Positions 1 through 64,000 of a DNA stretch of 64,000 nt are shown here, piece by piece. The notes beneath the pieces are model-generated. The model was not told the origin of the DNA, searched no databases, and saw only the letters and a program-made list of their open reading frames with translations. The translations under genes were made by a program, and so were the position numbers. Each line of letters starts with the position of its first letter. The stretch's first letter is position 1. Source of the stretch: Bradyrhizobium sp. 186 (GTDB lineage: Bacteria > Pseudomonadota > Alphaproteobacteria > Rhizobiales > Xanthobacteraceae). The stretch covers positions 9,052,001 to 9,116,000 of the forward strand of contig NZ_CP082164.1 of NCBI RefSeq assembly GCF_023101685.1. Reading direction: 5' to 3'.

Positions 1-326
1 TTCCTTGAGAGTTGGAATGCATCAGCGTCACCACCCATTTCTATCTTTTTTGGTTGTTCGAAGATGCCACCAGCATCTTATAAGACGCCACCTTTAGCAG
101 CCGGCGACCACTCTTCACCTGGACAGGCATTCTCGCCGCTATCGCGCCGGATCGCGACGTACGTTGAAGAAACATTCACCATAAAGAACTTGTGGTGGTG
201 CGGCTCGCCTGCGTTCACCCCTCACTCGTCCTATCCTCACTTCAGGTGAATGCCCCGACATTCCCAAAGGCATCGACTTCGATCGCAAAACCACAAGGGC
301 CGAGAGGACATGGCCAGCAGCATTGC
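1..326. other. No supported gene
   Basis: I see no reading frame with recognisable protein character in this stretch on either strand. It lies downstream of the thioredoxin-like gene that reads toward it, so it may hold a 3' untranslated region. Confidence 0.4.
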
Positions 327-1541
327 TCACGCTGCCTCCCTTGGCGATCCCGGTTGCGGCTTTTCGGGAGCTGTGTTTTGCGGTGTCGAACAACACTCCT
401 CGTAACAGAGCTTGTCACTCCTGTAGCTCGCCAAGGCCTGGAGGGAGCACTGCACGAGATCCCGTTTCGCTACATCCGAGGCAGGCGCTGCATCCAGCCA
501 TTTCAGCGCCACCTCGACCAATTCGATCGCGCGATCCCTGTTACCGGTCTCGTAGTAGTACTGAGCGACCGCCCCGTACGAGAGGAACTTCGCGCCCTCG
601 CTGCCTTGGGGCGGATTCGCCGCCAGGATGTGTTCGGAGAGGTCCCTGCCCATGGCAAAGCGCTCGGCATGTGGGAAACCGGAGTAGTCTTTCGCGGGGT
701 CGAAGAGTTGGCGGATGGCCACGCTCATCCAAACCACGGATTTCTTGTCGATCGCATCGCGAACCAATTGGCGCAATACCGCCAGGCCGGCCCGCATGTC
801 GCGTATCTTGTGAAGCAACAATTCCGCATGAAGCCCACGGAAGGTGACATCGTCCGGCATCGCAGCGAGTGCCTCCTCAACCCCTGAAAGGGCTGCCGCC
901 CAATCCTTACTATTCATGGCGGCTTCAAGTCTGGCAAAGATCGGCTCCACCAGCGCTCGCTTCTGCGATAGTTCGCGCTTTCTGCGTCGACCCGTGGTTA
1001 TCCTCTCCGCATCCAGGGCTTTGGCTTCGTCGCTCACTGCCCAGGAGCCGTTCAGAACTTCGGGCAACGCGTTATCGAGTTGCGTCGGATGGCCGATAAA
1101 GGCGAAGCGGCCGTCACGATCGACCACGAATGACGAGGGAATCCCGACAGAAAAGCTGGGATCCATCCAAAGCTTGTTCATTTCGCCGGAGTAGTCGAAT
1201 GCGATCGCGAAGTTCAGATTTGGCAAGCTCTTCGACAACCAAGCGTCCAAGCCGGCTCGCGCTTCATCTGCCGTCGAAGCTTGTTCGTGAGCCGCGATGC
1301 CCACCACCTCAACTCCGTTGCTCCTGTATTTGCTTTGCAGGATCACCAAATTCGACATCGAGGCGATACATGGTCCGCACCACGTCGCCCAAAACTCGAT
1401 GATGTATACTTTCCCAGGTTCGAACGTTGTAACGGGATGGCCACGTAGCCAGTCCTCAACTTTGATGGAGGGAGCCGGCGAACCGACTCTCAGCACATTC
1501 TCCGCACCGACTTGACTTGCGCTCTCAGTCAGACTGGTCAT
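327..1541 (-). CDS. TlpA/ResA-like thioredoxin-fold protein with helical C-terminal half
   Basis: A 404-residue protein. Residues about 15-165 form a TlpA-type thioredoxin domain with redox motif WCGPC (Cys55 and Cys58) and a cis-proline loop at GIPSS (Pro135). The family exchanges thiol and disulfide groups. The C-terminal 220 residues are rich in Ala, Leu and Glu and look like TPR-type helical repeats, possibly a partner-binding surface. No signal peptide or membrane anchor is visible, unlike classical TlpA, so it may act in the cytoplasm. The start at 1541 is the first codon before the domain. Its substrate is unknown and no redox partner lies nearby. Confidence 0.8.
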   Translation of the reverse strand: MTSLTESASQVGAENVLRVGSPAPSIKVEDWLRGHPVTTFEPGKVYIIEFWATWCGPCIASMSNLVILQSKYRSNGVEVVGIAAHEQASTADEARAGLDAWLSKSLPNLNFAIAFDYSGEMNKLWMDPSFSVGIPSSFVVDRDGRFAFIGHPTQLDNALPEVLNGSWAVSDEAKALDAERITTGRRRKRELSQKRALVEPIFARLEAAMNSKDWAAALSGVEEALAAMPDDVTFRGLHAELLLHKIRDMRAGLAVLRQLVRDAIDKKSVVWMSVAIRQLFDPAKDYSGFPHAERFAMGRDLSEHILAANPPQGSEGAKFLSYGAVAQYYYETGNRDRAIELVEVALKWLDAAPASDVAKRDLVQCSLQALASYRSDKLCYEECCSTPQNTAPEKPQPGSPREAA

Positions 1542-1761
1542 TGCTCAAATTCGCTTTACCTGGCTCTGCGGAGAACAATAGCAAGTCGCATGCCAGCCAT
1601 CGCTCATTGGTATTACGCATTTTGCGTATCATTCCTGTCGACCTTGCGACGCTTGTCGCATATCCGACCAGCTGTTTGGAGCTTCTTAGGCAATCAGTCG
1701 GCCGGACGTTCTTAACGCGCCTGTAGACCGACGAGGCGGGAAGTCATGCAGAAGGCCGAGT

Positions 1762-3243
1762 TCACCACTCCACATCTTGATCGGTTTCCAGGATAACCAT
1801 TTCGGCGCTCGGGATCGCGACGTGAACTGACCTGCTTTGGCCCGTCGACTTGCGCTTGACGGCGATCTCAGATTTCCATTTCAACTCTTTGAGCCAAGGG
1901 GCGATGAACCAGACCAGGGCGACCAGCTGCAGCACAACATTGATACTGAACGCCGTCTGATACGCGATTGAGGGGTAGTGTCCGTCCTTTGCCGGCCATT
2001 GCTCGAGAATTAACCCCGTCCCGTACTGGACGAGGAAAGCCCACCCGAAATGCAGAACGTTGAGCACGCCGTTTGCGCGCGCGATCAATTGAGCTGGAAA
2101 GTAATCTCCGATGATCGCGTAGCTGAGGACGATTGCTGATCCGACCATCGCCACAATGATCCACGACGGTAGCGACAGGAATGGCGGATGCAATATCAGC
2201 GCGAGTTCGGCTGCAATGAACACAGCAGCTATGATTGCGAGCAACGTTTCAATGTCCTTGCCATGCCGGCGCAGCGAATCGGCGACCACGCCGAGCAGCA
2301 ATGCGCCAATGCTTAGGGCTATCGCCATGACGAGCAATTGTGTGACAAGGCTTTTTCGGTCCAACCCTTCCACATCGCTCAGCCAGGACGCTGCCCACAA
2401 GGACTGCAGGGCCCACGCGGACCCGATACATGTTGAAGAAATCGGCGCAATTCTCCAAAACCGTCCATCCGTATAGACGGTCTTCAGGCTGACTGTCCCT
2501 GGAGGGCTCTTCGCAGTTGCCTCTCGCTCTGGAACCAAAAAATAGATCGAAGCGGCCGCGGAGGCACTGGATGCGGCAAGCACTTCAAATAGACCGCGCC
2601 AGCCTATCCAGTTAAGCAATGCCTCGGCTGGTGCGGTTGCCGTTACCGCGCCCAGAGCACCCAGCATGATCATACAGCCGTTGACGAGCGCCACGCGCTC
2701 TCTCGGAAACCAGAGCACGACTGTTTTCAGGCCAGACATGAGGGAAGCTGCGGTGCCAAATGCTATCATCGCGCGAGCAACCAGAAGCGAAAGAAATCCA
2801 CTCGATAATCCGAAAAGCGCAGCGCCTGCGGCAGCCAGCAGCAAGAGCGCACCCTGGACTCGGCGCGGACCGAAGCGATCCAAGAGCATGCCCATCGGAA
2901 TCTGGCTGCCGGTAACGACCAGAAAGTAGATCGAGCCCAACAGCCCCAAATCGGCCGTACCAAGCTCCAATTCAGAGGCGAGGCGGCCACAAATGAGCGT
3001 GTTGATCATCCGAAACAGGTAGGAAAGATAATATCCCGCGGCAAAGGGAAGGAACACGCAAGAGATGATCCGCCAGCTCCAACCCCGGTTGACCGGCTTC
3101 TCGCCTGATATCAGCCCAGCGGCATCGCTGCGCGTGTTGCTCGGAACGCGGCCACTGGCTTTAACACAAGGCGTTTGGCAGCTGTCGAAAGTTGATATTG
3201 CTGCCGCCCTCCTCGGCGACAGCACACGCTTCTGAGTTTTCAC
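1762..3243 (-). CDS. MFS-family membrane transporter
   Basis: About 493 residues. After a polar stretch of about 55 residues come many hydrophobic segments of about 20 residues, consistent with 10-12 transmembrane helices. The loop after the second helix reads GMLLDRFGPRR, the signature of the major facilitator superfamily. The substrate cannot be told. The apparent start is a GTG at 3243 that overlaps the end of the upstream RHH gene by 83 bases. The first 55 residues have no MFS character, so this N-terminus may be an artefact of a rearrangement that joined the two genes; no better start codon is visible further in. The tail is charged and likely cytoplasmic. Confidence 0.8.
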   Translation of the reverse strand: MKTQKRVLSPRRAAAISTFDSCQTPCVKASGRVPSNTRSDAAGLISGEKPVNRGWSWRIISCVFLPFAAGYYLSYLFRMINTLICGRLASELELGTADLGLLGSIYFLVVTGSQIPMGMLLDRFGPRRVQGALLLLAAAGAALFGLSSGFLSLLVARAMIAFGTAASLMSGLKTVVLWFPRERVALVNGCMIMLGALGAVTATAPAEALLNWIGWRGLFEVLAASSASAAASIYFLVPEREATAKSPPGTVSLKTVYTDGRFWRIAPISSTCIGSAWALQSLWAASWLSDVEGLDRKSLVTQLLVMAIALSIGALLLGVVADSLRRHGKDIETLLAIIAAVFIAAELALILHPPFLSLPSWIIVAMVGSAIVLSYAIIGDYFPAQLIARANGVLNVLHFGWAFLVQYGTGLILEQWPAKDGHYPSIAYQTAFSINVVLQLVALVWFIAPWLKELKWKSEIAVKRKSTGQSRSVHVAIPSAEMVILETDQDVEW

Positions 3244-3823
3244 CTACGACGGCCACACAGTGCGGTTCTTCTTCAACTGGCGCTCGTGGAACGGCGCGTG
3301 ACGCTCCGCCGCCCATTTCAGACCCGGATCGGCTGGAATTTCCCGAGCGATCAATTGCCTCCTGCAGCAAGGGCCGGCCAAACCGTACGCGACGATCGAC
3401 CTGCTCGGCAAACGCCTTGAAGCGCTCGAACCCGAGTACGCACGCCTCGTCCTGCTTGGATGGCGGCATCGGCGGCGTCAGCGTGAGGTGGTATCGCGCA
3501 TGGAGAGCCACTATTTCCGCGATCATCGCGATGTCCGTCCGCAGACTGAGCACCTGCTCATTCGTTCGCTCGATCGCCTCGTAAACAAGACCCTCTATAG
3601 GCGGCGCCGGATCCAGGAAGCGCTCAAGAGCCGCCTCGACGACGACGCTCTTGCCCATACCGGGACGGTCAGTCGCGGCTTGGAGTCGCTGGAAAATGCA
3701 CTCAGAAAGTTGAATCGTTATCTTTCTGGTCTGCTGAGCTTCGCTTGGACTCGGCTGCGCGTCCACCTCAGCATCATTCCGACTTGAGGTCGGTTCTCCC
3801 CGGCGCTCGCCGCTAATCTGCAT
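3161..3823 (-). CDS. Ribbon-helix-helix (CopG-like) protein, paralogue of the VirD4-linked RHH gene
   Basis: About 220 residues from an ATG at 3823 that follows the purine-rich GGAAGCTGGAG. The core has a beta-strand KITIQLSECIF followed by a helical pair containing GKSVVVEAALERFL, a ribbon-helix-helix DNA-binding pattern. The later part (helices around ALHARYHLTLTPPMP and the segment FERFKAFAEQVDRRV) matches the layout of the protein at 8744-9193 (FIRFWLTSVPALP, then YDRFVEALGRRL), so the two look like paralogues. The last 50 residues are low-complexity and overlap the MFS start, suggesting the original 3' end was replaced. It probably binds DNA as a dimer and may act in transfer regulation. 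Confidence 0.6.
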   Translation of the reverse strand: MQISGERRGEPTSSRNDAEVDAQPSPSEAQQTRKITIQLSECIFQRLQAATDRPGMGKSVVVEAALERFLDPAPPIEGLVYEAIERTNEQVLSLRTDIAMIAEIVALHARYHLTLTPPMPPSKQDEACVLGFERFKAFAEQVDRRVRFGRPLLQEAIDRSGNSSRSGSEMGGGASRAVPRAPVEEEPHCVAVVGENSEACAVAEEGGSNINFRQLPNALC

Positions 3824-4740
3824 ACTCCAGCTTCCTTCTCTCTGCGACTGCACACCGCCCGCGCTTGCACGCGCGTGGTCTGGATGTTCGGTCGAAACGG
3901 ATGAATCGCCCTGCGATGACGCACGACAAAAGGGCCGAGACCGCATGCCGCTTCAACCGCGGGGACATTCTTGTCGCAGTCTGGCGTACCGAAAGAAAGA
4001 AACGGCGGACTCCTAAAGACCAGCGCCAGACGTCTCGTAGCCTCTTGCCCTCTAGACAGTCAGGTCGCCGACAGACGAGGGATTTCGCGGACGGTGCGTG
4101 CCCGCTTACTTGAAATCGACAAAGTTACCGATCCAAAAAAGAGGCGCAGGCGCAATCTAGATGGCGCCCTCGCGCCCCCGACGTCGCGAACGACCCCCGC
4201 GGACGCACCGGCGTTATTCCTGTGGGGGTGATGCGCCTCATAAGAAGCGCACCAGCTCATGCGCGCGACCAAATACACCTGCGCCTCACCGATTTTCGGC
4301 ATGCATCACCAGCGTGCGATAGGACTTACAACCGTTCGCGTGCCGCGCGTCGAGCCCGGCCCACGGCCGTTGAAACGTATCTGCTGGCCCGGTGCGACCA
4401 CTCACTTGTCAGGCGGCCTCAGGGGAACTGTCGGCCGCAGGCGGGTGGATCGCGCAACGGGTCTCCCTCGCTATGGCTGCAGACGTAGCGCTCGTTGTGC
4501 CCGCCCTCGCCAGCCAGGAGATTCATCGGTCCCCCCGCACTCCGGGCATCGCTTCTGGATCCGATGGAGGACTGACATGTGAATTGCCCCTGCCGACGGC
4601 GAGCTTACTTGCGCCAGATCGGCTGCTACAGGCTCGTCGCAGAACATTCTGCGAAAGGTCCACCCTGCTCGCCCGCCTTGACGTCGGAGCCGTCGATGTA
4701 CTTAAGTGCAATCCTGGTAGCGTTGAGCGAGGGCACATCA
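3824..4740. other. Intergenic, no supported gene
   Basis: About 0.9 kb with only short overlapping frames of random-looking composition. The last part carries a purine-rich AGCGAGGG just before the small gene at 4741. I see no promoter or hairpin that I would defend. Confidence 0.35.
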
Positions 4741-4955
4741 TGGATGGCGAGTTCTACAAGAGCTTTGCACAGCGGGCCCGCGATCTGGCCGATAAGGCCG
4801 ACCCGTTCACGCGAAAGCGGCTTCTGGTGCTGGCCGAGAAATACGATGCTAAGCTGGGCAAACCTTCGCCGGCCAGCCGCAATCTTCAACGCACGCTGCC
4901 GATGCCCCGCACCGTGCCAGCCGTGAGCGCCATCTCCGATGTTGGCGAAGCTTGA
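4741..4955 (+). CDS. Small conserved-looking helical protein, unknown function
   Basis: 71 residues from an ATG preceded by GCGAGGG at good ribosome-binding spacing. The N-terminal half (MDGEFYKSFAQRARDLADKA) and the following KRLLVLAEKYD are amphipathic helices, a pattern I associate with very small proteins common in Bradyrhizobium genomes. The C-terminal third is proline- and serine-rich and probably disordered. There is no catalytic motif. A possible decayed relative lies on the opposite strand near 5800-5938. The function is unknown. Confidence 0.5.
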
Positions 4956-5099
4956 CGAAGAGCGCCGGCAGCGAGGTCGACTGCGACGCCTGCAGCGGCA
5001 GCAAGCATCACCCCTCCAAGGCGCTGGATTTTCCAGGGACGATACACGAACTACACCGGGAAAGGATGCGCACCCAAACCGGAGTGAGCATGCCGGATG

Positions 5100-5294
5100 T
5101 CACCCCTCGACCGCCCTCACCGCACTGCGGTCGCCGAGCAGCTTGCCGGTGGAGGCATTCACGAATTGGACCGAGGAGCATGCCGGACAAACGACCGGCA
5201 GATGAGTATCGGGACCGATCTGCTCCAGTCCTGTCAGCAGTTGCTGCACGTTCATGCCCGTGCGCGGGCACCTGAAAAGTACTGATTGCTCCAT
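5100..5294 (-). CDS. Small cysteine-containing protein, possible zinc-binding fold
   Basis: 64 residues. The sequence has a CPRTGMNVQ strand near the start, a CPACSSVQFVN segment in the middle and TGKLLG near the end. The spacing of Cys9, Cys36 and Cys39 suggests a small zinc-ribbon-like fold, though one ligand is not obvious. The start at 5294 lies just after GGCCGG, a weak ribosome-binding site. The pattern resembles small hypothetical proteins seen often in Bradyrhizobium. The function is unknown. Confidence 0.5.
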   Translation of the reverse strand: MEQSVLFRCPRTGMNVQQLLTGLEQIGPDTHLPVVCPACSSVQFVNASTGKLLGDRSAVRAVEG

Positions 5295-5395
5295 CCGGCC
5301 AGCATAGGCCTGGATACTGCGCCCTGAAACTGCGGTTGTTTACTGAGAGCGTGCCGGCGCCTTCCGGAGCACCGTGCGGCGGCAGTTATGAATGT

Positions 5396-5536
5396 TCATC
5401 GCGTCTGGAGGCTGGGTCCAGGACACAGTTTTTCGTATTCTTTGGCCCAGTTCTCAAGCCGCGGGGCCGGGTCCGGATCGTTGAGCGCAAGCGTGGGCAC
5501 CTTCTCGGCGAGTAATCTGGTTTTATCGTCCTCCAT
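5396..5536 (-). CDS. Very small hypothetical protein
   Basis: 46 residues from an ATG at 5536 with AGGA about nine bases upstream. The product begins MEDDKTRLLAEKVPTLALND and continues as a charged, helix-prone peptide with a WAKEYEKL segment. It has no known motif. It reads away from 5537-5600, where the longer upstream extension has no protein character. The case rests on the ribosome-binding site and helix-like composition only. Confidence 0.35.
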   Translation of the reverse strand: MEDDKTRLLAEKVPTLALNDPDPAPRLENWAKEYEKLCPGPSLQTR

Positions 5537-5799
5537 GAAATTCCTAACCCGGATGGGCGCTCGTGTTGCGCAGGATGCTGGATGCCCTTGCATGGAGATC
5601 ACCGTAGCTTGAGTGCGCGTTCACTTTCAGCCGCCAGCTTCCCCGGCGAGGATCGCCTGGACCTGATCCCACCGCCGTTGGGCGCCACTCGGAAAGACCT
5701 GCCATGACGAGCCGTCTCGAGCTGACGATGTGGCCTCCCGATATGAGCGGATCCTCATCGAGGCAACATCCAGATCTCGAGGCGGGGCGCTGCAAGGAT

Positions 5800-5938
5800 G
5801 GGCGATGCGGCGGTCAGCGTAACAGTCGAACACCTGAAGCGAACTTGCCGCTGCAGTGACGAGGTGCGCTGTAGGCTGAAGGCCTCGGCGAGGCTCCGCA
5901 GCTGGGCATTTCTCCAATAGAGAATCGGTCTGGATCAT
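5800..5938 (-). pseudogene. Decayed small helical gene
   Basis: Reading leftward from 5938, the sequence starts MIQTDSLLEK and then, after a one-frame slip, continues as QLRSLAEAFSLQRTSSL. Joined, these resemble the short helical proteins of the 4741-4955 type. Neither frame alone makes a convincing protein. I interpret it as a frameshifted remnant with low confidence. Confidence 0.25.
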
Positions 5939-6075
5939 GCCGAGCGGCCCGCATGGCCCTGCTGCAAACTAGCTCCTTCTCTTTGCAGATGTGACTCTCG
6001 GACGATTACCTGTATCTCCGGCCGTTCGGGTCGAAGCCGGGATGCACCAATCTCCGGCCCTGGCGGGGAGGACCA

Positions 6076-7077
6076 TTAACTCTCAAGCGGCGTCAGAGCA
6101 CGGCCCTCGCGGTGAAGGCCGGTAGTCGCCACGCTCCTGGGGGGAACAATCCGTTCATGGACGTGCGAAGAAGGTGTCCGGTCGATCAGGAGGCTGATCA
6201 GTTCAGGGCGACTGTAGTGACCGCTTGCATCCATCACTCTCTTGCGCCCGTCGATTTCGATGAAGTCGAGATCGGCAATCACCTCTCCTTCACCTTCCTT
6301 CAGGGGCTCGCCTATCAATTGACCATCGGGGGCAACGATAGCGGTGAAGCAACCGCCCGAAATCGGAGCGATAGCAGCGCCCGTGTCGTTGGCAATTTGG
6401 GCTTGTTGGTCGGCGTTGAGCCATGCGGTTGTGCTGACGACGAAGCAGGCCGATTCAAGGGCATGCTGTCGGGTGCTCACTTCCGTTTGCTGGGAGAAAA
6501 GAGGGCCGAAGATCGAGCCGGGGTACATCGCGGAGTGGATCTGCTCGCCATCGGCAATCAAGGCGTATCTTGCCAGTGGGAGATAATGTTCCCAGCACGC
6601 AAGCTGGCCGATCCGGCCGACGGCGCTGTCTACGGCGCGAAGGCCGGCACCGTCGCCTTGGCCCCAGACCATCCGCTCATGATAGGTGGGGGTGATCTTG
6701 CGGCGACGCTGGATCAGCGTGCCGTCCGCATCGAACAGGAGCTGAGTGTTATAGATCGATCCTCCGTCCCGCTCGTTGGCGCCGACGGAAACGACCATTT
6801 GGGCGTCCTTGGCGGCATCGCCGATCGCATGCGTCTCCGCAGAGGGTACCGTAAGGGATTGCTCAAGCAGCCTCTGATGCTCCTTGGCAAGCGTGAAGGG
6901 CGGCTGGACGAACGAGAAATACGGGTAGTACGGAATGATGGTCTCGGGAAACGTGGCGAAACGCACCCCCTTCTTGCCCAATTCGCGAATCTTTTTGGTG
7001 ATCTTCTCGACTGTCCCCTCTCGGCTGTACAACACGGGGCTGATCTGTACGGCGGCTGCCTTGACGATGTTTCTCAT
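6076..7077 (-). CDS. Nitrilase (carbon-nitrogen hydrolase, Nit6803-like)
   Basis: 333 residues from the ATG at 7077, which follows a purine-rich AGAAGAAGAGA. The carbon-nitrogen hydrolase triad is visible: Glu45 in FPET, Lys127 in RRRKITPTYHE and Cys161 in ACWEHYLPL. The family converts nitriles to carboxylic acid plus ammonia. The N-terminal segments VQISPVLYSREGTVEK and YYPYFSFVQPP match what I know of Nit6803/Nit1C-type aliphatic nitrilases. The usual Nit1 partners (radical SAM, acetyltransferase and others) are absent; its neighbour is a dead dehydrogenase. All catalytic residues are present, so it should be active in the cytoplasm. Confidence 0.88.
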   Translation of the reverse strand: MRNIVKAAAVQISPVLYSREGTVEKITKKIRELGKKGVRFATFPETIIPYYPYFSFVQPPFTLAKEHQRLLEQSLTVPSAETHAIGDAAKDAQMVVSVGANERDGGSIYNTQLLFDADGTLIQRRRKITPTYHERMVWGQGDGAGLRAVDSAVGRIGQLACWEHYLPLARYALIADGEQIHSAMYPGSIFGPLFSQQTEVSTRQHALESACFVVSTTAWLNADQQAQIANDTGAAIAPISGGCFTAIVAPDGQLIGEPLKEGEGEVIADLDFIEIDGRKRVMDASGHYSRPELISLLIDRTPSSHVHERIVPPRSVATTGLHREGRALTPLES

Positions 7078-7188
7078 TCTCTTCTTCTGCTCATTGTGAG
7101 TATCCGAGCGCTGCACTGGACTGGTGTAGAGGACGACGGATGACTCTCACGGGGGGCTCTTCGAGCACATCGGCAGGGCTTGTTGGAC

Positions 7189-7801
7189 TCAGGGCTGTGT
7201 GCGTCTGCCATCGACAGCCACGTCGATGCCGGTGATGTAGGATGCGTCGCCGAAAGCGAGGAAGCTCACGCGCAGCGATCTTCCGTGGCTTGCCGAAGTG
7301 TTTCGCGGCTATCTGCTCCAGCAGGACCGTTCCGCGTTCTTGCACGCTGGCCTCGGAAATGCCGATCTTCCTAAACAGCGGGCTTTCGATGATGTCCGAG
7401 CTCTCGGCGTTTACCCGAACGCTTCGGCGGATCAGTTGGGCGCCAAGCGCTCGCGTCAAGTTGCACAGTGCGGCCTTGGATGCCGATACGGCCGATGTTC
7501 CCGCGATTCCGACCTGATCGGACAAAGAAGCCGTGAAGCCGATCGCGTTTCGGTTGCGCGCGAGAGGCAACGCGTTCTGAACATTGAAATAGGATCTAGG
7601 GAGATTGACGCTTAAGACGTCAAAGCTCTGCTGCATTGTTTCCGCGAGCGAGCCGAGTTTCGCGATTTCGGCATTGGCATCGAAATGGGCTATAACAGTT
7701 TCGCGCTTTCCTCCGAAGCGGGATAGCCGGCGCGAAAAGCGGCAATAGCCAAGCCTCGCTGTCCGGATAGCTGCGCAATGCCCTGCAGGACTTTGGCTCA
7801 T
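7189..7801 (-). pseudogene. Short-chain dehydrogenase/reductase pseudogene
   Basis: Reading leftward, a classical SDR is recognisable: a central strand with NVQNALPLAR, then a catalytic-loop region GTSAVSASKAAL, then GAQLIRRSVRVNAES. The conserved YxxxK tyrosine is replaced by valine (SAVSASK), which should abolish activity. The cofactor-binding N-terminus is missing. Near 7260 the reading frame slips: the SDR end FGDASYITGIDVAVDG is in another frame and reaches a stop at 7189-7191. Missing N-terminus, lost tyrosine and a frameshift together make this a clear remnant. Confidence 0.7.
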
Positions 7802-8136
7802 GACGCGTTTTCCGCATCGCTTGGCTTATGCATTGAGGGATAAGGCTTTCTGCCTACTGTGTCGGTAGTCGCGTCGGCTACTGCCTTAGTCGACTCATGC
7901 GCCATCATGTAGTACGTGGTGAAGTGGCCGCTCTTGCTGGCGATCTTACCATTGTTGCGAGTGACGTTGCCCTTCTCACGTTTGGTAATCAGCTTCATCT
8001 TGCACCGCTTGGCGATCAGGGGCATCGGGACAAGCTTCCATCCCGTGGCCTTGCGCAACTCTGCTTGTGTAACGCCGTCTTGTCGTGAGGCGAGAGAGCG
8101 GATCAGATTGATCTTAGTATGAGGATGCTTGGCCAT
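7798..8136 (-). CDS. Small winged-helix-like hypothetical protein (DUF3489-like)
   Basis: About 112 residues starting MAKHPHTKINLIRSLASRQ. The segment DGVTQAELRKATGWKLVPMP resembles the helix-turn-helix of DUF3489-type proteins, in which an ATGW motif follows the recognition helix. The C-terminal part is Lys/Thr-rich and polar. The frame stays open upstream to 8430, but the extra N-terminus looks non-coding, so I use the inner methionine. It may bind DNA; there is no direct evidence for a role. Confidence 0.45.
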   Translation of the reverse strand: MAKHPHTKINLIRSLASRQDGVTQAELRKATGWKLVPMPLIAKRCKMKLITKREKGNVTRNNGKIASKSGHFTTYYMMAHESTKAVADATTDTVGRKPYPSMHKPSDAENAS

Positions 8137-8743
8137 CGTCGCCATCCGGGGGAATTGGGCCTCATCCAACGGCTCCAAGCCAAATGTGCTTCTCGTGGCC
8201 CAGTTGTCCCTTCCATCGAAAGGGGACGATTTAGTTCCGTTACTTTGGAATTGTGGAAACATATTGCAGGCGGTCTCAGGCGTTGCCTGATCGCAATCTG
8301 ACGTAAACGGATAACGTCGCACCAGTTTGCTGAAGTGTGGGGCAGTGCAAGTTCTCGCATTTTTCGACAGGATGTTCGCATAGTAAGACCGTACAACGTG
8401 GATTGCTAACACAGAGGACCTGCGATGCAATCCGCAAAAACTGGTAGGGCAACTATTCAGAAGACCTTCCGGAACTCTGGAGAGGCTTCCGCTTGCTCAA
8501 GCAAGCAGCGTTACTCCATTGAGCGGCAGCTCGGATGCAGGCCGGACCTCGTCTCAACTCGCTTCAGATTTCAGCATTCATGTCATGCGCTACCCTCAGA
8601 TATCTGCCGTCGGTCCCGATCTAACGCGCTCGCTCCGTTCGATTTGGCTCTATCGTTGTTTGCGGCCGAAATGTACTCGGCGCGAGCACCCTCGCAAATT
8701 CCCTTGTAGTCCTGCATCGCCCGCCCGCTCGGCGGTTATTGAA
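8137..8743. other. Intergenic, no supported gene
   Basis: About 0.6 kb between the small winged-helix gene and the end of the VirD4-linked RHH gene. Short frames on both strands lack protein character. In rhizobial transfer operons the trb mating-pair genes often follow here; nothing of them is visible. Confidence 0.35.
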
Positions 8744-9193
8744 TTACTCTGGAATTGCGGCGTTCGAATCCAAGCTCACCTCTTTCAGAACGGTTGATCC
8801 GCTGGAAAGCCTTCGGCCGAGCGCTTCAACGAATCGATCATAACGTTCCGCGCCTTTGGCGCGAGCGGCTGGACTGGATTGTTCTGGTAATGCCGGCACC
8901 GATGTCAACCAGAAGCGAATGAACAGGGCGAGCGTCTCGAGCGTGATGCTGTCATTGCGCTCGAGACGCTCGAGCAGCCGTGCGATCCGATCCAGCCGCT
9001 TGGCAATAGCCGCCTCGCGTCGGTCGGAATCGTCAGGCGAAAGAAATGACGCGATCGCGGCCTCTGCGACCAGCGACTTGGGCTGGCCACGACGCTCCGC
9101 GAAGACATCAAGGGTTCTGAATGTCTGCGGATCAAGGTAGACACTGAGCTGAATCTTTTTCACCGATCTGGCCCACTCAGAGATCCATGCCAT
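8744..9193 (-). CDS. Ribbon-helix-helix protein of the VirD4 operon (CopG-like)
   Basis: 149 residues, or 139 if a GTG at 9163 is used. It has a beta-strand KKIQLSVYLDP followed by helices containing ERRGQPKSLVAEAAIASFL, the ribbon-helix-helix fold that binds DNA as a dimer. A coiled-coil-like segment (RLDRIARLLERLERND) follows. The 9193 start overlaps the end of virD4 by 17 bases, so translation is probably coupled. RHH proteins beside coupling-protein genes usually act as transfer accessory or regulatory proteins. The paralogue is at 3161-3823. Confidence 0.7.
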   Translation of the reverse strand: MAWISEWARSVKKIQLSVYLDPQTFRTLDVFAERRGQPKSLVAEAAIASFLSPDDSDRREAAIAKRLDRIARLLERLERNDSITLETLALFIRFWLTSVPALPEQSSPAARAKGAERYDRFVEALGRRLSSGSTVLKEVSLDSNAAIPE

Positions 9194-11156
9194 CGTCAGG
9201 GTCGAGGCTGGTCGCGCGCGCTAATCCCTGCATTGCGCGGCTTAGCGCTTGTGCCTGGACCGCATCTGCGTCGGGCTCATCGGGACCAGCATCGAACTCA
9301 TGTTCCGCGAGCGGCGCCTTGATTTCGATCTCCTCGTGCTGCGGCAATTCTGGCTCGCGCCGCAGCCCCCCGTTCGGATCGCCACGCTTTCGCTGCCGAG
9401 GCGCAAGCAGTTCGATCGAGGGCGCAGGGGGTGGGTGCCCTGACCAGTCCTCATCCGGGCGCGAGGACAAGAGAATTGTTCCTGCTTTAGCGGGCTTGAA
9501 GATTCGCTTCTGAAATTGCGGGTCCTCGTAGTAACGAACCTTGGTGGCACGCAGCGGGTGGAGGCCCGACACCATCACAATCGCCTCTTTCGATGAGAGC
9601 TGCATGACTTCGCCAGGCGTCAGGAGCGGACGGGACGTCTCTTGGCGGCTCACCATCAAGTGTCCAAGCCAGGGGCTTAAGCGATGCCCGGCATAGTTTT
9701 TCATGGCGCGCAATTCGGTCGCGGTCCCCAGCGCATCCGAGACGCGCTTAGCGGTGCGCTCGTCATTTGTGGAGAAGGCTATCCGGATGTGACAATTGTC
9801 GAGGATCGCGTGGTTCGGCCCATAGGCGCGTTCTAACTGATTCAAGCTCTGAGTGATCAGGAAACTGCGAATGCCATAGCCCGCCATGAAGGCAAGCTGG
9901 CTCTCGAAAAAATCGAGGCGGCCCAGAGCTGCAAACTCGTCGAGCATCAGGAGGAGCTTTTGACGTCGCCGGTCGGGATCCAGGCTCTCGGTCAGGCGCC
10001 GTCCGATCTGATTGAGGATGAGCCGCATCAGGGGTTTTGTGCGGACAATGTCGGATGGCGGCACGACGAGGTAGAGTGAAACGGGCTGCGGTCTGTCGAC
10101 GAGATCGCGAATGCGCCAATCGCTCCGCGCGGTGACCTTAGCGACGACCGGATCGCGATAAAGGCCCAAGAAGCTCATTGTGGTCGACAGCACGCCCGAC
10201 CGCTCGTTCTCGCTCTTGTTGAGCAGCTCTCGCGCAGCTGAAGCGACGACGGGATGGACGCGATCACCAAGGTGAGGGGTCGCAAGCATCGCATTCAGGG
10301 TGGCCTCGATCGGGCGGCACGGGTCCGAAAGGAATCTGGCAACCCCGGCAAGTGTCTTGTCAGCTTCAGCGTAGAGGACATGCAGGATAGCGCCGACAAG
10401 CAGAGAATGGCTGGTTTTTTCCCAATGATTGCGGCGCTCGAGCGCCCCTTCGGGATCGACCAGGATATCCGCGACATTTTGCGCGTCTCGTACTTCGCAA
10501 TCACCACGGCGAATCTCAAGAAGGGGATTGTAGGCGGCGCTTGCCGCGTTCGTCGGGTCGAACAAGATTACATCTCCAAAGCGCGCGCGCCATCCCGAGG
10601 TCAACTGGAAATTCTCGCCCTTGATATCGTGGACGATCACCGAACGCGGCCAGGTCAAAAGAGTTGGAACGACCAGGCCGACTCCCTTGCCCGAACGGGT
10701 AGGCGCAAAGCAGAGCACGTGCTCAGGCCCATCATGGCGAAGATATCGACCATCGAAACGCCCGAGCACAAGGCCATCGTTGCCTAGCAGCCCCGCCCGT
10801 TTGACCTCGCGCGTATCGGCCCAACGCGCTGATCCGTAAGTCGTGACATCGCGAGCCTCATGCGCGCGCAAGACCGAAAGCACCATTGCGGCGGCGACTG
10901 CCGCGATCCCACCGCTCCCGGCAATGGCCCCCCCCTGGAGGAATATCGTGGGCGCGTAAGCGTCGAATTCAAACCACCAGATGAAGAAGGCAAACGGCTG
11001 GTAGACGGGCCAGGTCCCTAACCTGAACCAGGCCGGTCCAAGCTGTGGCTGGAACGCAAGCTGACAAGCGGTCCATTCGGTCGCTGCCCACGCGAAGGTG
11101 AACGCGATTAGGCAAACCAGGATCACCTGATGCCAGATGATTTTTGTCGCAGACAT
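9177..11156 (-). CDS. traG: Type IV secretion coupling protein VirD4/TraG
   Basis: 659 residues. Two or three hydrophobic segments in the first 95 residues anchor it in the inner membrane. Walker A is APTRSGKGVG near residues 151-160 and Walker B is LLLMLDEFAALG near residue 380. The protein brings the relaxase-DNA complex to the secretion channel and hydrolyses ATP. The C-terminal 80 residues are acidic and proline-rich. It sits downstream of the relaxase on the same strand, but 1.3 kb of apparently degenerate DNA separates them. The gene looks intact at normal family length. No trbB-I genes follow, so its cognate channel must be elsewhere or lost. Confidence 0.93.
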   Translation of the reverse strand: MSATKIIWHQVILVCLIAFTFAWAATEWTACQLAFQPQLGPAWFRLGTWPVYQPFAFFIWWFEFDAYAPTIFLQGGAIAGSGGIAAVAAAMVLSVLRAHEARDVTTYGSARWADTREVKRAGLLGNDGLVLGRFDGRYLRHDGPEHVLCFAPTRSGKGVGLVVPTLLTWPRSVIVHDIKGENFQLTSGWRARFGDVILFDPTNAASAAYNPLLEIRRGDCEVRDAQNVADILVDPEGALERRNHWEKTSHSLLVGAILHVLYAEADKTLAGVARFLSDPCRPIEATLNAMLATPHLGDRVHPVVASAARELLNKSENERSGVLSTTMSFLGLYRDPVVAKVTARSDWRIRDLVDRPQPVSLYLVVPPSDIVRTKPLMRLILNQIGRRLTESLDPDRRRQKLLLMLDEFAALGRLDFFESQLAFMAGYGIRSFLITQSLNQLERAYGPNHAILDNCHIRIAFSTNDERTAKRVSDALGTATELRAMKNYAGHRLSPWLGHLMVSRQETSRPLLTPGEVMQLSSKEAIVMVSGLHPLRATKVRYYEDPQFQKRIFKPAKAGTILLSSRPDEDWSGHPPPAPSIELLAPRQRKRGDPNGGLRREPELPQHEEIEIKAPLAEHEFDAGPDEPDADAVQAQALSRAMQGLARATSLDPDDGMDL

Positions 11157-12441
11157 GGCTTGCCGACATCGACACGATCGACCTGTTGGCTACAATCAGA
11201 GGCTTATGCTTTTCGTAGTCGCGCGCGCCCTAGCGAAGGGATCGGCGGGTCAGATCGGCAAGCCGCGTTTGGGCCGAGAAAGATCCCTCGCGTAGAACAG
11301 GCCGTCTCAAAGCACCGTCCCAACCAGCTTCGCGTGATAGGCGCTTGGGTGATGAGACAATCAACTCGTACCGTGCTGCCGCTCGGGGCGAACCGGCCGG
11401 CCTTCGCGAAGCGAGGCTCCGGGTTATAGATGCCCGGAAGGCTAGCTCGCGTCTGTCCTAAGCTCTCCGTCAAGCGCGCGCGATCAAGAGAGCCTGCGGC
11501 GTGCCACAACACGTTATTGATGAGGCGGGCGTTCCCGGATTAAATCGGCGGGAGGCGGGGTCGCGGAGTACAAGAATCATGCGGGGAGCGTCCCGGCAGG
11601 AGCTTATTCCCGACGGGACGACACTGCCGGGCCGACGGTCATCTAGATACTCCCGCACATCGTATCGAGCGAGTCCTCCTCCAGCCGGTCGCCTGTTGAT
11701 GCCCTTGGCCAGCCAGATGCTTGGATGTTGTACGTCAGCTGTTGCGGTCTCTCTGGAAACCGGGACAGGCGAACTGGCGTTTGCCAAATCTTCATTGCGC
11801 GAATCGAGTTGCACTTCGGCTATCCGCTGTCAAAGCCGGCTTGCGGACCCGGAGCTGTCCGATTGCTCGCCGGCCTGCCTACGCGGATAACCTCGCGCGA
11901 ATGCCTCCGGATCAAAATCGAGCAGGTTGAAATCGTTATTCGCCCGCTCGATGACACGCCCACAACTGGGTCCAGCAAACTGGACTCTGGTGGTCGGTGC
12001 GCGAAGCGCCGGATTCTTCTGCAGAGCATCTGACCATCGGCATCCGAGACCAGCACGCAAGGAAGTATCGTCACCGCCATCATGCCACAGCCAGACACCT
12101 TCCGATCAAAGATCGAAGGCCCCCATGCCGTTTCCACTACACGGGATGGCCATCTAGATTCGAAGGGTTCTGCTGTGCGATTTAGCCGTTGAGGGTCTCA
12201 GCGACCTAAGGGTGAACGGCGCATTTTTCCACACAGCTGCGTCCAGCCGATGATCGAGCGCCACCAAGGTCGAGCGAACCCGGAGGCGATGAAGAGATAG
12301 TTCCAGAACGGTGGACCCTCCATTCGCTATTCGCTGCTCACTATCGCTCCTCTCCCATTTTTCCGCCTCGACCAGTCCACGCGAGGCAATCAAGTCTTCC
12401 CTGCCCTGCAATTGGGCGCAGTGCAGCGCCAGGACCTCAGG
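11157..12441. other. Degenerate 1.3-kb gap between relaxase and coupling-protein genes
   Basis: No intact gene is supported. Several frames of 60-130 codons overlap on both strands with no consistent composition. A minus-strand segment near 12300 (EKWERSDSEQRIANGGSTVLELSL) is faintly like the C-terminus of the RHH proteins here, but I would not call it. Confidence 0.35.
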
Positions 12442-14169
12442 TCAGAGCGACAGGCCGCGCTTGCGCCCGAAGTCCCAGTCGACGCTGCCTGGACCGGCGA
12501 TGCCGCTGACCTGTTTTCCCAACTCCCGCTCGAGCGAAGGCGACCAGGGCACAAGCTGAAACCCGAGGCCGTTGTCGATCATCGCGAAGCGCCCCGAGGC
12601 CAGTGACAGGCGTCGACGATAAACCCCCGAAATCTGCTCACCTACATCAGATGACGAGTGCGGAAGCCCCGTTTCCTCCATGAGACGTCGTGTGACGACG
12701 TCGAGTTCGCGATCGCGGAGGGTTTCGATCAGGTTGCGGCTTAGCCGGACCTTGTTACCATCGCGCTGGGCGAGCCCTTGGTCGGCCAAAACATCGATGC
12801 GCCGTTCAAGTGCTGCACGAACCTCCGCGCCAAACGCATTGCGCGAGAGCTCGGCAGGATCTCGCGCAACGAGCTGCCGGTCTAGCCACGTTGCACCATC
12901 CGCCGCGACCTGCTGGTCCAGGACGAGCTCCGAGCGAACCGCGAGCGCAATCCGTGTTCGACCACGGGCGTCCGCAAACCGGCGCAGTTCCACAATCCCA
13001 CCGATCGGCCCATCGCCGGCCGCCTCGACGTCAGGAAGCTTCACGTGATGCACGCGCCCGTCAATCCCATCGACAATGGCAAAGGCTGTGCCCTTCAGCT
13101 CGTCATCAAGCCCGCGCGCGATGAGACGGCCAACGATCGGTTCGCCATGAGTTTCGCCCTCGAGTGCCCAGGATGCGGGGGTGCGGCTGGCGCCGTCCCG
13201 CGTGAGGGTTTTGTGCAGCCGCTTGATGATGTCACCGCGCTCGCCAAGCGCGCGCAATCTCGCCTCCGCATCGGCGGCCAGAACCCAGACCGCGGGGCCC
13301 CCAGGTTCCGCCAAGCCGAGCCGCTCGAGCGTCCGCATCCGCCCGATCCGAATTTCCCGCAATGGATCGCGCCCGGCCTCCCGCTCGAACCTCAAATCGA
13401 TAACGCCGTTCGCTGTCCCCGCTTCCCGGGCAAGCGTCCGATCGAGCCTGGTCCAGCGTTCGGCTGTCGTGTCCGCCTCAAGGCTCTGGCGGATCTCGAG
13501 CTCCGAACGAGGGCCAAGTTCGCGCGTGACAAGGTCGCTGGCGCGGGCGCGTAAGCCCATAGCGATATAATCGCGGCTGATGACGAGGTCGGCACCGTCA
13601 TCGGTACGGCCCCGCACGAGGATGTGAATGTGCGGATGCTCGGTATTCCAATGGTCGACCGCGAGCCAGTCAAGCCGTGTGCCAAGGTCGCGCGAGGCTT
13701 GGTCCATCAGCTCCCGGGTGAAGCTACGCAGGCTGGCAAGTTCACCAGCATCATCAGGCGAGACAATGAACCTAAAATGATGACGGTCACCCTCGCAACG
13801 CGTGACGAAGGCGCGACCGTCCGCATCATCCCCCGCAGCGTCGAATAGTTTGCCCGGAGCAACGCCGCGTGTGACTCCGTCGCGCTGCAGGTAACCGATA
13901 TGGTTGCGCAACGCGCCCGGCGAACGCATCCGCCGCACCACCCGCGCCTTGACCATAGCGCCGCGGCCGCGGGCGTTGAGGAGCCGTGCCGCAGCGATGC
14001 TCGCGGCGCGGCCGCGTCCAAACTTTCGGCCGTGGCCATCCTTGCCTCGCGAGAGGCCGCCGGCCTTCTGAGCGGCTGTGAGCACCTGCGCCAGAAATGG
14101 CTTTGTCCGGGGCGCGCGCGTGGAACGGATACGGCCGGGACGGATCCGAAGATCATCGTCGCGCGTCAT
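12442..14169 (-). CDS. DUF3363 relaxase/mobilization protein (VirD2/RlxS-like)
   Basis: 575 residues from the ATG at 14169 (MTRDDDLRIRPGRIRS). The N-terminal third is basic, with RNHIGYLQRDGV and the metal-binding motif HPHIHIL at about residues 178-184, preceded by LAVDHWNTE. These are relaxase hallmarks: such enzymes nick oriT through a tyrosine and lead the strand out of the cell. The C-terminal 300 residues match the DUF3363 pattern. The length is normal for the family and no lesion is seen. A candidate oriT lies about 120 bases upstream. The encoded partners are VirD4, TraF and the lytic transglycosylase. Confidence 0.88.
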   Translation of the reverse strand: MTRDDDLRIRPGRIRSTRAPRTKPFLAQVLTAAQKAGGLSRGKDGHGRKFGRGRAASIAAARLLNARGRGAMVKARVVRRMRSPGALRNHIGYLQRDGVTRGVAPGKLFDAAGDDADGRAFVTRCEGDRHHFRFIVSPDDAGELASLRSFTRELMDQASRDLGTRLDWLAVDHWNTEHPHIHILVRGRTDDGADLVISRDYIAMGLRARASDLVTRELGPRSELEIRQSLEADTTAERWTRLDRTLAREAGTANGVIDLRFEREAGRDPLREIRIGRMRTLERLGLAEPGGPAVWVLAADAEARLRALGERGDIIKRLHKTLTRDGASRTPASWALEGETHGEPIVGRLIARGLDDELKGTAFAIVDGIDGRVHHVKLPDVEAAGDGPIGGIVELRRFADARGRTRIALAVRSELVLDQQVAADGATWLDRQLVARDPAELSRNAFGAEVRAALERRIDVLADQGLAQRDGNKVRLSRNLIETLRDRELDVVTRRLMEETGLPHSSSDVGEQISGVYRRRLSLASGRFAMIDNGLGFQLVPWSPSLERELGKQVSGIAGPGSVDWDFGRKRGLSL

Positions 14170-14289
14170 TCCGGCCGCCGCAAGGCATCGAAAACCGTGT
14201 AAGAACAGCGCCTTGGGGAAAGCTGAACTTTGCTCCAAGTCGCCGCAATGTTTAGTCGATCATTGAAATCCGTACAGTTTCTCGCACAA

Positions 14290-14335
14290 CCGACCGGCCG
14301 CACCTTGCGGCTTTTATCCTGCCCTCGGCGGTCGG
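14290..14335 (+). other. Candidate oriT/nic region
   Basis: Upstream of the relaxase gene, a perfect 6-base-pair hairpin (GCCGCA, loop CCT, TGCGGC; 14297-14311) is followed three bases later by TATCCTG at 14315-14321 and then CCC. Known MOBP-type nick regions (RP4, T-DNA borders) have the core ATCCTG cut after the G. An outer 7-base inverted repeat CCGACCG/CGGTCGG encloses the site. By analogy nicking would fall between 14321 and 14322. The structure is seen; the function is inferred. Confidence 0.55.
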
Positions 14336-14410
14336 CTCCCCCCTGCTTCCTCCCGTCCATTCTCAAACATGCGAGAACCTTCGAGGCCATGCGACCAAAT
14401 CCGATTGCTA

Positions 14411-15145
14411 TCATGGAGACTCCACCTTGATTGATCGATGCCAAAACAGCCCCGTCGCGCGAGGTACAAGTGCACGGGCAACAGCTTTAGGCGCTGCCTT
14501 CGACGGATTCACTGTGCGCACTCCTGATGCAAAGTTGTCGGCAGCGGACGAGCTGCCAGATCGCTCAACAAAAACTGGAGCTTGCTGCCACAGGACCACG
14601 CGTCTGGCGGCCGAACCACGGCTGTTGGGTTGCTCAACTCCGATCAATGCTGCGAGTCTGGCTACATATGTTTGCGTTTCTTCTGGAAGCGATCGACCTG
14701 TCGCCAAATGCTCGTCATACCGCTTCGGTCCCGCATTGTAGGCTGCAAGAAACCCTCCCCATCCGAACCGGTCGAGCATCTCGCGGATGTACGCTGCCCC
14801 AGCTATAATATTGTCGTGCGGATCAAACGGATCGATACCGAGATCGTGACGAGCGCTCAGTTCGACCCAGGTCGCGGGCATGAATTGCATCAGCCCGAGC
14901 GCTCCTCGAGGCGATATGGCGTGCGCATTACCGCCACTTTCGACCTGCATCACGGCATCGATCCAACGCTCCGGGATCGCGAACCGGTGGGAGGCTTCGG
15001 TCACGAACGCGGCGTATGCAACGCTACGAAGCAGGGTTATGGAGTGCGCAGTTGGTGCGCGCGATGCGACCTCCGCTCTGGCGCTCGAGGGCGGTCCGAA
15101 CGTCAGCAGAATTCCCAAAAAGCAAGCAGTGGCCCCACATCGCAT
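14411..15145 (-). CDS. Conjugative lytic transglycosylase (VirB1-like)
   Basis: 244 residues from an ATG at 15145. It begins with a signal peptide: a short basic start, a hydrophobic run ATACFLGILLTFG and a small-residue cleavage site near SARAE. The SLT domain has its catalytic glutamate in MQVESGGNAHA (about Glu69), then GALGLMQFMPATW and AAYNAGPKRYDEH. It cuts peptidoglycan in the periplasm so the transfer apparatus can pass. It lies between traF and the relaxase gene as in related transfer operons. It appears intact. Confidence 0.88.
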   Translation of the reverse strand: MRCGATACFLGILLTFGPPSSARAEVASRAPTAHSITLLRSVAYAAFVTEASHRFAIPERWIDAVMQVESGGNAHAISPRGALGLMQFMPATWVELSARHDLGIDPFDPHDNIIAGAAYIREMLDRFGWGGFLAAYNAGPKRYDEHLATGRSLPEETQTYVARLAALIGVEQPNSRGSAARRVVLWQQAPVFVERSGSSSAADNFASGVRTVNPSKAAPKAVARALVPRATGLFWHRSIKVESP

Positions 15146-15309
15146 TGTGCGGACTGCCGCCAAGCATAAAGTTTCTCCCAGCCGGCCTTGAGGCCGCCTA
15201 ATCCTGGGGCAATGCGCGCCTATTCTCAAGAAGCTGGCCGAGACGGAGGAACGATGTTGCGACCGGCCGTATGGAGAAATGACAGGCCAACTGGGGAGAG
15301 CCGGCATTG

Positions 15310-15816
15310 TCACTTCTCTCTGGTCCACACCGGGAGCGCTCGCCCAATGACGGCCGATCTCGGCAGGGGTCCGAAATATCGGCCGTCTAGCGAGTCCGCC
15401 GACTGCCAGTTCATGAGAAACACTTCGCCCTCAGCAATGACCCGGCAGCCCTGCCAGACCGGCAACGGCCGGCCTCGACGATCGCGCTCGCTTGCCTCGC
15501 CCATGTGTATGCTGTCGACGATGATTGCGAGGCCCGTTCTGCAGACGGTTTGGCCGGGCAGCGCCAGCACACGCTTGAGCATTGGAAGGCCGCTTGGCAA
15601 ATAGCCGTTGAGATCGAGAAAAGTCGCGAGCGGGTCTGGCGTTCGAACCGCCACGAGCTCAGTGACGTACAATGGTCCGGCCTCTTGCAAGCGATAGACC
15701 CCGATCGGCACGCTGTCCGAGGCATTCCAGATGTACAATGGTGAGGTGTTGTTGACTGGCCAGAGCGCGAGCATTGTGGCCCCACACATCGCAAGAATGT
15801 TCCCCAACCGTTCCAT
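15310..15816 (-). CDS. traF: TraF, S26-family conjugative signal peptidase
   Basis: 168 residues from an ATG at 15816 that overlaps the end of the DUF2840 gene by one base. One N-terminal transmembrane helix (ILAMCGATMLALWPV) precedes the catalytic serine in SDSVPIGVYRL; the general-base lysine is in MLKRVLALPGQTV. TraF of this type matures the conjugative pilin in IncP-like systems. The C-terminus has the conserved DSLDGRYFGP motif. The whole module is intact although no pilin gene (trbC) is in the window. Confidence 0.9.
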   Translation of the reverse strand: MERLGNILAMCGATMLALWPVNNTSPLYIWNASDSVPIGVYRLQEAGPLYVTELVAVRTPDPLATFLDLNGYLPSGLPMLKRVLALPGQTVCRTGLAIIVDSIHMGEASERDRRGRPLPVWQGCRVIAEGEVFLMNWQSADSLDGRYFGPLPRSAVIGRALPVWTREK

Positions 15817-16280
15817 CAGAGTGCCATCCTGCGCCGATGGAGCCACGCTTGGTGGCGTGCACGGGTATAAGCTCGTGGCTTTTCGTTGACAGAAAGACGG
15901 TTGTGGGCGTGATGCCAATACTCGGGGGCTGCATCGGCAGGATCGATGCCCAGTGACTCTACGGAGTCGATCAACTGGAGACCGCGTTCGACCTTTGGCC
16001 AACCAGCTAATCGCAGCAGGCTTTCGCCGCCGGGGCTGACCCAAGGCACGGTTGAGTATCGCTGGCCTGGCGCGACGGCGCGTAAAATGTCGATCCGAGA
16101 CAGGATGGTTCCGAAGTCGTTGGACGTCCAGCGCACGAACGCGAAGATGCTGCCGGGCAAAAACGAGAGAATGCGCCGGTGATGATCAACGATCTTCTCT
16201 GATGCAGGTTTACCGAACCGGATTCGATTTTCGATGCGCTTCTCGAGCCACAACAGCTCAACAGTTGTGAGGTCGCTCAC
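15816..16280 (-). CDS. DUF2840 protein of the transfer operon
   Basis: 154 residues, starting MSDLTTVELLWLEKRIENRI. The conserved run RFGKPASEKIVDHHRRILSF and the later FAFVRWTSNDFGT are typical of DUF2840 proteins, which sit between parA and traF in rhizobial and other alphaproteobacterial transfer clusters. The function is unknown. The stop overlaps the traF start, implying coupled translation. The expected upstream neighbour parA is absent. Confidence 0.82.
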   Translation of the reverse strand: MSDLTTVELLWLEKRIENRIRFGKPASEKIVDHHRRILSFLPGSIFAFVRWTSNDFGTILSRIDILRAVAPGQRYSTVPWVSPGGESLLRLAGWPKVERGLQLIDSVESLGIDPADAAPEYWHHAHNRLSVNEKPRAYTRARHQAWLHRRRMAL

Positions 16281-16600
16281 CTGACTGCTCCATATTGTTG
16301 AGAGGGATTTTGGACGTGCCGAGAATGGCTATCACCGCGCATCGTGCGAGAAGCCTTTGCGTCGGCAGGACGACTGTAATGACGCTTCGATGGATCGTGT
16401 CGCCGAAGGCTTGCAGCAATCCTGCTGAAGGATCACATCGGCGGGGCTCCAATTCGTTAGAAGGAATCGAAAGCACTGCAGGTTTTCCGAGGTAGTGACT
16501 TGTGTCCCCCTCGCCGGCCGGATTGCGGACATGTTGCTTCGCGACAATCCGGGAACGGAACGGGCGGCGCGTTCCGGCGGAGAATGGTAGAGTTGAACGA
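16281..16600. other. Gap between DUF2840 and IS110 remnant
   Basis: About 320 bases. The expected parA 3' end is not recognisable here. Reading leftward there is an open frame (LLQAFGDTIHRSVITVVLPTQ) of unclear origin; I cannot match it to ParA. Confidence 0.3.
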
Positions 16601-16605
16601 CGGAA

Positions 16606-17643
16606 TTTTATGAAGGGCTCGACGTGTCGCTGCAGGCAACGAATGTTTGCGTGATGGACGGCGACGATAACGTCGTCCAGGAAGCGACACTCGACACCGA
16701 TCCGGACGCGATCGAACTGTTCCTGGCGAAATGGGGAATCCACCTCAAGCGCGTCGGCCTGGAAGCGTTCTCGTACAGCGCGTGGCTGTTCACGGCGCTT
16801 TCCGAAAAGGGCCGCGCCGTGATCTGCATCGAGAGCCGGCACGCCAAGGCGGCGCTGAACGCGATGCTGAACAAGACCGACCGTAACGCCAAAGGCATTG
16901 CGCAGATGATGCGGACCGGTTGGTTCCGTACGGTTCATGTCAAGTCGGAGAGCGCACAGCCGCTGCGCGCGCCGCTGGTCGGGCGCAAGGCGATGCGCGG
17001 CAAGATGCTGGACATGGAGAACATGATCCGCGGTCTGTTGCGCCCGTTCGGCCTCAAGGTCGGCGAGATCTCGGTCGGCCGTTTTGACGCGCGGGTGCGC
17101 GAGCTCATGGCCGGAAAGAGAGAATTGGAACCGATCGTCGCCCCGCTGTTCGACGCCCGCAACGCCATGCGGCTGCTGACAAAACTGCATCGCCTGCCGC
17201 TGGTGGCTGCGCGCAGCGACAGCGCGGTGCGACGGATGATGACGGTGCCCCCGGTCGGCGCGCTCGTGGCGCTGACGTTTCGCGCCACCGTCGATGATCC
17301 GGCGCGATTCAAGAAGTCGACCAATGTTGGCGCCCATTTCGGGCTGACGCCGCGGCGCTATCAATCCGGCCAGATCGACCGGATCGGCAGCATCTTCAAA
17401 TGCGGCGATGAGCTGACGCGAGCGATCCCGTAGGAGGCGGCGATCGCGATCCTCACGCGCATTCCGAAGAGTTTTAAGCTGCGGCTGTGGGGCCTGCGGC
17501 TGGCCAGGAAGAAGGGGCTGAAGCGCGCGGCGACCGCGGTGGCGCGCGCGCTCGCCGTGCTGCTGCACAAGATCTGGATCGATGGCACGACCTTCCGGTT
17601 TGGCGCGGGCGTGAAGCGCGGCCGGCTCGCTGCGGTGGCCTGA
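16606..17643 (+). pseudogene. IS110-family transposase, degraded
   Basis: A plus-strand frame runs from about 16606 to a stop at 17641-17643, broken by TAG at 17431. It shows the IS110 (DEDD) layout: GLDVSLQATNVCVMDGD at the start, KTDRNAKGIAQM, then RMMTVPPVGALVALTF and VGAHFGLTPRRYQSGQ. The codon for the first catalytic Asp lies upstream of the first usable start (GTG at 16624), and the KTDRNDA-type motif has lost its second Asp. With the internal stop this copy is dead. It sits where parA is expected. Confidence 0.75.
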
Positions 17644-18160
17644 GGGCCTCCGCGACCCGGCCGTTTCCACGAGCGGCTTCTTCCGCCACGGTGGAGCGGC
17701 GTCTCCCAACCAGACGGGGATTTGGGTGAGATCGCTACTTTTGCTGCCAGCGGCTTCATGCACACTTTTGAAGCCATCAAGCACGGCGCTGGTTAGCCTG
17801 ACCGCCCATTCTCCAGATTCCGGCATGTGGTAGCGGCCGTGCCAACCACGGACCTTAGCGAGTTCTCCTCGACGAGCGAGCTGGCGCAACGGAAACGAAC
17901 GAGCGTAACGCGGTGGTGACAACGATGCTGCTGATCGCGTGATTTTGCGCGCGATCGCGTCCGCGCGCGTGCGCTCGTGACAAGAATCGCATTGCAGGAA
18001 GGTCTTGCGCGTGAGAGAGTAAGCGCATGAGGCATCCTCGTTGCCCGCGCGGCTAACTTGTTCACAACGCACTGATTCACAACAAGACGTTAGTGTCAGT
18101 ACGTTAGTAAAGTTAAGAGAGCTGGAAAGATTGGCGTCGCAGTGTTTTAGGTGCGATTTC
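17644..18160. other. Region downstream of RepA iterons, parA missing
   Basis: In related clusters parA begins within about 150 bases after the repeats that follow repA. Here I see two direct ACTAACGT copies near 18090-18110 on the minus strand and then a sequence rich in GCGCGC steps with no P-loop (KGGVGKT-type) motif in any frame. ParA therefore appears deleted or replaced. Confidence 0.4.
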
Positions 18161-18223
18161 GGTCCTCGGTAGCACGCGGATCGGGTCCCCGATGGCACGA
18201 GTCTTCCAGTCCCTGATAACACG
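18161..18223 (-). repeat. Three iteron-like direct repeats downstream of repA
   Basis: On the minus strand three copies of a 16-base motif of form CGTGNYAYCRRGGACY occur at 18208-18223, 18184-18199 and 18161-18176. Start-to-start spacing is 24 and 23 bases, close to two helical turns. The first copy begins eight bases after the repA stop codon. Repeats of this phase beside a replication initiator gene are typical of iterons. Binding by RepA is inferred. Confidence 0.55.
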
Positions 18224-18230
18224 AGCGAAT

Positions 18231-19136
18231 TCACAGCTTATCCCCCGCAGGGCTGATAAGGCCACGCTTTCGCAATCGCCGCGTAGGCGGGTCGATCTGG
18301 ACGGGTGCGAAATTCAATCGTTCTTCGCCATTCAGGTCGTGTGTGATAGCCAGCCGATAGCCCGGCAAGGTCTGATGATGCACGATTTGGCGCAGGTCGT
18401 AGGCGAAGTGCTTCAGCGGCGCGAGGCTCCCGGACTTGGCATGCAAGTGCACGAGCCCGAAGCTCCAACCGCTATGCTGATGACCCCCGTGCTTGCGGAC
18501 GAGGCGATAGAGCCAACGTTCCAGTCTACCGGTCAGATCGAAATACGTGCGGTCAATGGTCAGCACGAGCGATTCGTTTAGAACGCCCGTGTAGAACCAA
18601 TCGGGTAAGATCAACTCAATCCCACGGGCATGCCCGTGCACATCGCTTGTGTGTTTCCATTCGTTTATCCAGGAGAGGCGATGCCGCGACCGTTCTGTCG
18701 GTTGCCGGATTGAGGTCATGACGCTGGTTGATTGCAATCGGTCGAGCGCAGCCTTGAGGCGATCGTAGTCGCGTACGCTGGTGCCGCCGCGGCCGACGAA
18801 GGTCAGGATCTCATAGGGGGTGGTGGACATCAGGCGCGAGGTTTTCAACCCGGCATCACGGGCCTGGACAATCTGTGAGGCAGCCCAAATCAGAACGTCC
18901 GCGTCCCAGATCGTGGCCAGGCCATGTTCCGGCACCGCTTCGACACGGATGGTGATGGTGCCTGCGCGGAAGTCGATCGGGACGATCCGCTTCGACTTTG
19001 CTAGCGAAAAGAACGGATACGCCATCAAGTCTTGCGCGTCCCGTGCAGCGAGATCGCCAGGAAGCGCGCGAAACAGATCGAGTTGGTCGCGCTCTGACCG
19101 CCGCCTCCCGGATACAGTTGAGTTGCTGTCGGGCAT
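18231..19136 (-). CDS. repA: Replication initiator protein A (RepA-like)
   Basis: 301 residues. The pattern of the plasmid replication-initiator RPA family is clear: AYPFFSLAKSKR near residue 40, then IWDADVLIWAASQIV, TPYEILTFVGRGT-like and DYDRLKAALDRLQSTSV, and later LERWLYRLVRKHGG. These proteins bind iterons and open the origin; in integrative elements they can drive replication of the excised circle. It lies three bases from the AlpA-like gene, so the two form an operon, and iteron-like repeats follow its stop. The gene seems complete. Confidence 0.87.
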   Translation of the reverse strand: MPDSNSTVSGRRRSERDQLDLFRALPGDLAARDAQDLMAYPFFSLAKSKRIVPIDFRAGTITIRVEAVPEHGLATIWDADVLIWAASQIVQARDAGLKTSRLMSTTPYEILTFVGRGGTSVRDYDRLKAALDRLQSTSVMTSIRQPTERSRHRLSWINEWKHTSDVHGHARGIELILPDWFYTGVLNESLVLTIDRTYFDLTGRLERWLYRLVRKHGGHQHSGWSFGLVHLHAKSGSLAPLKHFAYDLRQIVHHQTLPGYRLAITHDLNGEERLNFAPVQIDPPTRRLRKRGLISPAGDKL

Positions 19137-19139
19137 AGG

Positions 19140-19418
19140 TCAGCGCCGCTCCTTGCCCGCATACGGAATCGGCGTGTGCCGTTTCGCGGGCAGGACTGTG
19201 CCTGCGCCAGGATCGCTGGTGGACGTTTTGGCGCCGCGGTCAACCCACGCCGTCAGGTCTTCGAGCGCATACACAACGCGGCCGCCCAGCTTCCGGTACG
19301 TCGGGCCTGTGCCATAGGTGCGGTGCTTTTCGAGGGTGCGACCGGACAGTCCGAGAAAGCGCGCCGCCTCGGGCGTGCGCAGGTATCGCGGCGGCAAGCC
19401 GGCGTTCGGATCGGGCAT
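19140..19418 (-). CDS. AlpA/excisionase-like helix-turn-helix protein
   Basis: 92 residues with one MerR/AlpA-type winged helix: YLRTPEAARFLGLSGRTLEKHRTYGTGP, then YRKLGGRVVYALEDLTAWVD. Such proteins act as excisionases or activators for plasmid and integrative-element genes. It is immediately upstream of repA on the same strand with a three-base gap. The C-terminal 30 residues are low-complexity. In related clusters a DUF2285 gene precedes it, as here. Confidence 0.85.
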   Translation of the reverse strand: MPDPNAGLPPRYLRTPEAARFLGLSGRTLEKHRTYGTGPTYRKLGGRVVYALEDLTAWVDRGAKTSTSDPGAGTVLPAKRHTPIPYAGKERR

Positions 19419-19542
19419 TTGCGAGGCTCCGTGGTCGTCTGGAGCGCGACCGGGTTCGGTCGCGCGTCGACGGTCACCATGACGGAGTAGGAGTGCTCAG
19501 GGGGATGTCGAAGATGGACCGATGGTTTTCGGCACCCCTGCT

Positions 19543-19845
19543 CTACTCCCTGCGAGATGAGGGATGCAGTAATGCGCGATAGCCGCCGCGCATCAGAGCC
19601 AAGCCGGCTTGCAACAGGCGGATGGTCCGGCTGCGCAGCTCATGGGTTTTCCAGGCGCGTTCAGGGATGCGTTTTCGGCCGAACAGCACTTCGGCGATGA
19701 CGCGATAAGAAGCGCCATCCAAGTGCCCATCGAGCGCGCACAGCGCCAAGGCCAATCGTTCGCGCCGCTGCGCCGAAAGCTGATAAAAGGGGGGTCCTGG
19801 GGCGCGGCCGGTGATAGCGCGCCACAACCGACGTGAAGCGTGCAC
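19543..19845 (-). pseudogene. DUF2285 protein, 5' end lost
   Basis: 100 residues remain. The C-terminal half of DUF2285 is recognisable: RRERLALALCALDGHLDGASYRVIAEVLFG, then RAWKTHELRSRTIRL and LMRGGYRALLHP. Full members have an extra N-terminal part of similar size, which is missing. The break falls near 19840, at the same place where an XRE gene on the other strand loses its own 5' end. A truncated protein could still be made from the MHASRRLW start, but this looks like a remnant. Confidence 0.6.
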
Positions 19846-20029
19846 GCGGATCTCCGAGGCGTCCGGCTTTACTCAGCAATACATCAGCGATTTAGAGCGT
19901 GGCCGGCGCAATCCCACGGTAGCGACGCTGTTCGAACTCGCGAGCACATTAGGCCTTAGCCACGTCGATCTCGTGTTGTCTGATGAGGAATTCTGCAAAG
20001 AGCGAACCAAGACGCCGAAGCAAAAATGA
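19811..20029 (+). pseudogene. XRE-family regulator, 5' end lost
   Basis: The frame encodes the second half of a Cro/XRE helix-turn-helix: SGFTQQYISDLERGRRNPTV, then LFELASTLGLSHVDLVL. The first helix of the domain (usually RxxxGLSQ) is replaced by unrelated sequence from the DUF2285 gene on the opposite strand. The C-terminal tail is short and charged. It is probably nonfunctional. The convergent loss of both 5' ends points to one deletion in a formerly divergent promoter region. Confidence 0.6.
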
Positions 20030-20099
20030 AAGGACTTCGGCCAGACGCTTGTTTCCGGTTGCTCGGCAGTTGCTGCATGGCTTGAACACGAAGCTCCGC

Positions 20100-20210
20100 C
20101 TAGGGGTGTAGCCTTCGCCGCCTTCGTCATCGAACAGGTTCGCGTATATCGGCGCGTCGAGGAGGATCGTCAAGCTCGTGTGAGAGGTATTCGCGCGCTT
20201 CCTTCGGAGC
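20100..20210 (-). pseudogene. DUF736 3' fragment
   Basis: Reading leftward, APIYANLFDDEGGEGYT is identical in protein to part of the intact DUF736 protein at 23739-24059. Upstream bases also align (GAGAGGTA, TCGGAGCGC) but with indels. It is a decayed partial copy embedded in an unrelated open frame. Confidence 0.6.
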
Positions 20211-20418
20211 GCGTTGACCACACTGCGCCTATCTCGCGATTATACTGCGCACCAATTAGCAAGCTTATGAGCCGTTTACCCGGCAATTCTTCTATGAGGA
20301 CCGGAAATTAGGGCTTCAAGACCATGGTCACAATAGGCTGCCTAAAGGCGGGCTTTACCATTCCAACACAGCCTCCGCCCGAGGATTGATCAACGAGTGC
20401 TAAGCACTCGGGCCGGCG

Positions 20419-20601
20419 CTATAATTCACAGGCGTCGACCTCCTCGTCCGGGAATTTCTCAGCGTCCAGCTCCAGCCTGTTCTTCGCCTTTTCCAGCTCC
20501 CGTGTGACTAGCACGTAGTCTTCGAACGTGCTCGAGGAGCTGATCTGCGTGTCGATCAACAGCCGCAGCTCGTGCCTGAACTGATACTTGCTGACGGTCA
20601 T
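20419..20601 (-). CDS. Small helical hypothetical protein
   Basis: 60 residues from an ATG at 20601 with a strong ribosome-binding site AGGAAAGG five bases upstream. The product (MTVSKYQFRHELRLLIDTQI and then LVTRELEKAKNRLELDAEKF) is predicted to be almost entirely helical and charged. There is no known motif. It stands alone between degenerate DNA and the fpr region. Confidence 0.5.
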   Translation of the reverse strand: MTVSKYQFRHELRLLIDTQISSSSTFEDYVLVTRELEKAKNRLELDAEKFPDEEVDACEL

Positions 20602-21211
20602 TCGCCTTTCCTACTATTGCTGGGTTCAGGTACGAGATCCAACTTCTCGAGCTGGCGCGTCGAACAGTTTGGTGAAGGTGAAGAACTGCAAGCTACATTG
20701 CGGTTGGTGAAGAACAGTCAGCGCAAGGCCAACAGTAGCAGAAATCCCGGCCGCAATCAGGCCGCACTCACTTAAAATCGCCCCAGCCTTGTCTCGCCAA
20801 ATCCGCATAAGAGGAGATGACTTTATTGCAACTCCATGTTCCCGGCTGGCCCTTAGCGGTTCCGCTTGATCGCTCCGCCACTCTTTCGCTTTGGCGCGCG
20901 CAATCTATCAAAAAACGTACCCGATGCTCTCTCATCCGCGGGTAAGAGAAAGCTCAAGATTGGCCCCTGTTAGAAGTTGACCAATGCTGCACAACAGGGA
21001 CAACGGGACAAGCAAAGCGTAGTGATAGGCCGCAAGTTGAGGCCAAAGTCACCGTCACGGTTGAACATTAGTCCTCATATGCACCGCGCCTCCGACTGAA
21101 AATTGAGAGCCCGCTCCCGATGAGCGCAAGGGCGGGGCCGCTCCCTGCCGCCCAAAGCGAGGGATCCACGCTGCTGGGAAACAGCGCGCTACTTCAGCGT
21201 CGCTCACAGAC
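20602..21211. other. Intergenic, no supported gene
   Basis: About 0.6 kb. Short frames occur on both strands without protein character. The first 30 bases hold the ribosome-binding site of the small gene at 20601. Confidence 0.35.
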
Positions 21212-21370
21212 TCACGAGCGTTCCGACTTTCCGCCCCCGACGCTCTTTACGACGTTGCGTAAGACGATTTCAGAAAGCTGCACAACCTGCCGTTTGAGAA
21301 ACACAACCAGCTGTGTGAGACGAAGAATTTCTTGCTTGCAGCGCTCTAGCTCGCGCTCTTCGTCTGTCAT
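21212..21370 (-). CDS. Very small coiled-coil protein downstream of fpr
   Basis: 52 residues, MTDEERELERCKQEILRLTQ onwards, continuing LVVFLKRQVVQLSEIVL, with a heptad-like spacing of Leu, Ile and Val that suggests a coiled coil. Its ATG at 21370 overlaps the stop of a 15-codon frame (MNHDDKVRTAMKHRR) as ATGA, and that frame itself overlaps the fpr stop. The chain of overlaps suggests coupled translation from fpr. No motif or function is known. Confidence 0.45.
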   Translation of the reverse strand: MTDEERELERCKQEILRLTQLVVFLKRQVVQLSEIVLRNVVKSVGGGKSERS

Positions 21371-21403
21371 CGTCGATGCTTCATGGCGGTTCGTACTTTG
21401 TCG

Positions 21404-22216
21404 TCATGGTTCATGTGCCCCCCCTTCTCCGAAGACGAACCTGTTTCGTTCTGCGAGCTCTTTTTCGAACACGAATTGCGCCGGCTTGCCTTGATTCCCT
21501 TCGACAAAGCCCTTCGCCACCAATAACTCACGGGCATCGCGCACCAAGCCGGGGCTGCCACAGATCATGACGCGGTCATGCTGCGGCTCCAGTTCCGGCA
21601 ATTCGATATCCGCAAACAGCTTGCCTGAAACGATCAGATCGGTGGCCCGGCCGCGGTTATAGAAGCGATCGCGCGTCACGGTCGGATAATAGATCAGCTG
21701 GTAGCGCGCGAAGTCGCCGACCAGTTCGTCGCGCGGCAGTTTGTCCGTGATCATCTCGCCATAGGCGAGCTCGGCGACGCGGCGGCAGCCATGCAGCAGC
21801 ACGACATTCTCGAATCGCAAATAGGTTTCGGGATCCTTGATCACGCTCAGGAACGGCGCAAGCCCGGTGCCGGTGCCGATCAGATACAGATTGCGCCCGT
21901 CCTCGAGATTATCGATGACCAGCGTCCCCGTCGCCTTGCGGCTGACGATGATCTCGTCACCCTCCTTCAGATGCTGCAGACGCGAGGTTAAGGGACCATC
22001 CGGTCTCTTGATCGAGAAGAATTCCAACCGGTTCTCGTAATGAGCGCTGGCGAGGCTGTAGGCCCGCAGCAGCGGCTTCTCGTCGACCTTGCGCCCGATC
22101 ATGGTGAATTCACCGCTACGGAAGCAGAACGACGGATTCCGGGTCGTGGTGAAGCTGAAGAGATTGTCGGTCCAGTGATGGACGCTCAGTACGTTTTCCT
22201 GGCTGAACTTGCTCAT
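21404..22216 (-). CDS. fpr: Ferredoxin-NADP(+) reductase
   Basis: 270 residues. The FAD-binding motif is RAYSLASAHYENRLEFFSI (RxYS) and the NAD(P)-binding part contains GTGTGLAPFLSVIKDPETY and MICGSPGLVRDARELL. This is the bacterial Fpr type, which moves electrons between NADPH and ferredoxin or flavodoxin. The length is close to the family's 258 residues, but the last 12-15 residues (NRFVFGEGGAHEP) extend past the usual aromatic/EK end, suggesting a 3' junction or mutation. Start MSKFSQENVLSVHHW is standard. It serves oxidative-stress or nitrogen-fixation electron flow in rhizobia; which applies here cannot be told. Confidence 0.9.
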   Translation of the reverse strand: MSKFSQENVLSVHHWTDNLFSFTTTRNPSFCFRSGEFTMIGRKVDEKPLLRAYSLASAHYENRLEFFSIKRPDGPLTSRLQHLKEGDEIIVSRKATGTLVIDNLEDGRNLYLIGTGTGLAPFLSVIKDPETYLRFENVVLLHGCRRVAELAYGEMITDKLPRDELVGDFARYQLIYYPTVTRDRFYNRGRATDLIVSGKLFADIELPELEPQHDRVMICGSPGLVRDARELLVAKGFVEGNQGKPAQFVFEKELAERNRFVFGEGGAHEP

Positions 22217-23137
22217 CTCACCGTCCCGGCGAAATTAAGGCATGATCCAAATCCACGGGCCGCGTTCGCGCAAAGTTTGCACCAGTTTTCCGAATGAGCA
22301 TACTACAAGCACCAGATGAGGCTCTCGATGAAGTAGAGTCGGACCGATAGCTTCACGCCCACAACCGCTTTGGCTTTCATTAGAAGATCGGCCTGTGCCC
22401 CTCCTGTAGCGATCAACCCCAGGCGCTGCCCATTCACGTAGATTATCTAATCGCTTTACTCTTCAGCCCGCCGGCATCCCCAGATGAAGTTTTTCCCCAG
22501 TTCACGCGGGGCGGTAGGCTGGCTTGCCAGCTCACTCCCCGCCGAGTGGTCGTGCCCCACCTCGAGCAGACGCAATGGCAGACTTGGGCGCATTTGCTCC
22601 GACAAACACAGTACATAGTGAACAAACAATCTCGTTTCCCACCTGAGTGTGGTGTCTCGGCTTCAGTGGAGCGTTTCGTACAAAATACCTCTTCCATCTC
22701 GCCTAGACCTTGCGCTCGGTTGCAAAGCTACTAGAACGGGAACCCCAATGAGGATCGACGCTCCGAGATTCGCCGAGATATCAATCCCCTGAACATGCTT
22801 TCTTCGACCGCGCGTGATTGCTCAAGCTGACTATAACAACTCTGTGATGTTACTTAATGCAATGAGGTGCGTGTTCACGGCTAAATCCTGCATCTTGGCC
22901 ACCTTCTTCGATGGATTTCACGCCGCACCTTGTCCCGAACTTTCCCGACCGCCTGTGGACAGCGGGCCTTGTCATGACGGCGCATGCTCGGTCCGGTGCA
23001 GACAGCCGCGTGCTTTCAGCCTCCACTCAAGCAAGGACCGAAGCGGAAGCACAAGAGGCATGGGCACGGACTTCAAGGTCTGCATCGAGCGGCAGTTCGG
23101 CGGAATAGAAGGCCCTGTCCTGAACAAGATCGCAACG
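22217..23137. other. Upstream region of fpr, no supported gene
   Basis: About 0.9 kb. The first 230 bases should hold the fpr promoter. The remainder has scattered short frames; none is convincing. I found no -35/-10 pair that I would defend. Confidence 0.35.
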
Positions 23138-23640
23138 TCACATCGTGTTTGTCGGGGCATTGTACCGGCAGAAGCGTTCGATGAAGGCAAGGATGTGATC
23201 GGCGGACTTCCTCCATCGGAACGGTTTGGGATCGACGTTGTGTCGATCAATAAACGAAGTGATGTCTGCCCGGAGGGCGGCGACGCTAGGGTGTTCACTT
23301 ATGCTGAAGGCTCTGTTCAGCCACCCAGAGGAGCGACGACACCGAAGGACTTCGCCTAAGGGTCGCAAGCCTGCGCCGCGCCTGATCTTTTTATCCGTGA
23401 GGAGAGCGAAGAAGCGTCCGACCTGGTTGAGCCATGCGAACTGGTCGGGTCAGGTGCACGTGCCAGCGCGGCCTTTTAGCCATCCATCGTTGGATCAGTG
23501 CGGACTTATGCGTGGCGTCCATGACGAGATGGACGTCGAGTTCGCGCGGCACAGCGGCCTCGATCTCGTCGAGGAACTGACGGAATTTGGCAGCACGGTG
23601 ACCTCCCTAGCACTCGCCGATAAGAACGCGAAATCACGAA
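23138..23640 (-). pseudogene. IS630-family transposase remnant
   Basis: Reading leftward through several frames, IS630 segments appear: QFLDEIEAAVPRELDVHLVM, then HKSALIQRWMAKRPRWHVHL, and finally ALRADITSFIDRHNVDPKPF with KSADHILAFIERFCRYN. At least two frame changes separate them and the N-terminal half is missing. It is a dead 3' fragment, distinct from the IS630 copy at the right edge. Confidence 0.65.
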
Positions 23641-23738
23641 AATCGACTGCGCCGATGCAGCGGCAGCGTTGATGTTTTCGACTTTAGGCTCCAAAAGGAA
23701 CCCGCCCGATCAACTCGGGCGGGGCTTTAGAGCGAGTC

Positions 23739-24059
23739 TCACTCGCCGTTCTTGCGCGGCCGCGACCAGAGCAGGGTGTACCCCTCGCCGCCTTCGTCAT
23801 CGAACAGGTTCGCGTAGATCGGTGCGTTGAATGAGGGATCGTCGAGCTTGAGCGAGAGGTAGTCGCGGCCCTCCTCGGAGCGCTTCGACCAGGCTGCCCC
23901 GATCTCCGCCCGGCCCACGTAGATGCGGTGGCTGGGCGCGTTGTCGCTGGAGCGGTTGGTTTCGGCGACGATGCGGACGCCCTTGGTCTGAAGGCTCAGG
24001 GTGACGATCTCGCCGTGAAACTCGTTACCGACCTTCTTGAACGAACCGATGTTAGCCAT
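23739..24059 (-). CDS. DUF736 protein
   Basis: 106 residues from an ATG at 24059 preceded by AGGAG. It has the full DUF736 pattern: MANIGSFKKVGNEFHGEIVT, AETNRSSDNAPSHRIYVGRAEIG, LSLKLDDPSFNAPIYANL and EGGEGYTLLWSRP. The family is widespread on alphaproteobacterial plasmids and integrative elements next to transfer or replication genes; its function is unknown. It is the only intact one of three copies here. A hairpin leader (24084-24104) and a 22-base inverted repeat (24172-24246) lie upstream. Confidence 0.88.
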   Translation of the reverse strand: MANIGSFKKVGNEFHGEIVTLSLQTKGVRIVAETNRSSDNAPSHRIYVGRAEIGAAWSKRSEEGRDYLSLKLDDPSFNAPIYANLFDDEGGEGYTLLWSRPRKNGE

Positions 24060-24083
24060 GTTACTTCTCCTGTTTGTGTTTCG

Positions 24084-24104
24084 AGCCCGCGACCACCGCG
24101 GCCT
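24084..24104 (-). promoter_or_regulatory. Hairpin leader of DUF736, shared with DUF2493
   Basis: In mRNA sense the leader reads AGGCCGCG, loop GTGGT, CGCGGGCT, a stem with one G-G mismatch, preceded by GATCGCCATCG. The DUF2493 leader at 26178-26196 has the same design (GGCCGCG, loop ATGGT, CGCGGCC) and the same GATCGCCA block. Shared sequence and structure before two unrelated genes suggest a common control element. Confidence 0.45.
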
Positions 24105-24171
24105 CGATGGCGATCTAAAGGCCGAAGACGATCGGCGACGCACCCGCTGGCGGGCCGGAGCGCAGCGGAGG

Positions 24172-24246
24172 ACGCCGTTGGAGCGACTTTCTTGTCTCGC
24201 GAGGAATGGGCGCAAGCCCAGGGGAAGAAAGTCGCTCGAACGGCGT
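24172..24246. repeat. 22-base inverted repeat upstream of DUF736
   Basis: Arms at 24172-24193 and 24225-24246 (ACGCCGTTGGAGCGACTTTC and two more bases) match in 21 of 22 positions with a 31-base spacer. It could form a long hairpin or a binding site for a dimeric protein. Position and size resemble the nested inverted repeats at 26221-26386 before the DUF2493 gene. Confidence 0.6.
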
Positions 24247-24347
24247 TGCGGCTCAGACGATCGAGGCGCAGCCGCTCTTGGGCCAGATCAAGCCATCAAA
24301 GAGGCCACGTGCGTCCGCGTGCTGAACCGCAATCTTAAGGAGAAGAC

Positions 24348-24596
24348 TTGGCGAATCTCGGTGTGCTGAGCAAGAGGTCGGTACGGGTCGGCGTAGAAGG
24401 AGAAACAATCTGCCGCAAAGGGCGGTATCGTCCCCGCAGAAATGATCGAGCGCGGCGCGCCCCACCGCAGCTATGCGGGCCAGACAGAGATTGGTGGGGC
24501 TTGCTTGCAGGCTTCGAGGAGAAACGCGGGTACCTTTCGCTCAAGCTCGACGCCCTCTCGTTCAACCTGGTCTCTGTGCGAGCTTGCTGGACCTGA
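24348..24596 (+). pseudogene. Second DUF736 copy, degraded
   Basis: A plus-strand copy begins MANLGVLSK and, after frame changes, shows GPDRDWWGLLAGFEEKRGYL and then SLKLDALSFN, corresponding to VGRAEIG-AAWSKRSEEGRDYLSLKLDDPSFN in the intact protein. The 3' third (APIYANLF onwards) is replaced. It is inverted relative to the intact copy 290 bases away, so a local duplication and inversion is likely. Confidence 0.6.
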
Positions 24597-24609
24597 TGGC
24601 GACGAAGCC

Positions 24610-25092
24610 TCATCGCTCGTGCGTGGCGGCTGTAAGAACTGGTCGAGGTGTATTCTCCACCACCCCGGCCGACTCCGACGGGCGGGTCCTCGCGGGAAGG
24701 GTCAAACGCGCCCATGCCGTGCCGGCGATGCAAGCCGCACCTGCGCAAGCGAAGGCCTCGCGCCAAGCCAGCGAGGGCACCCCGATCTGCGACAGGGCAA
24801 ACACCAGATGATAGCCGGCGATCGCCGCAGGGAGCGCGAATACGGTTGCGATCGCGACGCGCAAGGTCAAGGACCGATTAACGGCAAGGGCGAGCTGACC
24901 AGCGGCAAGCGTCAGCGCGCCAGAAACAATTCCGATAAGCAATGCGCCGAAGACGCCCGCGCCATCACGAAATGCCGACATTCCGACACTGAGTGCAACG
25001 AAAAACGGCAAGGCATAGACCGCCAGCGCAAAGATCAGCCAGCAGAACAAACCGATGGCGAGCGTGTTGAGGACAAGCCCAAGAGCGAGCAT
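24610..25092 (-). CDS. Small integral membrane protein
   Basis: 160 residues from an ATG at 25092 with GGAG upstream. Five hydrophobic stretches (for example LALGLVLNTLAIGLFCWLIF, GVFGALLIGIVSGALTLAAG and IATVFALPAAIAGYHLVFAL) indicate a polytopic inner-membrane protein. No family is recognised. It lies between DUF2493 and DUF736 on the same strand, a position where such membrane proteins occur in related rhizobial clusters. The last 25 residues are polar and overlap the degraded DUF736 copy on the other strand. Confidence 0.6.
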   Translation of the reverse strand: MLALGLVLNTLAIGLFCWLIFALAVYALPFFVALSVGMSAFRDGAGVFGALLIGIVSGALTLAAGQLALAVNRSLTLRVAIATVFALPAAIAGYHLVFALSQIGVPSLAWREAFACAGAACIAGTAWARLTLPARTRPSESAGVVENTPRPVLTAATHER

Positions 25093-25230
25093 GGCGGTGG
25101 CTCCAATGCACAGACGTATTGGTCGCGCCTCCACCACCACCGCGGCGCGGCTTCGGACGTAAAATCGAAACGAGGCGGAGTTGCGGCGCGCAACTCCATC
25201 TTGGTCGTCTTGGAGGCGAGTAGACGGCGC

Positions 25231-26154
25231 TCATGCGCCGCCGAACTTCCAGACGGGGATGCCGAGCCGCTTCGCCTTGTCAGCGAGATTGTCCTGAATT
25301 CCCGTGCCCGGGAAATGCATGACGCCGATCGGCAGGAGTTCGAGCATCGCATCGTTGCGCTTGAACGGCGCCGCCTTGGCGTGCTTCGTCCAGTCAGGCT
25401 TAAAGGCGATCTGTGGCACCTTGCGATTGGTCGCCCATTTGGAGGCGATCAGTTCGGCGCCCTTAGGAGAGCCGCCATGCAGGAGGACCATGTCGGGGTG
25501 CTTGGCATGAACCTTGTCGAGGCGATCCCAGATGAGGTTGTGGTCATTGAAGTCGAGCCCGCCGGTGAGTGCGATTTTCGGTCCTGGTGGCAACAAGACC
25601 TCGGTCTCGGCGCGGCGTTTGGCGGCAATGAAGTCGCGGGAGTCGATCATTGCCGCGGTGAGCGTGTGGTGATTGACCAATGATCCCGATCGCGGGCGCC
25701 AGGATGCGCCGGTGTTGACCTCAAATTGTTCGATGGCCTGGTCGCGGAAGAGTTCCAGACAGTTGCGGCGTTCGACTAGCGTGAGGCCTTCGGCGGTCAG
25801 GCGCTCGAGTTCGACAGATCGCACCTCCGAGCCATTCTGCTCGCGTTGGCTCTTATGCTGCGCTTGTTCGTTGTTATCGAGCTGCCGTTCGACGCGCTCG
25901 ACGGCACGATGGAACAGGTTGACCGTCGACCAGAGCAGATCGTCAAGGTCCGGCTCAAGCCGCGTTTCGCTCAAGGTCGCGACCAGGGCGTCGAAGATAT
26001 CAGCGACGGCGCCGCCAATCATATTGCCCTCGGGGAGCGGTCTTGGATCGGGCTGGTCGTCGAAGGGACGATAGCCGAAGAGCTGGAGTTCGGTGATGAC
26101 GTGGTCGGTCGGAGAAGATGCATGCGGCGGTTCGATGTCGTCATGGTCGGTCAT
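25231..26154 (-). CDS. DUF2493 (SLOG/YAcAr-like) nucleotide-binding protein
   Basis: 307 residues from the ATG at 26154 (MTDHDDIEPPHASSP). The C-terminal 130 residues are a Rossmann-like domain: KIALTGGLDFNDHNLIWDRL, then MVLLHGGSPKGAELIASKWA and a final IGVMHFPGTGIQDNLADKAK. This is the DUF2493/SLOG pattern, thought to bind nucleotide-derived ligands. The N-terminal half is helical and charged. It is downstream of the primase gene in the same direction, with inverted repeats between them. Its role on plasmids is not established. Confidence 0.85.
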   Translation of the reverse strand: MTDHDDIEPPHASSPTDHVITELQLFGYRPFDDQPDPRPLPEGNMIGGAVADIFDALVATLSETRLEPDLDDLLWSTVNLFHRAVERVERQLDNNEQAQHKSQREQNGSEVRSVELERLTAEGLTLVERRNCLELFRDQAIEQFEVNTGASWRPRSGSLVNHHTLTAAMIDSRDFIAAKRRAETEVLLPPGPKIALTGGLDFNDHNLIWDRLDKVHAKHPDMVLLHGGSPKGAELIASKWATNRKVPQIAFKPDWTKHAKAAPFKRNDAMLELLPIGVMHFPGTGIQDNLADKAKRLGIPVWKFGGA

Positions 26155-26177
26155 GGGAAGAGGTCCTTTGCCGGATC

Positions 26178-26196
26178 GGCCGCGACCATCGCGGCC
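26178..26196 (-). promoter_or_regulatory. Hairpin leader of DUF2493
   Basis: A perfect 7-base-pair stem GGCCGCG/CGCGGCC with loop ATGGT in mRNA sense lies about 24 bases before the start codon. The DUF736 leader matches it in stem design, loop pattern and flanking GATCGCCA block. Confidence 0.45.
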
Positions 26197-26220
26197 TTCG
26201 TGGCGATCCTCTGACGGCGG

Positions 26221-26386
26221 GCGGAGCGGGCCAGAACCCGAAAGGGCCGAAGCGGCAGCGGAGGATGGCGGAGGCCGGCTATTTTGCTTCGCGATGCAAA
26301 GCGCGCGGCCAACCGAATAATGTGTCTTCACATCGCTAGCGCGCGGCGGAAAATAGCCGGCCGCAGCCGTTGCCGGCCCGCTCCGC
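26221..26386. repeat. Nested inverted repeats before DUF2493
   Basis: An outer perfect 12-base inverted repeat (GCGGAGCGGGCC at 26221-26232, its complement at 26375-26386) encloses a perfect 13-base one (GGCCGGCTATTTT at 26273-26285, complement at 26350-26362). The stretch has no gene. It may act as a terminator for the primase operon, as a protein-binding site, or as a remnant of a small mobile repeat. Confidence 0.6.
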
Positions 26387-26484
26387 TTGCCGTCCGATCG
26401 CCCTCTAGAAGGCCGAGCTCGCGTCCTCTTCCGGTATTGGCCTCGCCTATGACTGGCCCATCAACGTCGATCGAACACCGGGAG

Positions 26485-27546
26485 CTATTCCGCGGGCACC
26501 CTCGAGGAATGCAGGAAGCGAACGACGTCCTCTGGCACGAGCTGGAACCGCAACGCTGCTTGGAGGGCATCGAGACCGAAGACATGCAGATCTTCGTTGA
26601 AGTCGCCCAGCCGGGGCGACAGCGCGATTGCTTCAATGCCGGCGTCCACTGCGCGTTGGCTGAGGGTCGCGTGCACCGCATCGCCAGCGGCATCGACATC
26701 GCGGGCGATGTAGAGCCGGCGCAGCCCAGTCGGAAGCACCATGGCTGAGAGGTGATTGGCCGAGAGCGCAGCCGCCATCGGCATGCTCGGCAGCACGTAG
26801 CGCAGCGACAGCATGGTTTCGATTCCCTCGCCGGCAGCGAGCACGTCGTCCACCACGCCGAAGCGAACCGCGTTGCCGTGGAGATCGCCCATCGCGCGTC
26901 GTGGCGTATTGATCGGAGCTTTGCCCAGCCGAATGCGATCAAAGCCGTCTGGGTCGAGCCAGGTGCGATGCACGCCAGTGATCCTGCCTTCGAGATCCGT
27001 GACGCAGGCGATCATCGCCGGCCAGGTCTCGGCTGGCAGGTGTTCGTCCGGCCGATAGTAGCAACGCGGATGGAAACGCAGGCTGCCACCATGGTGCACG
27101 TGGGCGATCCCGCGACGCTGCAAATATGTCTCGACCAGCGTCCCCTCGATCGGTTGCGATATAATAAAGAGCCGTCTCGCCGCCTCTTGCGATCCAGCCG
27201 GTGCTAACGGACGAACGGGTTTCGGGACGAGTTCCGGTTCAGTACGAGGCAGTCCCAAGAAACGCCTCGCCTCCTCGGCGACTTCGCGGAATTCACGCAA
27301 GCCCAGGCTTTCGCGGATGATGTCGAGGAGATCGCCATGCTCGCCTGTTGCGGCATCGGTCCATTTGCCCGCGGGTCCCTTCCGTGATTCCTGGAGCCGC
27401 ACGAACAGCGAGCGGCCCGGAGTGTTGTGGACATCGCCCACAAGCCAGTACCGCCCCTCCCGCTTGCCATTGGAGAGATAGTGTCGGCACACCGCCTCGG
27501 CCTCGCGCGCGAGGCGGCGTGCTAGCTCGCAAGGCTTGCGGGGCAT
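26485..27546 (-). CDS. Toprim-domain DNA primase-like protein
   Basis: 353 residues. A charged N-terminal region is followed by a C-terminal Toprim domain with AGEGIETMLSL (catalytic Glu) and LYIARDVDAAGDAVHATL (DxD). The middle part has YRPDEHLPAETWPAMIACVTD and GVHRTWLDPDG, as in plasmid-borne primase/helicase-like Toprim proteins. It is likely to synthesise primers on the transferred strand. Its start overlaps the stop of the large helicase gene by one base, so the two are cotranslated. No zinc-finger domain is obvious. Confidence 0.85.
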   Translation of the reverse strand: MPRKPCELARRLAREAEAVCRHYLSNGKREGRYWLVGDVHNTPGRSLFVRLQESRKGPAGKWTDAATGEHGDLLDIIRESLGLREFREVAEEARRFLGLPRTEPELVPKPVRPLAPAGSQEAARRLFIISQPIEGTLVETYLQRRGIAHVHHGGSLRFHPRCYYRPDEHLPAETWPAMIACVTDLEGRITGVHRTWLDPDGFDRIRLGKAPINTPRRAMGDLHGNAVRFGVVDDVLAAGEGIETMLSLRYVLPSMPMAAALSANHLSAMVLPTGLRRLYIARDVDAAGDAVHATLSQRAVDAGIEAIALSPRLGDFNEDLHVFGLDALQAALRFQLVPEDVVRFLHSSRVPAE

Positions 27547-30500
27547 CAGGCGGCCTCCCGCTCACTGATGCGCGCGACCGGATAGCGGTCGAGCATCTTC
27601 GACAGGATCTCGACGCCGCTCGGGTCGGTGGGCACGAACATGCGCAGCTTCCAGGAGATGATCTCTCCAAAGAGGCCGTAAGCCCGTAAGCGATCGCGCA
27701 TCGTGTCGTTGAAGCCCGACAGTTCGATGCGGTGTGCGCTCATCACCCGGACACGGCGAAGCTGGAGCCCCTCCGCAAGCTCGAGGACGGTCCGCCCCTC
27801 CATGAGCGCGGCAAAGGCAGCGTCCGGCATCAACGCCGGCGCCTCAGCCGAAAGGACATTCGCAACCCAGCTAGCCGAGACCTTGCGGCCGATGATCCGC
27901 TCGCCCGCGTCGGTCTGCAGCCGATAGACGCGGGTCGACTCGTTTGGCAGCCGCTTCCAGATCGGCAGCAGCAAGCCGGCCACCACGTGGATCGTGCTTT
28001 CCGTGAACTCGGGGATCTCGGCAAGCTTCGCCAGCCAGGCTGCGGCAAAACGCTCACGGTCCGCCTCGACCCAATGGCTTTCCGCCATCATCTTCAAGGG
28101 AACGCTATGCTGCTCCATCGGCCGGATCAGGCGGACGCGCTGCTCGATCTCCCCGTGATCAAGCATGAAGCTCGGAGCCGCGACCTGCACCGCGGCTCGT
28201 CCTGAGCGCTCATTGATCAACAGGATGGAGCGTGGATCGGAAAGATGAGCAAGAGCATCATCCAGGCTCACGGGATGATTGCGCTGGCGCTGGGTGATCG
28301 TGAGAAGCCGGGTCTCGGCGCCAGTGCCCGGATGAGTATAGATCGTCTGCCGGTCGGTGACGACAAAGCTCTCGGCGCGGAGCGTTTCCAGCCCGACGTC
28401 ATAGCTGCTCGAGGCAACCGCGCCTTCGATCCGAGCGGTCAACAGCTGCTCGAAGACAGTGAACAGGATATTCTGAAGATCGATCGTGAGCGCCAGCAAG
28501 CGATTCAGAAAGGTCGTGATCGGCGGCAACTCGTCCTTCAACCCATTGGCATCCGTGAGCTTCAGACCGGTCGCATCCTCAAATCTCTCAAGCGAGCAGC
28601 CCTCGACCGTTCCGCGCGCCAGCAGCGTGTAAAGCTGGCGCAACGCGTCACGGCCGTACTGACTTTCCAGATTGTCTTCGGGCCGGAACAGACCCTGCCC
28701 TCCGGTCTGCCGCTGGCCGCGCGTGATCGCTCCCAAGGTGTCGAGCCGGCGGGCAATGGTGCTGAGAAACCGCTTTTCTGCCTTCACGTCCGTCGCGATG
28801 GGACGAAAAAGCGGCGGCTGCGCCTGATTGGTCCGGTTCGTCCGGCCGAGCCCTTGGATCGCGGCATCCGCCTTCCAGCCGGGCTCGAGCAAATAGTGGA
28901 CCCGCAGGCGGCGATTCCGGGCTGAGAGATCGGCATGATAGCTTCTCCCCGTGCCGCCCGCGTCGGAGAAGACAAGGATACGCTTGACGTCATCCATGAA
29001 GGCCGAGGTCTCGGCGAGGTTGGCCGAACCGGGTCGGTTTTCGACCACCAGCCGATCGCCCTTGCGAACGATGCGGCGCGAGCGACCGGTCACTTCAGCA
29101 ACCATATCGGTACCGAAGCGCTGGACGATCTGATCGAGCGCCCCGGGCACCGGCGGCAGCGAGGCGAGCTTCTCGATGAGGCGGTCGCGGCGAGCGACAG
29201 CGTCTCGGCTTTCGACCGGCTGGCCATCGCGATAGACGGGCCGGGAGCAAAGATTACCCTCCTGGTTGGTGAAGGGCTCGTAGAGCTGGACCGGAAAGGA
29301 ATGGGCGAGATAGTCGAGGACATATTCGCGTGGGGTGATGTCGACCTGGACATCGCCCCACTCCTCGGTCGGGATCTCGGCGAGCCGGCGTTCCATCAGC
29401 GCCTCGCCGGTCGAGACGATCTGGATGACGGCGGCGTGGCCGGCGTCGAGATCACGTTCGATCGAGCGGACCAGCGACGCCGTCTTCATCGAGGTCAGGA
29501 GGTGGCCAAAGAAGCGCTGCTTGGCGCTCTCGAACGCGGATCGCGCGGCCGATTTGGCCTGACCGTTTGGCGTGCCGGTCTCGCCCGTGATATTCGCGGC
29601 CCGCATTGCCGCATCAAGATTGTTATGGATGACGCTGAACGCGCCGGCGTAGGCGTCATAGATGCGTACTTGCTCTGGCGTGAGCTGGTGCTCGATGAGC
29701 TCGTAGGCGACGCCCTCGTAAGATAGAGACCTCGCCGCGTAGAGACCGAACGCCTTTAGGTCGCGCGCGAGCACTTCCATCGCCGCGACGCCGCCCTCCT
29801 CGATCGCCTCGACGAACTCGGCGCGGGTGGCGAACGGGAAATCGGTGCCTCCCCAAAGGCCCAACCGCTGGGCGTAGGCTAGATTGTGGACCGTCGTGGC
29901 ACCGGTCGCCGAGACGTAAACGACGCGGGCATTCGGCAACGCGTGCTGGAGCCTGAGCCCCGCACGCCCCTGCTGGGAGGCCGCCTGGTCGCCCCGCTCG
30001 CCCTTCTGGCCTGCCGCGTTCTGCATCGCGTGGCTCTCGTCGAAGACGATCACTCCGTCGAATTCGGAGCCCAACCATTCAACGATCTGCCGCACGCGCG
30101 AAAGCTTGTCGCCACGCTCGTCGGTGCGCAGCGTAGCGTAGGTGGTAAATAGGACACCTTCCGAAAGCCGGACCGGCGTGCCCTGACGAAACCGAGACAG
30201 CGGCGTCACGAGCAGCCGCTCCATGCCGAGCGCGGACCAATCGCGCTGCGCGTCCTCGATCAGCTTGTCGGATTTACTGATCCAGACCGCGCGGCGGCGG
30301 CCCTTGAGCCAGTTGTCGAGCAGGATACCGGCGACCTGCCGTCCCTTGCCCGCGCCCGTGCCGTCGCCCAAGAACCAGCCGCGGCGAAACCGGACGCCAC
30401 TTTCTGCATCGTCGCGCGCGGCGGCCACAACATCAAAGGTTGCATCCACCGTCCAGGAGCCCGCGAGAAACTCGGAATGCGCCTCGCCGGCATAGATGAC

Positions 30501-31868
30501 GCTCTCAAGCTGGGCGTCGGACATGATGCCATCCGCCACGAAGTTGGCCGGCAGATGTGGCCGGTAAGACGGCTTCGGCGGCGCGACCGAGGCCATCGCG
30601 GCGGACTGCACGAGCTTGGTCGGATGCGCGTGCGCGTCCGGAATACGGATCGCCTGCAGCGCGTATTCCTCATAAAGCGCATCGGTGAGTCGAGCGCCTT
30701 CCGGAGGCGTCCACTCGACCGTCTCGTAGGTGAGTTCGACGCCCTCTGGCGCGCTGTCTCCCGAAGTGGACGATGGGCTGGGTGCAAAGGCGCCGGCGGG
30801 CCGAAACGTCGCGGGGCGTCTGATGACGTCGACCACGACGGGGGTGGCAATGGGCAGCCTCGGGGGCACATGCTGGATCACCCAGTCGAGCAACGTGGCA
30901 ACATCGCCCGCCATACCCAGCGAGGCCTCAAAGACCTTCGGATCTGCGGCAGGCTGCTTGTCGATCACGAGCAGTCTTGTGTCGGTCTGCGTTCCGTGTT
31001 TCGCATAGACCGGGCCATCGATGGCGGCAGAAAACACCACCCGTCCGCGCTCCTGGAGGCGAACGAAGGCATCTCGCCATGCCGGATTGTCCGGCGTAAG
31101 ACTTGCGCCGGCGATGGCGACCAGACGCCCGCCGTCGCAAAGACGCGCCAAGGCAGAAGCGATGTGCCGGAGCGCCGTATCCGCCATCCGTCGATCGACG
31201 TTTGCTAGTGCCGAGAACGGCGGATTCATCAGGACGACGCTAGGTACAACACTCGCTTCGAGGTGATCGTCGATCTGGGCGGCGTCGAACCTCGTGACCT
31301 TAACATTGGGAAACAGCTGGTCGAGCAGCGCCGCGCGGGTCTCGGCCAGCTCGTTCAATACCAAGGCGCCGCCGGCAAGATCGGCAAAGATAGCGAGCGT
31401 GCCGGTCCCCGCAGAGGGCTCCAAAACGCGATCGGACGGCGTGATGCCGGCCGCGGTGCATGCGGCGAGCCCAAGCGGGATCGGCGTCGAGAATTGTTGA
31501 AGGGCCTGGATGTCCTCCGAGCGCCGCGTGTGGGTCGGCAGACAGCGCGCGATTCTCGCGAGCATCGGCAGCATCGCGGCCGTCGAGCCGGCCTTGACAC
31601 GGATAGCCGGGCCAAACTTGCGAAGGAACAGAACGGTTGCCGCCTCGCAAACATCATAGGCGGTCTTCCAGTTCCAGACGCCCGTGGCGTCGGAAGCGCC
31701 GAAGGCAGCTTCCATGGCGCTACGCAGGACAGCGGCATCGATGCGACGGCCGCGCTCGAGATCAATCACGAGCTGCCGCGCGGCCCTGACGGCGGCGGAG
31801 GTGAGAGTTGCAGCGGCGCGCATCGAGAGCGGCGCGGTGGCAGCGTCGCCGGCAAGAGATTCGGTCAT
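27546..31868 (-). CDS. Strawberry-notch-type protein: N6-methyltransferase-like domain fused to SF2 helicase
   Basis: 1440 residues from the ATG at 31868 (MTESLAGDAATAPLS). The N-terminal 400 residues look like a class I methyltransferase: VLEPSAGTGTLAIFADLAGG and catalytic NPPF in VVLMNPPFSALAN. A helicase follows with Walker A GDGTGAGKGRQVAG, DESH box in IVFDESHAMQNAAGQ, and motif VI AAIQGLGRTNRTNQAQ. The strawberry-notch helicase C-terminal domain comes last. Such fusions are carried by phages and conjugative elements, where they are proposed to protect or process entering DNA. The gene appears complete. Confidence 0.9.
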   Translation of the reverse strand: MTESLAGDAATAPLSMRAAATLTSAAVRAARQLVIDLERGRRIDAAVLRSAMEAAFGASDATGVWNWKTAYDVCEAATVLFLRKFGPAIRVKAGSTAAMLPMLARIARCLPTHTRRSEDIQALQQFSTPIPLGLAACTAAGITPSDRVLEPSAGTGTLAIFADLAGGALVLNELAETRAALLDQLFPNVKVTRFDAAQIDDHLEASVVPSVVLMNPPFSALANVDRRMADTALRHIASALARLCDGGRLVAIAGASLTPDNPAWRDAFVRLQERGRVVFSAAIDGPVYAKHGTQTDTRLLVIDKQPAADPKVFEASLGMAGDVATLLDWVIQHVPPRLPIATPVVVDVIRRPATFRPAGAFAPSPSSTSGDSAPEGVELTYETVEWTPPEGARLTDALYEEYALQAIRIPDAHAHPTKLVQSAAMASVAPPKPSYRPHLPANFVADGIMSDAQLESVIYAGEAHSEFLAGSWTVDATFDVVAAARDDAESGVRFRRGWFLGDGTGAGKGRQVAGILLDNWLKGRRRAVWISKSDKLIEDAQRDWSALGMERLLVTPLSRFRQGTPVRLSEGVLFTTYATLRTDERGDKLSRVRQIVEWLGSEFDGVIVFDESHAMQNAAGQKGERGDQAASQQGRAGLRLQHALPNARVVYVSATGATTVHNLAYAQRLGLWGGTDFPFATRAEFVEAIEEGGVAAMEVLARDLKAFGLYAARSLSYEGVAYELIEHQLTPEQVRIYDAYAGAFSVIHNNLDAAMRAANITGETGTPNGQAKSAARSAFESAKQRFFGHLLTSMKTASLVRSIERDLDAGHAAVIQIVSTGEALMERRLAEIPTEEWGDVQVDITPREYVLDYLAHSFPVQLYEPFTNQEGNLCSRPVYRDGQPVESRDAVARRDRLIEKLASLPPVPGALDQIVQRFGTDMVAEVTGRSRRIVRKGDRLVVENRPGSANLAETSAFMDDVKRILVFSDAGGTGRSYHADLSARNRRLRVHYLLEPGWKADAAIQGLGRTNRTNQAQPPLFRPIATDVKAEKRFLSTIARRLDTLGAITRGQRQTGGQGLFRPEDNLESQYGRDALRQLYTLLARGTVEGCSLERFEDATGLKLTDANGLKDELPPITTFLNRLLALTIDLQNILFTVFEQLLTARIEGAVASSSYDVGLETLRAESFVVTDRQTIYTHPGTGAETRLLTITQRQRNHPVSLDDALAHLSDPRSILLINERSGRAAVQVAAPSFMLDHGEIEQRVRLIRPMEQHSVPLKMMAESHWVEADRERFAAAWLAKLAEIPEFTESTIHVVAGLLLPIWKRLPNESTRVYRLQTDAGERIIGRKVSASWVANVLSAEAPALMPDAAFAALMEGRTVLELAEGLQLRRVRVMSAHRIELSGFNDTMRDRLRAYGLFGEIISWKLRMFVPTDPSGVEILSKMLDRYPVARISEREAA

Positions 31869-32053
31869 GACAGAGGTTCTTTCGGAGAGCAGGAATGGGT
31901 CGAACCGCCCGTCGCTCTCCTTGAGACCCCGGCGATTCAAACCCTTTCCGGCCCGGCTCTCCCTCTCAGCCCTCGCCCATAAGAATGGGGACCGGCGCGA
32001 CACACCGGTCCCCAAGCAATTGCCGGACGGCCGGAGCCGTCCCTTCCACGATG

Positions 32054-33813
32054 TCACTCAGCCGCGTCGACCTGTTGCGGATCATCGTCGTTCGCGTTGT
32101 CCCGATCCTTGTCTTCGCCGAGGAATTCGGGCAGCGGGCCCGCTTCGCTCTCCTGCTCCACTGACGACGCATTGGGATCGACAAGACGCAGCGGCTCCGG
32201 CAACCAGCCCGAACCATCGAGAAGACGCTCAGCCTCCTTGGCCATGTCGGCCTTCTCAAATGGTCGATCAGTTGCGCCGACGACTCGCCCTTGGCTTCCC
32301 GCACTGCCTCCAGAATGCGAGGCTTGGTGACCCGGCCGAGATAATTGTCGACGGAGGGCTTCCACCCCGCTTGAACCATGTCGAGGCCGACGGCACGTGC
32401 CAGGGCGTTGGCCTGGTCCAGTCGCGTGCGAACGCCGTGGGCGGAGACGCGGCCCTGATTGTAACGGCTAGCCGGCTCATAGACGGCGTTGACCGCAAAT
32501 GACGCACAGTGGGCGAACAGTAATGCCTGTTCGTCGCCATCGAGGGCTGTGAGGGCGCCCCAGAGATTGTTCTCGGCCGTCGGCAATTGTGCTTTCCAGG
32601 ATTCATGCCGCGCCTCAACCGCCTTCGCAGACGCGCTTTCCCTCAAGCCAGGCGCTTGAGCCGGAAAGGTCGGCGTGCGAAGGCCGATCTCAAGGCAGCT
32701 CCCGGACGATGCGAACCGGTAAAAAGCCGTCAGCACGAAGTTGTGCAGCACCGCCTGGAACGCAATCGCAGGATTTTCTGCCAGCGCATCCCGCAACGCC
32801 AGCGTGCGATGCGCTGTCAGCTCGGTGATCAGCCGATCCGGCAGAGGTTTCGTCCCGTCCTCATCATCTTCTTCCGTATCAGTAGCGCCGCCAGCCACCG
32901 CGATGACCGTGCGCTGGACGGAAGTGCCAGCCGCCTTCCCCTCGATCGACTGTGTGTCGGCGCCCTGCCCGACATCAGGATCGTCTGCCGACACGTCGTC
33001 CTCCGGCCGGGCGTAACCCCGATCCACCGAGAGGCGGCCTTCGGAATCGATGCAGACGAAGACGCCAGCGCGGCCGATCTCGGCCGGAACGTAAATCATC
33101 GACCGGTCTTCGAACGCGACCAGTGCCGCCTCGATTTCCCCGAGACGCTGATCGACCTCATCGGGCAACTCGTCGGCATCCTGATAATCGGATTGGAGCT
33201 TGGCTTGCTCCGAGTTGAGTGCTTCGATGGTGGTCTGCTCCTCTGGGGAGAGATCGACAGGTTTACCCTCGATTTCGCGCAGACCCTCAGTGTGGCCGTA
33301 GGGGAAATCAACGGCGACCGAAATCCACATCCAGCCTTCGGCTGCAATCGTCTCGGCTTTGGCTTTGAGCTTTTCTGTCACGAGACGGTCCAGCAACGCA
33401 ACGTCCTGGAGCCAGCCGCCATCATCGTGCTAGAACAGATCCCGCAAAACGCCGCCACCAGCCTGCTCGTAAGCATCCAGCCCAATGAACTGAACGCGGC
33501 GATCGGACGCGCGCACGGTATTTTCGGTCAGCATTCGCCGGATCTGATAGGGCTCGTCATAGCCGGATCGGCTGACGTTCTCCCAGACCTGCTCCTGCCT
33601 GGCGTGGTCGGCTGTAACAGAGAAGGCCATGAGCTGCTCGAGAGTCATGCCGTCTTCGGCATAGACGTCGTGCAGCTTTGGCGACACGGACGCCAGCCGG
33701 AGTCGTTGCTTCACGACGGCCGGTCTCACGAAGTGCCGGGCAGCGATATCCTCGTCGGATAATCCGGCGCCACTCAAGGTCTGGAAGGCTCGGAACTGAT
33801 CGAGCGGATGCAG
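32054..33813 (-). pseudogene. parB: parB, 3' part, interrupted and mutated
   Basis: This is the downstream part of a large ParB-family gene whose 5' part is at 40097-40443. It resumes LHPLDQFRAFQTLSGAGLSD, then the helix-turn-helix DEDIAARHFVRPAVVKQRLR. Codon CAG has become TAG at 33430-33432 (RDLF, stop, HDDGGWLQD). Near 32260 the frame slips: the true C-terminus KADMAKEAERLLDGSGWLPE ends at 32054 in another frame. With the element insertion this gives at least four lesions, so ParB function, presumably partition or transfer regulation, is lost. Confidence 0.8.
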
Positions 33814-33928
33814 CGCTTAGGTTATGCGTCAACTGTCCTGTTAGCTGCATGGCGTTGATTCTTTTACCTTTCTGGTTACGCCTTGCATTTTGGGTGTATC
33901 TTTGGCGCTGAAGCGTTGCCGTTTGGTG

Positions 33929-34567
33929 TCAATCACGATGGCTTTCTCGACGGAAGCGATAGTCGCCCTTTGATAAGCGTAGTGCTTTGGCGATAGCCTT
34001 GTTGATGTCGTCGAGATTGCAGGACTCCGGGTGGAACTTGCCGCCAGCCCATCGATGCATGGCTTTGTGTTCTTCATGGTCGGGGTCGAGCCAGGCCTCG
34101 AGGAAGTTGGCATAGCCTGAAGGCCCACCAGCGTCTTCGGGAGGTCCTGAGCGTGCGGCGGCGATACAGCGAGGATATTCGGCGCTCTCCTCGCGTGCGA
34201 CTCGCTCCAAGCGCAGCAGATGACGCCAATTATCGCCAAAGTCGTATTCGTAGAGGATCGTGAGAGGGTTTTCCTCGGGATCGTAGGGAAAGTGAAGGTC
34301 GATCATCCTGACCTCGGTCGCCTCGAAGGTCCGGCTGTCGGACAGACCGTCCTCATCGAACTCCGGGGCTCCATAGATAAGACCGCCAATATTGAACTGA
34401 TGCAAATGGCTGTCGGTCCAGCCAAAGGCGGCCTGCAGCACCTCGTGGAGTTGGGCGAGGTTGAGAGTGATTGGCAGTTCGAGAGTGCGGCTGATCTTGG
34501 GCTCGATGCCAAGGATATGAACCTCGGCGCGCACAATGAAGCTATCTGGATCGAAGGGGTCAAGCAT
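33929..34567 (-). CDS. Plasmid pRiA4b ORF-3 / IS1096 TnpR-like passenger protein
   Basis: 212 residues from MLDPFDPDSFIVRAEV; longer starts at 34579 and 34654 are possible and no ribosome-binding site decides. The family pattern is clear: IKISRTLELPITLNLAQLHEVLQAAFGWTDSHLHQF type text, YEYDFGDNWRHLLRLER and the cysteine-containing YPRCIAAARSGPPEDAGG. Members are common passengers of transposons and plasmids in rhizobia. No activity has been shown to my knowledge. It is the last gene before the left end of the element. Confidence 0.8.
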   Translation of the reverse strand: MLDPFDPDSFIVRAEVHILGIEPKISRTLELPITLNLAQLHEVLQAAFGWTDSHLHQFNIGGLIYGAPEFDEDGLSDSRTFEATEVRMIDLHFPYDPEENPLTILYEYDFGDNWRHLLRLERVAREESAEYPRCIAAARSGPPEDAGGPSGYANFLEAWLDPDHEEHKAMHRWAGGKFHPESCNLDDINKAIAKALRLSKGDYRFRRESHRD

Positions 34568-34666
34568 GCCGCAGATCATGCCGCGCATGATTGTCGCAGG
34601 CAATGGATGGGGCGACAATTGTCCTTCGACGAGCGCAGCGACACGAACCGGCAATCGTAAACGACG

Positions 34667-35149
34667 TCAGGATTTTGGCCCGCGCGGGAGGGCCACCGGC
34701 TTCATGGCGCGATCGCGCTCAGTGATCAGGCGGGCATTATGACGCTTCTGCCGCTCAACCTCCGTTTCGGCTTCGAGGATGCGCTTCAGCAGGACGGCAT
34801 TTTCCGTCACCATACGCCGCTCCTCGATCTGCAAGACCTGGATCAGAGCGCGCTGCTGGGCGAGTTTGTCTTCCCAGGCCGCCAGCTTCTCGGGGACGAT
34901 CCTGCGATCGCTGGCGCGACGCAACTCGTCGATCATCGAACGATGATTGGTGTAGATCGCGTTGCGGCCGACACGCGCCTCACGTGCGAGCGTGGCAACG
35001 GTCAGACGGTAGGATCGCTTTTGCAGGTCCGGGTGTGTGGGCAGTCCCTTAACCAGGCGCTCCAGAGCTTCCCGCAGCTTGCGATCCGTGTTGCGCAGGC
35101 GTTTTTCGTGCGGCGTCAGCGCCGGCATCTCGCTGGATTTACGCACCAT
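34667..35149 (-). CDS. DUF6262/TnpC-like accessory protein of the transposon
   Basis: 160 residues from an ATG at 35149 preceded by GGGAAGG; a longer start at 35218 would overlap the upstream recombinase gene. The product has an N-terminal HTH-like part (LTVATLAREARVGRNAIYTN) and a long coiled coil (EDKLAQQRALIQVLQIEERR onwards). TnpC of Tn554 has the same place after two or three recombinases and biases orientation. It appears intact. Confidence 0.7.
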   Translation of the reverse strand: MVRKSSEMPALTPHEKRLRNTDRKLREALERLVKGLPTHPDLQKRSYRLTVATLAREARVGRNAIYTNHRSMIDELRRASDRRIVPEKLAAWEDKLAQQRALIQVLQIEERRMVTENAVLLKRILEAETEVERQKRHNARLITERDRAMKPVALPRGPKS

Positions 35150-35196
35150 CGCGACCATCCTTCCCGTGATCGAGATCGCCGAGGATGCGATCGCAT

Positions 35197-36930
35197 TCAG
35201 CAATGCGCGTTTCGGCAACTTTCCGGCTGATGGGGTCCAGCCCCGGGGTGATCGAGCAGGCCAGCATTGCGATCCCGGCGCGCCTGCCAGACCGGCCTAT
35301 GCCTGGCCGTGACGGCAAAGTTGGCGCAGGACAGACAGGTGCTTTCGGTTCTCAGCACAGGGTTCGGTCCCCGCTCGTCGCCGAAGCAGGCAGCGGTTTC
35401 GACACGGTAGACGCAATAACCCCAGTCACAGACCCCGAGCCTGAGGTCGGTCTCCTTCATAAGGAAGCTGACATAGGCCTGGACATCGCCGTCACGCGTG
35501 CGTCCCCGGAACTGCGAGCGAGCGGCAATCATCCGCCCGCCCTTGCCGCCAAGCGCTGTCGCCGTCAGCACCTCTTCGAGGGCGGCGCGCGTTTCCTCCT
35601 GAGCATGGCGATCGATAAGATCGTCGAGAGCGAAGTCGGTCCCAACATAACCGCGATCGGTCATCGCACGGGTGACATGACCGAAGTGCGCCTGAAGCGC
35701 ATGCAGGCCGGTCCGGTCGCGCTTGCCGACGAAGCGGGCGAAGGTCTTTCGGCCCTGATGCGTGTTCAGATGCCAGGGCTCACCCTCATGATGCGGCAGA
35801 GCGATGAACGGCGCCAACTGGTTGTTCAACCGCGATATGATCGCGGAGACGACGGGCAAATTAATCCGGGCGGCGGGACCAATAAGGCCGTTGCTGGCCA
35901 TCGCCAGAAAGAGATCGGGCCGCCCGCTTTGGGCGCGCAAGCGGGCCGACACCCGTTCCATGACCAGGATGGCGCGTTCGACCGGCGGCGGCGCGACCCA
36001 GCGATGGGCCTCGCCATCAGCGCCGCGTGCTGTCTTGTAGATCCGGCCAACGAGATAGGCGAAGCGTTCGCTGCCATCACCTGACGGATGCTGCTCGATG
36101 CAGCCGACTTGAAGCCCGATAATCTCCGAGACCCGGGCGCCGATCAGATAGGCAATGACGACGAAGCAGGCGTCGTAGATGCGATCGACAAGATACCGCA
36201 CCTGCTTGGTGCTGCTGACAGGTGCGGCATGCCATGGCGCGTCCTCGCCGGGTAACGTCGAGAATGTGAACGCGGCGATCGCGTCGGTCACGATGAAGCC
36301 AGCCTTCGTCTGGCTGATCCCCTGCGCAAGCGCATCGTCATAAACGGTCTGCGCCAGCGTCTGCAACGCGATGACATCATCAGCCGGGGCTCCGATCAGT
36401 CGCAACGCTGCCGAGACAAGCGGGACGGCGATCTCATCGGGCGTATAGGGCAGCCAACCGCGATCATGACGGAGCACAGGCTTCCCAATGCCCGGGAACG
36501 GATCAGCGATCGCCACTTCCGGGAACTTCGCCCCCTGCAGGTAAAGACGTGTCAGCAGGTTGGCGTATTTTTGCAACGTCCCCGACTTCAGGGGCTTATC
36601 CATCTCTTTGCCCGGGCGCGTCGCCATCGATGCTAAGAACCGCTCGCAAGCGTCGCGATCGAGATCGACGAAGCGCCGATATCCTTGCGCTGCCATCCAG
36701 CGGATCAGTATCCGCAAATCCTTGAAGACGGAGACGATGGTTGCCTCATGGACATTGCGACGGCCGGGCGGCGGGTCCAGCTTCAGGCTCCACAGGAACA
36801 GCTTTGCCGCCTCTCGCCAATCTGTCCAGTGCGGTTCGCTGAACCGGCTGTCGTCAGCAAGGATAAAGCCCCAGTCGAGCGAGAAGTCACTCCGGTTGCC
36901 GCCCGGGCGGTATCCGTCGAGATGGTCGGA
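35197..36930 (-). pseudogene. Tyrosine recombinase C of the trio, 5' end deleted
   Basis: The frame is open from 36930 (DHLDGYRPGGNRSDFSLDWG) but offers no ATG or GTG before an internal TTG at 36717. The catalytic domain has GARVSEIIGLQVG (first Arg), THQGRKTFARFVGKRDRTGL and the final tyrosine segment MTDRGYVG. Native members begin well before DHLDGYRP; here a stop lies directly upstream and the preceding gene runs into this one in another frame. A deletion near 36935 probably removed its start and the end of recombinase B. Confidence 0.6.
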
Positions 36931-38567
36931 TCAGGTCTGGCGCGCGCCATGTGTTCCGCGTCGATCGGGATGACCAGTCCAGGGCAGCGCAGACATCCGC
37001 CGAAGTGCCGGCAGACCCTGCCAGCCATCGAGCCGGGTGACGTCCCCGCAATCGGATTGAGACAATCATGGCTGAACGGGGCACTCGCGTTGGCACCCAG
37101 GGCAATCCGCTCGCGCGCCGGATGATCCCCGGTGTCGGTCTCCCTGCCGATAATCCAGCCGAGCATCAGGTCCTGCAATCTGGCGATGGCCTCGCGCTGG
37201 ACACGGCGCGTCTGCGGCCCCTTGATGTAAAGTTCGGTCGTGTCGACGCGAGCGTGATTGAGCACGTCCTGTGTCACGACGATATCGCCGCCGGATGCCT
37301 TGTAATGTTCGGTGGCGACGCTGCCTCGAAGCAGCACGGCGGCAAACTCCGGCAGCAAAGGCCGTGCCCGTTCGGGTGCTGCCTTATTCCAGATGGCGAT
37401 CCGAGCGTTCGAACGGCTGACGAACGGTTTCACGGCGTGCGACAATGTCGCCTCGGGAATGAGCGTGACTGTGTCCTTCTTCTCGCTCTTCACCAGGAAC
37501 AAACGATTTCGATCCTGTCGGCCGGCTCGAGATACAAGTGGCGCCGTCATCGCCAACAGCCTGTCGATCAGGTTCGGCGCGGCATACCGGCGATGGCGAT
37601 CGAAGGATCGTCTTTGCGCGCGCTTAATCATCCGTCCGGCCCGGGGCTTGGCCCACTCGATGATGACGCGATGCTCATCGAGTGGATGCGCCACCTGGCA
37701 TTCGCGTGTGATCAGCCGCAGCGCGTCCGGATTGCCTGCCGTCTGGATCGCAAGGGCGATGAAGAAGGCAACGACCGTTTCTCCGGTCAGGTGAAGATAG
37801 CCACCGAGATGACGAAGTCCTCCATGACGCGCGACTGCCGGTATGTTGACCTGGCTTCGGATCGCGAGAGTGCGCGATGGCAGGACCCCGTCATTCACCC
37901 GGGCGAGCGCCCGGATCAGGTCGCAAAGTTCAGCATCGACACCATCAACCGGTCCGCTCGTGGCGAGGATCCTTCGCCCCGTTTCGAAGCGCTCCCAAGC
38001 CTCGTCGATCTCCTCGTAACAAGCGCGAAGAATGGCTTTAAGGTCGTCTCCGCCAAGGCGTGTGCGGGAATCGGCATTGCGGTTCGGCCAGGCCCGCCAG
38101 GGGAAGTCGATGCGCCCGGGCAACCGGGCTGGATGCCGACGCTTGGTCCAGTCGATCATCTGGCGCAGCTGCATCAGCACATTCGCCCGCGACCCCTTCG
38201 ACCAGGGCTTGTTCGTCTGTCCCGCGATCTGTTGATCCAGCCAGGCGACATAGCGCCCGACCATTGCGGTGGTCAGATCCCCGGCAGAAAGAACATGCCC
38301 GTCCTCCACCGCAAAGCGCGCGAAGATGCGCAGCGCCATCCAGCAATGACGCAGCGTTTCAGAACTCGATGCGGCATGATGATTGCGGAAGGCGTCTGCC
38401 AGAAGCATCGCAATGTCTGTCGGCAAACCAAGCTTGCCGAGATCGTAGCGCTTTGCGACCTCGCCCCAACCGTCACGGAAGACGGCGACGGTATCGGCCG
38501 GCTGCTCCAGCACGATCGGTGACGCAGCCGATAGACGCCGGTCGATACGCTCACGCTTACCGGTCAT
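36783..38567 (-). pseudogene. Tyrosine recombinase B of the trio, 3' end lost to a fusion
   Basis: About 594 codons. The body is a large phage-type integrase: core-binding region (YVAWLDQQIAGQTNKPWSKG), AIQTAGNPDALRLITRE, and the tyrosine segment HARVDTTELYIKG. The cysteine cluster CRHFGGCLRCPGLVIPIDAE is normal, but after EHMARA the sequence is the 5' part of recombinase C read in the wrong frame (RPDPTISTDTARAATG). The natural C-terminus is gone. Catalytic residues remain, so partial activity cannot be excluded. The start overlaps the stop of recombinase A by 11 bases. Confidence 0.55.
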
Positions 38568-39711
38568 CGGGGATCAACTCGCCGTAGAGATAGTCGATGC
38601 TGTCGGCGAGTTCCCGGGCATTCAGCTCGACGCAGCGCAGGTAGATCGCCGTGCTCTGGATCGAACTGTGCCCCAGCAGGACCTGGACGATCTTCAGCGG
38701 ATTGAGGTCAGGCGTGATTGATGCCTGTCGCTGTAATCGCACCAGCATGGTCATCGCAAAGGTATGGCGCAACCAATGCAGCGAACCCGCCACACCGGCG
38801 GCCGGGAAGGCTTCCGCAAACACCGCCGTCAATCGGCTCTTGCGGATCGCATTTCCCTGAAGATTGAGGAAGAGCGCCGATGGTGGTCGATAATCCGACC
38901 GTTGGCGACGCAATGCTCGAACCTGCGGCGTGCGCACTTCGTTGATATAGCGTTGCGTGCGATCAACCAGGCGGATCGGTGGGTAGATCGTGCGAGGCTT
39001 GTCGCCCTTGGTGATCGTCAAGGGCACGCCGACCAGCGGATGGTCCTCGTCATCGAGATGTGCCGTCTCCGGGACCTGGAAGACAGCCAAGCCGCAAAGC
39101 TCCTTGCGCCGTAATCCCGTCGCCAGCGCCCATTCCGCCATCAGGCGGTAGGGCATCTCCAACTGGGCGAAGATCCGGCGCAACTGATCGACCCGCAATG
39201 GTCGCGGCAAGCGCTCATGCTCGGCGACTGTCAGGATGTTCGCCGCCACGACATGGCGCGCATCGACATGCGCAAGGAACGATTGTCGCCGGCCAGGGCC
39301 CACCCGCACGTCGACAAAGTGGAACGGCAAGGCCTCGATCCAGCCGCGTCCCTGCGCCCAGGCATAAAACCGGCAGACCGTACGAACCCGATCATTCACG
39401 GTCGACCGCGCATATGGCCGCTTCGTATGCGGACTCGGCTGCGACAGCATGCGATTGCGCCAGGCCGCAATCTCCGCCTCGCTCACCGCGCGCCAGTCGA
39501 GACCAGATTGTTCCAGACTGTCGAACCAATCATGCAGGTGCTCGCAATAGGTCCGTATCGTTTCCGCCGCATGCGAGCGGCCCGGAATCGTAGCCAGCTC
39601 CATCAGCCAGGCGAATGCCGGCTCAATAATCGCCATCCGTTCCGACACCAGTATAGGAAACCCGGCTGGGATTGCGGCATAGCCCATCGCCGCCTTGATG
39701 ATCCGCACCAT
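38557..39711 (-). CDS. Tyrosine recombinase A of the trio
   Basis: 384 residues from an ATG at 39711 with GAGG upstream. The core-binding N-terminal domain is followed by the catalytic residues: Arg in ATGLRRKELCGL, HxxR in HWLRHTFAMTM, LLGHSSIQST and tyrosine in AIYLRC. It resembles TnpA of Tn554-type transposons, which recombine ends with the target without a DDE chemistry. It is the first and only complete recombinase gene of this element. Confidence 0.85.
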   Translation of the reverse strand: MVRIIKAAMGYAAIPAGFPILVSERMAIIEPAFAWLMELATIPGRSHAAETIRTYCEHLHDWFDSLEQSGLDWRAVSEAEIAAWRNRMLSQPSPHTKRPYARSTVNDRVRTVCRFYAWAQGRGWIEALPFHFVDVRVGPGRRQSFLAHVDARHVVAANILTVAEHERLPRPLRVDQLRRIFAQLEMPYRLMAEWALATGLRRKELCGLAVFQVPETAHLDDEDHPLVGVPLTITKGDKPRTIYPPIRLVDRTQRYINEVRTPQVRALRRQRSDYRPPSALFLNLQGNAIRKSRLTAVFAEAFPAAGVAGSLHWLRHTFAMTMLVRLQRQASITPDLNPLKIVQVLLGHSSIQSTAIYLRCVELNARELADSIDYLYGELIPDDR

Positions 39712-39853
39712 ACTGTCCTCTTTGGTCCTAGCCGTTCGAAACGGCAAAGGACACCGCGCTGGGCGCAACTCCCTGTACAGCAACAAAGAAGACAGCTTCC
39801 CGAACCGGTTGTTATCTAAGCGGAGCGCCTGCGGCGCACTCTTCTCTTTGAAT

Positions 39854-39871
39854 GCGAGGGGTTCCCCTCGC
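39854..39871. terminator. Perfect hairpin GCGAGGGG-TT-CCCCTCGC
   Basis: An 8-base-pair perfect stem with a two-base loop lies upstream of recombinase A. No U-run follows. It may terminate transcription entering the transposon or be part of recombinase end structure. Confidence 0.4.
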
Positions 39872-39948
39872 GCTCTCCCGTTCGCCACGTGGCAGGGTTG
39901 CAGGACTTCGCCTGCAACCATTTGACTAGTTTGTGGTGTCGCCGCCGC

Positions 39949-39987
39949 GTCAAGCGTTGTCCTCGCTACACTGCGGGAACGCTTGAC
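39949..39987. repeat. Perfect 10-base inverted repeat near transposon right end
   Basis: GTCAAGCGTT at 39949-39958 and AACGCTTGAC at 39978-39987 with a 19-base spacer. It lies about 110 bases inside the right end and could be a recombinase or regulator binding site. Confidence 0.5.
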
Positions 39988-40096
39988 CCGGACGTCTGTG
40001 TGCCCTCCTCGAATGCCCGCGAATATGAGTGATGACGATGACAGGCCCGCGAACTTAACAGGACAAGTTGTTGGCAGAACCTAAAAGCCCTAAGCG

Positions 40097-40443
40097 CTCG
40101 TCATTCTCTGCAAGCGAGTCGTCTTCAGCAATGCCCCCCTTGCGCACGACACAAGGAACCGCCTGCGTCTTCGCCATGCGCTTCTGCTTTACGAGAGTTC
40201 CAACGCGCGATAGCGCCGGCCGCCGGCCGGCACCTCGAACATGGCGGCCTCATTGCCTTTGGCGTCCACAACCCCCCGCACGTTGAGACTTTGCAGGAGC
40301 GTACGCTGCGCGATACTTTCGGCAAGTTGCTCGATGGAGATGCCCGTCTTCACATGCCGGACGTTGGACTGGCTGAGGACCAGCTTGTTGAACGGAATGT
40401 CACGTGAGGGGGACAGCGTGATCTTTTGGACAGTCTTCGTCAT
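40097..40443 (-). pseudogene. parB: parB, 5' part
   Basis: Starts MTKTVQKITLSPSRDIPFNK at 40443 with GGAG eight bases upstream. The ParB N-terminal motifs SQSNVRHVKTGISIEQLAES and FEVPAGGRRYRALEL are intact. A two-base insertion (CTCTCGTAA for CTCGTAA) then shifts the frame near 40190; past it, VKQKRMAKTQAVPCVVRKGG and DDSLAEN are readable up to the transposon end. The rest of the gene is at 32054-33813. Confidence 0.8.
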
Positions 40444-40456
40444 ATCGATTCTCCAT

Positions 40457-40497
40457 GACGGGCAGCCGAGAGCCTCTCTCTCGGCGTCCAACCCGTC
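40457..40497 (-). promoter_or_regulatory. Structured leader of parB, shared with ardC
   Basis: In mRNA sense an outer stem GACGGG/CCCGTC encloses a perfect 8-base-pair stem GCCGAGAG/CTCTCGGC with loop AGAGG, ending 14 bases before the start codon and followed by GGAGAATC. The ardC leader has the same design with one compensatory base-pair change, one wobble change and the same loop. This suggests an RNA element or operator controlling both genes. Confidence 0.6.
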
Positions 40498-40551
40498 GCG
40501 GAAACGACCCAGCCCTTCTTACTCTTGTGCCCGCGGCTACCGGGCAGAACC

Positions 40552-41499
40552 TCACGCCGCCTGCTGATCCTCCGTCATCATGTCGACAACTGGTTCTGGG
40601 AGAAAGCCAAGGTAGTCCGCGACCTTGCTGGCCTGGGAAGCGGCCCGGATAATTGCACGATTGTCCTCGCGCAGCACGTCAAGCCACGAGCCGATATAAT
40701 CGGCGTGTCGCACCGTGGGCACGATACCGAGTGACGCGCAACCGAACGCAGACGAGATCTCCGCAACCAACTCCTCAAACGCATACTTCTTGGTACCAAA
40801 GCTGCCCGACAAGTCACGGTTGAGACGCGATGGATGGCCGCTGGCGTGCGCCAGCTCGTGCAAGGCCGTTCGATGCCAATTGATCGGTTCGAAAAAGGCC
40901 TGCGGTGGAGGCACCTGCACATAGTCTTCCGCAGGCATATAGAAGGCCCGGTTGCCGCCGATGCGGAAGTCGAGGCCGGTCGCCTTGATCAGATGCTCGA
41001 CCCGTGGCTCGATCAAGCTTGGAGGCGGAGGCGACGGCGTCGTTGCGATCTCTGGAGGCAGGCCGTCGCACTGATCGGTGTTGAAGACTGTGAAACGCTT
41101 GAGGAATGGAACTGGCTGCGCTTCCTCACCGTTCTCGCTCGCGCGGCGCTTTTCGTCGACCGGCACAAAGCGGTCGGCATAGACGACGGTCGTGCCGCGC
41201 TCGCCCTTGCGGACGTGACCACCGAGCGACAGCGCCTGGCGGAATGTAAGCCAGCTCTGACCTGTGAAAGCGCGCTCAGTCGCGGCCCCCCAGAGGATTA
41301 GAATGTTGATTCCGCTATATTGACGGCCGGTCGCTGCGCTTTTCGGCATGGCCAAAGGCGCCTTCGCCGCCGCGGTGCCCCAAGGCTGCACCCACGGCAC
41401 GCGGCCAGCCTCCAGCTCGGCGATGATCTTGTTGGTGATTTCGTCATAAAGGCTCCTCCGGTCCTCACCGGTACGCGCCCGAGGATAGTGTCTGGACAT
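40552..41499 (-). CDS. ardC: ArdC-type antirestriction protein
   Basis: 315 residues. The N-terminal ssDNA-binding domain (YDEITNKIIAELEAGRVPWV, then ATGRQYSGINILILW) is followed by a zinc metallopeptidase-like domain with HELAH in ALHELAHASGHPSRL and a downstream FEELVAEISSAF. ArdC proteins coat or protect incoming plasmid DNA against host restriction during conjugation. It lies directly upstream of parB on the same strand and has the same hairpin leader. It appears complete. Confidence 0.92.
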   Translation of the reverse strand: MSRHYPRARTGEDRRSLYDEITNKIIAELEAGRVPWVQPWGTAAAKAPLAMPKSAATGRQYSGINILILWGAATERAFTGQSWLTFRQALSLGGHVRKGERGTTVVYADRFVPVDEKRRASENGEEAQPVPFLKRFTVFNTDQCDGLPPEIATTPSPPPPSLIEPRVEHLIKATGLDFRIGGNRAFYMPAEDYVQVPPPQAFFEPINWHRTALHELAHASGHPSRLNRDLSGSFGTKKYAFEELVAEISSAFGCASLGIVPTVRHADYIGSWLDVLREDNRAIIRAASQASKVADYLGFLPEPVVDMMTEDQQAA

Positions 41500-41500
41500 C

Positions 41501-41552
41501 GCGGATCTCCGCGACGGGCGCCGCGAGCCTCTCTCGCAGCCTGTAACCCGTC
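41501..41552 (-). promoter_or_regulatory. Structured leader of ardC
   Basis: In mRNA sense GACGGG/CCCGTC (41547-41552 with 41513-41518) encloses GCTGCGAG, loop AGAGG, CTCGCGGC. Compared with the parB leader, an A-U pair is changed to C-G and a C-G pair to U-G while the loop is unchanged. A further palindrome GCGGATCTCCGC precedes the start codon. Confidence 0.6.
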
Positions 41553-42014
41553 ACGGCAAAACCGCGCGGCACTCTTACTCTCAGGCCTCCAAGTGAGAGA
41601 ATGCGAAATCTGCGGGGCGGCCTGCCTTTCGTCCGACTCTTCATGGGACTTGGTATTGACGTGCAGGGCCGGAGGCCCCGACCAGGCGTGCGCCAAGGGC
41701 GCATCGCCTCAACGGAAAATGGCACCCGCAGGAGCGTGAGCATAGCGACGCCGAAGGCGGCACGCGGGACCGAGTGCAGCGACGAGACCGGTTAAAAGGG
41801 TACCCGGGAACGGGGCATTGATAGCGACGCCGGCATACTTCATGACGGCGGGCCCCTTTTCCGAGTGCCCCCGGCGAGGAGCTCCGCAGCTCTTGCGCGA
41901 GGGATCGAAGCCGGACGGCCGAGACGCAAAGCGGCTCGGTGCACCGAGAGCCCGATGCGGCGGAGCCGCACGCGCGCAAGCGGAAGAACTCCACCAAGGT
42001 TTGAGTCGGAGGAC
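41553..42014. other. Region upstream of ardC with GC-rich palindromes
   Basis: No gene is supported. The palindromes CTCGGTGCACCGAG (41935-41948) and TGCGGC-GGA-GCCGCA (41956-41970) lie close together just downstream of the small gene at 42015-42197. They could be a terminator or a protein-binding site. Confidence 0.4.
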
Positions 42015-42197
42015 CTAGATTTCCTCGCGCGCATTTGTCTGCGCGTCGTAAATCCTGATCTGAAGCATGGGAAAACGCTTCTTTAGTTCTTCGCCACCTG
42101 CCCTGGCGCCGTCTCTGGTTGTAAATTCGGCTTTGAGCCGGCCGTCCACTTCAAGCAAGTAACCAGAGGCCGGCAATTCACGGGTGGCTGCAACCAT
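42015..42197 (-). CDS. Small conserved-looking protein
   Basis: 60 residues starting MVAATRELPASGYLLEVDGR, with LKAEFTTRDGARAGGEELKK and RFPMLQIRIYDA. The alternation of strands and one helix suggests a compact alpha-beta fold. Small proteins of this pattern accompany ardC and nuclease genes on rhizobial elements. The upstream GGGAATGA is a moderate ribosome-binding site. The function is unknown. Confidence 0.6.
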   Translation of the reverse strand: MVAATRELPASGYLLEVDGRLKAEFTTRDGARAGGEELKKRFPMLQIRIYDAQTNAREEI

Positions 42198-42327
42198 TTC
42201 ATTCCCATTGTGCAGTGAGATTGGGAATGATGGGTAGCGTGAGTCGCCCAAACCGCGCCAGAGCCACCTGCCCAAGTGCGGTGATTGGCCAACCCACCTT
42301 GTGGATTGGCGCCTTGCTGGGATCACC

Positions 42328-42849
42328 TCAAGGATGGGCATTTGCATCGTCCGAACAGGCGGACGGCCTTCCGCTTGCGCGGATGCATGCACGATAGAGC
42401 CACGGCTCGACATAGCTGCCCTTCCAGAGTCCTCGGCCCGCGCGCTCAGCCTCGCGCTGAGCTTCGTGATACCTGCCCTTCGAGTATTGGAGCCAATCCA
42501 GCGCAAGACCGTTGCGTACAAGCCATTCACCGAGATCCTTGCCCGCGACCGAGCAGGTCGCGACCGTGCGGCCATACGGGTCGAGGCTGACTGGAACACA
42601 ATTGACGGGACGGCGGGCAATGAAGGCGTCAAGGTCGTTCGCGGCCTGCGCACCGCAACGATATTGTAAGCTGTCTTCGCCGCGGCACAGCTGACTGCTC
42701 TCCGGTGCATCGATACCCCAAAGCCGGATGCGCACTCCATGCATTTCCAACGTGTCGCCGTCGATCACGCTGGCCTGTCCGGCAAAATCGTCAGCCAAGG
42801 CCACGCTCGACAGAATGGCGAGAATCAATGCGACAGAGGTTCGACGCAT
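42328..42849 (-). CDS. Secreted thermonuclease-family nuclease (SNase-like)
   Basis: 173 residues from an ATG at 42849. A signal peptide (MRRTSVALILAILSSVALAD) precedes an SNase domain with QASVIDGDTLEMHGVRIRLW and GIDAPESSQ, then DPYGRTVATCSV. These carry the metal-binding Asp, the catalytic Arg and Glu of the Staphylococcus nuclease fold. The enzyme would degrade nucleic acid in the periplasm. Rhizobial conjugative elements often carry one. Cysteines (CRGEDSLQYRCG) may form disulfides. It starts 18 bases after the stop of a fragmentary gene. Confidence 0.85.
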   Translation of the reverse strand: MRRTSVALILAILSSVALADDFAGQASVIDGDTLEMHGVRIRLWGIDAPESSQLCRGEDSLQYRCGAQAANDLDAFIARRPVNCVPVSLDPYGRTVATCSVAGKDLGEWLVRNGLALDWLQYSKGRYHEAQREAERAGRGLWKGSYVEPWLYRACIRASGRPSACSDDANAHP

Positions 42850-42866
42850 TCCAACGACCTTGTAGC

Positions 42867-43180
42867 TACCGCAAATCTCGCGGATCGGATTTTGGCCAAT
42901 TCTCAAGTGGCTTCAGTGCCGGCAGGTTCTCCGGCCGCTCGGGAAAATGAAACTCCGTGCCGCGCAACCAACGTCCCTTGAAGCGAGCCCAGAACAGAAT
43001 CGCGTCCATCTGCCAAGTGAATTTATAAACCTTCCAGACGCCGTCATTCTTTAAAACTTCGCCGGTCGCGTTGAATGGCAGGCTGTTCAGCCGGCAAAGC
43101 GCGTAAATTTCGTCCCGGCGCGCCCCTTGGGATGAGGCAAAGGGCGTTGCAGCGCCCTTTGCCAGACGAGGCGCTGAAAG
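42867..43180 (-). pseudogene. Hypothetical gene fragment upstream of the nuclease
   Basis: A minus-strand frame reads RRDEIYALCRLNSLPFNATG, then KVYKFTWQMDAILFWARFKG and LRGTEFHFPERPENLP, ending at a TAG at 42867-42869. The text is protein-like with Trp, Phe and Tyr, so it was once coding. No start codon is present before an upstream stop near 43186, so the 5' end has been lost or shifted. The function is unknown. Confidence 0.4.
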
Positions 43181-43354
43181 TCGTCATGCGCGACGCGGAC
43201 AAGGAAGACAAGATTGCTGCGTGGCTGGTTTTACACAGGGCGGCGGAACACGTGGAAAAGCAGCTGCCCCGACGATTTGAATCCCTGCTCTGTGTTAGCA
43301 GCCGGAACGAATCGAGGGCTGCAAGGATTCGTCCTTCGCGGAGGAGCGATCTTG

Positions 43355-43621
43355 ATGCTGATGACCAAGGAGAGGCGGACGGCGATCCGCACGGTACGGG
43401 GATGGGCGATAGCCGTTCTGCAGGAGGCAGGCGCGATCCGCCAGTGTGCGTACCACGGCTGGATGCAGGACCGCGCAGATCCGCACGCCCGTGAGCGGGC
43501 GTTCGAAATCGCCCGCCAGGATCCGCCACCAAGCCTTTCGCCCGAGGCGGCCGCCGGCGCGCTGACCGAGGTCCTGGACTCGATCGGCGATACCTGCCCC
43601 GAATGCCCACCCGAGGTCTAG
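43355..43621 (+). CDS. Small hypothetical protein
   Basis: 88 residues starting MLMTKERRTAIRTVRGWAIA, from an ATG with GGAGGAG seven bases upstream. The body is helical and acidic and ends DSIGDTCPECPPEV with a Cys-Pro-x-Cys pair. No family is recognised. The region upstream (43186-43350) also has a weak frame (MRDADKEDKIAAWLVLHRAA), which I leave uncalled. Confidence 0.45.
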   Translation: MLMTKERRTAIRTVRGWAIAVLQEAGAIRQCAYHGWMQDRADPHARERAFEIARQDPPPSLSPEAAAGALTEVLDSIGDTCPECPPEV

Positions 43622-43654
43622 GTAACGCGCTGGACGATCAAGGTGAGCAATAAC

Positions 43655-43843
43655 CTAGCGTTCGAGACGCTTCTCGATGCGCTTCCGGCTGTTGCCGACC
43701 TTTTTGACAGCTTTCTTGACCGCTGACGCCGACCGTCCTGTCTTCTTGGATTCATACCCCACTTCATACTTTTGGCCGCCCGCCACACGCGCCCGGTCCT
43801 GTTTTCGCCCGCGCGCCGTCTTCGTCTTCTTCGCTGCCGCCAT
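43655..43843 (-). CDS. DUF3606-like small basic protein
   Basis: 62 residues, MAAAKKTKTARGRKQDRARV then AGGQKYEVGYESKKTG and KAVKKVGNSRKRIEKRL. The pattern RxVxGGxxYEVxxxAKK with KKxGNSR matches DUF3606, a stress-linked small-protein family in Rhizobiales. It is very rich in lysine and arginine, so nucleic-acid binding is plausible. It is divergent from the ligase gene that follows. Confidence 0.65.
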   Translation of the reverse strand: MAAAKKTKTARGRKQDRARVAGGQKYEVGYESKKTGRSASAVKKAVKKVGNSRKRIEKRLER

Positions 43844-43946
43844 GGGTACCTCCTGTTGTGAGATCGATGCAACGCAACAGGGACTCGCAGGTTCCGGAAC
43901 GATTCAAACTGTGCCAATTTGAATCGGTGTAGCGTGGAGTGCTTCA

Positions 43947-44867
43947 GTGGCGTTTCAGCGTCAAAAACCGGCGGCCCTTGGCGTTAAGGCGCCCTTCCCC
44001 GGCTTCATCGAACCGGCCTTGGCCACCTCGATCGAGAAGGTGCCGTCCGGAGAGCGCTGGATTCATGAGATCAAGTTCGACGGCTACCGTGTTCAGGTCC
44101 ATCTGGCTAACGAGGCGGCGAAGATTTTCACCCGGCGCGGCCATGATTGGACGCATCGCTTCAAGAAGGTCGCCCATGACGCCTGGCGGATCAAGGCGAA
44201 CTCGGCCGTTGTGGACGGCGAGATCGTGGTACCGGCCGCCGACGGCACTACCGACTTCTCGGTCCTGCAGAACGAGCTCAAGGGCAAGTCGACGAGCATC
44301 ATGCTTGTGGCGTTCGATTTGCTCTACCTGAATGGCCGCGATCTTCGGAAGCTGCCGCTGATCCAGAGGAAAGCCGAACTGAGGAAGATCGTCGATGGCA
44401 CCGACGTCCAGTTCAGCGAAAGCTTCGAGATCGAGGGACGCGAGATGTTCGCACACGCCTGCAAGCTCGGCCTGGAAGGTGTCGTCTCGAAGGTACGAGA
44501 CGGTCCCTATCCCAAAGGCCGTACAAGCGATTGGGTGAAGAAAACCTGCGCCCAGCGGGAGACGCTGACCATTGCCGGTTTCGCACTCGATGGAACGAAG
44601 TGGGACGGCATTTATGTCGGCAGGCGCAAGGGCGACGATCTGATCTATGCGGGCAAGGTCGACCACGGCTTTGACAAGACTTCCGCCGCTGACCTCCAGA
44701 AGAGACTGAAGCCGCTGATCCGGAAGACGCAGCCGTACACCAAGCGGATCGCACATAAGGGCATCTGGGTCGAACCAAAGCTGCTCGCCGAAATCGAGTA
44801 TCGCGCGAAGTCGGCCGAGGGAAAGGTTCGGCACCCGTTCTTCCGGGGCCTGCGGGAGGACCTGTGA
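43947..44867 (+). CDS. ATP-dependent DNA ligase (LigD ligase-domain type), first copy
   Basis: 306 residues from a GTG at 43947 with GGAG 11 bases upstream. Nucleotidyltransferase motif I is EIKFDGYRVQ (active-site Lys), motif III is VAFDLLYLNGRDL, motif IV is LEGVVSKV and motif V is DWVKKTC. The C-terminal half is an OB fold. Only the ligase domain is present; the polymerase and nuclease domains of full LigD are absent. It should seal nicks or ends in Ku-dependent repair. A 55-residue gene overlaps its stop. Confidence 0.9.
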   Translation: MAFQRQKPAALGVKAPFPGFIEPALATSIEKVPSGERWIHEIKFDGYRVQVHLANEAAKIFTRRGHDWTHRFKKVAHDAWRIKANSAVVDGEIVVPAADGTTDFSVLQNELKGKSTSIMLVAFDLLYLNGRDLRKLPLIQRKAELRKIVDGTDVQFSESFEIEGREMFAHACKLGLEGVVSKVRDGPYPKGRTSDWVKKTCAQRETLTIAGFALDGTKWDGIYVGRRKGDDLIYAGKVDHGFDKTSAADLQKRLKPLIRKTQPYTKRIAHKGIWVEPKLLAEIEYRAKSAEGKVRHPFFRGLREDL

Positions 44868-45034
44868 TGGATGCATTCGACCGCTTCTGGCAGTGGGCCA
44901 ACAAGCCCCTGGAAAGCCAACTGACGATTCCAGCCGAACTACACCAAGCCGTCATAGAGCTCGCTCCTGAGGACCAGCGGGACCGCGCCGCCGTGAACCA
45001 GGCCGCAGCACGCGTACCAGAGCCCGAACGATGA
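44867..45034 (+). CDS. Tiny protein translationally coupled to the ligase
   Basis: 55 residues, MDAFDRFWQWANKPLESQLT, then AVIELAPEDQRDRAAVNQAA. Its ATG overlaps the ligase stop (GTGATGG), so translation is coupled. The N-terminus is aromatic and amphipathic. No family is known to me by name. Confidence 0.6.
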   Translation: MDAFDRFWQWANKPLESQLTIPAELHQAVIELAPEDQRDRAAVNQAAARVPEPER

Positions 45035-45081
45035 GCGCTCGAAGGGTCGCTGGCCTTCACGCTTGGGTGCGGCCACAGAAA

Positions 45082-45696
45082 CTAACCCCGCGCGCGCCGC
45101 AGCGCGGCTTCCAATCGCGCCTTCTCCTTGTCCCAGCGGGCTTGCTCGGTTTGCGATTTCTTCTCAAGAGTCTCGATATCGGCTTGGATGGCGGCGGCCT
45201 GCTTCGCGTGCTCCTGCTCGGCCTTGTCCAGCGCAGCCTGCGCCTTGTCGACCGCCTGCTGACGGCGTTCATGCTCCTTCCGCCTGGCGGCCTCTTCCTT
45301 CGCCCGTTCAAGCTCGCGGCGCGATTGCTCCTTTTCGAAGGCGAGAGCGGCCTTTTGCTCCGCCGCCTTGTCGACGGGGCGAGAGGAAGGCCTTTTCGCC
45401 CCAGGACCTTTCGACTTGCGGGCGGCTTTCGTTGGCCTGGTACCGCCAAGATCGGTAGGCAGCTTGGCATGTTCGCCGAAGGGTCCGTCGGATCCGACGG
45501 CGCGCCTGAGAACAACGCCCGGTTTCTCCATGGCCGCGGCAATGACGTCCGGATCGTCACTTTCCTTCGCCGCGCCCTGGTGGAAGAGATTACTGTCTGC
45601 GCCCCACGCTTCCAGAGCCGCCTTCATCGACGGAGCGGCGATCGCCAGATCGAAGAAGCCCAGCGAAGTTTGGTAGGTCTTCAGTTTTCTGGCCAT
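45082..45696 (-). CDS. TolA-like coiled-coil protein of the repair cluster
   Basis: 204 residues from MARKLKTYQTSLGFFDLAIA. A short conserved N-terminal part (SMKAALEAWGADSNLFHQGA) is followed by a Lys/Arg-rich linker and a long charged coiled coil of Glu, Lys, Arg and Ala (RRELERAKEEAARRKEHERR onwards). Proteins of this form lie between ligase genes in rhizobial NHEJ clusters and are often named TolA by similarity of composition only. The function is unknown. No signal peptide is visible. Confidence 0.65.
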   Translation of the reverse strand: MARKLKTYQTSLGFFDLAIAAPSMKAALEAWGADSNLFHQGAAKESDDPDVIAAAMEKPGVVLRRAVGSDGPFGEHAKLPTDLGGTRPTKAARKSKGPGAKRPSSRPVDKAAEQKAALAFEKEQSRRELERAKEEAARRKEHERRQQAVDKAQAALDKAEQEHAKQAAAIQADIETLEKKSQTEQARWDKEKARLEAALRRARG

Positions 45697-45838
45697 CGGC
45701 CTGATCCGCCCTCCCCGATCAATCGTCAATGTCGCGCACGCCACGACGCCTGCGGAACACGACGCGGCCTCGAAGCGTTCCCCAATCCTTGGAGGACGTC
45801 CATGCATTTCGCAACCTGCTCTTAAGGATTGGCCCCGA

Positions 45839-46786
45839 ATGAGCCGGACGTCGACCCTGCCCAAGCGCCTGCAGCCGATGCTCGCCACACTTACCGACGC
45901 GCCGTTCGATGATCCCGGCTGGGTTTTCGAGGACAAGTACGACGGCTTCCGGATGATCGCAGAAATCCGGCGGGGCAAGGTTGCGCTCTACAGCCGCAAT
46001 GGCAAGATCATCAGCCGCAGCTATATGGAAGTAGCCAAAGCGCTGGAGGGCGTGAAGGGCGACGCCGTGATCGATGGCGAACTCGTCGCGATCGGAAAGG
46101 ACGGTTTCTCGCATTTCCAGCTGCTTCAAAACGCGCTGCGCCATGAAGCGAAGCTCCTGTATTGCGCCTTCGATCTTATGTTTGAGAACGCAGTGGACTT
46201 GCGCAAGCAGCCTCTCCTCGAGCGCAAGAAGCGGCTGAAGGCGATTCTGCCGCGCGACAAGCTGATCGCCTTCAGCGCTCACCGCAAAGGGGACGGTACG
46301 AAATTCTTCGCCGAGGCAGAGCGGAAGGGTTTGGAAGGCGTCATGGCGAAGCGCGCCGACAGCGCGTATTCGTCCGGAAGCCGGACCCCGGATTGGTTGA
46401 AGATCAAGACGGCAAACCGGCAGGAAGTGGTGATCGCCGGCTTCACGGCGCCCAGGCGCACCAGGCCGTTCTTCGGCGCCCTCGTCCTCGCCGTGCGGGA
46501 AGGCCGCGCATGGCGCTACATCGGACATGTCGGCACTGGCTTCAGCCACAAGGTCCTGGAAGACCTCCATGCCAAGCTCGTGAAGCTGACGGCTCCTCAA
46601 TCACCATTTCCTGCCAAAGTGAAGGACGAGGCCACCACGACCTGGGTCAAGCCCTCGCTGGTTGCCGAGGTCAAGTTCGCGGAGTGGACGGGCAAGGGCG
46701 AACTGCGCCAGCCCATCTACCTCGGACTCAGGTCCGACAAGCGGGCGAAGGATGTCGTGCGCGAACGAGAACGTTCGCGTAAATAG
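45839..46786 (+). CDS. ATP-dependent DNA ligase (LigD ligase-domain type), second copy
   Basis: 315 residues. Motif I is EDKYDGFRMI, motif III YCAFDLMFENAVDL, motif IV LEGVMAKRADSAY and motif V DWLKIKTANR; an OB-fold domain follows with VTTTWVKPSLVAEVKFAEWT-like text. Only distantly like the first copy (KFDGYR versus KYDGFR), so it is not a recent duplication. Some Rhizobiales carry several LigD-type ligases with separate Ku proteins. The gene is intact and faces the phosphoesterase convergently. Confidence 0.9.
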   Translation: MSRTSTLPKRLQPMLATLTDAPFDDPGWVFEDKYDGFRMIAEIRRGKVALYSRNGKIISRSYMEVAKALEGVKGDAVIDGELVAIGKDGFSHFQLLQNALRHEAKLLYCAFDLMFENAVDLRKQPLLERKKRLKAILPRDKLIAFSAHRKGDGTKFFAEAERKGLEGVMAKRADSAYSSGSRTPDWLKIKTANRQEVVIAGFTAPRRTRPFFGALVLAVREGRAWRYIGHVGTGFSHKVLEDLHAKLVKLTAPQSPFPAKVKDEATTTWVKPSLVAEVKFAEWTGKGELRQPIYLGLRSDKRAKDVVRERERSRK

Positions 46787-46808
46787 CGATCCCTTCGCGG
46801 CGGTGCGT

Positions 46809-47273
46809 TCAGTCGCCTCCAAGGTCGTGAATTTCCGGCTGTATGCCCTCAGGCGTGACTTCAAGCGTCGCAAGCGTGATCGGCAGCTTGAAGCGCCGCC
46901 GTCCCGCGCTGCCGGGATTCAGGTAGAGAACGCCGCCGACCGTGTCGATCTTCGGTACGTGGGAATGCCCTGAGACGATCACGTCGATGCCGGCGCCGGG
47001 ATCGACCTGCAGCGTCTTCAGGTCGTGCAGAACGTAGATCGACTTTCCCGCCAGGCGCACGAGTTTCGTGTCGGGGTATTCGCGGGCCCACTCGCCGCTG
47101 TCCACGTTTCCACGGATGGCCGTGACGGGCGCGATCCGGCGAAGCGCGTCGACGATCTCGGGGCGCCCGATGTCGCCGGCATGGATGATATGATTGACAC
47201 CCGTCAAGCCTCGTTCCGCCTCGGGCCTCAACAGGCCGTGCGTGTCCGAAATGATTCCAATCCTAAACGTCAT
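46809..47273 (-). CDS. YfcE/MJ0936-type metallophosphoesterase
   Basis: 154 residues. Metal-binding motifs are IISDTHGLL near the start, HAGDIG, AIRGNVDSGE and SGHSHVPKID, the calcineurin-like pattern of the small YfcE family. These hydrolyse phosphodiesters with Mn or similar ions. Its start overlaps the stop of the Nudix gene by four bases, so the two form an operon in the repair block. The gene is complete. Confidence 0.88.
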   Translation of the reverse strand: MTFRIGIISDTHGLLRPEAERGLTGVNHIIHAGDIGRPEIVDALRRIAPVTAIRGNVDSGEWAREYPDTKLVRLAGKSIYVLHDLKTLQVDPGAGIDVIVSGHSHVPKIDTVGGVLYLNPGSAGRRRFKLPITLATLEVTPEGIQPEIHDLGGD

Positions 47274-47773
47274 TTCCCGGCGGTCTCAACCGCGATCGCC
47301 AAAAGACGATCGAGAAGCTCTACCTGCCCGGACAGCAACTTCGTCCGCGCAAACTCGATATCGAACCATTCCGCGCGGTCGACTTCGGGAAAGCTCTGCC
47401 GTCGACCGCTTCGTGGCGGCCATTCGATATCGAAGGTATTGCTGATCAGCGCAGCCGGGTCAAAATGGCCTTCTCCGGCGAATGCGATGACGCGCTTTCC
47501 TCCTCGCTGTCGGATCTCCCCCAGCGGCTGGAGTGGATCAATCGAAGCATTCGGGCCGAGTTCTTCGGCAAACTCGCGCCGCGCGACCTGCTCCGGACCA
47601 TCAGCGGCATCGATTTCGCCCTTGGGAATGGACCAGGCGCCATTATCCTTCTTGCGCCAGAACGGACCGCCGGGATGAACGAGCAGAACCTCGAGCCCGC
47701 GAGCGCCCTCGCGGTATGCGAGAATGCCCGCGCTCAACGTCGATCTCCTGGAAATCGTTTTCAGCGCAGCCAT
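47270..47773 (-). CDS. Nudix hydrolase
   Basis: 167 residues from an ATG at 47773 preceded by GGGAG. The Nudix box GEIDAADGPEQVARREFAEEL fits GX5EX7REUXEEXGU (shown here to 20 residues plus GP). The preceding WRKKDNGAWSIPKG strand and LLVHPGGPFW are typical of an Ap4A/MutT-like group. It probably clears damaged or signalling nucleotides. It is four bases into the phosphoesterase gene and divergent-neighbour to Ku. Confidence 0.88.
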   Translation of the reverse strand: MAALKTISRRSTLSAGILAYREGARGLEVLLVHPGGPFWRKKDNGAWSIPKGEIDAADGPEQVARREFAEELGPNASIDPLQPLGEIRQRGGKRVIAFAGEGHFDPAALISNTFDIEWPPRSGRRQSFPEVDRAEWFDIEFARTKLLSGQVELLDRLLAIAVETAGK

Positions 47774-47836
47774 ATCGCTCCCTGCCGCGGACACGAAGTA
47801 ACGGCCGTCTGGCGTCAGTGGATGCCGAACGACACG

Positions 47837-48766
47837 CTAGGCTGACTTCCGCTGCGGTCTGGCCGCTGGCTTCTTCGCGGCTTCCTTGGCCGGTTTCTTG
47901 CCGGCAATCGGCATCAGCATTTCCTTCTGCCCGGCCGCCGCCTTGCGCGCCTTCTTGGCTGACTTCTTCGGCGCCTCTGTCGTTGCCGCCGTGCCTCCCC
48001 CGATGCTCTTCCGCAGCGCGTCCATCAGGTCGACCACGTTCTCGCCGCGGGGACGCGCTTTCGCGGTGATGGGTTTACCGGCGCGCTTCTGGTTGATGAG
48101 ATCGATGAGGGCGGTTTCGTACTGGTCTTCGAACTTGTCCGGCTCGAAATGGCCCGCCTTTTGATTGACGATGTGCTTGGCGAGATCGAGCATATCCTTG
48201 GTGACTTTGACGTCCTGGATATCGTCGAAATATTCCTCCGCAGAACGCACCTCGTAAGGATAGCGCAGCAGCGTCCCCATCAGCCCCTTGTCCAGCGGCT
48301 CGAGGGCGATGATGTGCTCACGGTTGGTCAGCACCACCCGTCCGATCGCGACCTTGTTCATCTCACGGATCGTTTCGCGGACGACGGCGAAGGCGTCGTG
48401 GCCGACCTTTCCGTCCGGCACCAGGTAATAAGGACGGATCAGGTACCTCGGGTCGATCTCGCTGCGGTTGACGAACTCGTCGATCTCGATGGTTCGTGTC
48501 GATTCCAGCGCGACGTTCTCGAGTTCCTTCTTCGTCACCTCGATGAAGGTGTCGGTGTCGACCTTGTAGCCCTTGACGATGTCCTCGTTGGCGACCTCCT
48601 CGCCGGTGTCAGCATCCACCTTGGCATATTTGATGCGGTGGCCGGTCTTCCGGTTGAGCTGGTTGAACGAGACCTTTTCGGATTCCGATGTGGCCGGATA
48701 GAGCGCTACCGGACAGGTGACGAGGGAAAGGCGCAGAAAACCTTTCCAGTTCGCGCGGGGGGCCAT
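47837..48766 (-). CDS. ku: Ku protein, non-homologous end joining
   Basis: 309 residues from MAPRANWKGFLRLSLVTCPV, the canonical Ku start. Core motifs include NQLNRKTGHRIKYAKVDADT, VTKKELENVALESTRTIEID and KAGHFEPDKFEDQYETAL. The homodimer rings around DNA ends and recruits LigD. The last 60 residues are Lys/Ala-rich, as in many rhizobial Ku proteins, and may bind extra DNA. The gene is intact and faces the repair genes at 48911 divergently. Confidence 0.95.
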   Translation of the reverse strand: MAPRANWKGFLRLSLVTCPVALYPATSESEKVSFNQLNRKTGHRIKYAKVDADTGEEVANEDIVKGYKVDTDTFIEVTKKELENVALESTRTIEIDEFVNRSEIDPRYLIRPYYLVPDGKVGHDAFAVVRETIREMNKVAIGRVVLTNREHIIALEPLDKGLMGTLLRYPYEVRSAEEYFDDIQDVKVTKDMLDLAKHIVNQKAGHFEPDKFEDQYETALIDLINQKRAGKPITAKARPRGENVVDLMDALRKSIGGGTAATTEAPKKSAKKARKAAAGQKEMLMPIAGKKPAKEAAKKPAARPQRKSA

Positions 48767-48910
48767 GGCGGGGAACTCCATACTGATGCCGGATTCAAGA
48801 CGAATGGCCCGGCTTGGTTCCGACATTGCAGCCTTCTGAACAGGACGATTTTTTCTCCGCGACCACTTGGACGGACTCGACTTTTGTTCTCTTTATGTTC
48901 TAATTCGGAA

Positions 48911-49306
48911 ATGACCGACCGACCCGCGAGCTGGCGCATGCCGACCCCAAAGCAGATGGAAAAGCTGACCGCTGAAGCCGCCCGTAGGCCAAGCCCCTCC
49001 GCTGCTGCTCCAGATGCGCCCCTCCCGGCGGAATACTGGGAATCGGTCCTCAAAGACCCTCGCGCCGGCGCGACCCCGGCCCAGATTCGGCAGCGACGTC
49101 TTTCGGAAATTCAGCGTCACGTATTGCGCGTCTCCTGCCGCCGCTGCGAGCGGACCGTCGAAATCCAGACTGCCGATGCAGTCCGATTGTATGGCGGCAA
49201 CGCGGTCTGGAAGGACGTCGCGCAGCGGCTGCTCGACAACACCTGCCAGCAGCGCACCGGCAGGCATGAAGAAGACGGGTGCTGGCCGGCGTTCGAGACG
49301 CCGTAA
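48911..49306 (+). CDS. Hypothetical protein divergent from ku
   Basis: 131 residues starting MTDRPASWRMPTPKQMEKLT. The middle has ADRYWESVLKDPRAGATPAQ-type text (AEYWESVLKDP) and a CRRCERTVEIQTADAVRLYG segment. Cysteines (CRRC and C at 112 and 124) suggest a zinc ribbon. It has no catalytic motif. It is the first gene of a rightward unit with the 49354 and SRAP genes. Confidence 0.6.
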   Translation: MTDRPASWRMPTPKQMEKLTAEAARRPSPSAAAPDAPLPAEYWESVLKDPRAGATPAQIRQRRLSEIQRHVLRVSCRRCERTVEIQTADAVRLYGGNAVWKDVAQRLLDNTCQQRTGRHEEDGCWPAFETP

Positions 49307-49353
49307 CCCGCTTCCATATCGCCGATCCGATCTCTTTGCGCCTGGATGTCCGG

Positions 49354-49803
49354 ATGGCCCCGAAGTATCACCCTACGCTCCTGTCGGGCGGCGACCGAAA
49401 GGCTCTGGCGAAAGAGCTCGGCAAGGCACGCGCGATGGCCAACATCCTGGCGGCTCAATCGGCGGAGACGCGGGGCAAGGGCGAGGCAATGATCCAGCAG
49501 GCCGACAGGCTGCTCTGTGAAAGCTGGAACGAGCGGATGTGGAGCGACGGCGAGCCGATCGATCCATCGCCCACCATCGACCAGGCCGTGAATGGAGGCT
49601 TTCCCTGGCTGGAGATCCGCTGCGCGCGGTGCAAGACGCCGAGCGACGTCGACCTCGCGGCGATGAAGCATCCGCCGACCACCTTTGTGCATGATCTCGC
49701 CAGCCGGCTGCGCTGCCGTAAATGCGCCAAGGCGGGGCGGCGTCCGCCGGCGACCCTGCTACAATTGGCCTGGCAACCGCGCCATCCTCGGACCGAAGCT
49801 TGA
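49354..49803 (+). CDS. Hypothetical zinc-ribbon-like protein
   Basis: 149 residues starting MAPKYHPTLLSGGDRKALAK. An N-terminal helical part is followed by WLEIRCARCKTPSDVDLAAM and CRKCAKAGRR, two CxxC pairs about 35 residues apart, consistent with a zinc ribbon. Its stop at 49801-49803 is three bases before the ATG of the split SRAP gene. The function is unknown. Confidence 0.6.
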   Translation: MAPKYHPTLLSGGDRKALAKELGKARAMANILAAQSAETRGKGEAMIQQADRLLCESWNERMWSDGEPIDPSPTIDQAVNGGFPWLEIRCARCKTPSDVDLAAMKHPPTTFVHDLASRLRCRKCAKAGRRPPATLLQLAWQPRHPRTEA

Positions 49804-49806
49804 ACG

Positions 49807-49819
49807 ATGTGCAATCTTT
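49807..49819 (+). pseudogene. SRAP gene, 5' fragment (Met-Cys end)
   Basis: The bases ATGTGCAATCTTTA read Met-Cys-Asn-Leu-Tyr, the invariant SRAP start, and stop at the left inverted repeat of the RIT element. The rest of the gene lies 6 kb to the right at 55832-56551. Confidence 0.7.
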
Positions 49820-49904
49820 ACTATGCCGACCTCTGGATTATGCCGACCATTGGCCCAGAACTGTCTCTGGCTGCGGTGATCGCTGCGTCGGAGTCGGCAT
49901 AATC
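49820..49904 (+). repeat. Left inverted repeat of the RIT element
   Basis: Begins ACTATGCCGACCTCTGG and ends GAGTCGGCATAATC. It matches the complement of 53087-53171 at most positions. Confidence 0.85.
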
Positions 49905-49958
49905 CGATTGATCCCACAGGTGTGTAGTCTCCCTCTTGCCAATTGAAGGGAGGCTTTC

Positions 49959-51182
49959 ATGTTGATTGATCTGTCACGAGTTAGGGTTTCGGGTCCGCTT
50001 TCGGCATTCGCGACCGGGTTTGCCGACCACATGACAAGACAAGGCTATAGCCAACAGCAGGCCCGCATTCAGTTATTGCTGCTAAACCGCCTGAGCAATT
50101 GGCTTGTGAGCAAGGGGCTCGATGTAGGGGAACTACGAGCAAAGGAAGTAGGGCAGTTTCAGCTCAGCCGTCATGAAGCGGGTGACAAAATTCTTCGCTC
50201 TATCAGAGCGATGCAGCCGATCCTCGGTTACCTGCGCGGTCTTGGGATCGCACCGGCGGCTTCGTCGCTCCCGGTCAGCGGAGTGCTTGAAGCGGCCCTG
50301 GCGCGATACCGAGGTTACTTGATACTTGAGCGTGGCATCAGGAATGCGTCAGCGTCCCGGTATATTGAACTGATGCGCCCCTTCCTTCAAACCAAGGTCT
50401 TGCCGGACGGCCTTACTCTAGACCTTCGAAGCCTGACGGCGGCTGACGTCATTTCTTTTGTGGTGACAAACTGCCCTCGCCTGAGCCCTGGGACGGCCGG
50501 GCTGACGGTGTCGGCCCTTCGATCACTACTCGGTTTTCTTTACGTCGACGGCGCTATCGATCGGTCACTGGTGTCTGCGGTACCGACCGTTCCCGGTCGG
50601 CGATTAACCGGATTGCCGAAGGGATTGGCCGCTGACCAAGTGCAGCGCCTTCTGGCGTCCTGCGACACCAGCACCCGAAGTGGCTGTCGTGACTTCGCGG
50701 TCCTGACCATGCTTGTTCGCCTGGGCTTGCGGGCAGGCGAAGTCGCCAAACTGCAACTTGAGCATATCGATTGGCGAGGCGGCGAGATCGTGATTGCCCA
50801 CAGCAAAGGCAATCGCTCCGAACGACTGCCATTACCTGCAGATGTCGGCGAAGCAATCGCGGCTTACTTGCATCACGGCCGTCCCGCAAGCGCGCAAGGC
50901 CGAATGGTGTTTGCACGGATCACAGCTCCGCATCACGCTCTCACCACTGGCGCGGTAACGCAGATTGTTCGCCACGCTGGCGAACGGTGCGGCTTTGAAC
51001 GGATCCATGCTCACCGGCTGCGTCACACCGCAGCGACTCTGATGCTACGCGGCGGTGCATCGCTGCCCGAGATCGGACAACTCCTGCGCCACCGCAACGC
51101 CATTACGACATCGATCTATGCCAAGGTCGATCGCGATGCTCTGCGGTCGATCGCTCGCCCCTGGCCGGGTGTCGTCGCATGA
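49959..51182 (+). CDS. RIT tyrosine recombinase A
   Basis: 407 residues. The N-terminal core-binding domain is followed by RLGLRAGEVAKLQLEHIDW (first Arg), HRLRHTAATLMLRGG (HxxR), LLRHRNAITTS and catalytic tyrosine in SIYAKV. As the first recombinase of a RIT trio it is the longest. It ends with ATGA, overlapping the next gene by four bases. Confidence 0.9.
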   Translation: MLIDLSRVRVSGPLSAFATGFADHMTRQGYSQQQARIQLLLLNRLSNWLVSKGLDVGELRAKEVGQFQLSRHEAGDKILRSIRAMQPILGYLRGLGIAPAASSLPVSGVLEAALARYRGYLILERGIRNASASRYIELMRPFLQTKVLPDGLTLDLRSLTAADVISFVVTNCPRLSPGTAGLTVSALRSLLGFLYVDGAIDRSLVSAVPTVPGRRLTGLPKGLAADQVQRLLASCDTSTRSGCRDFAVLTMLVRLGLRAGEVAKLQLEHIDWRGGEIVIAHSKGNRSERLPLPADVGEAIAAYLHHGRPASAQGRMVFARITAPHHALTTGAVTQIVRHAGERCGFERIHAHRLRHTAATLMLRGGASLPEIGQLLRHRNAITTSIYAKVDRDALRSIARPWPGVVA

Positions 51183-52102
51183 ACGCTCTCCGCAAGGCTC
51201 TCGCAGACTACTTTGTGGTTCGCCGCGCCCTCGGCTTTAAGCTCTATCGAGCCGAGAAGCTCCTCGGTCAGTTTCTCACCTTCGTCGAGGATCGCGGCGA
51301 AGATCATCTGACAACCGAGGCGGCGCTCGCTTGGGCGACACTCCCTAAGCGCGGTCGAACCTGGGCGTTTGCCCGGCTTTCCGTTGTTCGCCGCTTCGCT
51401 AAACACCTGCGCGGGATCGACCCCGCGACCGAGGTGCCCCCGACACACTTGCTGGTGCAGCAAAAAGGCCGAGCCACCCCCTACCTATATTCGGAGTCGG
51501 ATATCGCGGCCCTCATCGCCGCAGCCGGGACGCTGCGGACACCGCACCGAGTGGCGACATTTCGGACATTGATCGCTTTGCTTGCAGTGACCGGAATGCG
51601 GGTTGGGGAAGCGATCGGCCTCGACCGCGACGATTTTGACTCCGTCATTGGACTACTCACCATTCGGAACGCAAAGTTCGGCAAGTCTCGCCAATTGCCG
51701 CTGCATCCGAGCACCGTGGCTGCACTGGTTGATTATCTGCGTCGAGACGACCGTCCGGCAAACTCGTCGAATACGCCGGCACTGCTGGTCACTACGGTTG
51801 GCACCAGGTTCCGCTACATGGGCGTCCAGCCCGTCTTTCGTCAAATTGTGGATGTCGCCGGCCTCAAGCCGCGCTCTGCCTCATGCCGTCCGAGGCTGCA
51901 TGACCTGCGGCATGGATTTGCCGTCAATACCATCCTTGACGGATATCGAGATGGCCGGGAGCCGGGGAACCGGATCGCGTTGTTGTCGACCTACCTCGGC
52001 CACGTCGATCCTGTCAGCACATACTGGTATCTCTCAGCTGCGCCGGAGTTGCTGACGCTGGTTGGTGATCGTTTGGAGCGGCACCTCGGAGGTGCCGCAT
52101 GA
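51179..52102 (+). CDS. RIT tyrosine recombinase B
   Basis: 307 residues. Motifs: TGMRVGEAIGLDRDDF, HDLRHGFAVNTILDG, YLGHVDPVSTYWYLS. It overlaps recombinase A and C by four bases (ATGA) on each side, a typical tight coupling. The RIT family's tri-protein complex is thought to act as a unit, though the mechanism is not known in detail. Confidence 0.9.
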   Translation: MNALRKALADYFVVRRALGFKLYRAEKLLGQFLTFVEDRGEDHLTTEAALAWATLPKRGRTWAFARLSVVRRFAKHLRGIDPATEVPPTHLLVQQKGRATPYLYSESDIAALIAAAGTLRTPHRVATFRTLIALLAVTGMRVGEAIGLDRDDFDSVIGLLTIRNAKFGKSRQLPLHPSTVAALVDYLRRDDRPANSSNTPALLVTTVGTRFRYMGVQPVFRQIVDVAGLKPRSASCRPRLHDLRHGFAVNTILDGYRDGREPGNRIALLSTYLGHVDPVSTYWYLSAAPELLTLVGDRLERHLGGAA

Positions 52103-53088
52103 CCGCACTTGCCCCAACCCTGCAAGCGTTCTTCACGGAACGCCTCATCCGCCAGCGCCAAGCTAGTCCCCATACACTTGCGGCCTACCGGGACACGCTG
52201 CGGCTGCTGCTGGTCTTCGCGTCCGCGAGGAAAGACGTCGAACCATCGAAGCTAGACATCGACGATCTTGATGCGCCGCTCATCGGCGCCTTCCTCGACC
52301 ATCTTGAGAAGCAGCGGGAGAATAGTGCGCGCACTCGCAACGCTCGACTTGCCGCCGTCCGTTCGCTGTTCCGGTACGCAGCGCTTCGACATCCCGAGCA
52401 TGCCGCCATAATCGAACGCGTGCTTGCCATTCCACGCAAGCGTTTCGACCGGAGGATCGTCACTTTCCTGATCGAACCGGAACTCGATGCGCTGTTCCGC
52501 GCACCCGACCGCTCGACCTGGACCGGGCGGCGCGACCATACCTTGCTTACGCTCGCGGCCCAAACGGGCCTGCGTGCGTCAGAATTGATCGGCCTTCGCA
52601 TCAGCGATGTTCATCTCGGCACTGGCGCCCATGTCAGTTGCATGGGGAAAGGACGGAAGTTGCGGATCACACCGATTACCTCGGGTATGGTCGCCCTCCT
52701 GCGTGTTTGGCTCGCCGAGCGCGCTGGTCAGCCGACGGAGCCACTTTTCGTCACCCAGTCGGGGACGTCACTCAGCCGTGACGCCGTCGAACATCGGCTC
52801 GCCAAATACGTTCAGATCGCCACCCGCGCCTGTCCGTCGTTGGGACTGAAAACCATCAGCATGCATGTGTTGCGTCATAGCGCCGCGATGCGACTGCTGC
52901 GGGCAGGAATTGAAACCTCGGTGATAGCACTTTGGCTCGGCCATGAGCAGGTCGAAACCACCCACATCTACCTACACGCGGATATGGGAATCAAGGAACG
53001 CGCACTGGCCGCGACAGCTCCAACGGTCGCCACTCCCGGTCGTTTTCGACCGAACGACAAGCTTCTCGCATTTTTGGAGGCACTGTGA
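52099..53088 (+). CDS. RIT tyrosine recombinase C
   Basis: 329 residues. Motifs: TGLRASELIGLRISDVHLGT, HVLRHSAAMRLLRAG, WLGHEQVETTHIYLHA. The stop codon lies two bases inside the right inverted repeat. No lesion is seen in any of the three RIT genes, so the element may still be able to move. Confidence 0.9.
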   Translation: MTALAPTLQAFFTERLIRQRQASPHTLAAYRDTLRLLLVFASARKDVEPSKLDIDDLDAPLIGAFLDHLEKQRENSARTRNARLAAVRSLFRYAALRHPEHAAIIERVLAIPRKRFDRRIVTFLIEPELDALFRAPDRSTWTGRRDHTLLTLAAQTGLRASELIGLRISDVHLGTGAHVSCMGKGRKLRITPITSGMVALLRVWLAERAGQPTEPLFVTQSGTSLSRDAVEHRLAKYVQIATRACPSLGLKTISMHVLRHSAAMRLLRAGIETSVIALWLGHEQVETTHIYLHADMGIKERALAATAPTVATPGRFRPNDKLLAFLEAL

Positions 53089-53171
53089 TTATGCCGACTC
53101 CGATGCAGCGATCACCGCCGCCAGAGCCCGTTTTGAGCCAATGGTCGGCATAATCCAGAAGTCGGCATAGT
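53087..53171 (-). repeat. Right inverted repeat of the RIT element
   Basis: Reads, inverted, ACTATGCCGACTTCTGG to GAGTCGGCATAATC, matching the left repeat apart from scattered differences. Confidence 0.85.
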
Positions 53172-53516
53172 AGAGAGCGTTTTTAGATTGGCGGCGCGTT
53201 ACCGAAGCTTCAAAGTGCGCCGCTGTGAGTGCGCCGGTAAGCTAAAAACGTGTTGGACGAAGCCGCCTAGCGCGCCGGTGCTGCTATGGAAATTGGATGC
53301 TGCATCCCAGCGGACAGTGCCGTCGCTGAGGCTTCTGGGACATGCTGAATGCGGTCTTGATGGCGAAATATTCTAATCGAGACATGTTTTTCCGGACGGA
53401 AAGACCGGCGACGCCTGCGCTTGGAGGCCCGATGTCGGAAGCGTGATAATAGGATGCGTGCTGTCTACCTTAGCAGATAGAAAGAACAATGATCAATGAT
53501 TGGAAAAGCCCGACCG
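53172..53516. other. Spacer between RIT and IS91-type elements
   Basis: About 345 bases with no supported gene. A 62-codon frame at 53188-53376 has no recognisable motif. Confidence 0.35.
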
Positions 53517-54722
53517 TCATGAAGTGTCCGGAAAAGGTGGGTCTTGCGACGCAACGGGCGCGAGCACCTCGATGCACACCATCTGCCCTTGACGGCAAAA
53601 GGGACATTCCCGCAGGGAAACGCCGGTCAGCTCCTCGACCTTGTCGCGATAATCGCGCCCTTCCTTCGGTTTTGGCGGCCTATCGGATTGCTGCATTCCG
53701 AGCAGTTCGCGGCAGCGGGCGAGCTTTTGCTTGCGGTAGCGGTTGCCCAGGAAACCGTAATAGCGGATGCGCTGAAATCCTTCGGGCAAGACATGGACGA
53801 GAAAACGCCGGATGAACTCCCCGGCGTCGAGCGCCATCACCTTTTGCCGGTTCTCGTTGCGATAGTCCTTCCACCGGAAGCATACCTTGCCATCCTCGAT
53901 ATCGACGATCCGGTTGTTGGCGATTGCCACCCGGTGTGTGTAGCGTCCGACATATTCCAGAACCCGTTCAGCGCCCGCGAAGGGTGGCTTGGCATAGACT
54001 ACCCAGTTGACCTGGCGGGCGGGATCCAGATAGCGCCGGAATGCGACGGGATCGTGCAGCCGTTCCAATGACGAAAAGAATCGCAACTCGCCGGCATCGA
54101 ATGCCTTTTGCAGACCTTCGAGAAACAGCCGCCGGAACAGTCGGGAGAGCACAGCGACTGGTAGGAAGAAGCCGGGACGGCACGCGATCCAGCGGCTCCC
54201 GTCCGGCGATAGCCCGCCGCCGGGCACGACGCAGTGGAGATGGGGATGATGGCTGAGATTCTGACCCCAGGTGTGAAGCACCGCGAAAAACCCGATCTCC
54301 GCGCCGAGATGTCGCCGATCGGCAGCGATGGTGCGCAACGTCTCGGCGGCTGCGTGGAACAGGATCTTGTAGACCGTGCTGGCATTCTGGAAGGCAATCG
54401 CGGCGATCTCGTCGGGAACGGTGAAGACGACATGGAAATACTGCGTATCGAGAAGCTCTTCCCGCCGAGCCTCGATCCATTCCGCTCGGGCGAGCCACTG
54501 GCACTTGGGGCAACTGCGGGAACGGCAGCTGTTGTAAGCGATCCGTCGTTCGCCACAGCGGTCGCACTGTTCGACATGGCCTCCGAGCGCCGACGTTCGG
54601 CAGCGCTCGATGGCAGTCATCGCTGCGCGTCGTTCGGTCGATAGCAAGGCCCAGTGCTGCTCTCGCCAGGCAGCACCGTAGCGACGGAATATATCCGCGA
54701 CCTCCGGACCCGAGCGGCCCAT
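53517..54722 (-). CDS. IS91-family rolling-circle (HUH) transposase
   Basis: 401 residues. The N-terminal zinc-binding cysteines are CDRCGERRIAYNSCRSRSCP, then the HUH motif HHPHLHCVVPGG and a tyrosine in YVGRYTHRVAIANNRI. IS91 transposases nick one strand and move by rolling-circle transposition. The C-terminus has CPFCRQGQM. It is 11 bases from the integrase-like gene that precedes it, an arrangement known for part of the IS91 family. It is intact. Confidence 0.92.
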   Translation of the reverse strand: MGRSGPEVADIFRRYGAAWREQHWALLSTERRAAMTAIERCRTSALGGHVEQCDRCGERRIAYNSCRSRSCPKCQWLARAEWIEARREELLDTQYFHVVFTVPDEIAAIAFQNASTVYKILFHAAAETLRTIAADRRHLGAEIGFFAVLHTWGQNLSHHPHLHCVVPGGGLSPDGSRWIACRPGFFLPVAVLSRLFRRLFLEGLQKAFDAGELRFFSSLERLHDPVAFRRYLDPARQVNWVVYAKPPFAGAERVLEYVGRYTHRVAIANNRIVDIEDGKVCFRWKDYRNENRQKVMALDAGEFIRRFLVHVLPEGFQRIRYYGFLGNRYRKQKLARCRELLGMQQSDRPPKPKEGRDYRDKVEELTGVSLRECPFCRQGQMVCIEVLAPVASQDPPFPDTS

Positions 54723-54733
54723 GAGGCTGGCCG

Positions 54734-55618
54734 TCAGAAATGTTCGGGCGCTGGCGGCGAGGAGGCCTTGGGGATCGGACGCGGCAGCAGTTCAAGCGGA
54801 CTCGTCGCCGCGCAGACCTTGTTGGTAGCGATCCGCAGATATTGAGCGGTCGTTGACAAGCTGCGATGGCCGAGCAGGAGCTGGATGGTGCGGAGATCGG
54901 CTCCAGCTTCGAGCAGGTGCACCGCAAATGCGTGCCGCAGCGAATGAGGTGTCACCGGCTTGGAGAGTTTCGACATCCGATGTGCTTGGCGGCAGGTGGC
55001 ATCTACGGCGCTTGTCGATATCGGTTCTCCAGCAACGGCGCCGGGAAACATCCATGCCCCGGTGGGTCGCACGGCGCGCCAATAGTCCGTCAGCACCTCC
55101 AGCAACCTGGCCGACAGCATGACGTAGCGGTCTTTCTGTCCCTTGCCCTGCTCGACGCGCAGCACCATGCGCTGACGATCGATAGCCTCAGGCTTCAGCC
55201 GGGTCGCCTCGGAAATACGTAGACCGGCGGCATAGCATGTCGTCAGGATCGCCTGGTGTTTGAAGCTCTCGATGCAGCCAAGGAAGTGCAGCACCTCCTC
55301 AGGGCTGAGAATGACGGCCAGTGTCTTTGGCGCCTTTGGGCACGGAATGATCCGGTCGAAATCCCAATCGAGGCCGAGCGTGACGCGGTAGAGAAATCGA
55401 AGCGCTGCGACGGTCACTTGCACCGAGCGTGGCGCCAGCTTCTTCTCGTTCGTCAAATAGACCTGGTAGGCGTGGATATCCTCCGGGCCGAGCAAAGCCG
55501 GCGATTTAGCGAAATGCCGGGCGAACTGCGAAACCTGCAGCAAATACGAATCCTGCGTGTTTCGCGACAGGTTGCGGACCTGCATGTCTTCCATCATGCG
55601 TAACCGAAGCGAGGTCAT
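54734..55618 (-). CDS. Tyrosine recombinase of the IS91-type element
   Basis: 294 residues from an ATG at 55618 (MTSLRLRMMEDMQVRNLSRN). Motifs: CYAAGLRISEATRLK (first Arg), HSLRHAFAVHLLEAG, LLGHRSLSTTAQYLRI. Upstream integrases occur in some IS91 elements and are probably needed for insertion-site choice. It lies just upstream of the transposase on the same strand. Confidence 0.88.
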   Translation of the reverse strand: MTSLRLRMMEDMQVRNLSRNTQDSYLLQVSQFARHFAKSPALLGPEDIHAYQVYLTNEKKLAPRSVQVTVAALRFLYRVTLGLDWDFDRIIPCPKAPKTLAVILSPEEVLHFLGCIESFKHQAILTTCYAAGLRISEATRLKPEAIDRQRMVLRVEQGKGQKDRYVMLSARLLEVLTDYWRAVRPTGAWMFPGAVAGEPISTSAVDATCRQAHRMSKLSKPVTPHSLRHAFAVHLLEAGADLRTIQLLLGHRSLSTTAQYLRIATNKVCAATSPLELLPRPIPKASSPPAPEHF

Positions 55619-55813
55619 AGCGAACTCCTTGACAAGAGGCACGCTGCGCGCGGGCAGCAACACCATCTTGCCAAGGGCAAGCGCTTCTGAAATGGGGTGG
55701 ATTACGTCGCTGTGCGGGTGGTGCCGGGGTCAGGGACACTGGCTGGCTTCGACGGGGGACACGCCGCGCTCAACGCGGATACCCTCCCGCGGAGCGGGTT
55801 CGTCCAGTAAAGA
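55619..55813. other. IS91-type element end and junction
   Basis: No gene. The IS91-type right end (ori or ter) should lie here, but I cannot place its exact base; neither canonical tetranucleotide is secure. Confidence 0.3.
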
Positions 55814-55833
55814 TTATGTCGACGTCGGCATAA
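55814..55833. repeat. Near-perfect 20-base palindrome at the SRAP junction
   Basis: TTATGTCGACGTCGGCATAA is a palindrome except for one base pair. Its halves resemble the ATGCCGAC motif of the RIT ends. It abuts the resumed SRAP codons (AACCTCTACTCG at 55832), so it may be a relic RIT end. Confidence 0.5.
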
Positions 55834-56551
55834 CCTCTACTCGATCACGACCAACCAGGCGGCCATCATCGCGCTGTTTCGTGTCGTGAACCGATACGTT
55901 GGCAATCTGGCTCCGATGCCGGGGGTTTTCCCCGATTACAAGGCACCGATCGTGCGCAACGGGGACGAGGGCCGCGAACTTGCTACGGCGCGATGGGGGA
56001 TGCCATCGTCGTCAAAGGCACTGATGGACGCCACCAAGAAACGGGCCGAAAAACTGCAGGCCAAGGGCAAGCCCGTCGATTTCAAGGAGTTGCTGCGGAT
56101 GGAGCCGGACGGCGGCACGACCAACATCCGCAACGTGAAGAGCCAACACTGGACGCGATGGCTGGGCGCCGAAAACCGCTGTGTGGTACCGTTCAACTCC
56201 TTCAGCGAGTTCAACAAGGCGGAGGGCGGTGATATCTGGTTCGCGCTCGATGAGACCCGTCCGCTCGCCTGCTTCGCCGGCATATGGACCAACTGGACGT
56301 CCGTCCGGAAGGTCAAAGAAGGCGAGACCACCAACGACCTCTACGCGTTCCTCACGACGGAGCCGATCGCCGAAGTCGGCGCCATCCACCCCAAGGCGAT
56401 GCCGGTGATCCTGACAACGCCGGACGAAGTGGACGCCTGGATGACGGCTCCTTCGGACGAGGCTCTGAAGCTACAGCGGCCGCTTGCCGACGGCACGCTC
56501 CGAATCGTTGCCCGCGGCGTCAAGGAAGATACCGCCGGGCTAGCGCCGTGA
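55832..56551 (+). pseudogene. SRAP (HMCES/YedK) gene, 3' part, lacking Met-Cys
   Basis: From 55832 the frame reads NLYSITTNQAAIIALFRVVN and then the SRAP domain: LAPMPGVFPDYKAPIVRN, ARWGMPSSSKALMDATKKRA, WLGAENRCVVPFNSFSEF, IHPKAMPVILTTPDEVDAWM. SRAP proteins form a crosslink to abasic sites through Cys2. That residue is in the 5' fragment 6 kb away, so a product starting at 55886 would lack its catalytic cysteine. Its stop overlaps the GTG start of dinB, so the two were an operon. Confidence 0.75.
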
Positions 56552-57567
56552 CCATCGAGGACGATGAAGACCAGGCAGCTTCCCCAAGCCGCCAACGCAA
56601 GATCATCCACATCGACATGGACGCCTTCTATGCATCCGTCGAGCAGCGGGACAATCCGGATCTCCGCGGCAAGCCGGTCGCCGTCGGCGGATCCCGGGAA
56701 CGCGGCGTCGTGGCGGCGGCCAGCTACGAAGCGCGCAAGTTCGGCGTCAGGTCGGCCATGCCATCGGTGACCGCGAAGCGGCAATGCCCAGACCTGATCT
56801 TCGTGAAGCCGCGTTTCGAGGCGTACAAGGCGGTCTCGCAGCAGATCCGCGAGATCTTTGCAGAGCACACGGCGATCATCGAACCGTTGTCGCTGGACGA
56901 GGCCTATCTGGACGTCACGGAAAACCTGCAGGGGATTTCGCTCGCGCGGGACGTCGCGTTCGCGATCCGTGCGAAGATCAAGGAGGTAACCGGCCTCAAC
57001 GCTTCAGCCGGCATCTCCTACAACAAGTTTCTCGCGAAGCTCGCCTCCGACTACCGTAAGCCGAACGGCCAGTACGTCATCACGCCGGAGATCGGGCCGG
57101 CGTTCGTCGAAGTCCTCCCCGTCGGCAAGTTTCACGGTATCGAGCCGGCGACCAGCGCCAAGATGAACTCCCTCGGTCTCAACACCGGTCTCGACATGCG
57201 CAATCAGTCGCTCGAATTCATGCAAGCCAACTTCGGCAAGGCCGGAAGCTACTATTATTGGATCTCGAGAGGCGTCGACAATCGTGAGGTCCGCGCCGAC
57301 AGGATCCGGAAATCCGTCGGCGCTGAAAACACTTTCTTGAGCGACCTCACCGAGTTCGAGACGATGCTGTCTGAACTGCAGCCGCTGATCGACAAGGTCT
57401 GGCAACATTGCGAAGACAAAGGCACGCGGGGCCGGACAGTGACTCTAAAGGTGAAGTTCGCCGATTTTGAACTGATCACCCGGAGCCGGACGGTGACCGG
57501 CGCGGTCGGCAGCCGCAGCGAGCTGGAGGGTGCGTCGGCTGAGCTGTTGAAGCTCTATTCCCGATGA
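56548..57567 (+). CDS. dinB: DNA polymerase IV, C-terminus frameshifted
   Basis: 339 residues from a GTG at 56548 that overlaps the SRAP stop. The Y-family active site is present: KIIHIDMDAFYASVEQRDNP, YEARKFGVRSAMP, EPLSLDEAYLDVTENL and SAGISYNKFLAKLASDYRKP. The frame stops at 57565-57567 after LLKLYSR. In another frame, MKKAVRLLGVSISGF and PPQMPLFQQL run on to 57659. That is the usual end of the little-finger domain plus a QMPLF beta-clamp motif, so a one-base loss probably removed the clamp contact. A polymerase of this length might still work poorly. Confidence 0.85.
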   Translation: MTIEDDEDQAASPSRQRKIIHIDMDAFYASVEQRDNPDLRGKPVAVGGSRERGVVAAASYEARKFGVRSAMPSVTAKRQCPDLIFVKPRFEAYKAVSQQIREIFAEHTAIIEPLSLDEAYLDVTENLQGISLARDVAFAIRAKIKEVTGLNASAGISYNKFLAKLASDYRKPNGQYVITPEIGPAFVEVLPVGKFHGIEPATSAKMNSLGLNTGLDMRNQSLEFMQANFGKAGSYYYWISRGVDNREVRADRIRKSVGAENTFLSDLTEFETMLSELQPLIDKVWQHCEDKGTRGRTVTLKVKFADFELITRSRTVTGAVGSRSELEGASAELLKLYSR

Positions 57568-57659
57568 AGAAAGCGGTCAGGCTCCTGGGAGTTTCGATTT
57601 CCGGCTTTATCTGCGAGAACGTCATACCGCCGCAGATGCCGCTTTTCCAACAGCTTTAA
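57564..57659 (+). pseudogene. Out-of-frame C-terminus of dinB
   Basis: MKKAVRLLGVSISGFICENV, then PPQMPLFQQL and a stop. This matches the end of Pol IV proteins and is displaced by one base from the main frame, likely by loss of a C in a CCCC run. Confidence 0.6.
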
Positions 57660-57681
57660 TTGAGCCTATGTGAGACCCGCG

Positions 57682-58449
57682 ATGACGCAACTGGATCAGT
57701 TTACACTGACGACCGTCCCGATCGAGCAGTACTTCGACCATATGCCACTCGGTCAGGGCACTGGATTCACGTGGAAGATTGGAGATCAACACTACCTCGT
57801 GACCAATTGGCACGTGCTGACGATGTGCGATTTTTTCACTCGGGCGAATTTGAGAAAAGATGCGGGCCGGCCAAACATCCTGCGCACGCTGTTCAACATC
57901 CGCACTGGATCGTTTGAAAAGCAGAGGTTGGACATCAAAATCAGAGACGAAAATGATAGGCCGCTTTGGCTGGTACATCCCAGCAGGCGGGTGGACATCG
58001 CGGTTTTGCCGATTCCATTCAAGCAAGAAGGGCTGACCATCGCCCTGTATCCGCTCAACATCCTGGCCAACGCCGCGCTTCGCATCGAGGTCGGGATGGA
58101 GGTATTTATCCTCGGTTACCCTTTTAAAATCTCACCGCCTGCCTATCCCGTCTGGAAGAGGGGAAGCATCGCGTCGGAGCCCGCACTCGCCCGGCTTACG
58201 ACCGACTACATGCTGGTCGATACTGCCTCGCGTCCCGGCATGTCCGGAGCGCCTGTGATTCGGCGAAGCTGGACAAACCATATGGTCGATCCGGGCGTTG
58301 TTGCACTCGTCGATACGCCGCTGAACAAATTCATTGGCGTGTACTCGGGTCGCATGCCGACAGATCATCCGCATCAAGCCCAGATCGGGCTGGTATGGGA
58401 CGGCTCGTTGATCGACGAAATCATCGCGGGCAACGTCAAGGACGAATAA
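57682..58449 (+). CDS. Trypsin-like serine protease (putative defence-associated)
   Basis: 255 residues from the ATG at 57682; a GTG at 57670 is an alternative. The catalytic triad is His44 in LVTNWHV, Asp105 in RVDIAVLP and Ser188 in SRPGMSGAPV, the chymotrypsin-fold pattern. No signal peptide is visible, so it should act in the cytoplasm, unlike Deg proteases, and there is no PDZ domain. It is 54 bases from the next gene on the same strand. In bacterial defence systems such proteases often act as effectors on a partner protein. The substrate here is unknown. Confidence 0.8.
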   Translation: MTQLDQFTLTTVPIEQYFDHMPLGQGTGFTWKIGDQHYLVTNWHVLTMCDFFTRANLRKDAGRPNILRTLFNIRTGSFEKQRLDIKIRDENDRPLWLVHPSRRVDIAVLPIPFKQEGLTIALYPLNILANAALRIEVGMEVFILGYPFKISPPAYPVWKRGSIASEPALARLTTDYMLVDTASRPGMSGAPVIRRSWTNHMVDPGVVALVDTPLNKFIGVYSGRMPTDHPHQAQIGLVWDGSLIDEIIAGNVKDE

Positions 58450-58503
58450 GCTGTTTCCCATATCTGTCGCGCTGACAACTGCAGCAATGGATCGAGACTT
58501 TCA

Positions 58504-59769
58504 ATGGCGGATATTCAGAAGATAGTTGACGATCTCTCGACACTCACGATCAGCGAAGCCGCCGAACTGGCAAAAATGCTGAAAGCGAAGTGGAGCACCG
58601 CCGAGCGTGAAGAGCAATTGGTCCTGTTCGAAGATCGCGAGAGAACACGGACAGACCCGTTGCGTCGTGGTGAGCAGCTTTTTGATTTTTACGATAGCAG
58701 TGCAAGCCCTGGCTACAGCGAACTGAGATCGGTCGTGAACGGCTGGTTGGCGCGGATGTCCGCGAGTGATCGCGCCGAGCTGATTACCCGCATCTGTTAC
58801 GGAGGAGATCGCGAGTTCGGGGCGGCGCTATCCGAGCTGTCGACCAATGCCTTCATCGTTGGCTCAGGTTACCGCGCCACACCGCATCCGCAGGTTTCCG
58901 GTTCAACGAAGCGACCCGACTTTGCTGCGATCGACCAGACAGACGGGACAGTTGCATACGTAGAGGTAACGACCGTCAATCCGCCGGCCACAGAAGCAGC
59001 TGAGAAGAACAGAGAAAACCCAATCTACAACGCAATAAACGGGGCCACAATTCCAGCCGGGTCGATCCTTGGATACAGATTAGCGCGCGCAGGCAAGAGT
59101 AGTCCGCCATTGCGGCCGCTCGTCGGTGACGTCGAACGCTGGGCGCGCGACAACGCCGAGGTAGCAAAGACCAAAGAGATCAGTAAGACATTCACCGCGG
59201 GAGACTGGATTATTGAGCTCGATCTCTACTCGGGCGGCAGCGACCCCAACCCGCCGACAGAGGCGATCGGAGTCGCTCAAATGCGAGGGGGTGTTATCGC
59301 CCCGCACAAGGATCTCCGCGATGCACTGCACGAAAAGTCTCGTAGGTACGGGGCGCTCGAAAAGCCGTATCTAATCGCTGTCGCGGACGGAAAGAACCAG
59401 CTGTTCAACAAGGACTCGATCCATTCAGCACTTACCGACGCTGTCTTTGGCGATGAAATCGTGCAGTTCGAAGACGGCACGGCTTATATCGTCCGCGGAA
59501 AGAATGGATTCTGGCATGGGCCGAACGGTCCGCGGAACAAGTATGTGAGCGGAATTCTATTATTGCCTGAAACAGGGTTGTGGAAACTGAGAGAGGAGAA
59601 ATGGCAGCCGGTGCTCGCGGTTAACCCTTGGGCGGTCAATCCTATTCCAGACGCGTTACGAGAGATGAACCGGTTTGAAGCGGACGGCGATAAGTGGGTG
59701 TTCCGTAAGGGAGAACGGTTCGCCGACATTATCGGCCTGCCCGAACCGTGGCCACGGATTGAAGAATGA
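58504..59769 (+). CDS. Fusion of L7/L12-like N-terminal domain with a PD-(D/E)xK-like domain
   Basis: 421 residues. Residues 1-30 (MADIQKIVDDLSTLTISEAA, then ELAKMLKAKW) closely match the N-terminal dimerisation and L10-binding helices of ribosomal protein L7/L12. A charged linker follows. Residues about 130-160 contain RPDFAAID and, 12 residues on, YVEVTTV, a PD-xE-x-T pattern near that of PD-(D/E)xK nucleases (Lys replaced by Thr). The rest is of no known fold to me and includes SILGYRLARAGKSSPPLRPL and FWHGPNGPRNKYVSGILLLP. It follows the protease gene as an apparent pair. This combination is new to me. Confidence 0.7.
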   Translation: MADIQKIVDDLSTLTISEAAELAKMLKAKWSTAEREEQLVLFEDRERTRTDPLRRGEQLFDFYDSSASPGYSELRSVVNGWLARMSASDRAELITRICYGGDREFGAALSELSTNAFIVGSGYRATPHPQVSGSTKRPDFAAIDQTDGTVAYVEVTTVNPPATEAAEKNRENPIYNAINGATIPAGSILGYRLARAGKSSPPLRPLVGDVERWARDNAEVAKTKEISKTFTAGDWIIELDLYSGGSDPNPPTEAIGVAQMRGGVIAPHKDLRDALHEKSRRYGALEKPYLIAVADGKNQLFNKDSIHSALTDAVFGDEIVQFEDGTAYIVRGKNGFWHGPNGPRNKYVSGILLLPETGLWKLREEKWQPVLAVNPWAVNPIPDALREMNRFEADGDKWVFRKGERFADIIGLPEPWPRIEE

Positions 59770-59899
59770 TAATGACCCCATGAATTGCAGGCATTGGCGC
59801 GCCTAGCGTATGATCCTGCTCGCATCGACATTCGAACCCGCATCTCACGGCGGACGCTCTCGCGCATCAGAACCACAATTATCATACCGACATTTGAGT

Positions 59900-61366
59900 T
59901 CAGAACGGCGATCGATCATTCTTCTCCCAGCGGGAACGACGGACTCGATATTCATCAGTCTTAAAGACGACGCCCTCCACATGGTTCACGCAAACGCTAT
60001 CTGGCATCACACGAAGACTCGGCTTGCGCGGATCGGAATCAACCTCTGTCCCCGCTAATGCTGGCATGGCAGAATCCGGCCACGCCGGTGTCTTTTGCTG
60101 TTTTTCATCCGCCTTTAACGCCGGCGGCGTTTCCTCGATGACCGAGTAATCGTCTTCCCACCCCTCCGCGCTGCTGTGCCCCGTACTGGCCCTGATTTCA
60201 GTACCGTTTGGGATTTCCATCGCCTCGACCCGCGCAGCCTTGTGGAATAACACGACGTTGAGCACGTCTCCGGCGACTTGAACCGACGGAAAGATGATGC
60301 CGTCGATAGGTACCGAGGATTCAGTTGCTAGAAAATCGGCGACGGCCTGCGTTGCCAGATACTCAAAGGACTCGTCGTCGGGCATGACTGGTTGAGTGAT
60401 ACGGCTACTTAGAGATTTCAGGAATTGCGCTCGTTCCAAGCGGCGCTCAAATTCGAGATCGAAGATGCTTCCGCGCATCTGCACATTCTTGAGCGCCGTC
60501 AGATCAAGCAGCCGAAGATTTCGGATGATTTCGAATTGCGCGACGGCAACCTTACTTCCAACCGGAGGCCGCACCTCGGCGATGGCGGCCTTGGGATCAT
60601 TGGCACCGTAGAATACGGAAATGCCGCTCGCGTTCATGCGACCTGCGGCGGCCAACAGCGCAGGCGGCGACCCGAGCTGCTGATCGGGCCGACACATCGC
60701 CACCTCTAGTCTGTTCTCGGACTGAAAGACCCGGGCGCGAAAAAGTGTATGGAAACCCGTTCCGGGCCCTGCATCAACGACAAGAGGCTCCCCCTGCCGC
60801 GTCTGCAAATCGTCGACCCCGTCGAAGATTGCGGCTAGATGGGCAGCTGCAGTGCGGCTAAAAAAACGTGCCTCTGTCTTGAGAGAATTCTCGAACCGAC
60901 GCCATTCCTCGCGCCAGGCGGCATCGCTAACCTTTCTCTCCTGATAGTAGCTATCGCTTGCGAACTCAGTCTCCTCGCCCATAGCCGCGCTGTCGAAATC
61001 GCCATGTTCGTCCTCCAGGATTGACTGGACGTCCTGAGCAGCGTCATCAGAAATTTCTGCGGCGTTTTGAATCGCGTACACGACATCTTCGCCATGTCGG
61101 TTCCATTCGTAACTCAGCTCCTTATCGCGCTGGAGCATATGTTCGTAGTCGTTCGGCTGATCGGAAGTTCGATAGTAGTGTTGCTCGAACGCAGTCGCCA
61201 CACGCTCGGCGACCTTGCCAAGGCTGAAGGCGCGACGCGCCTTTTTGCAATAGCTGCACTTGGCCCGTTTCCCTTTTGCTCGAACTTCGTCACTTAGATA
61301 CTGCTCTCCAATGCAAGAGTAGCAAATGTGCTTAGCTTTGAGTTCATCAATATTTTCGGAATGCAC
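59900..61366 (-). CDS. RES-domain NAD+ phosphorylase-like protein with N-terminal zinc ribbon (HEPN/RES type)
   Basis: 488 residues. The N-terminus has CYSCIGEQYLS and, 20 residues on, KCSYCKKARRAF, a CxxC-CxxC zinc ribbon, then a helical region (DYEHMLQRDKELSYEWNRHG). The RES domain follows: FRARVFQSE (Arg), SVFYGANDPKAAIAEVRPPV (Tyr and Glu) and FEIIRNLRLLDLTAL. RES proteins degrade NAD+ and act as toxins; this long form with an N-terminal domain is seen in defence loci. No antitoxin of the Xre/MbcA type is next to it. The C-terminal 100 residues are disordered-looking. Confidence 0.8.
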   Translation of the reverse strand: MHSENIDELKAKHICYSCIGEQYLSDEVRAKGKRAKCSYCKKARRAFSLGKVAERVATAFEQHYYRTSDQPNDYEHMLQRDKELSYEWNRHGEDVVYAIQNAAEISDDAAQDVQSILEDEHGDFDSAAMGEETEFASDSYYQERKVSDAAWREEWRRFENSLKTEARFFSRTAAAHLAAIFDGVDDLQTRQGEPLVVDAGPGTGFHTLFRARVFQSENRLEVAMCRPDQQLGSPPALLAAAGRMNASGISVFYGANDPKAAIAEVRPPVGSKVAVAQFEIIRNLRLLDLTALKNVQMRGSIFDLEFERRLERAQFLKSLSSRITQPVMPDDESFEYLATQAVADFLATESSVPIDGIIFPSVQVAGDVLNVVLFHKAARVEAMEIPNGTEIRASTGHSSAEGWEDDYSVIEETPPALKADEKQQKTPAWPDSAMPALAGTEVDSDPRKPSLRVMPDSVCVNHVEGVVFKTDEYRVRRSRWEKNDRSPF

Positions 61367-61464
61367 GATATTCCTACCTACTCCGCTGTCGCTTGCTAAG
61401 TCGCTGCCTCGCGAGCGGTCTGCCCCCTTCAGCGTTCAACTAGTTGCTGAAGAGAATATCTGAG

Positions 61465-62395
61465 AGTCTGTCCGGGATCATGCTGTTTTTTGGCAGAGCT
61501 TTCGCAGCATGAGGCGGATTGAGGCGAGGCGCAAGAACGCCAATGCCTTTCGGTTGAGGCACTCCCAATCCTTGGCCAAACGGCGGCAGCGGTTGAGCCA
61601 GGCGATGGTGCGTTCGACGATCCATCGCTTGGGCAAGATCGCAAAACTCTTTGCTGTATCGGAGCGCTTGACGATCTCGACGTCGATTTGCCGGAGGATT
61701 TTGCGAACGGCGGACTGAAAGATCGGCCCCTGATAGCCGCCGTCAGCATAGAGCTTCAGCAGGAATGGATGCAGGCCAAACAGCGTGGCCATCACCAGCA
61801 CCCCACCGTCACGATCCTGGATGTCCGCCGAATGCACGAGGGCGTGGAGCAGCAAGCCTTGAGTATCGACTAGGATGTGGCGCTTCTTGCCCTTGATCTT
61901 CTTGCCCGCATCGTAGCCATGCGGGTCGATCCACGCCCCCCTTTTTCCGCGCTCTTGACGCTTTGACTGTCGATGATGGCGGCGCTCGGGCTGGGTTCTC
62001 GGTTAGCCAATTCTCGACATTGTACATAGAGCGCGTGATGGATGCGATCGAGCGTGCCGTTCCAAGCCCACAAGTCAAAATAGTCGTGCACCGTGCTGCG
62101 TGGCGGCAGGTCCTTCGGGATCGCTCGCCATTGGCAACCGGTGCTCAGCACATACATCAGGCCATTGATCACCTCGCGCACATCGACCGTGCGCTTGTTG
62201 CCGCCTCGCTTGGCTGGCGCAATCAGCGGCCCCACCAACGCCCATTCCTCATCAGTCAAATCGCTTGGATAGCGTAGCCGGCTTCGGTCGTAACGACCGC
62301 GGTTCTCCTTCGTCCACATGGGCGCCCCTTCGAATCGGACTGCCACCCTTGAATCACAAATGATTCCGATGATTCAAGATGTTCCCGGACAGACA
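61465..62395 (-). mobile_element. IS5-family (IS427-like) insertion sequence
   Basis: 931 bases with terminal inverted repeats (GTCTGTCCGGGA at each end) and a direct repeat of the target CTGAG at 61460-61464 and 62396-62400. The transposase is coded on the minus strand in two frames. The element inserted into the end of a DUF6035 gene. Confidence 0.9.
61478..62319 (-). CDS. IS5-family transposase, two frames joined by a -1 shift
   Basis: The first frame (MWTKENRGRYDRSRLRYPSD onwards, from 62319) carries IIDSQSVKSAEKGG with the first catalytic Asp. The second frame ends at 61478 and carries YADGGYQGP (second Asp) and RWIVERTIAWLNRCRRL (Glu). They meet at the run AAAAAGGGGGG (61936-61946), where a -1 slip would join them, as in related IS427 elements. 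Both halves otherwise look intact, so this is likely programmed frameshifting, not decay. Confidence 0.8.
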
Positions 62396-63345
62396 CTGAG
62401 GGAACAGGGCAAGCGCAATCTTACCTGAAACGCTTTCGCGATCATCTTGTGCCACTGCGCGTGCTTTGACGATCTTGTTGCGAATACTCTGGACCTCAAA
62501 GACAGCCTCCTTGTTGGTCAGTCGAGCGAAAGTACGGATAAGACGCACATAACGTTGTCGTCGCTCGACATTAAGGAAGGAGTTTAGCACTTCGACAAGA
62601 TTCTGCTGTCGTGACCCGACCGGCCGGCCGTCGACCAACGAGAGCATGCAGTTGATCAATGCATCCACGTCGAGCGCGTGCAGCTCATCGACGTCACCGG
62701 GAAGCTTCAATTTGGCGACAAGTTCGCTAAAGAGGGCCTCGCGCTCTTTCCATTTCGTGCCTTTTTCGCCGAGCGCACCGCGCCAGCGCGAGAGAAAGTC
62801 GTGATGCCAAGGCGGCCTCGACGGCACCAAGTTTGCGCGCCCCCCGTCGTTCCAGTTTAAGTCCGAAAGGGTGGCTAGTTTCGAGAGCCATGCGTCTCCA
62901 TTCATCCAGAACGCGCGCAAAATTACGTCCTGCTTCTCTTTCGAGAGGGCAATCGTTTCGTCGTCCATTGAGAACAGATTTTTATCGTGAGAGTAGAAAA
63001 TGTCCTCAAATGAACTAAGTAGCCGGCCGTTCGTGGGCGGCTCGAAATTCCAGGTGAGCCACATTAGGCGAATGGATGCGTTCTCATAGAAGTCTTCCCG
63101 TTGCACTATGATGGGGATCTGCGTGGTGGAAAGTTGGACCTCCACGACGAGTGGCAAGCCGTCATAGATCGCGCGTACGTCCGGGCGCCGTCGCCCATTT
63201 CCTTGGATAAGATACTCGTCAACAACGACACTTCCTGCCGTCGTGCGATGGTCGTCTGCTAACAACTCACCGACGATATGCTTGATTTTTGCATGGAGCG
63301 GGCTTTCCTGCGCGCCATCAAATTGCTGCGCGCTAATTATATCGA

Positions 63346-64000
63346 CACTAGTACTCGGAATCAGAGCTGAGTGATACGGCGGCCTTTGAAACGGCGTTGA
63401 CGGACCTTTTTCTTGGTCCAGACGAAGGGCTCGGCTTTGTCGTTGTAGGCGTTGACGTAGGCATCGATGTGGTTCCTGAAGCTGGCTGAGGCTTGTGAAG
63501 GAGGTGCCGCTAAGTGACTGCCCCTGCAAGATCGAGAACCAGACCTCGACCTGATTGAGCCAGGACGCGCTTGTCGGCGTGAAGTGAAATTGCACGTTGG
63601 GGTGGGCCTTGAGCCAGGGCTCGTTCTTCTTGTGGGTGTTGAGGTTGTCGAGGATGACGTGAAGCTTTCGGCCCGGAAAGGCCGCGGCGACACTGTTCAT
63701 GAAGTCGAGAAACTCGACGCGGCGACGGCGTTTTGAATGCGTCGCGATGATCTTTCCGGTGGCGACTTCAAGCGCCGCAAACAGCGTTGTCGTGCCATGC
63801 CGCTTGTAACTGGCTCTGGCCGGTCAAGGCGCGGCCATTGGGCAACTTCAGGTAACCCTGCGCTCGCTCCAAGGCCTGGATCGAGGGCTTCTCGTCCACG
63901 CATAGCACAATGGCCTTCGCGGGCGGGGCGACGTAGAGGCCGACAACATCGGCGGCTTTGGCCGTAAAGTTCGGGTCGTTGCTCTCGCACCAAGACTTGC
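63346..64000 (-). pseudogene. IS630-family transposase, frameshifted, cut by window edge
   Basis: Reading leftward from the edge: SWCESNDPNFTAKAADVVGL, VLCVDEKPSIQALERAQGYL, then after a one-base shift near 63815 SYKRHGTTTLFAALEVATGK and LDFMNSVAAAFPGRKLHVIL, then after another near 63490 HIDAYVNAYNDKAEPFVWTK and a stop at 63361. Catalytic Asp and Glu segments are recognisable but two frameshifts make it dead unless sequencing errors are involved. The 5' end lies outside the window. Confidence 0.75.

Follow-up and report, generated by a model that had tools for sequence, protein, structure and literature searches.

A candidate defence effector carrying the N-terminal hairpin of ribosomal protein L12 on a PD-(D/E)XK-like core in Bradyrhizobium sp. 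186

Why should a protein begin like a component of the ribosomal stalk and continue like a nuclease? The gene that raises this question was found in the genome of Bradyrhizobium sp. 186, within a stretch of 64,000 nucleotides (the window; contig NZ_CP082164.1, positions 9052001-9116000 of a 10.8-Mb genome). An earlier note on this DNA had read two neighbouring open reading frames here, one for a trypsin-type protease and one for a protein with an L12-like start joined to a nuclease-like domain, and both are present where that note put them (Table 1).

Table 1. Positions of the features in the window
Feature	Position	Strand	Description or evidence
Trypsin-like serine protease, 255 aa, PADLOC candidate PDC-S45	57682..58449	+	His44/Asp105/Ser188; 54 bp upstream of the fusion gene
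Fusion gene, 421 aa	58504..59769	+	bL12 N-terminal hairpin, linker and PD-(D/E)XK-like core
L12 N-terminal dimerisation and L10-docking hairpin, residues 1-30, ending at Trp30	58504..58593	+	PF16320; own rplL; position-by-position comparison; 30-aa L12 chains of 1zav, 1zaw and 1zax
Linker, residues 31-40, in place of the L12 hinge	58594..58623	+	Unconserved, 24.6% mean pairwise identity
Core, residues 41-421, PD-(D/E)XK nuclease-like	58624..59766	+	Distant relation to PD-T7-5/PD-T7-1 (PADLOC matches of relatives)
Glu111	58834..58836	+	Invariant (81 aligned rows)
Asp139 of RPDF	58918..58920	+	Invariant (81 aligned rows)
Glu154-Val155-Thr156, E-x-T in place of E-x-K	58963..58971	+	E154 invariant; V155 and T156 at least 90%
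Lys278, possible catalytic Lys	59335..59337	+	Invariant (81 aligned rows)
Convergent neighbour with HEPN/RES N-terminal and RES domains	59903..61366	-	Domain matches

The L12-like start and its conservation

The likeness of the start to L12 was borne out by Pfam and by the host's own L12. Residues 4-30 matched Ribosomal_L12_N (PF16320) with an E-value of 5.9e-6 and 26.3 bits (cut-off: 25), and in a whole-genome search the host rplL aligned with residues 1-33 of the fusion protein at 70% identity (E 1.3e-6); at E ≤ 10, rplL was also the fusion protein's sole other match in its own genome. A search with the host L12 across 121 genomes of the order gave a single match each in 112 genomes and none at E ≤ 1e-5 in the other 9, and the sole second L12 match among the 121 was the fusion gene of the window. 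The L12 C-terminal domain (PF00542) was absent from a Pfam scan of the whole fusion protein to E 1, which rules out an L12 paralogue.

Homologues keep this start. The hairpin motif was recognised by pattern in 67 of 116 homologues, and the precomputed Pfam L12 domain was present in 58 of the 116 (table count), so that half or more retain the hairpin, and they conserve it as strongly as the core: in the 52 tagged rows of the 81-row core alignment, mean pairwise identity was 69.0% over residues 1-30, 24.6% over the linker and 69.6% over the core. Eight positions (L11, S12, L14, E18, A19, L22, L26 and W30) that are invariant in 29 true L12s were 97-100% conserved in the 67 fusions. Four charged positions, likewise invariant in the true L12s, were relaxed in the fusions (K6 82%, K24 70%, E27 48%, K29 82%), which could mean lost contacts. 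The hinge residues Gly31 and Val32 are invariant in the 29 true L12s and mostly replaced in the fusions, with Gly31 left in 15 of 67. In most tagged members the likeness to L12 stops at Trp30, with one or two hinge residues retained in P0309 and P0270. A sequence match shows that the kept piece is as long as the L12 chains (30 residues) in PDB entries 1zav, 1zaw and 1zax, which we take to be L10-L12 complexes. Conservation ends at Trp30 and the hinge residues are replaced, so that the piece retained is the hairpin. A chance likeness is ruled out by the Pfam match, the identity with rplL, and the presence and conservation of the hairpin in homologues. By sequence, then, the protein starts with a true N-terminal hairpin of bL12 (residues 1-30).

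The core, its relatives and the history of the fusion

The earlier note had also pointed to a nuclease-like RPD...VEVT motif in the remainder of the protein. The motif itself held, with the conservation given in Table 1; the nuclease assignment draws on this motif together with weak matches of relatives. Set beside the pattern of a helix Glu, an Asp and Glu-x-Lys, the core offers the invariant E111, D139 and E154, T156 stands where the usual Lys would be, and the invariant K278 lies elsewhere. PADLOC searches with 18 core rows (E ≤ 0.01) matched PD-T7-5 in 6/18 (best 5.3e-6), PD-T7-1 in 4/18 (best 7e-5) and CARF_PDDEXK in 1/18, and gave no match at this threshold for the core of the window. 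Pfam returned DUF5784 alone for the window protein's core (E 0.082), a family that was also weakly matched in 4 of 34 core members (best E 0.0012), and a PDB sequence search yielded nothing convincing, the best match being an arginine kinase (E 0.066). The core is thus weakly predicted to be a nuclease of the PD-(D/E)XK kind.

The core family is rare. Matches, some of them fragments, were found in 7/391 genomes sampled from the family, 6/397 from the order, 6/385 from the class and 12/265 from the genus, the samples overlapping and each including the genome of the window. Relatives were found on plasmids of Pseudomonas, Acinetobacter, Bradyrhizobium and Cellulosimicrobium, and one entry of the protein database is a Sphingobacteriaceae protein. 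The hairpin was detected by tblastn in 1 of 46 fetched core loci (partly redundant), that of the window itself; tagged members are known here only from protein database entries and from the genome of the window. On the Acinetobacter plasmid pWM98-2, an untagged core lies right behind a complete CBASS operon (cyclase, HORMA, TRIP13 and NucC), as a single case, and inspection of the neighbours of most other core loci revealed no recognised defence system. A phage origin of the fusion was considered and set aside: 0 of 50,697 phage records matched the core, and one viral contig (L028) bears an untagged core relative. A first scan of genome contigs with the whole fusion protein found no relative. 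The RES-domain gene that converges on the fusion gene has an 86% identical counterpart in one relative (genome G1259, locus L063), where it likewise converges on the remnant of a core.

The order of events was read from a tree of 96 cores, comprising 87 of the 116 homologues and 9 loci, with 29 short or odd rows left out and the root placed at the midpoint only. Sixty tagged rows fell inside one clade of 62 rows (SH-aLRT 94), 34 of the 96 rows were untagged cores outside this clade, and the tag label changed three times on the tree against a mean of 29 after shuffling. One member, P0060, was scored as tagged from a partial hairpin, its annotated start falling inside the hairpin. The pattern fits an older core without a tag that acquired the hairpin once, and many untagged cores start with Met-Leu-Phe exactly where the linker of the tagged proteins ends. 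Since many core relatives have no hairpin, docking would not be needed for the basic function of the core. The two untagged rows within the tagged clade (P0029 and P0032) are apparent losses or wrong starts.

A neighbouring clade (support 98) is formed by two proteins that carry GatB sequence instead of the hairpin, P0101 with the last ~64 residues of GatB as a C-terminal tail and P0089 with more of it. Their contigs are short (1,891 and 2,638 bases), so an assembly error is possible, yet the two are mutually divergent.

The upstream protease and other carriers of the hairpin

The gene upstream encodes what the earlier note had described as an intact protease, and its catalytic triad is indeed complete, with a residue numbering that holds for the ATG at 57682 and not for the GTG at 57670. 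Across 121 aligned rows the His was kept in 116 of 116 rows with a letter (5 gaps), the Asp in 120/121 and the Ser in 119/121. The protein matched Trypsin_2 in Pfam (E 1.6e-12) and PDC-S45 in PADLOC (7e-17); a further profile match to LmuA (3.1e-5) covered only LmuA positions 1-158 of 425, taken as the protease part of LmuA.

That note had proposed that cleavage by this protease releases or activates the nuclease. Among 265 genomes of the genus, 12 carried a core match (E ≤ 1e-5, fragments included) and 20 a protease match (E ≤ 1e-20), and the genome of the window was the only one with both, against an overlap of about 0.9 genomes expected by chance. The protease table covers 120 of 1143 homologues. 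Three contigs seem, from equal sizes of the longest contigs in the core and protease tables, to bear both genes, each belonging to a near relative of the window gene: 13,597 (P0006/P0118), 7,493 (P0009/P0120) and 41,006 bases (P0002/P0213, partial protease). A fourth size in common, 1,914 bases, was dismissed as a coincidence, such a contig being too short to hold both genes complete. Protease matches at the remaining fetched core loci were weak: a protease-like open reading frame ~7 kb from the core at L015 (E 0.0011), and at L062 a match to what looks like a cytochrome. Elsewhere the protease has other neighbours, or none that were recognised, and a viral-contig scan with it found no relative. 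A fixed partnership is therefore unsupported, core and protease meeting at chance level in the 265 genomes, and, because the two rarely co-occur, activation by cleavage would be at most a local elaboration and is unsupported as a general mechanism. Whether the protease belongs to the system is doubtful. In one protein from a short contig (P0113), a truncated core is joined to a different trypsin-like domain.

Other carriers of the hairpin were collected by a search with residues 1-40 of one tagged protein, which returned 102 matches among targets of ~214-681 aa. These comprised 22 members of the window's own family (class I), 19 clusters of a second family (class II), 2 HNH proteins, 1 ParB-like protein and 1 protein of unknown kind. 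The other 57 were read as rplL/rplJ read-through, frameshifts or chimeras, mostly since the GVSAAA hinge was kept; some of those set aside may be real singletons (e.g. P0240, P0285, P0302 and P0314). Class II proteins are ~227 aa long and share an FPDGFVE...LNIEVTEVD motif, and 15 of 16 members matched PD-T7-1 at E ≤ 0.1 (best 4e-4). A single family uniting the class I and class II cores was rejected, no profile likeness between class II and the window core being found, in a comparison with weak power (Neff about 3 on each side). One HNH protein, P0266, matched HNH_5 (E 0.0063, below the Pfam cut-off), PADLOC PDC-M01B (5.8e-7) and an HNH PHROG (3.1e-5), and the other, P0309, was assigned by its likeness to P0266; the ParB-like singleton was assigned by a PHROG match (E 0.0066).

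Relatives of the class II core occurred in 12 of 166 genomes of the genus, and reading frames revealed no hairpin on them. One untagged class II relative lies directly behind GajA/GajB (Gabija) on plasmid pCW1_1, again a single case. Plasmid scans with P0266 and with P0299 and viral-contig scans with P0038 and P0242 found no relative. Fusions of the L12 hairpin on plasmids were likewise sought and discarded, since every annotated match was rplL (all 25 records of one scan, and the best 20 of the 40 of another); the remaining plasmid L12 matches carry no feature or no annotation.

Two residues link the tagged families. Lys13 and Asp21 are rare in true L12s (3/29 each) and common in class I (46/67 and 27/67) and class II (19/19 and 14/19). 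This hints that the tag moved between effectors and was not captured anew each time; a donor lineage with L12 of the Lys13/Asp21 type is an equally possible source of the shared residues. The L12 hairpin thus looks like a reusable tag from the translation apparatus on putative defence effectors. More broadly, though this is somewhat less likely than not, it may be a shuffled ribosome-docking module placed before several unrelated nuclease-type effectors in alphaproteobacterial defence (the window's family, class II, HNH proteins and perhaps a ParB-like one), with the GatB tail as a second address tag and phage bL12 as a possible trigger.

A ribosome-docked effector and its alternatives

How might such a protein work? 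In the mechanism that we propose, the 30-residue hairpin would dimerise and take a place on the L10 helix that is usually held by L12 dimers, and the flexible linker of ~6-14 residues would tether the nuclease to the large subunit at its GTPase-associated centre. The docked nuclease would be held waiting until infection, upon which it would cut nucleic acid, either RNA on the ribosome or phage or host nucleic acid nearby, and the cutting would halt translation or phage growth. We infer L10 binding, nuclease activity, target, trigger and defence; an indirect pointer to defence comes from two untagged relatives, one behind CBASS and one behind Gabija. The reading of the hairpin as sitting on the stalk is strengthened because this start is kept in homologues, is conserved like the core and recurs on other effector-like domains. 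We regard it as probable that the fusion protein is a defence effector and lean moderately towards docking of its hairpin on the ribosome. The chances are roughly even that the gene product is a PD-(D/E)XK-type defence effector with a borrowed ribosome-docking tag, and slightly short of even that defence, docking and local cutting all hold together.

The main rival takes the hairpin as a ready-made homodimerisation domain for a dimeric nuclease, with the ribosome uninvolved. Dimeric nucleases are common, PF16320 is named a dimerisation domain, L12 N-termini dimerise, and the positions kept in the hairpin are the hydrophobic ones, the charged ones being relaxed. Untagged cores of the same family nevertheless manage without the hairpin in several lineages, the use of this one ribosomal piece on several effectors looks too specific for a generic dimeriser, and an L12 hairpin that forms dimers should encounter L10 in any case; we judge this explanation unlikely, though it deserves attention. 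The hairpin could also be a bait or sensor that mimics the host stalk, the nuclease being unleashed when a phage exchanges bL12 or when an L12-binding phage factor acts. Integrated decoys are a known theme, and phages do seem to encode the protein concerned: L12 relatives are encoded on 19 viral contigs of up to 529 kb, six being close to full length, and an L12-like stretch occurs in a 735-kb uncultured phage (E 7e-3). Against this, some of the 19 contigs, above all a 70% identical one of 36 kb, may be bacterial DNA, and the analysis brought to light no phage factor that acts on the hairpin. As the sole explanation we consider a bait quite improbable; it is compatible with docking and may supply its trigger, one option being that phage-made bL12, replacing the stalk L12, would displace the tagged effector.

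The arrangement of the two genes invites a different account, in which protease and fusion protein form one system and the trypsin-like protease activates a pro-nuclease or frees the ribosome-bound form. The genes are adjacent on the same strand with the short spacing and intact triad of Table 1, the three contigs of equal size appear in both tables, and a precedent for the mechanism is described in PMC12799240. It is difficult to reconcile this account with a co-occurrence confined to the window's genome at about chance level, with the weak protease matches at L015 and L062 as all that other core loci offer, or with a protease whose neighbours elsewhere are different or not recognised, and we hold it to be very unlikely. 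That the L12 start is simply an expression leader from a highly expressed gene, a peptide without a role, would suit a join made at the start of the old core, where untagged cores begin. It is hardly credible: residues are kept and codons differ (70/99 bases match the host rplL), the 100 bases upstream of the start are by eye unlike those of rplL, and conservation ends at the domain boundary.

If docking of the tagged effector holds true, the translation machinery would serve anti-phage nucleases as a permanent guard post, and certain defences of bacteria may lie in wait on the ribosome. An L12 hairpin without an L12 C-terminus would then be a rule for finding ribosome-stationed effectors, large phages would have a reason to encode their own bL12, and the 30 residues could be used as a natural tag that directs proteins to the stalk.

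Among known systems, the closest are PD-T7-5 and PD-T7-1, single-gene anti-phage proteins of the PD-(D/E)XK kind whose profiles gave weak but repeated matches to the cores of the tagged families. Both were selected as anti-phage proteins in PMC9519451; available passages of PMC10952713 give them as PD(D/E)XK nucleases, and those of PMC10270631 hold a low-probability RmuC-like prediction for the two. Unlike them, the window gene has a core unmatched at E ≤ 0.01, E-x-T for E-x-K and an added L12 hairpin, which the available passages of the PD-T7 papers do not mention on PD-T7 proteins. The titles and abstract openings listed in literature searches on L12, the stalk and ribosome-linked effectors, a set with few subscription papers and no bioRxiv preprints, name no L12 hairpin on a nuclease, and L12 terms do not occur in PMC10914614, which deals with phage proteins that target ribosomes. 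With bL12 itself, the fusion protein shares residues 1-30, the dimerisation and L10-binding hairpin; it differs in lacking PF00542, in its replaced hinge and in the unrelated 380-aa core attached.

PMC12799240 describes nucleases activated by a partner protease in Hachiman, AVAST, Lamassu, DRT and canu, and these pairs resemble the locus in that the gene for a trypsin-like protease stands beside that for a presumed nuclease. In those pairs the partner of the MBL-fold nuclease is a caspase or a fusion of protease and defence protein, whereas the protease of the window is free-standing and upstream (Trypsin_2 alone, with no fusion to HamA, Avs1b or LmuA), the presumed nuclease is not of the MBL kind (the Pfam scan to E 1 gave nothing of the lactamase type, and relatives match PD-T7 families), and the two genes are not conserved as a pair. 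The ties to CBASS (cyclase-HORMA-TRIP13-NucC) and to Gabija run through one untagged relative each, of class I on pWM98-2 and of class II on pCW1_1, and no gene of either system was seen beside the window gene.

Defence nucleases are attached to sensors, membranes or DNA, and to our knowledge none is addressed to the ribosome by the docking part of a ribosomal protein. Effectors that act at the ribosome are familiar from plant ribosome-inactivating proteins, which bind the stalk, and from RelE, a ribosome-bound toxin, all of which bind stalk or A site through surfaces of their own. The protein described here would resemble them as an effector at the ribosome and differs in having the stalk protein's own docking part fused on.

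The RES gene and the end of the window

The gene that follows the fusion gene encodes a RES-domain protein, and its arrangement recurs in one relative: in genome G1259, a RES gene 86% identical to that of the window is convergent with a degraded remnant of the PD-(D/E)XK-like core, which retains 76% identity across the last 110 residues.

Features downstream of the fusion gene (window positions)
Feature	Position	Strand	Remark
HEPN_RES_NTD1 + RES protein	59900-61366	-	convergent with the fusion gene
IS630-type transposase fragment + DUF6035/CoiA nuclease-like protein	62357-63700	-	the two are in frame

Possible mobile-element character of the region

The stretch at 9177-32057 carries genes that we take, by reading of the sequence, to be of conjugation and plasmid type (TraG/VirD4-like, relaxase-like, TraF-like, RepA-like and a large helicase), and because of these genes it looks like an integrated mobile element. 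Upstream of the fusion gene, at 43947-53088, two LigD-like ORFs, one Ku-like ORF and three tyrosine recombinases in tandem were recognized by reading. Elsewhere, bL12 is encoded on large viral contigs, and an rplL annotation is present on 11 of the 12 plasmids listed for Clostridioides difficile, which are about 97-150 kb in size.

Relatives of the protease, hairpin and core

Near the homologous protease gene of Bradyrhizobium sp. 62B (locus L098), a multiubiquitin/ThiF operon and AbiE-type genes were seen. In Sphingomonas paucimobilis (L101) the 3' neighbour of the protease homologue, with which its gene overlaps, has the annotation PD-(D/E)XK nuclease. Among the clusters P0237-P0309, within the search that used the first 40 residues of a hairpin-carrying protein, a second L12-hairpin family of ~227 aa was present, and the same hairpin was also found on HNH, ParB-like and unknown-type proteins. 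A core of the window's kind is preceded by GatB C-terminal sequence in clusters P0089 and P0101.
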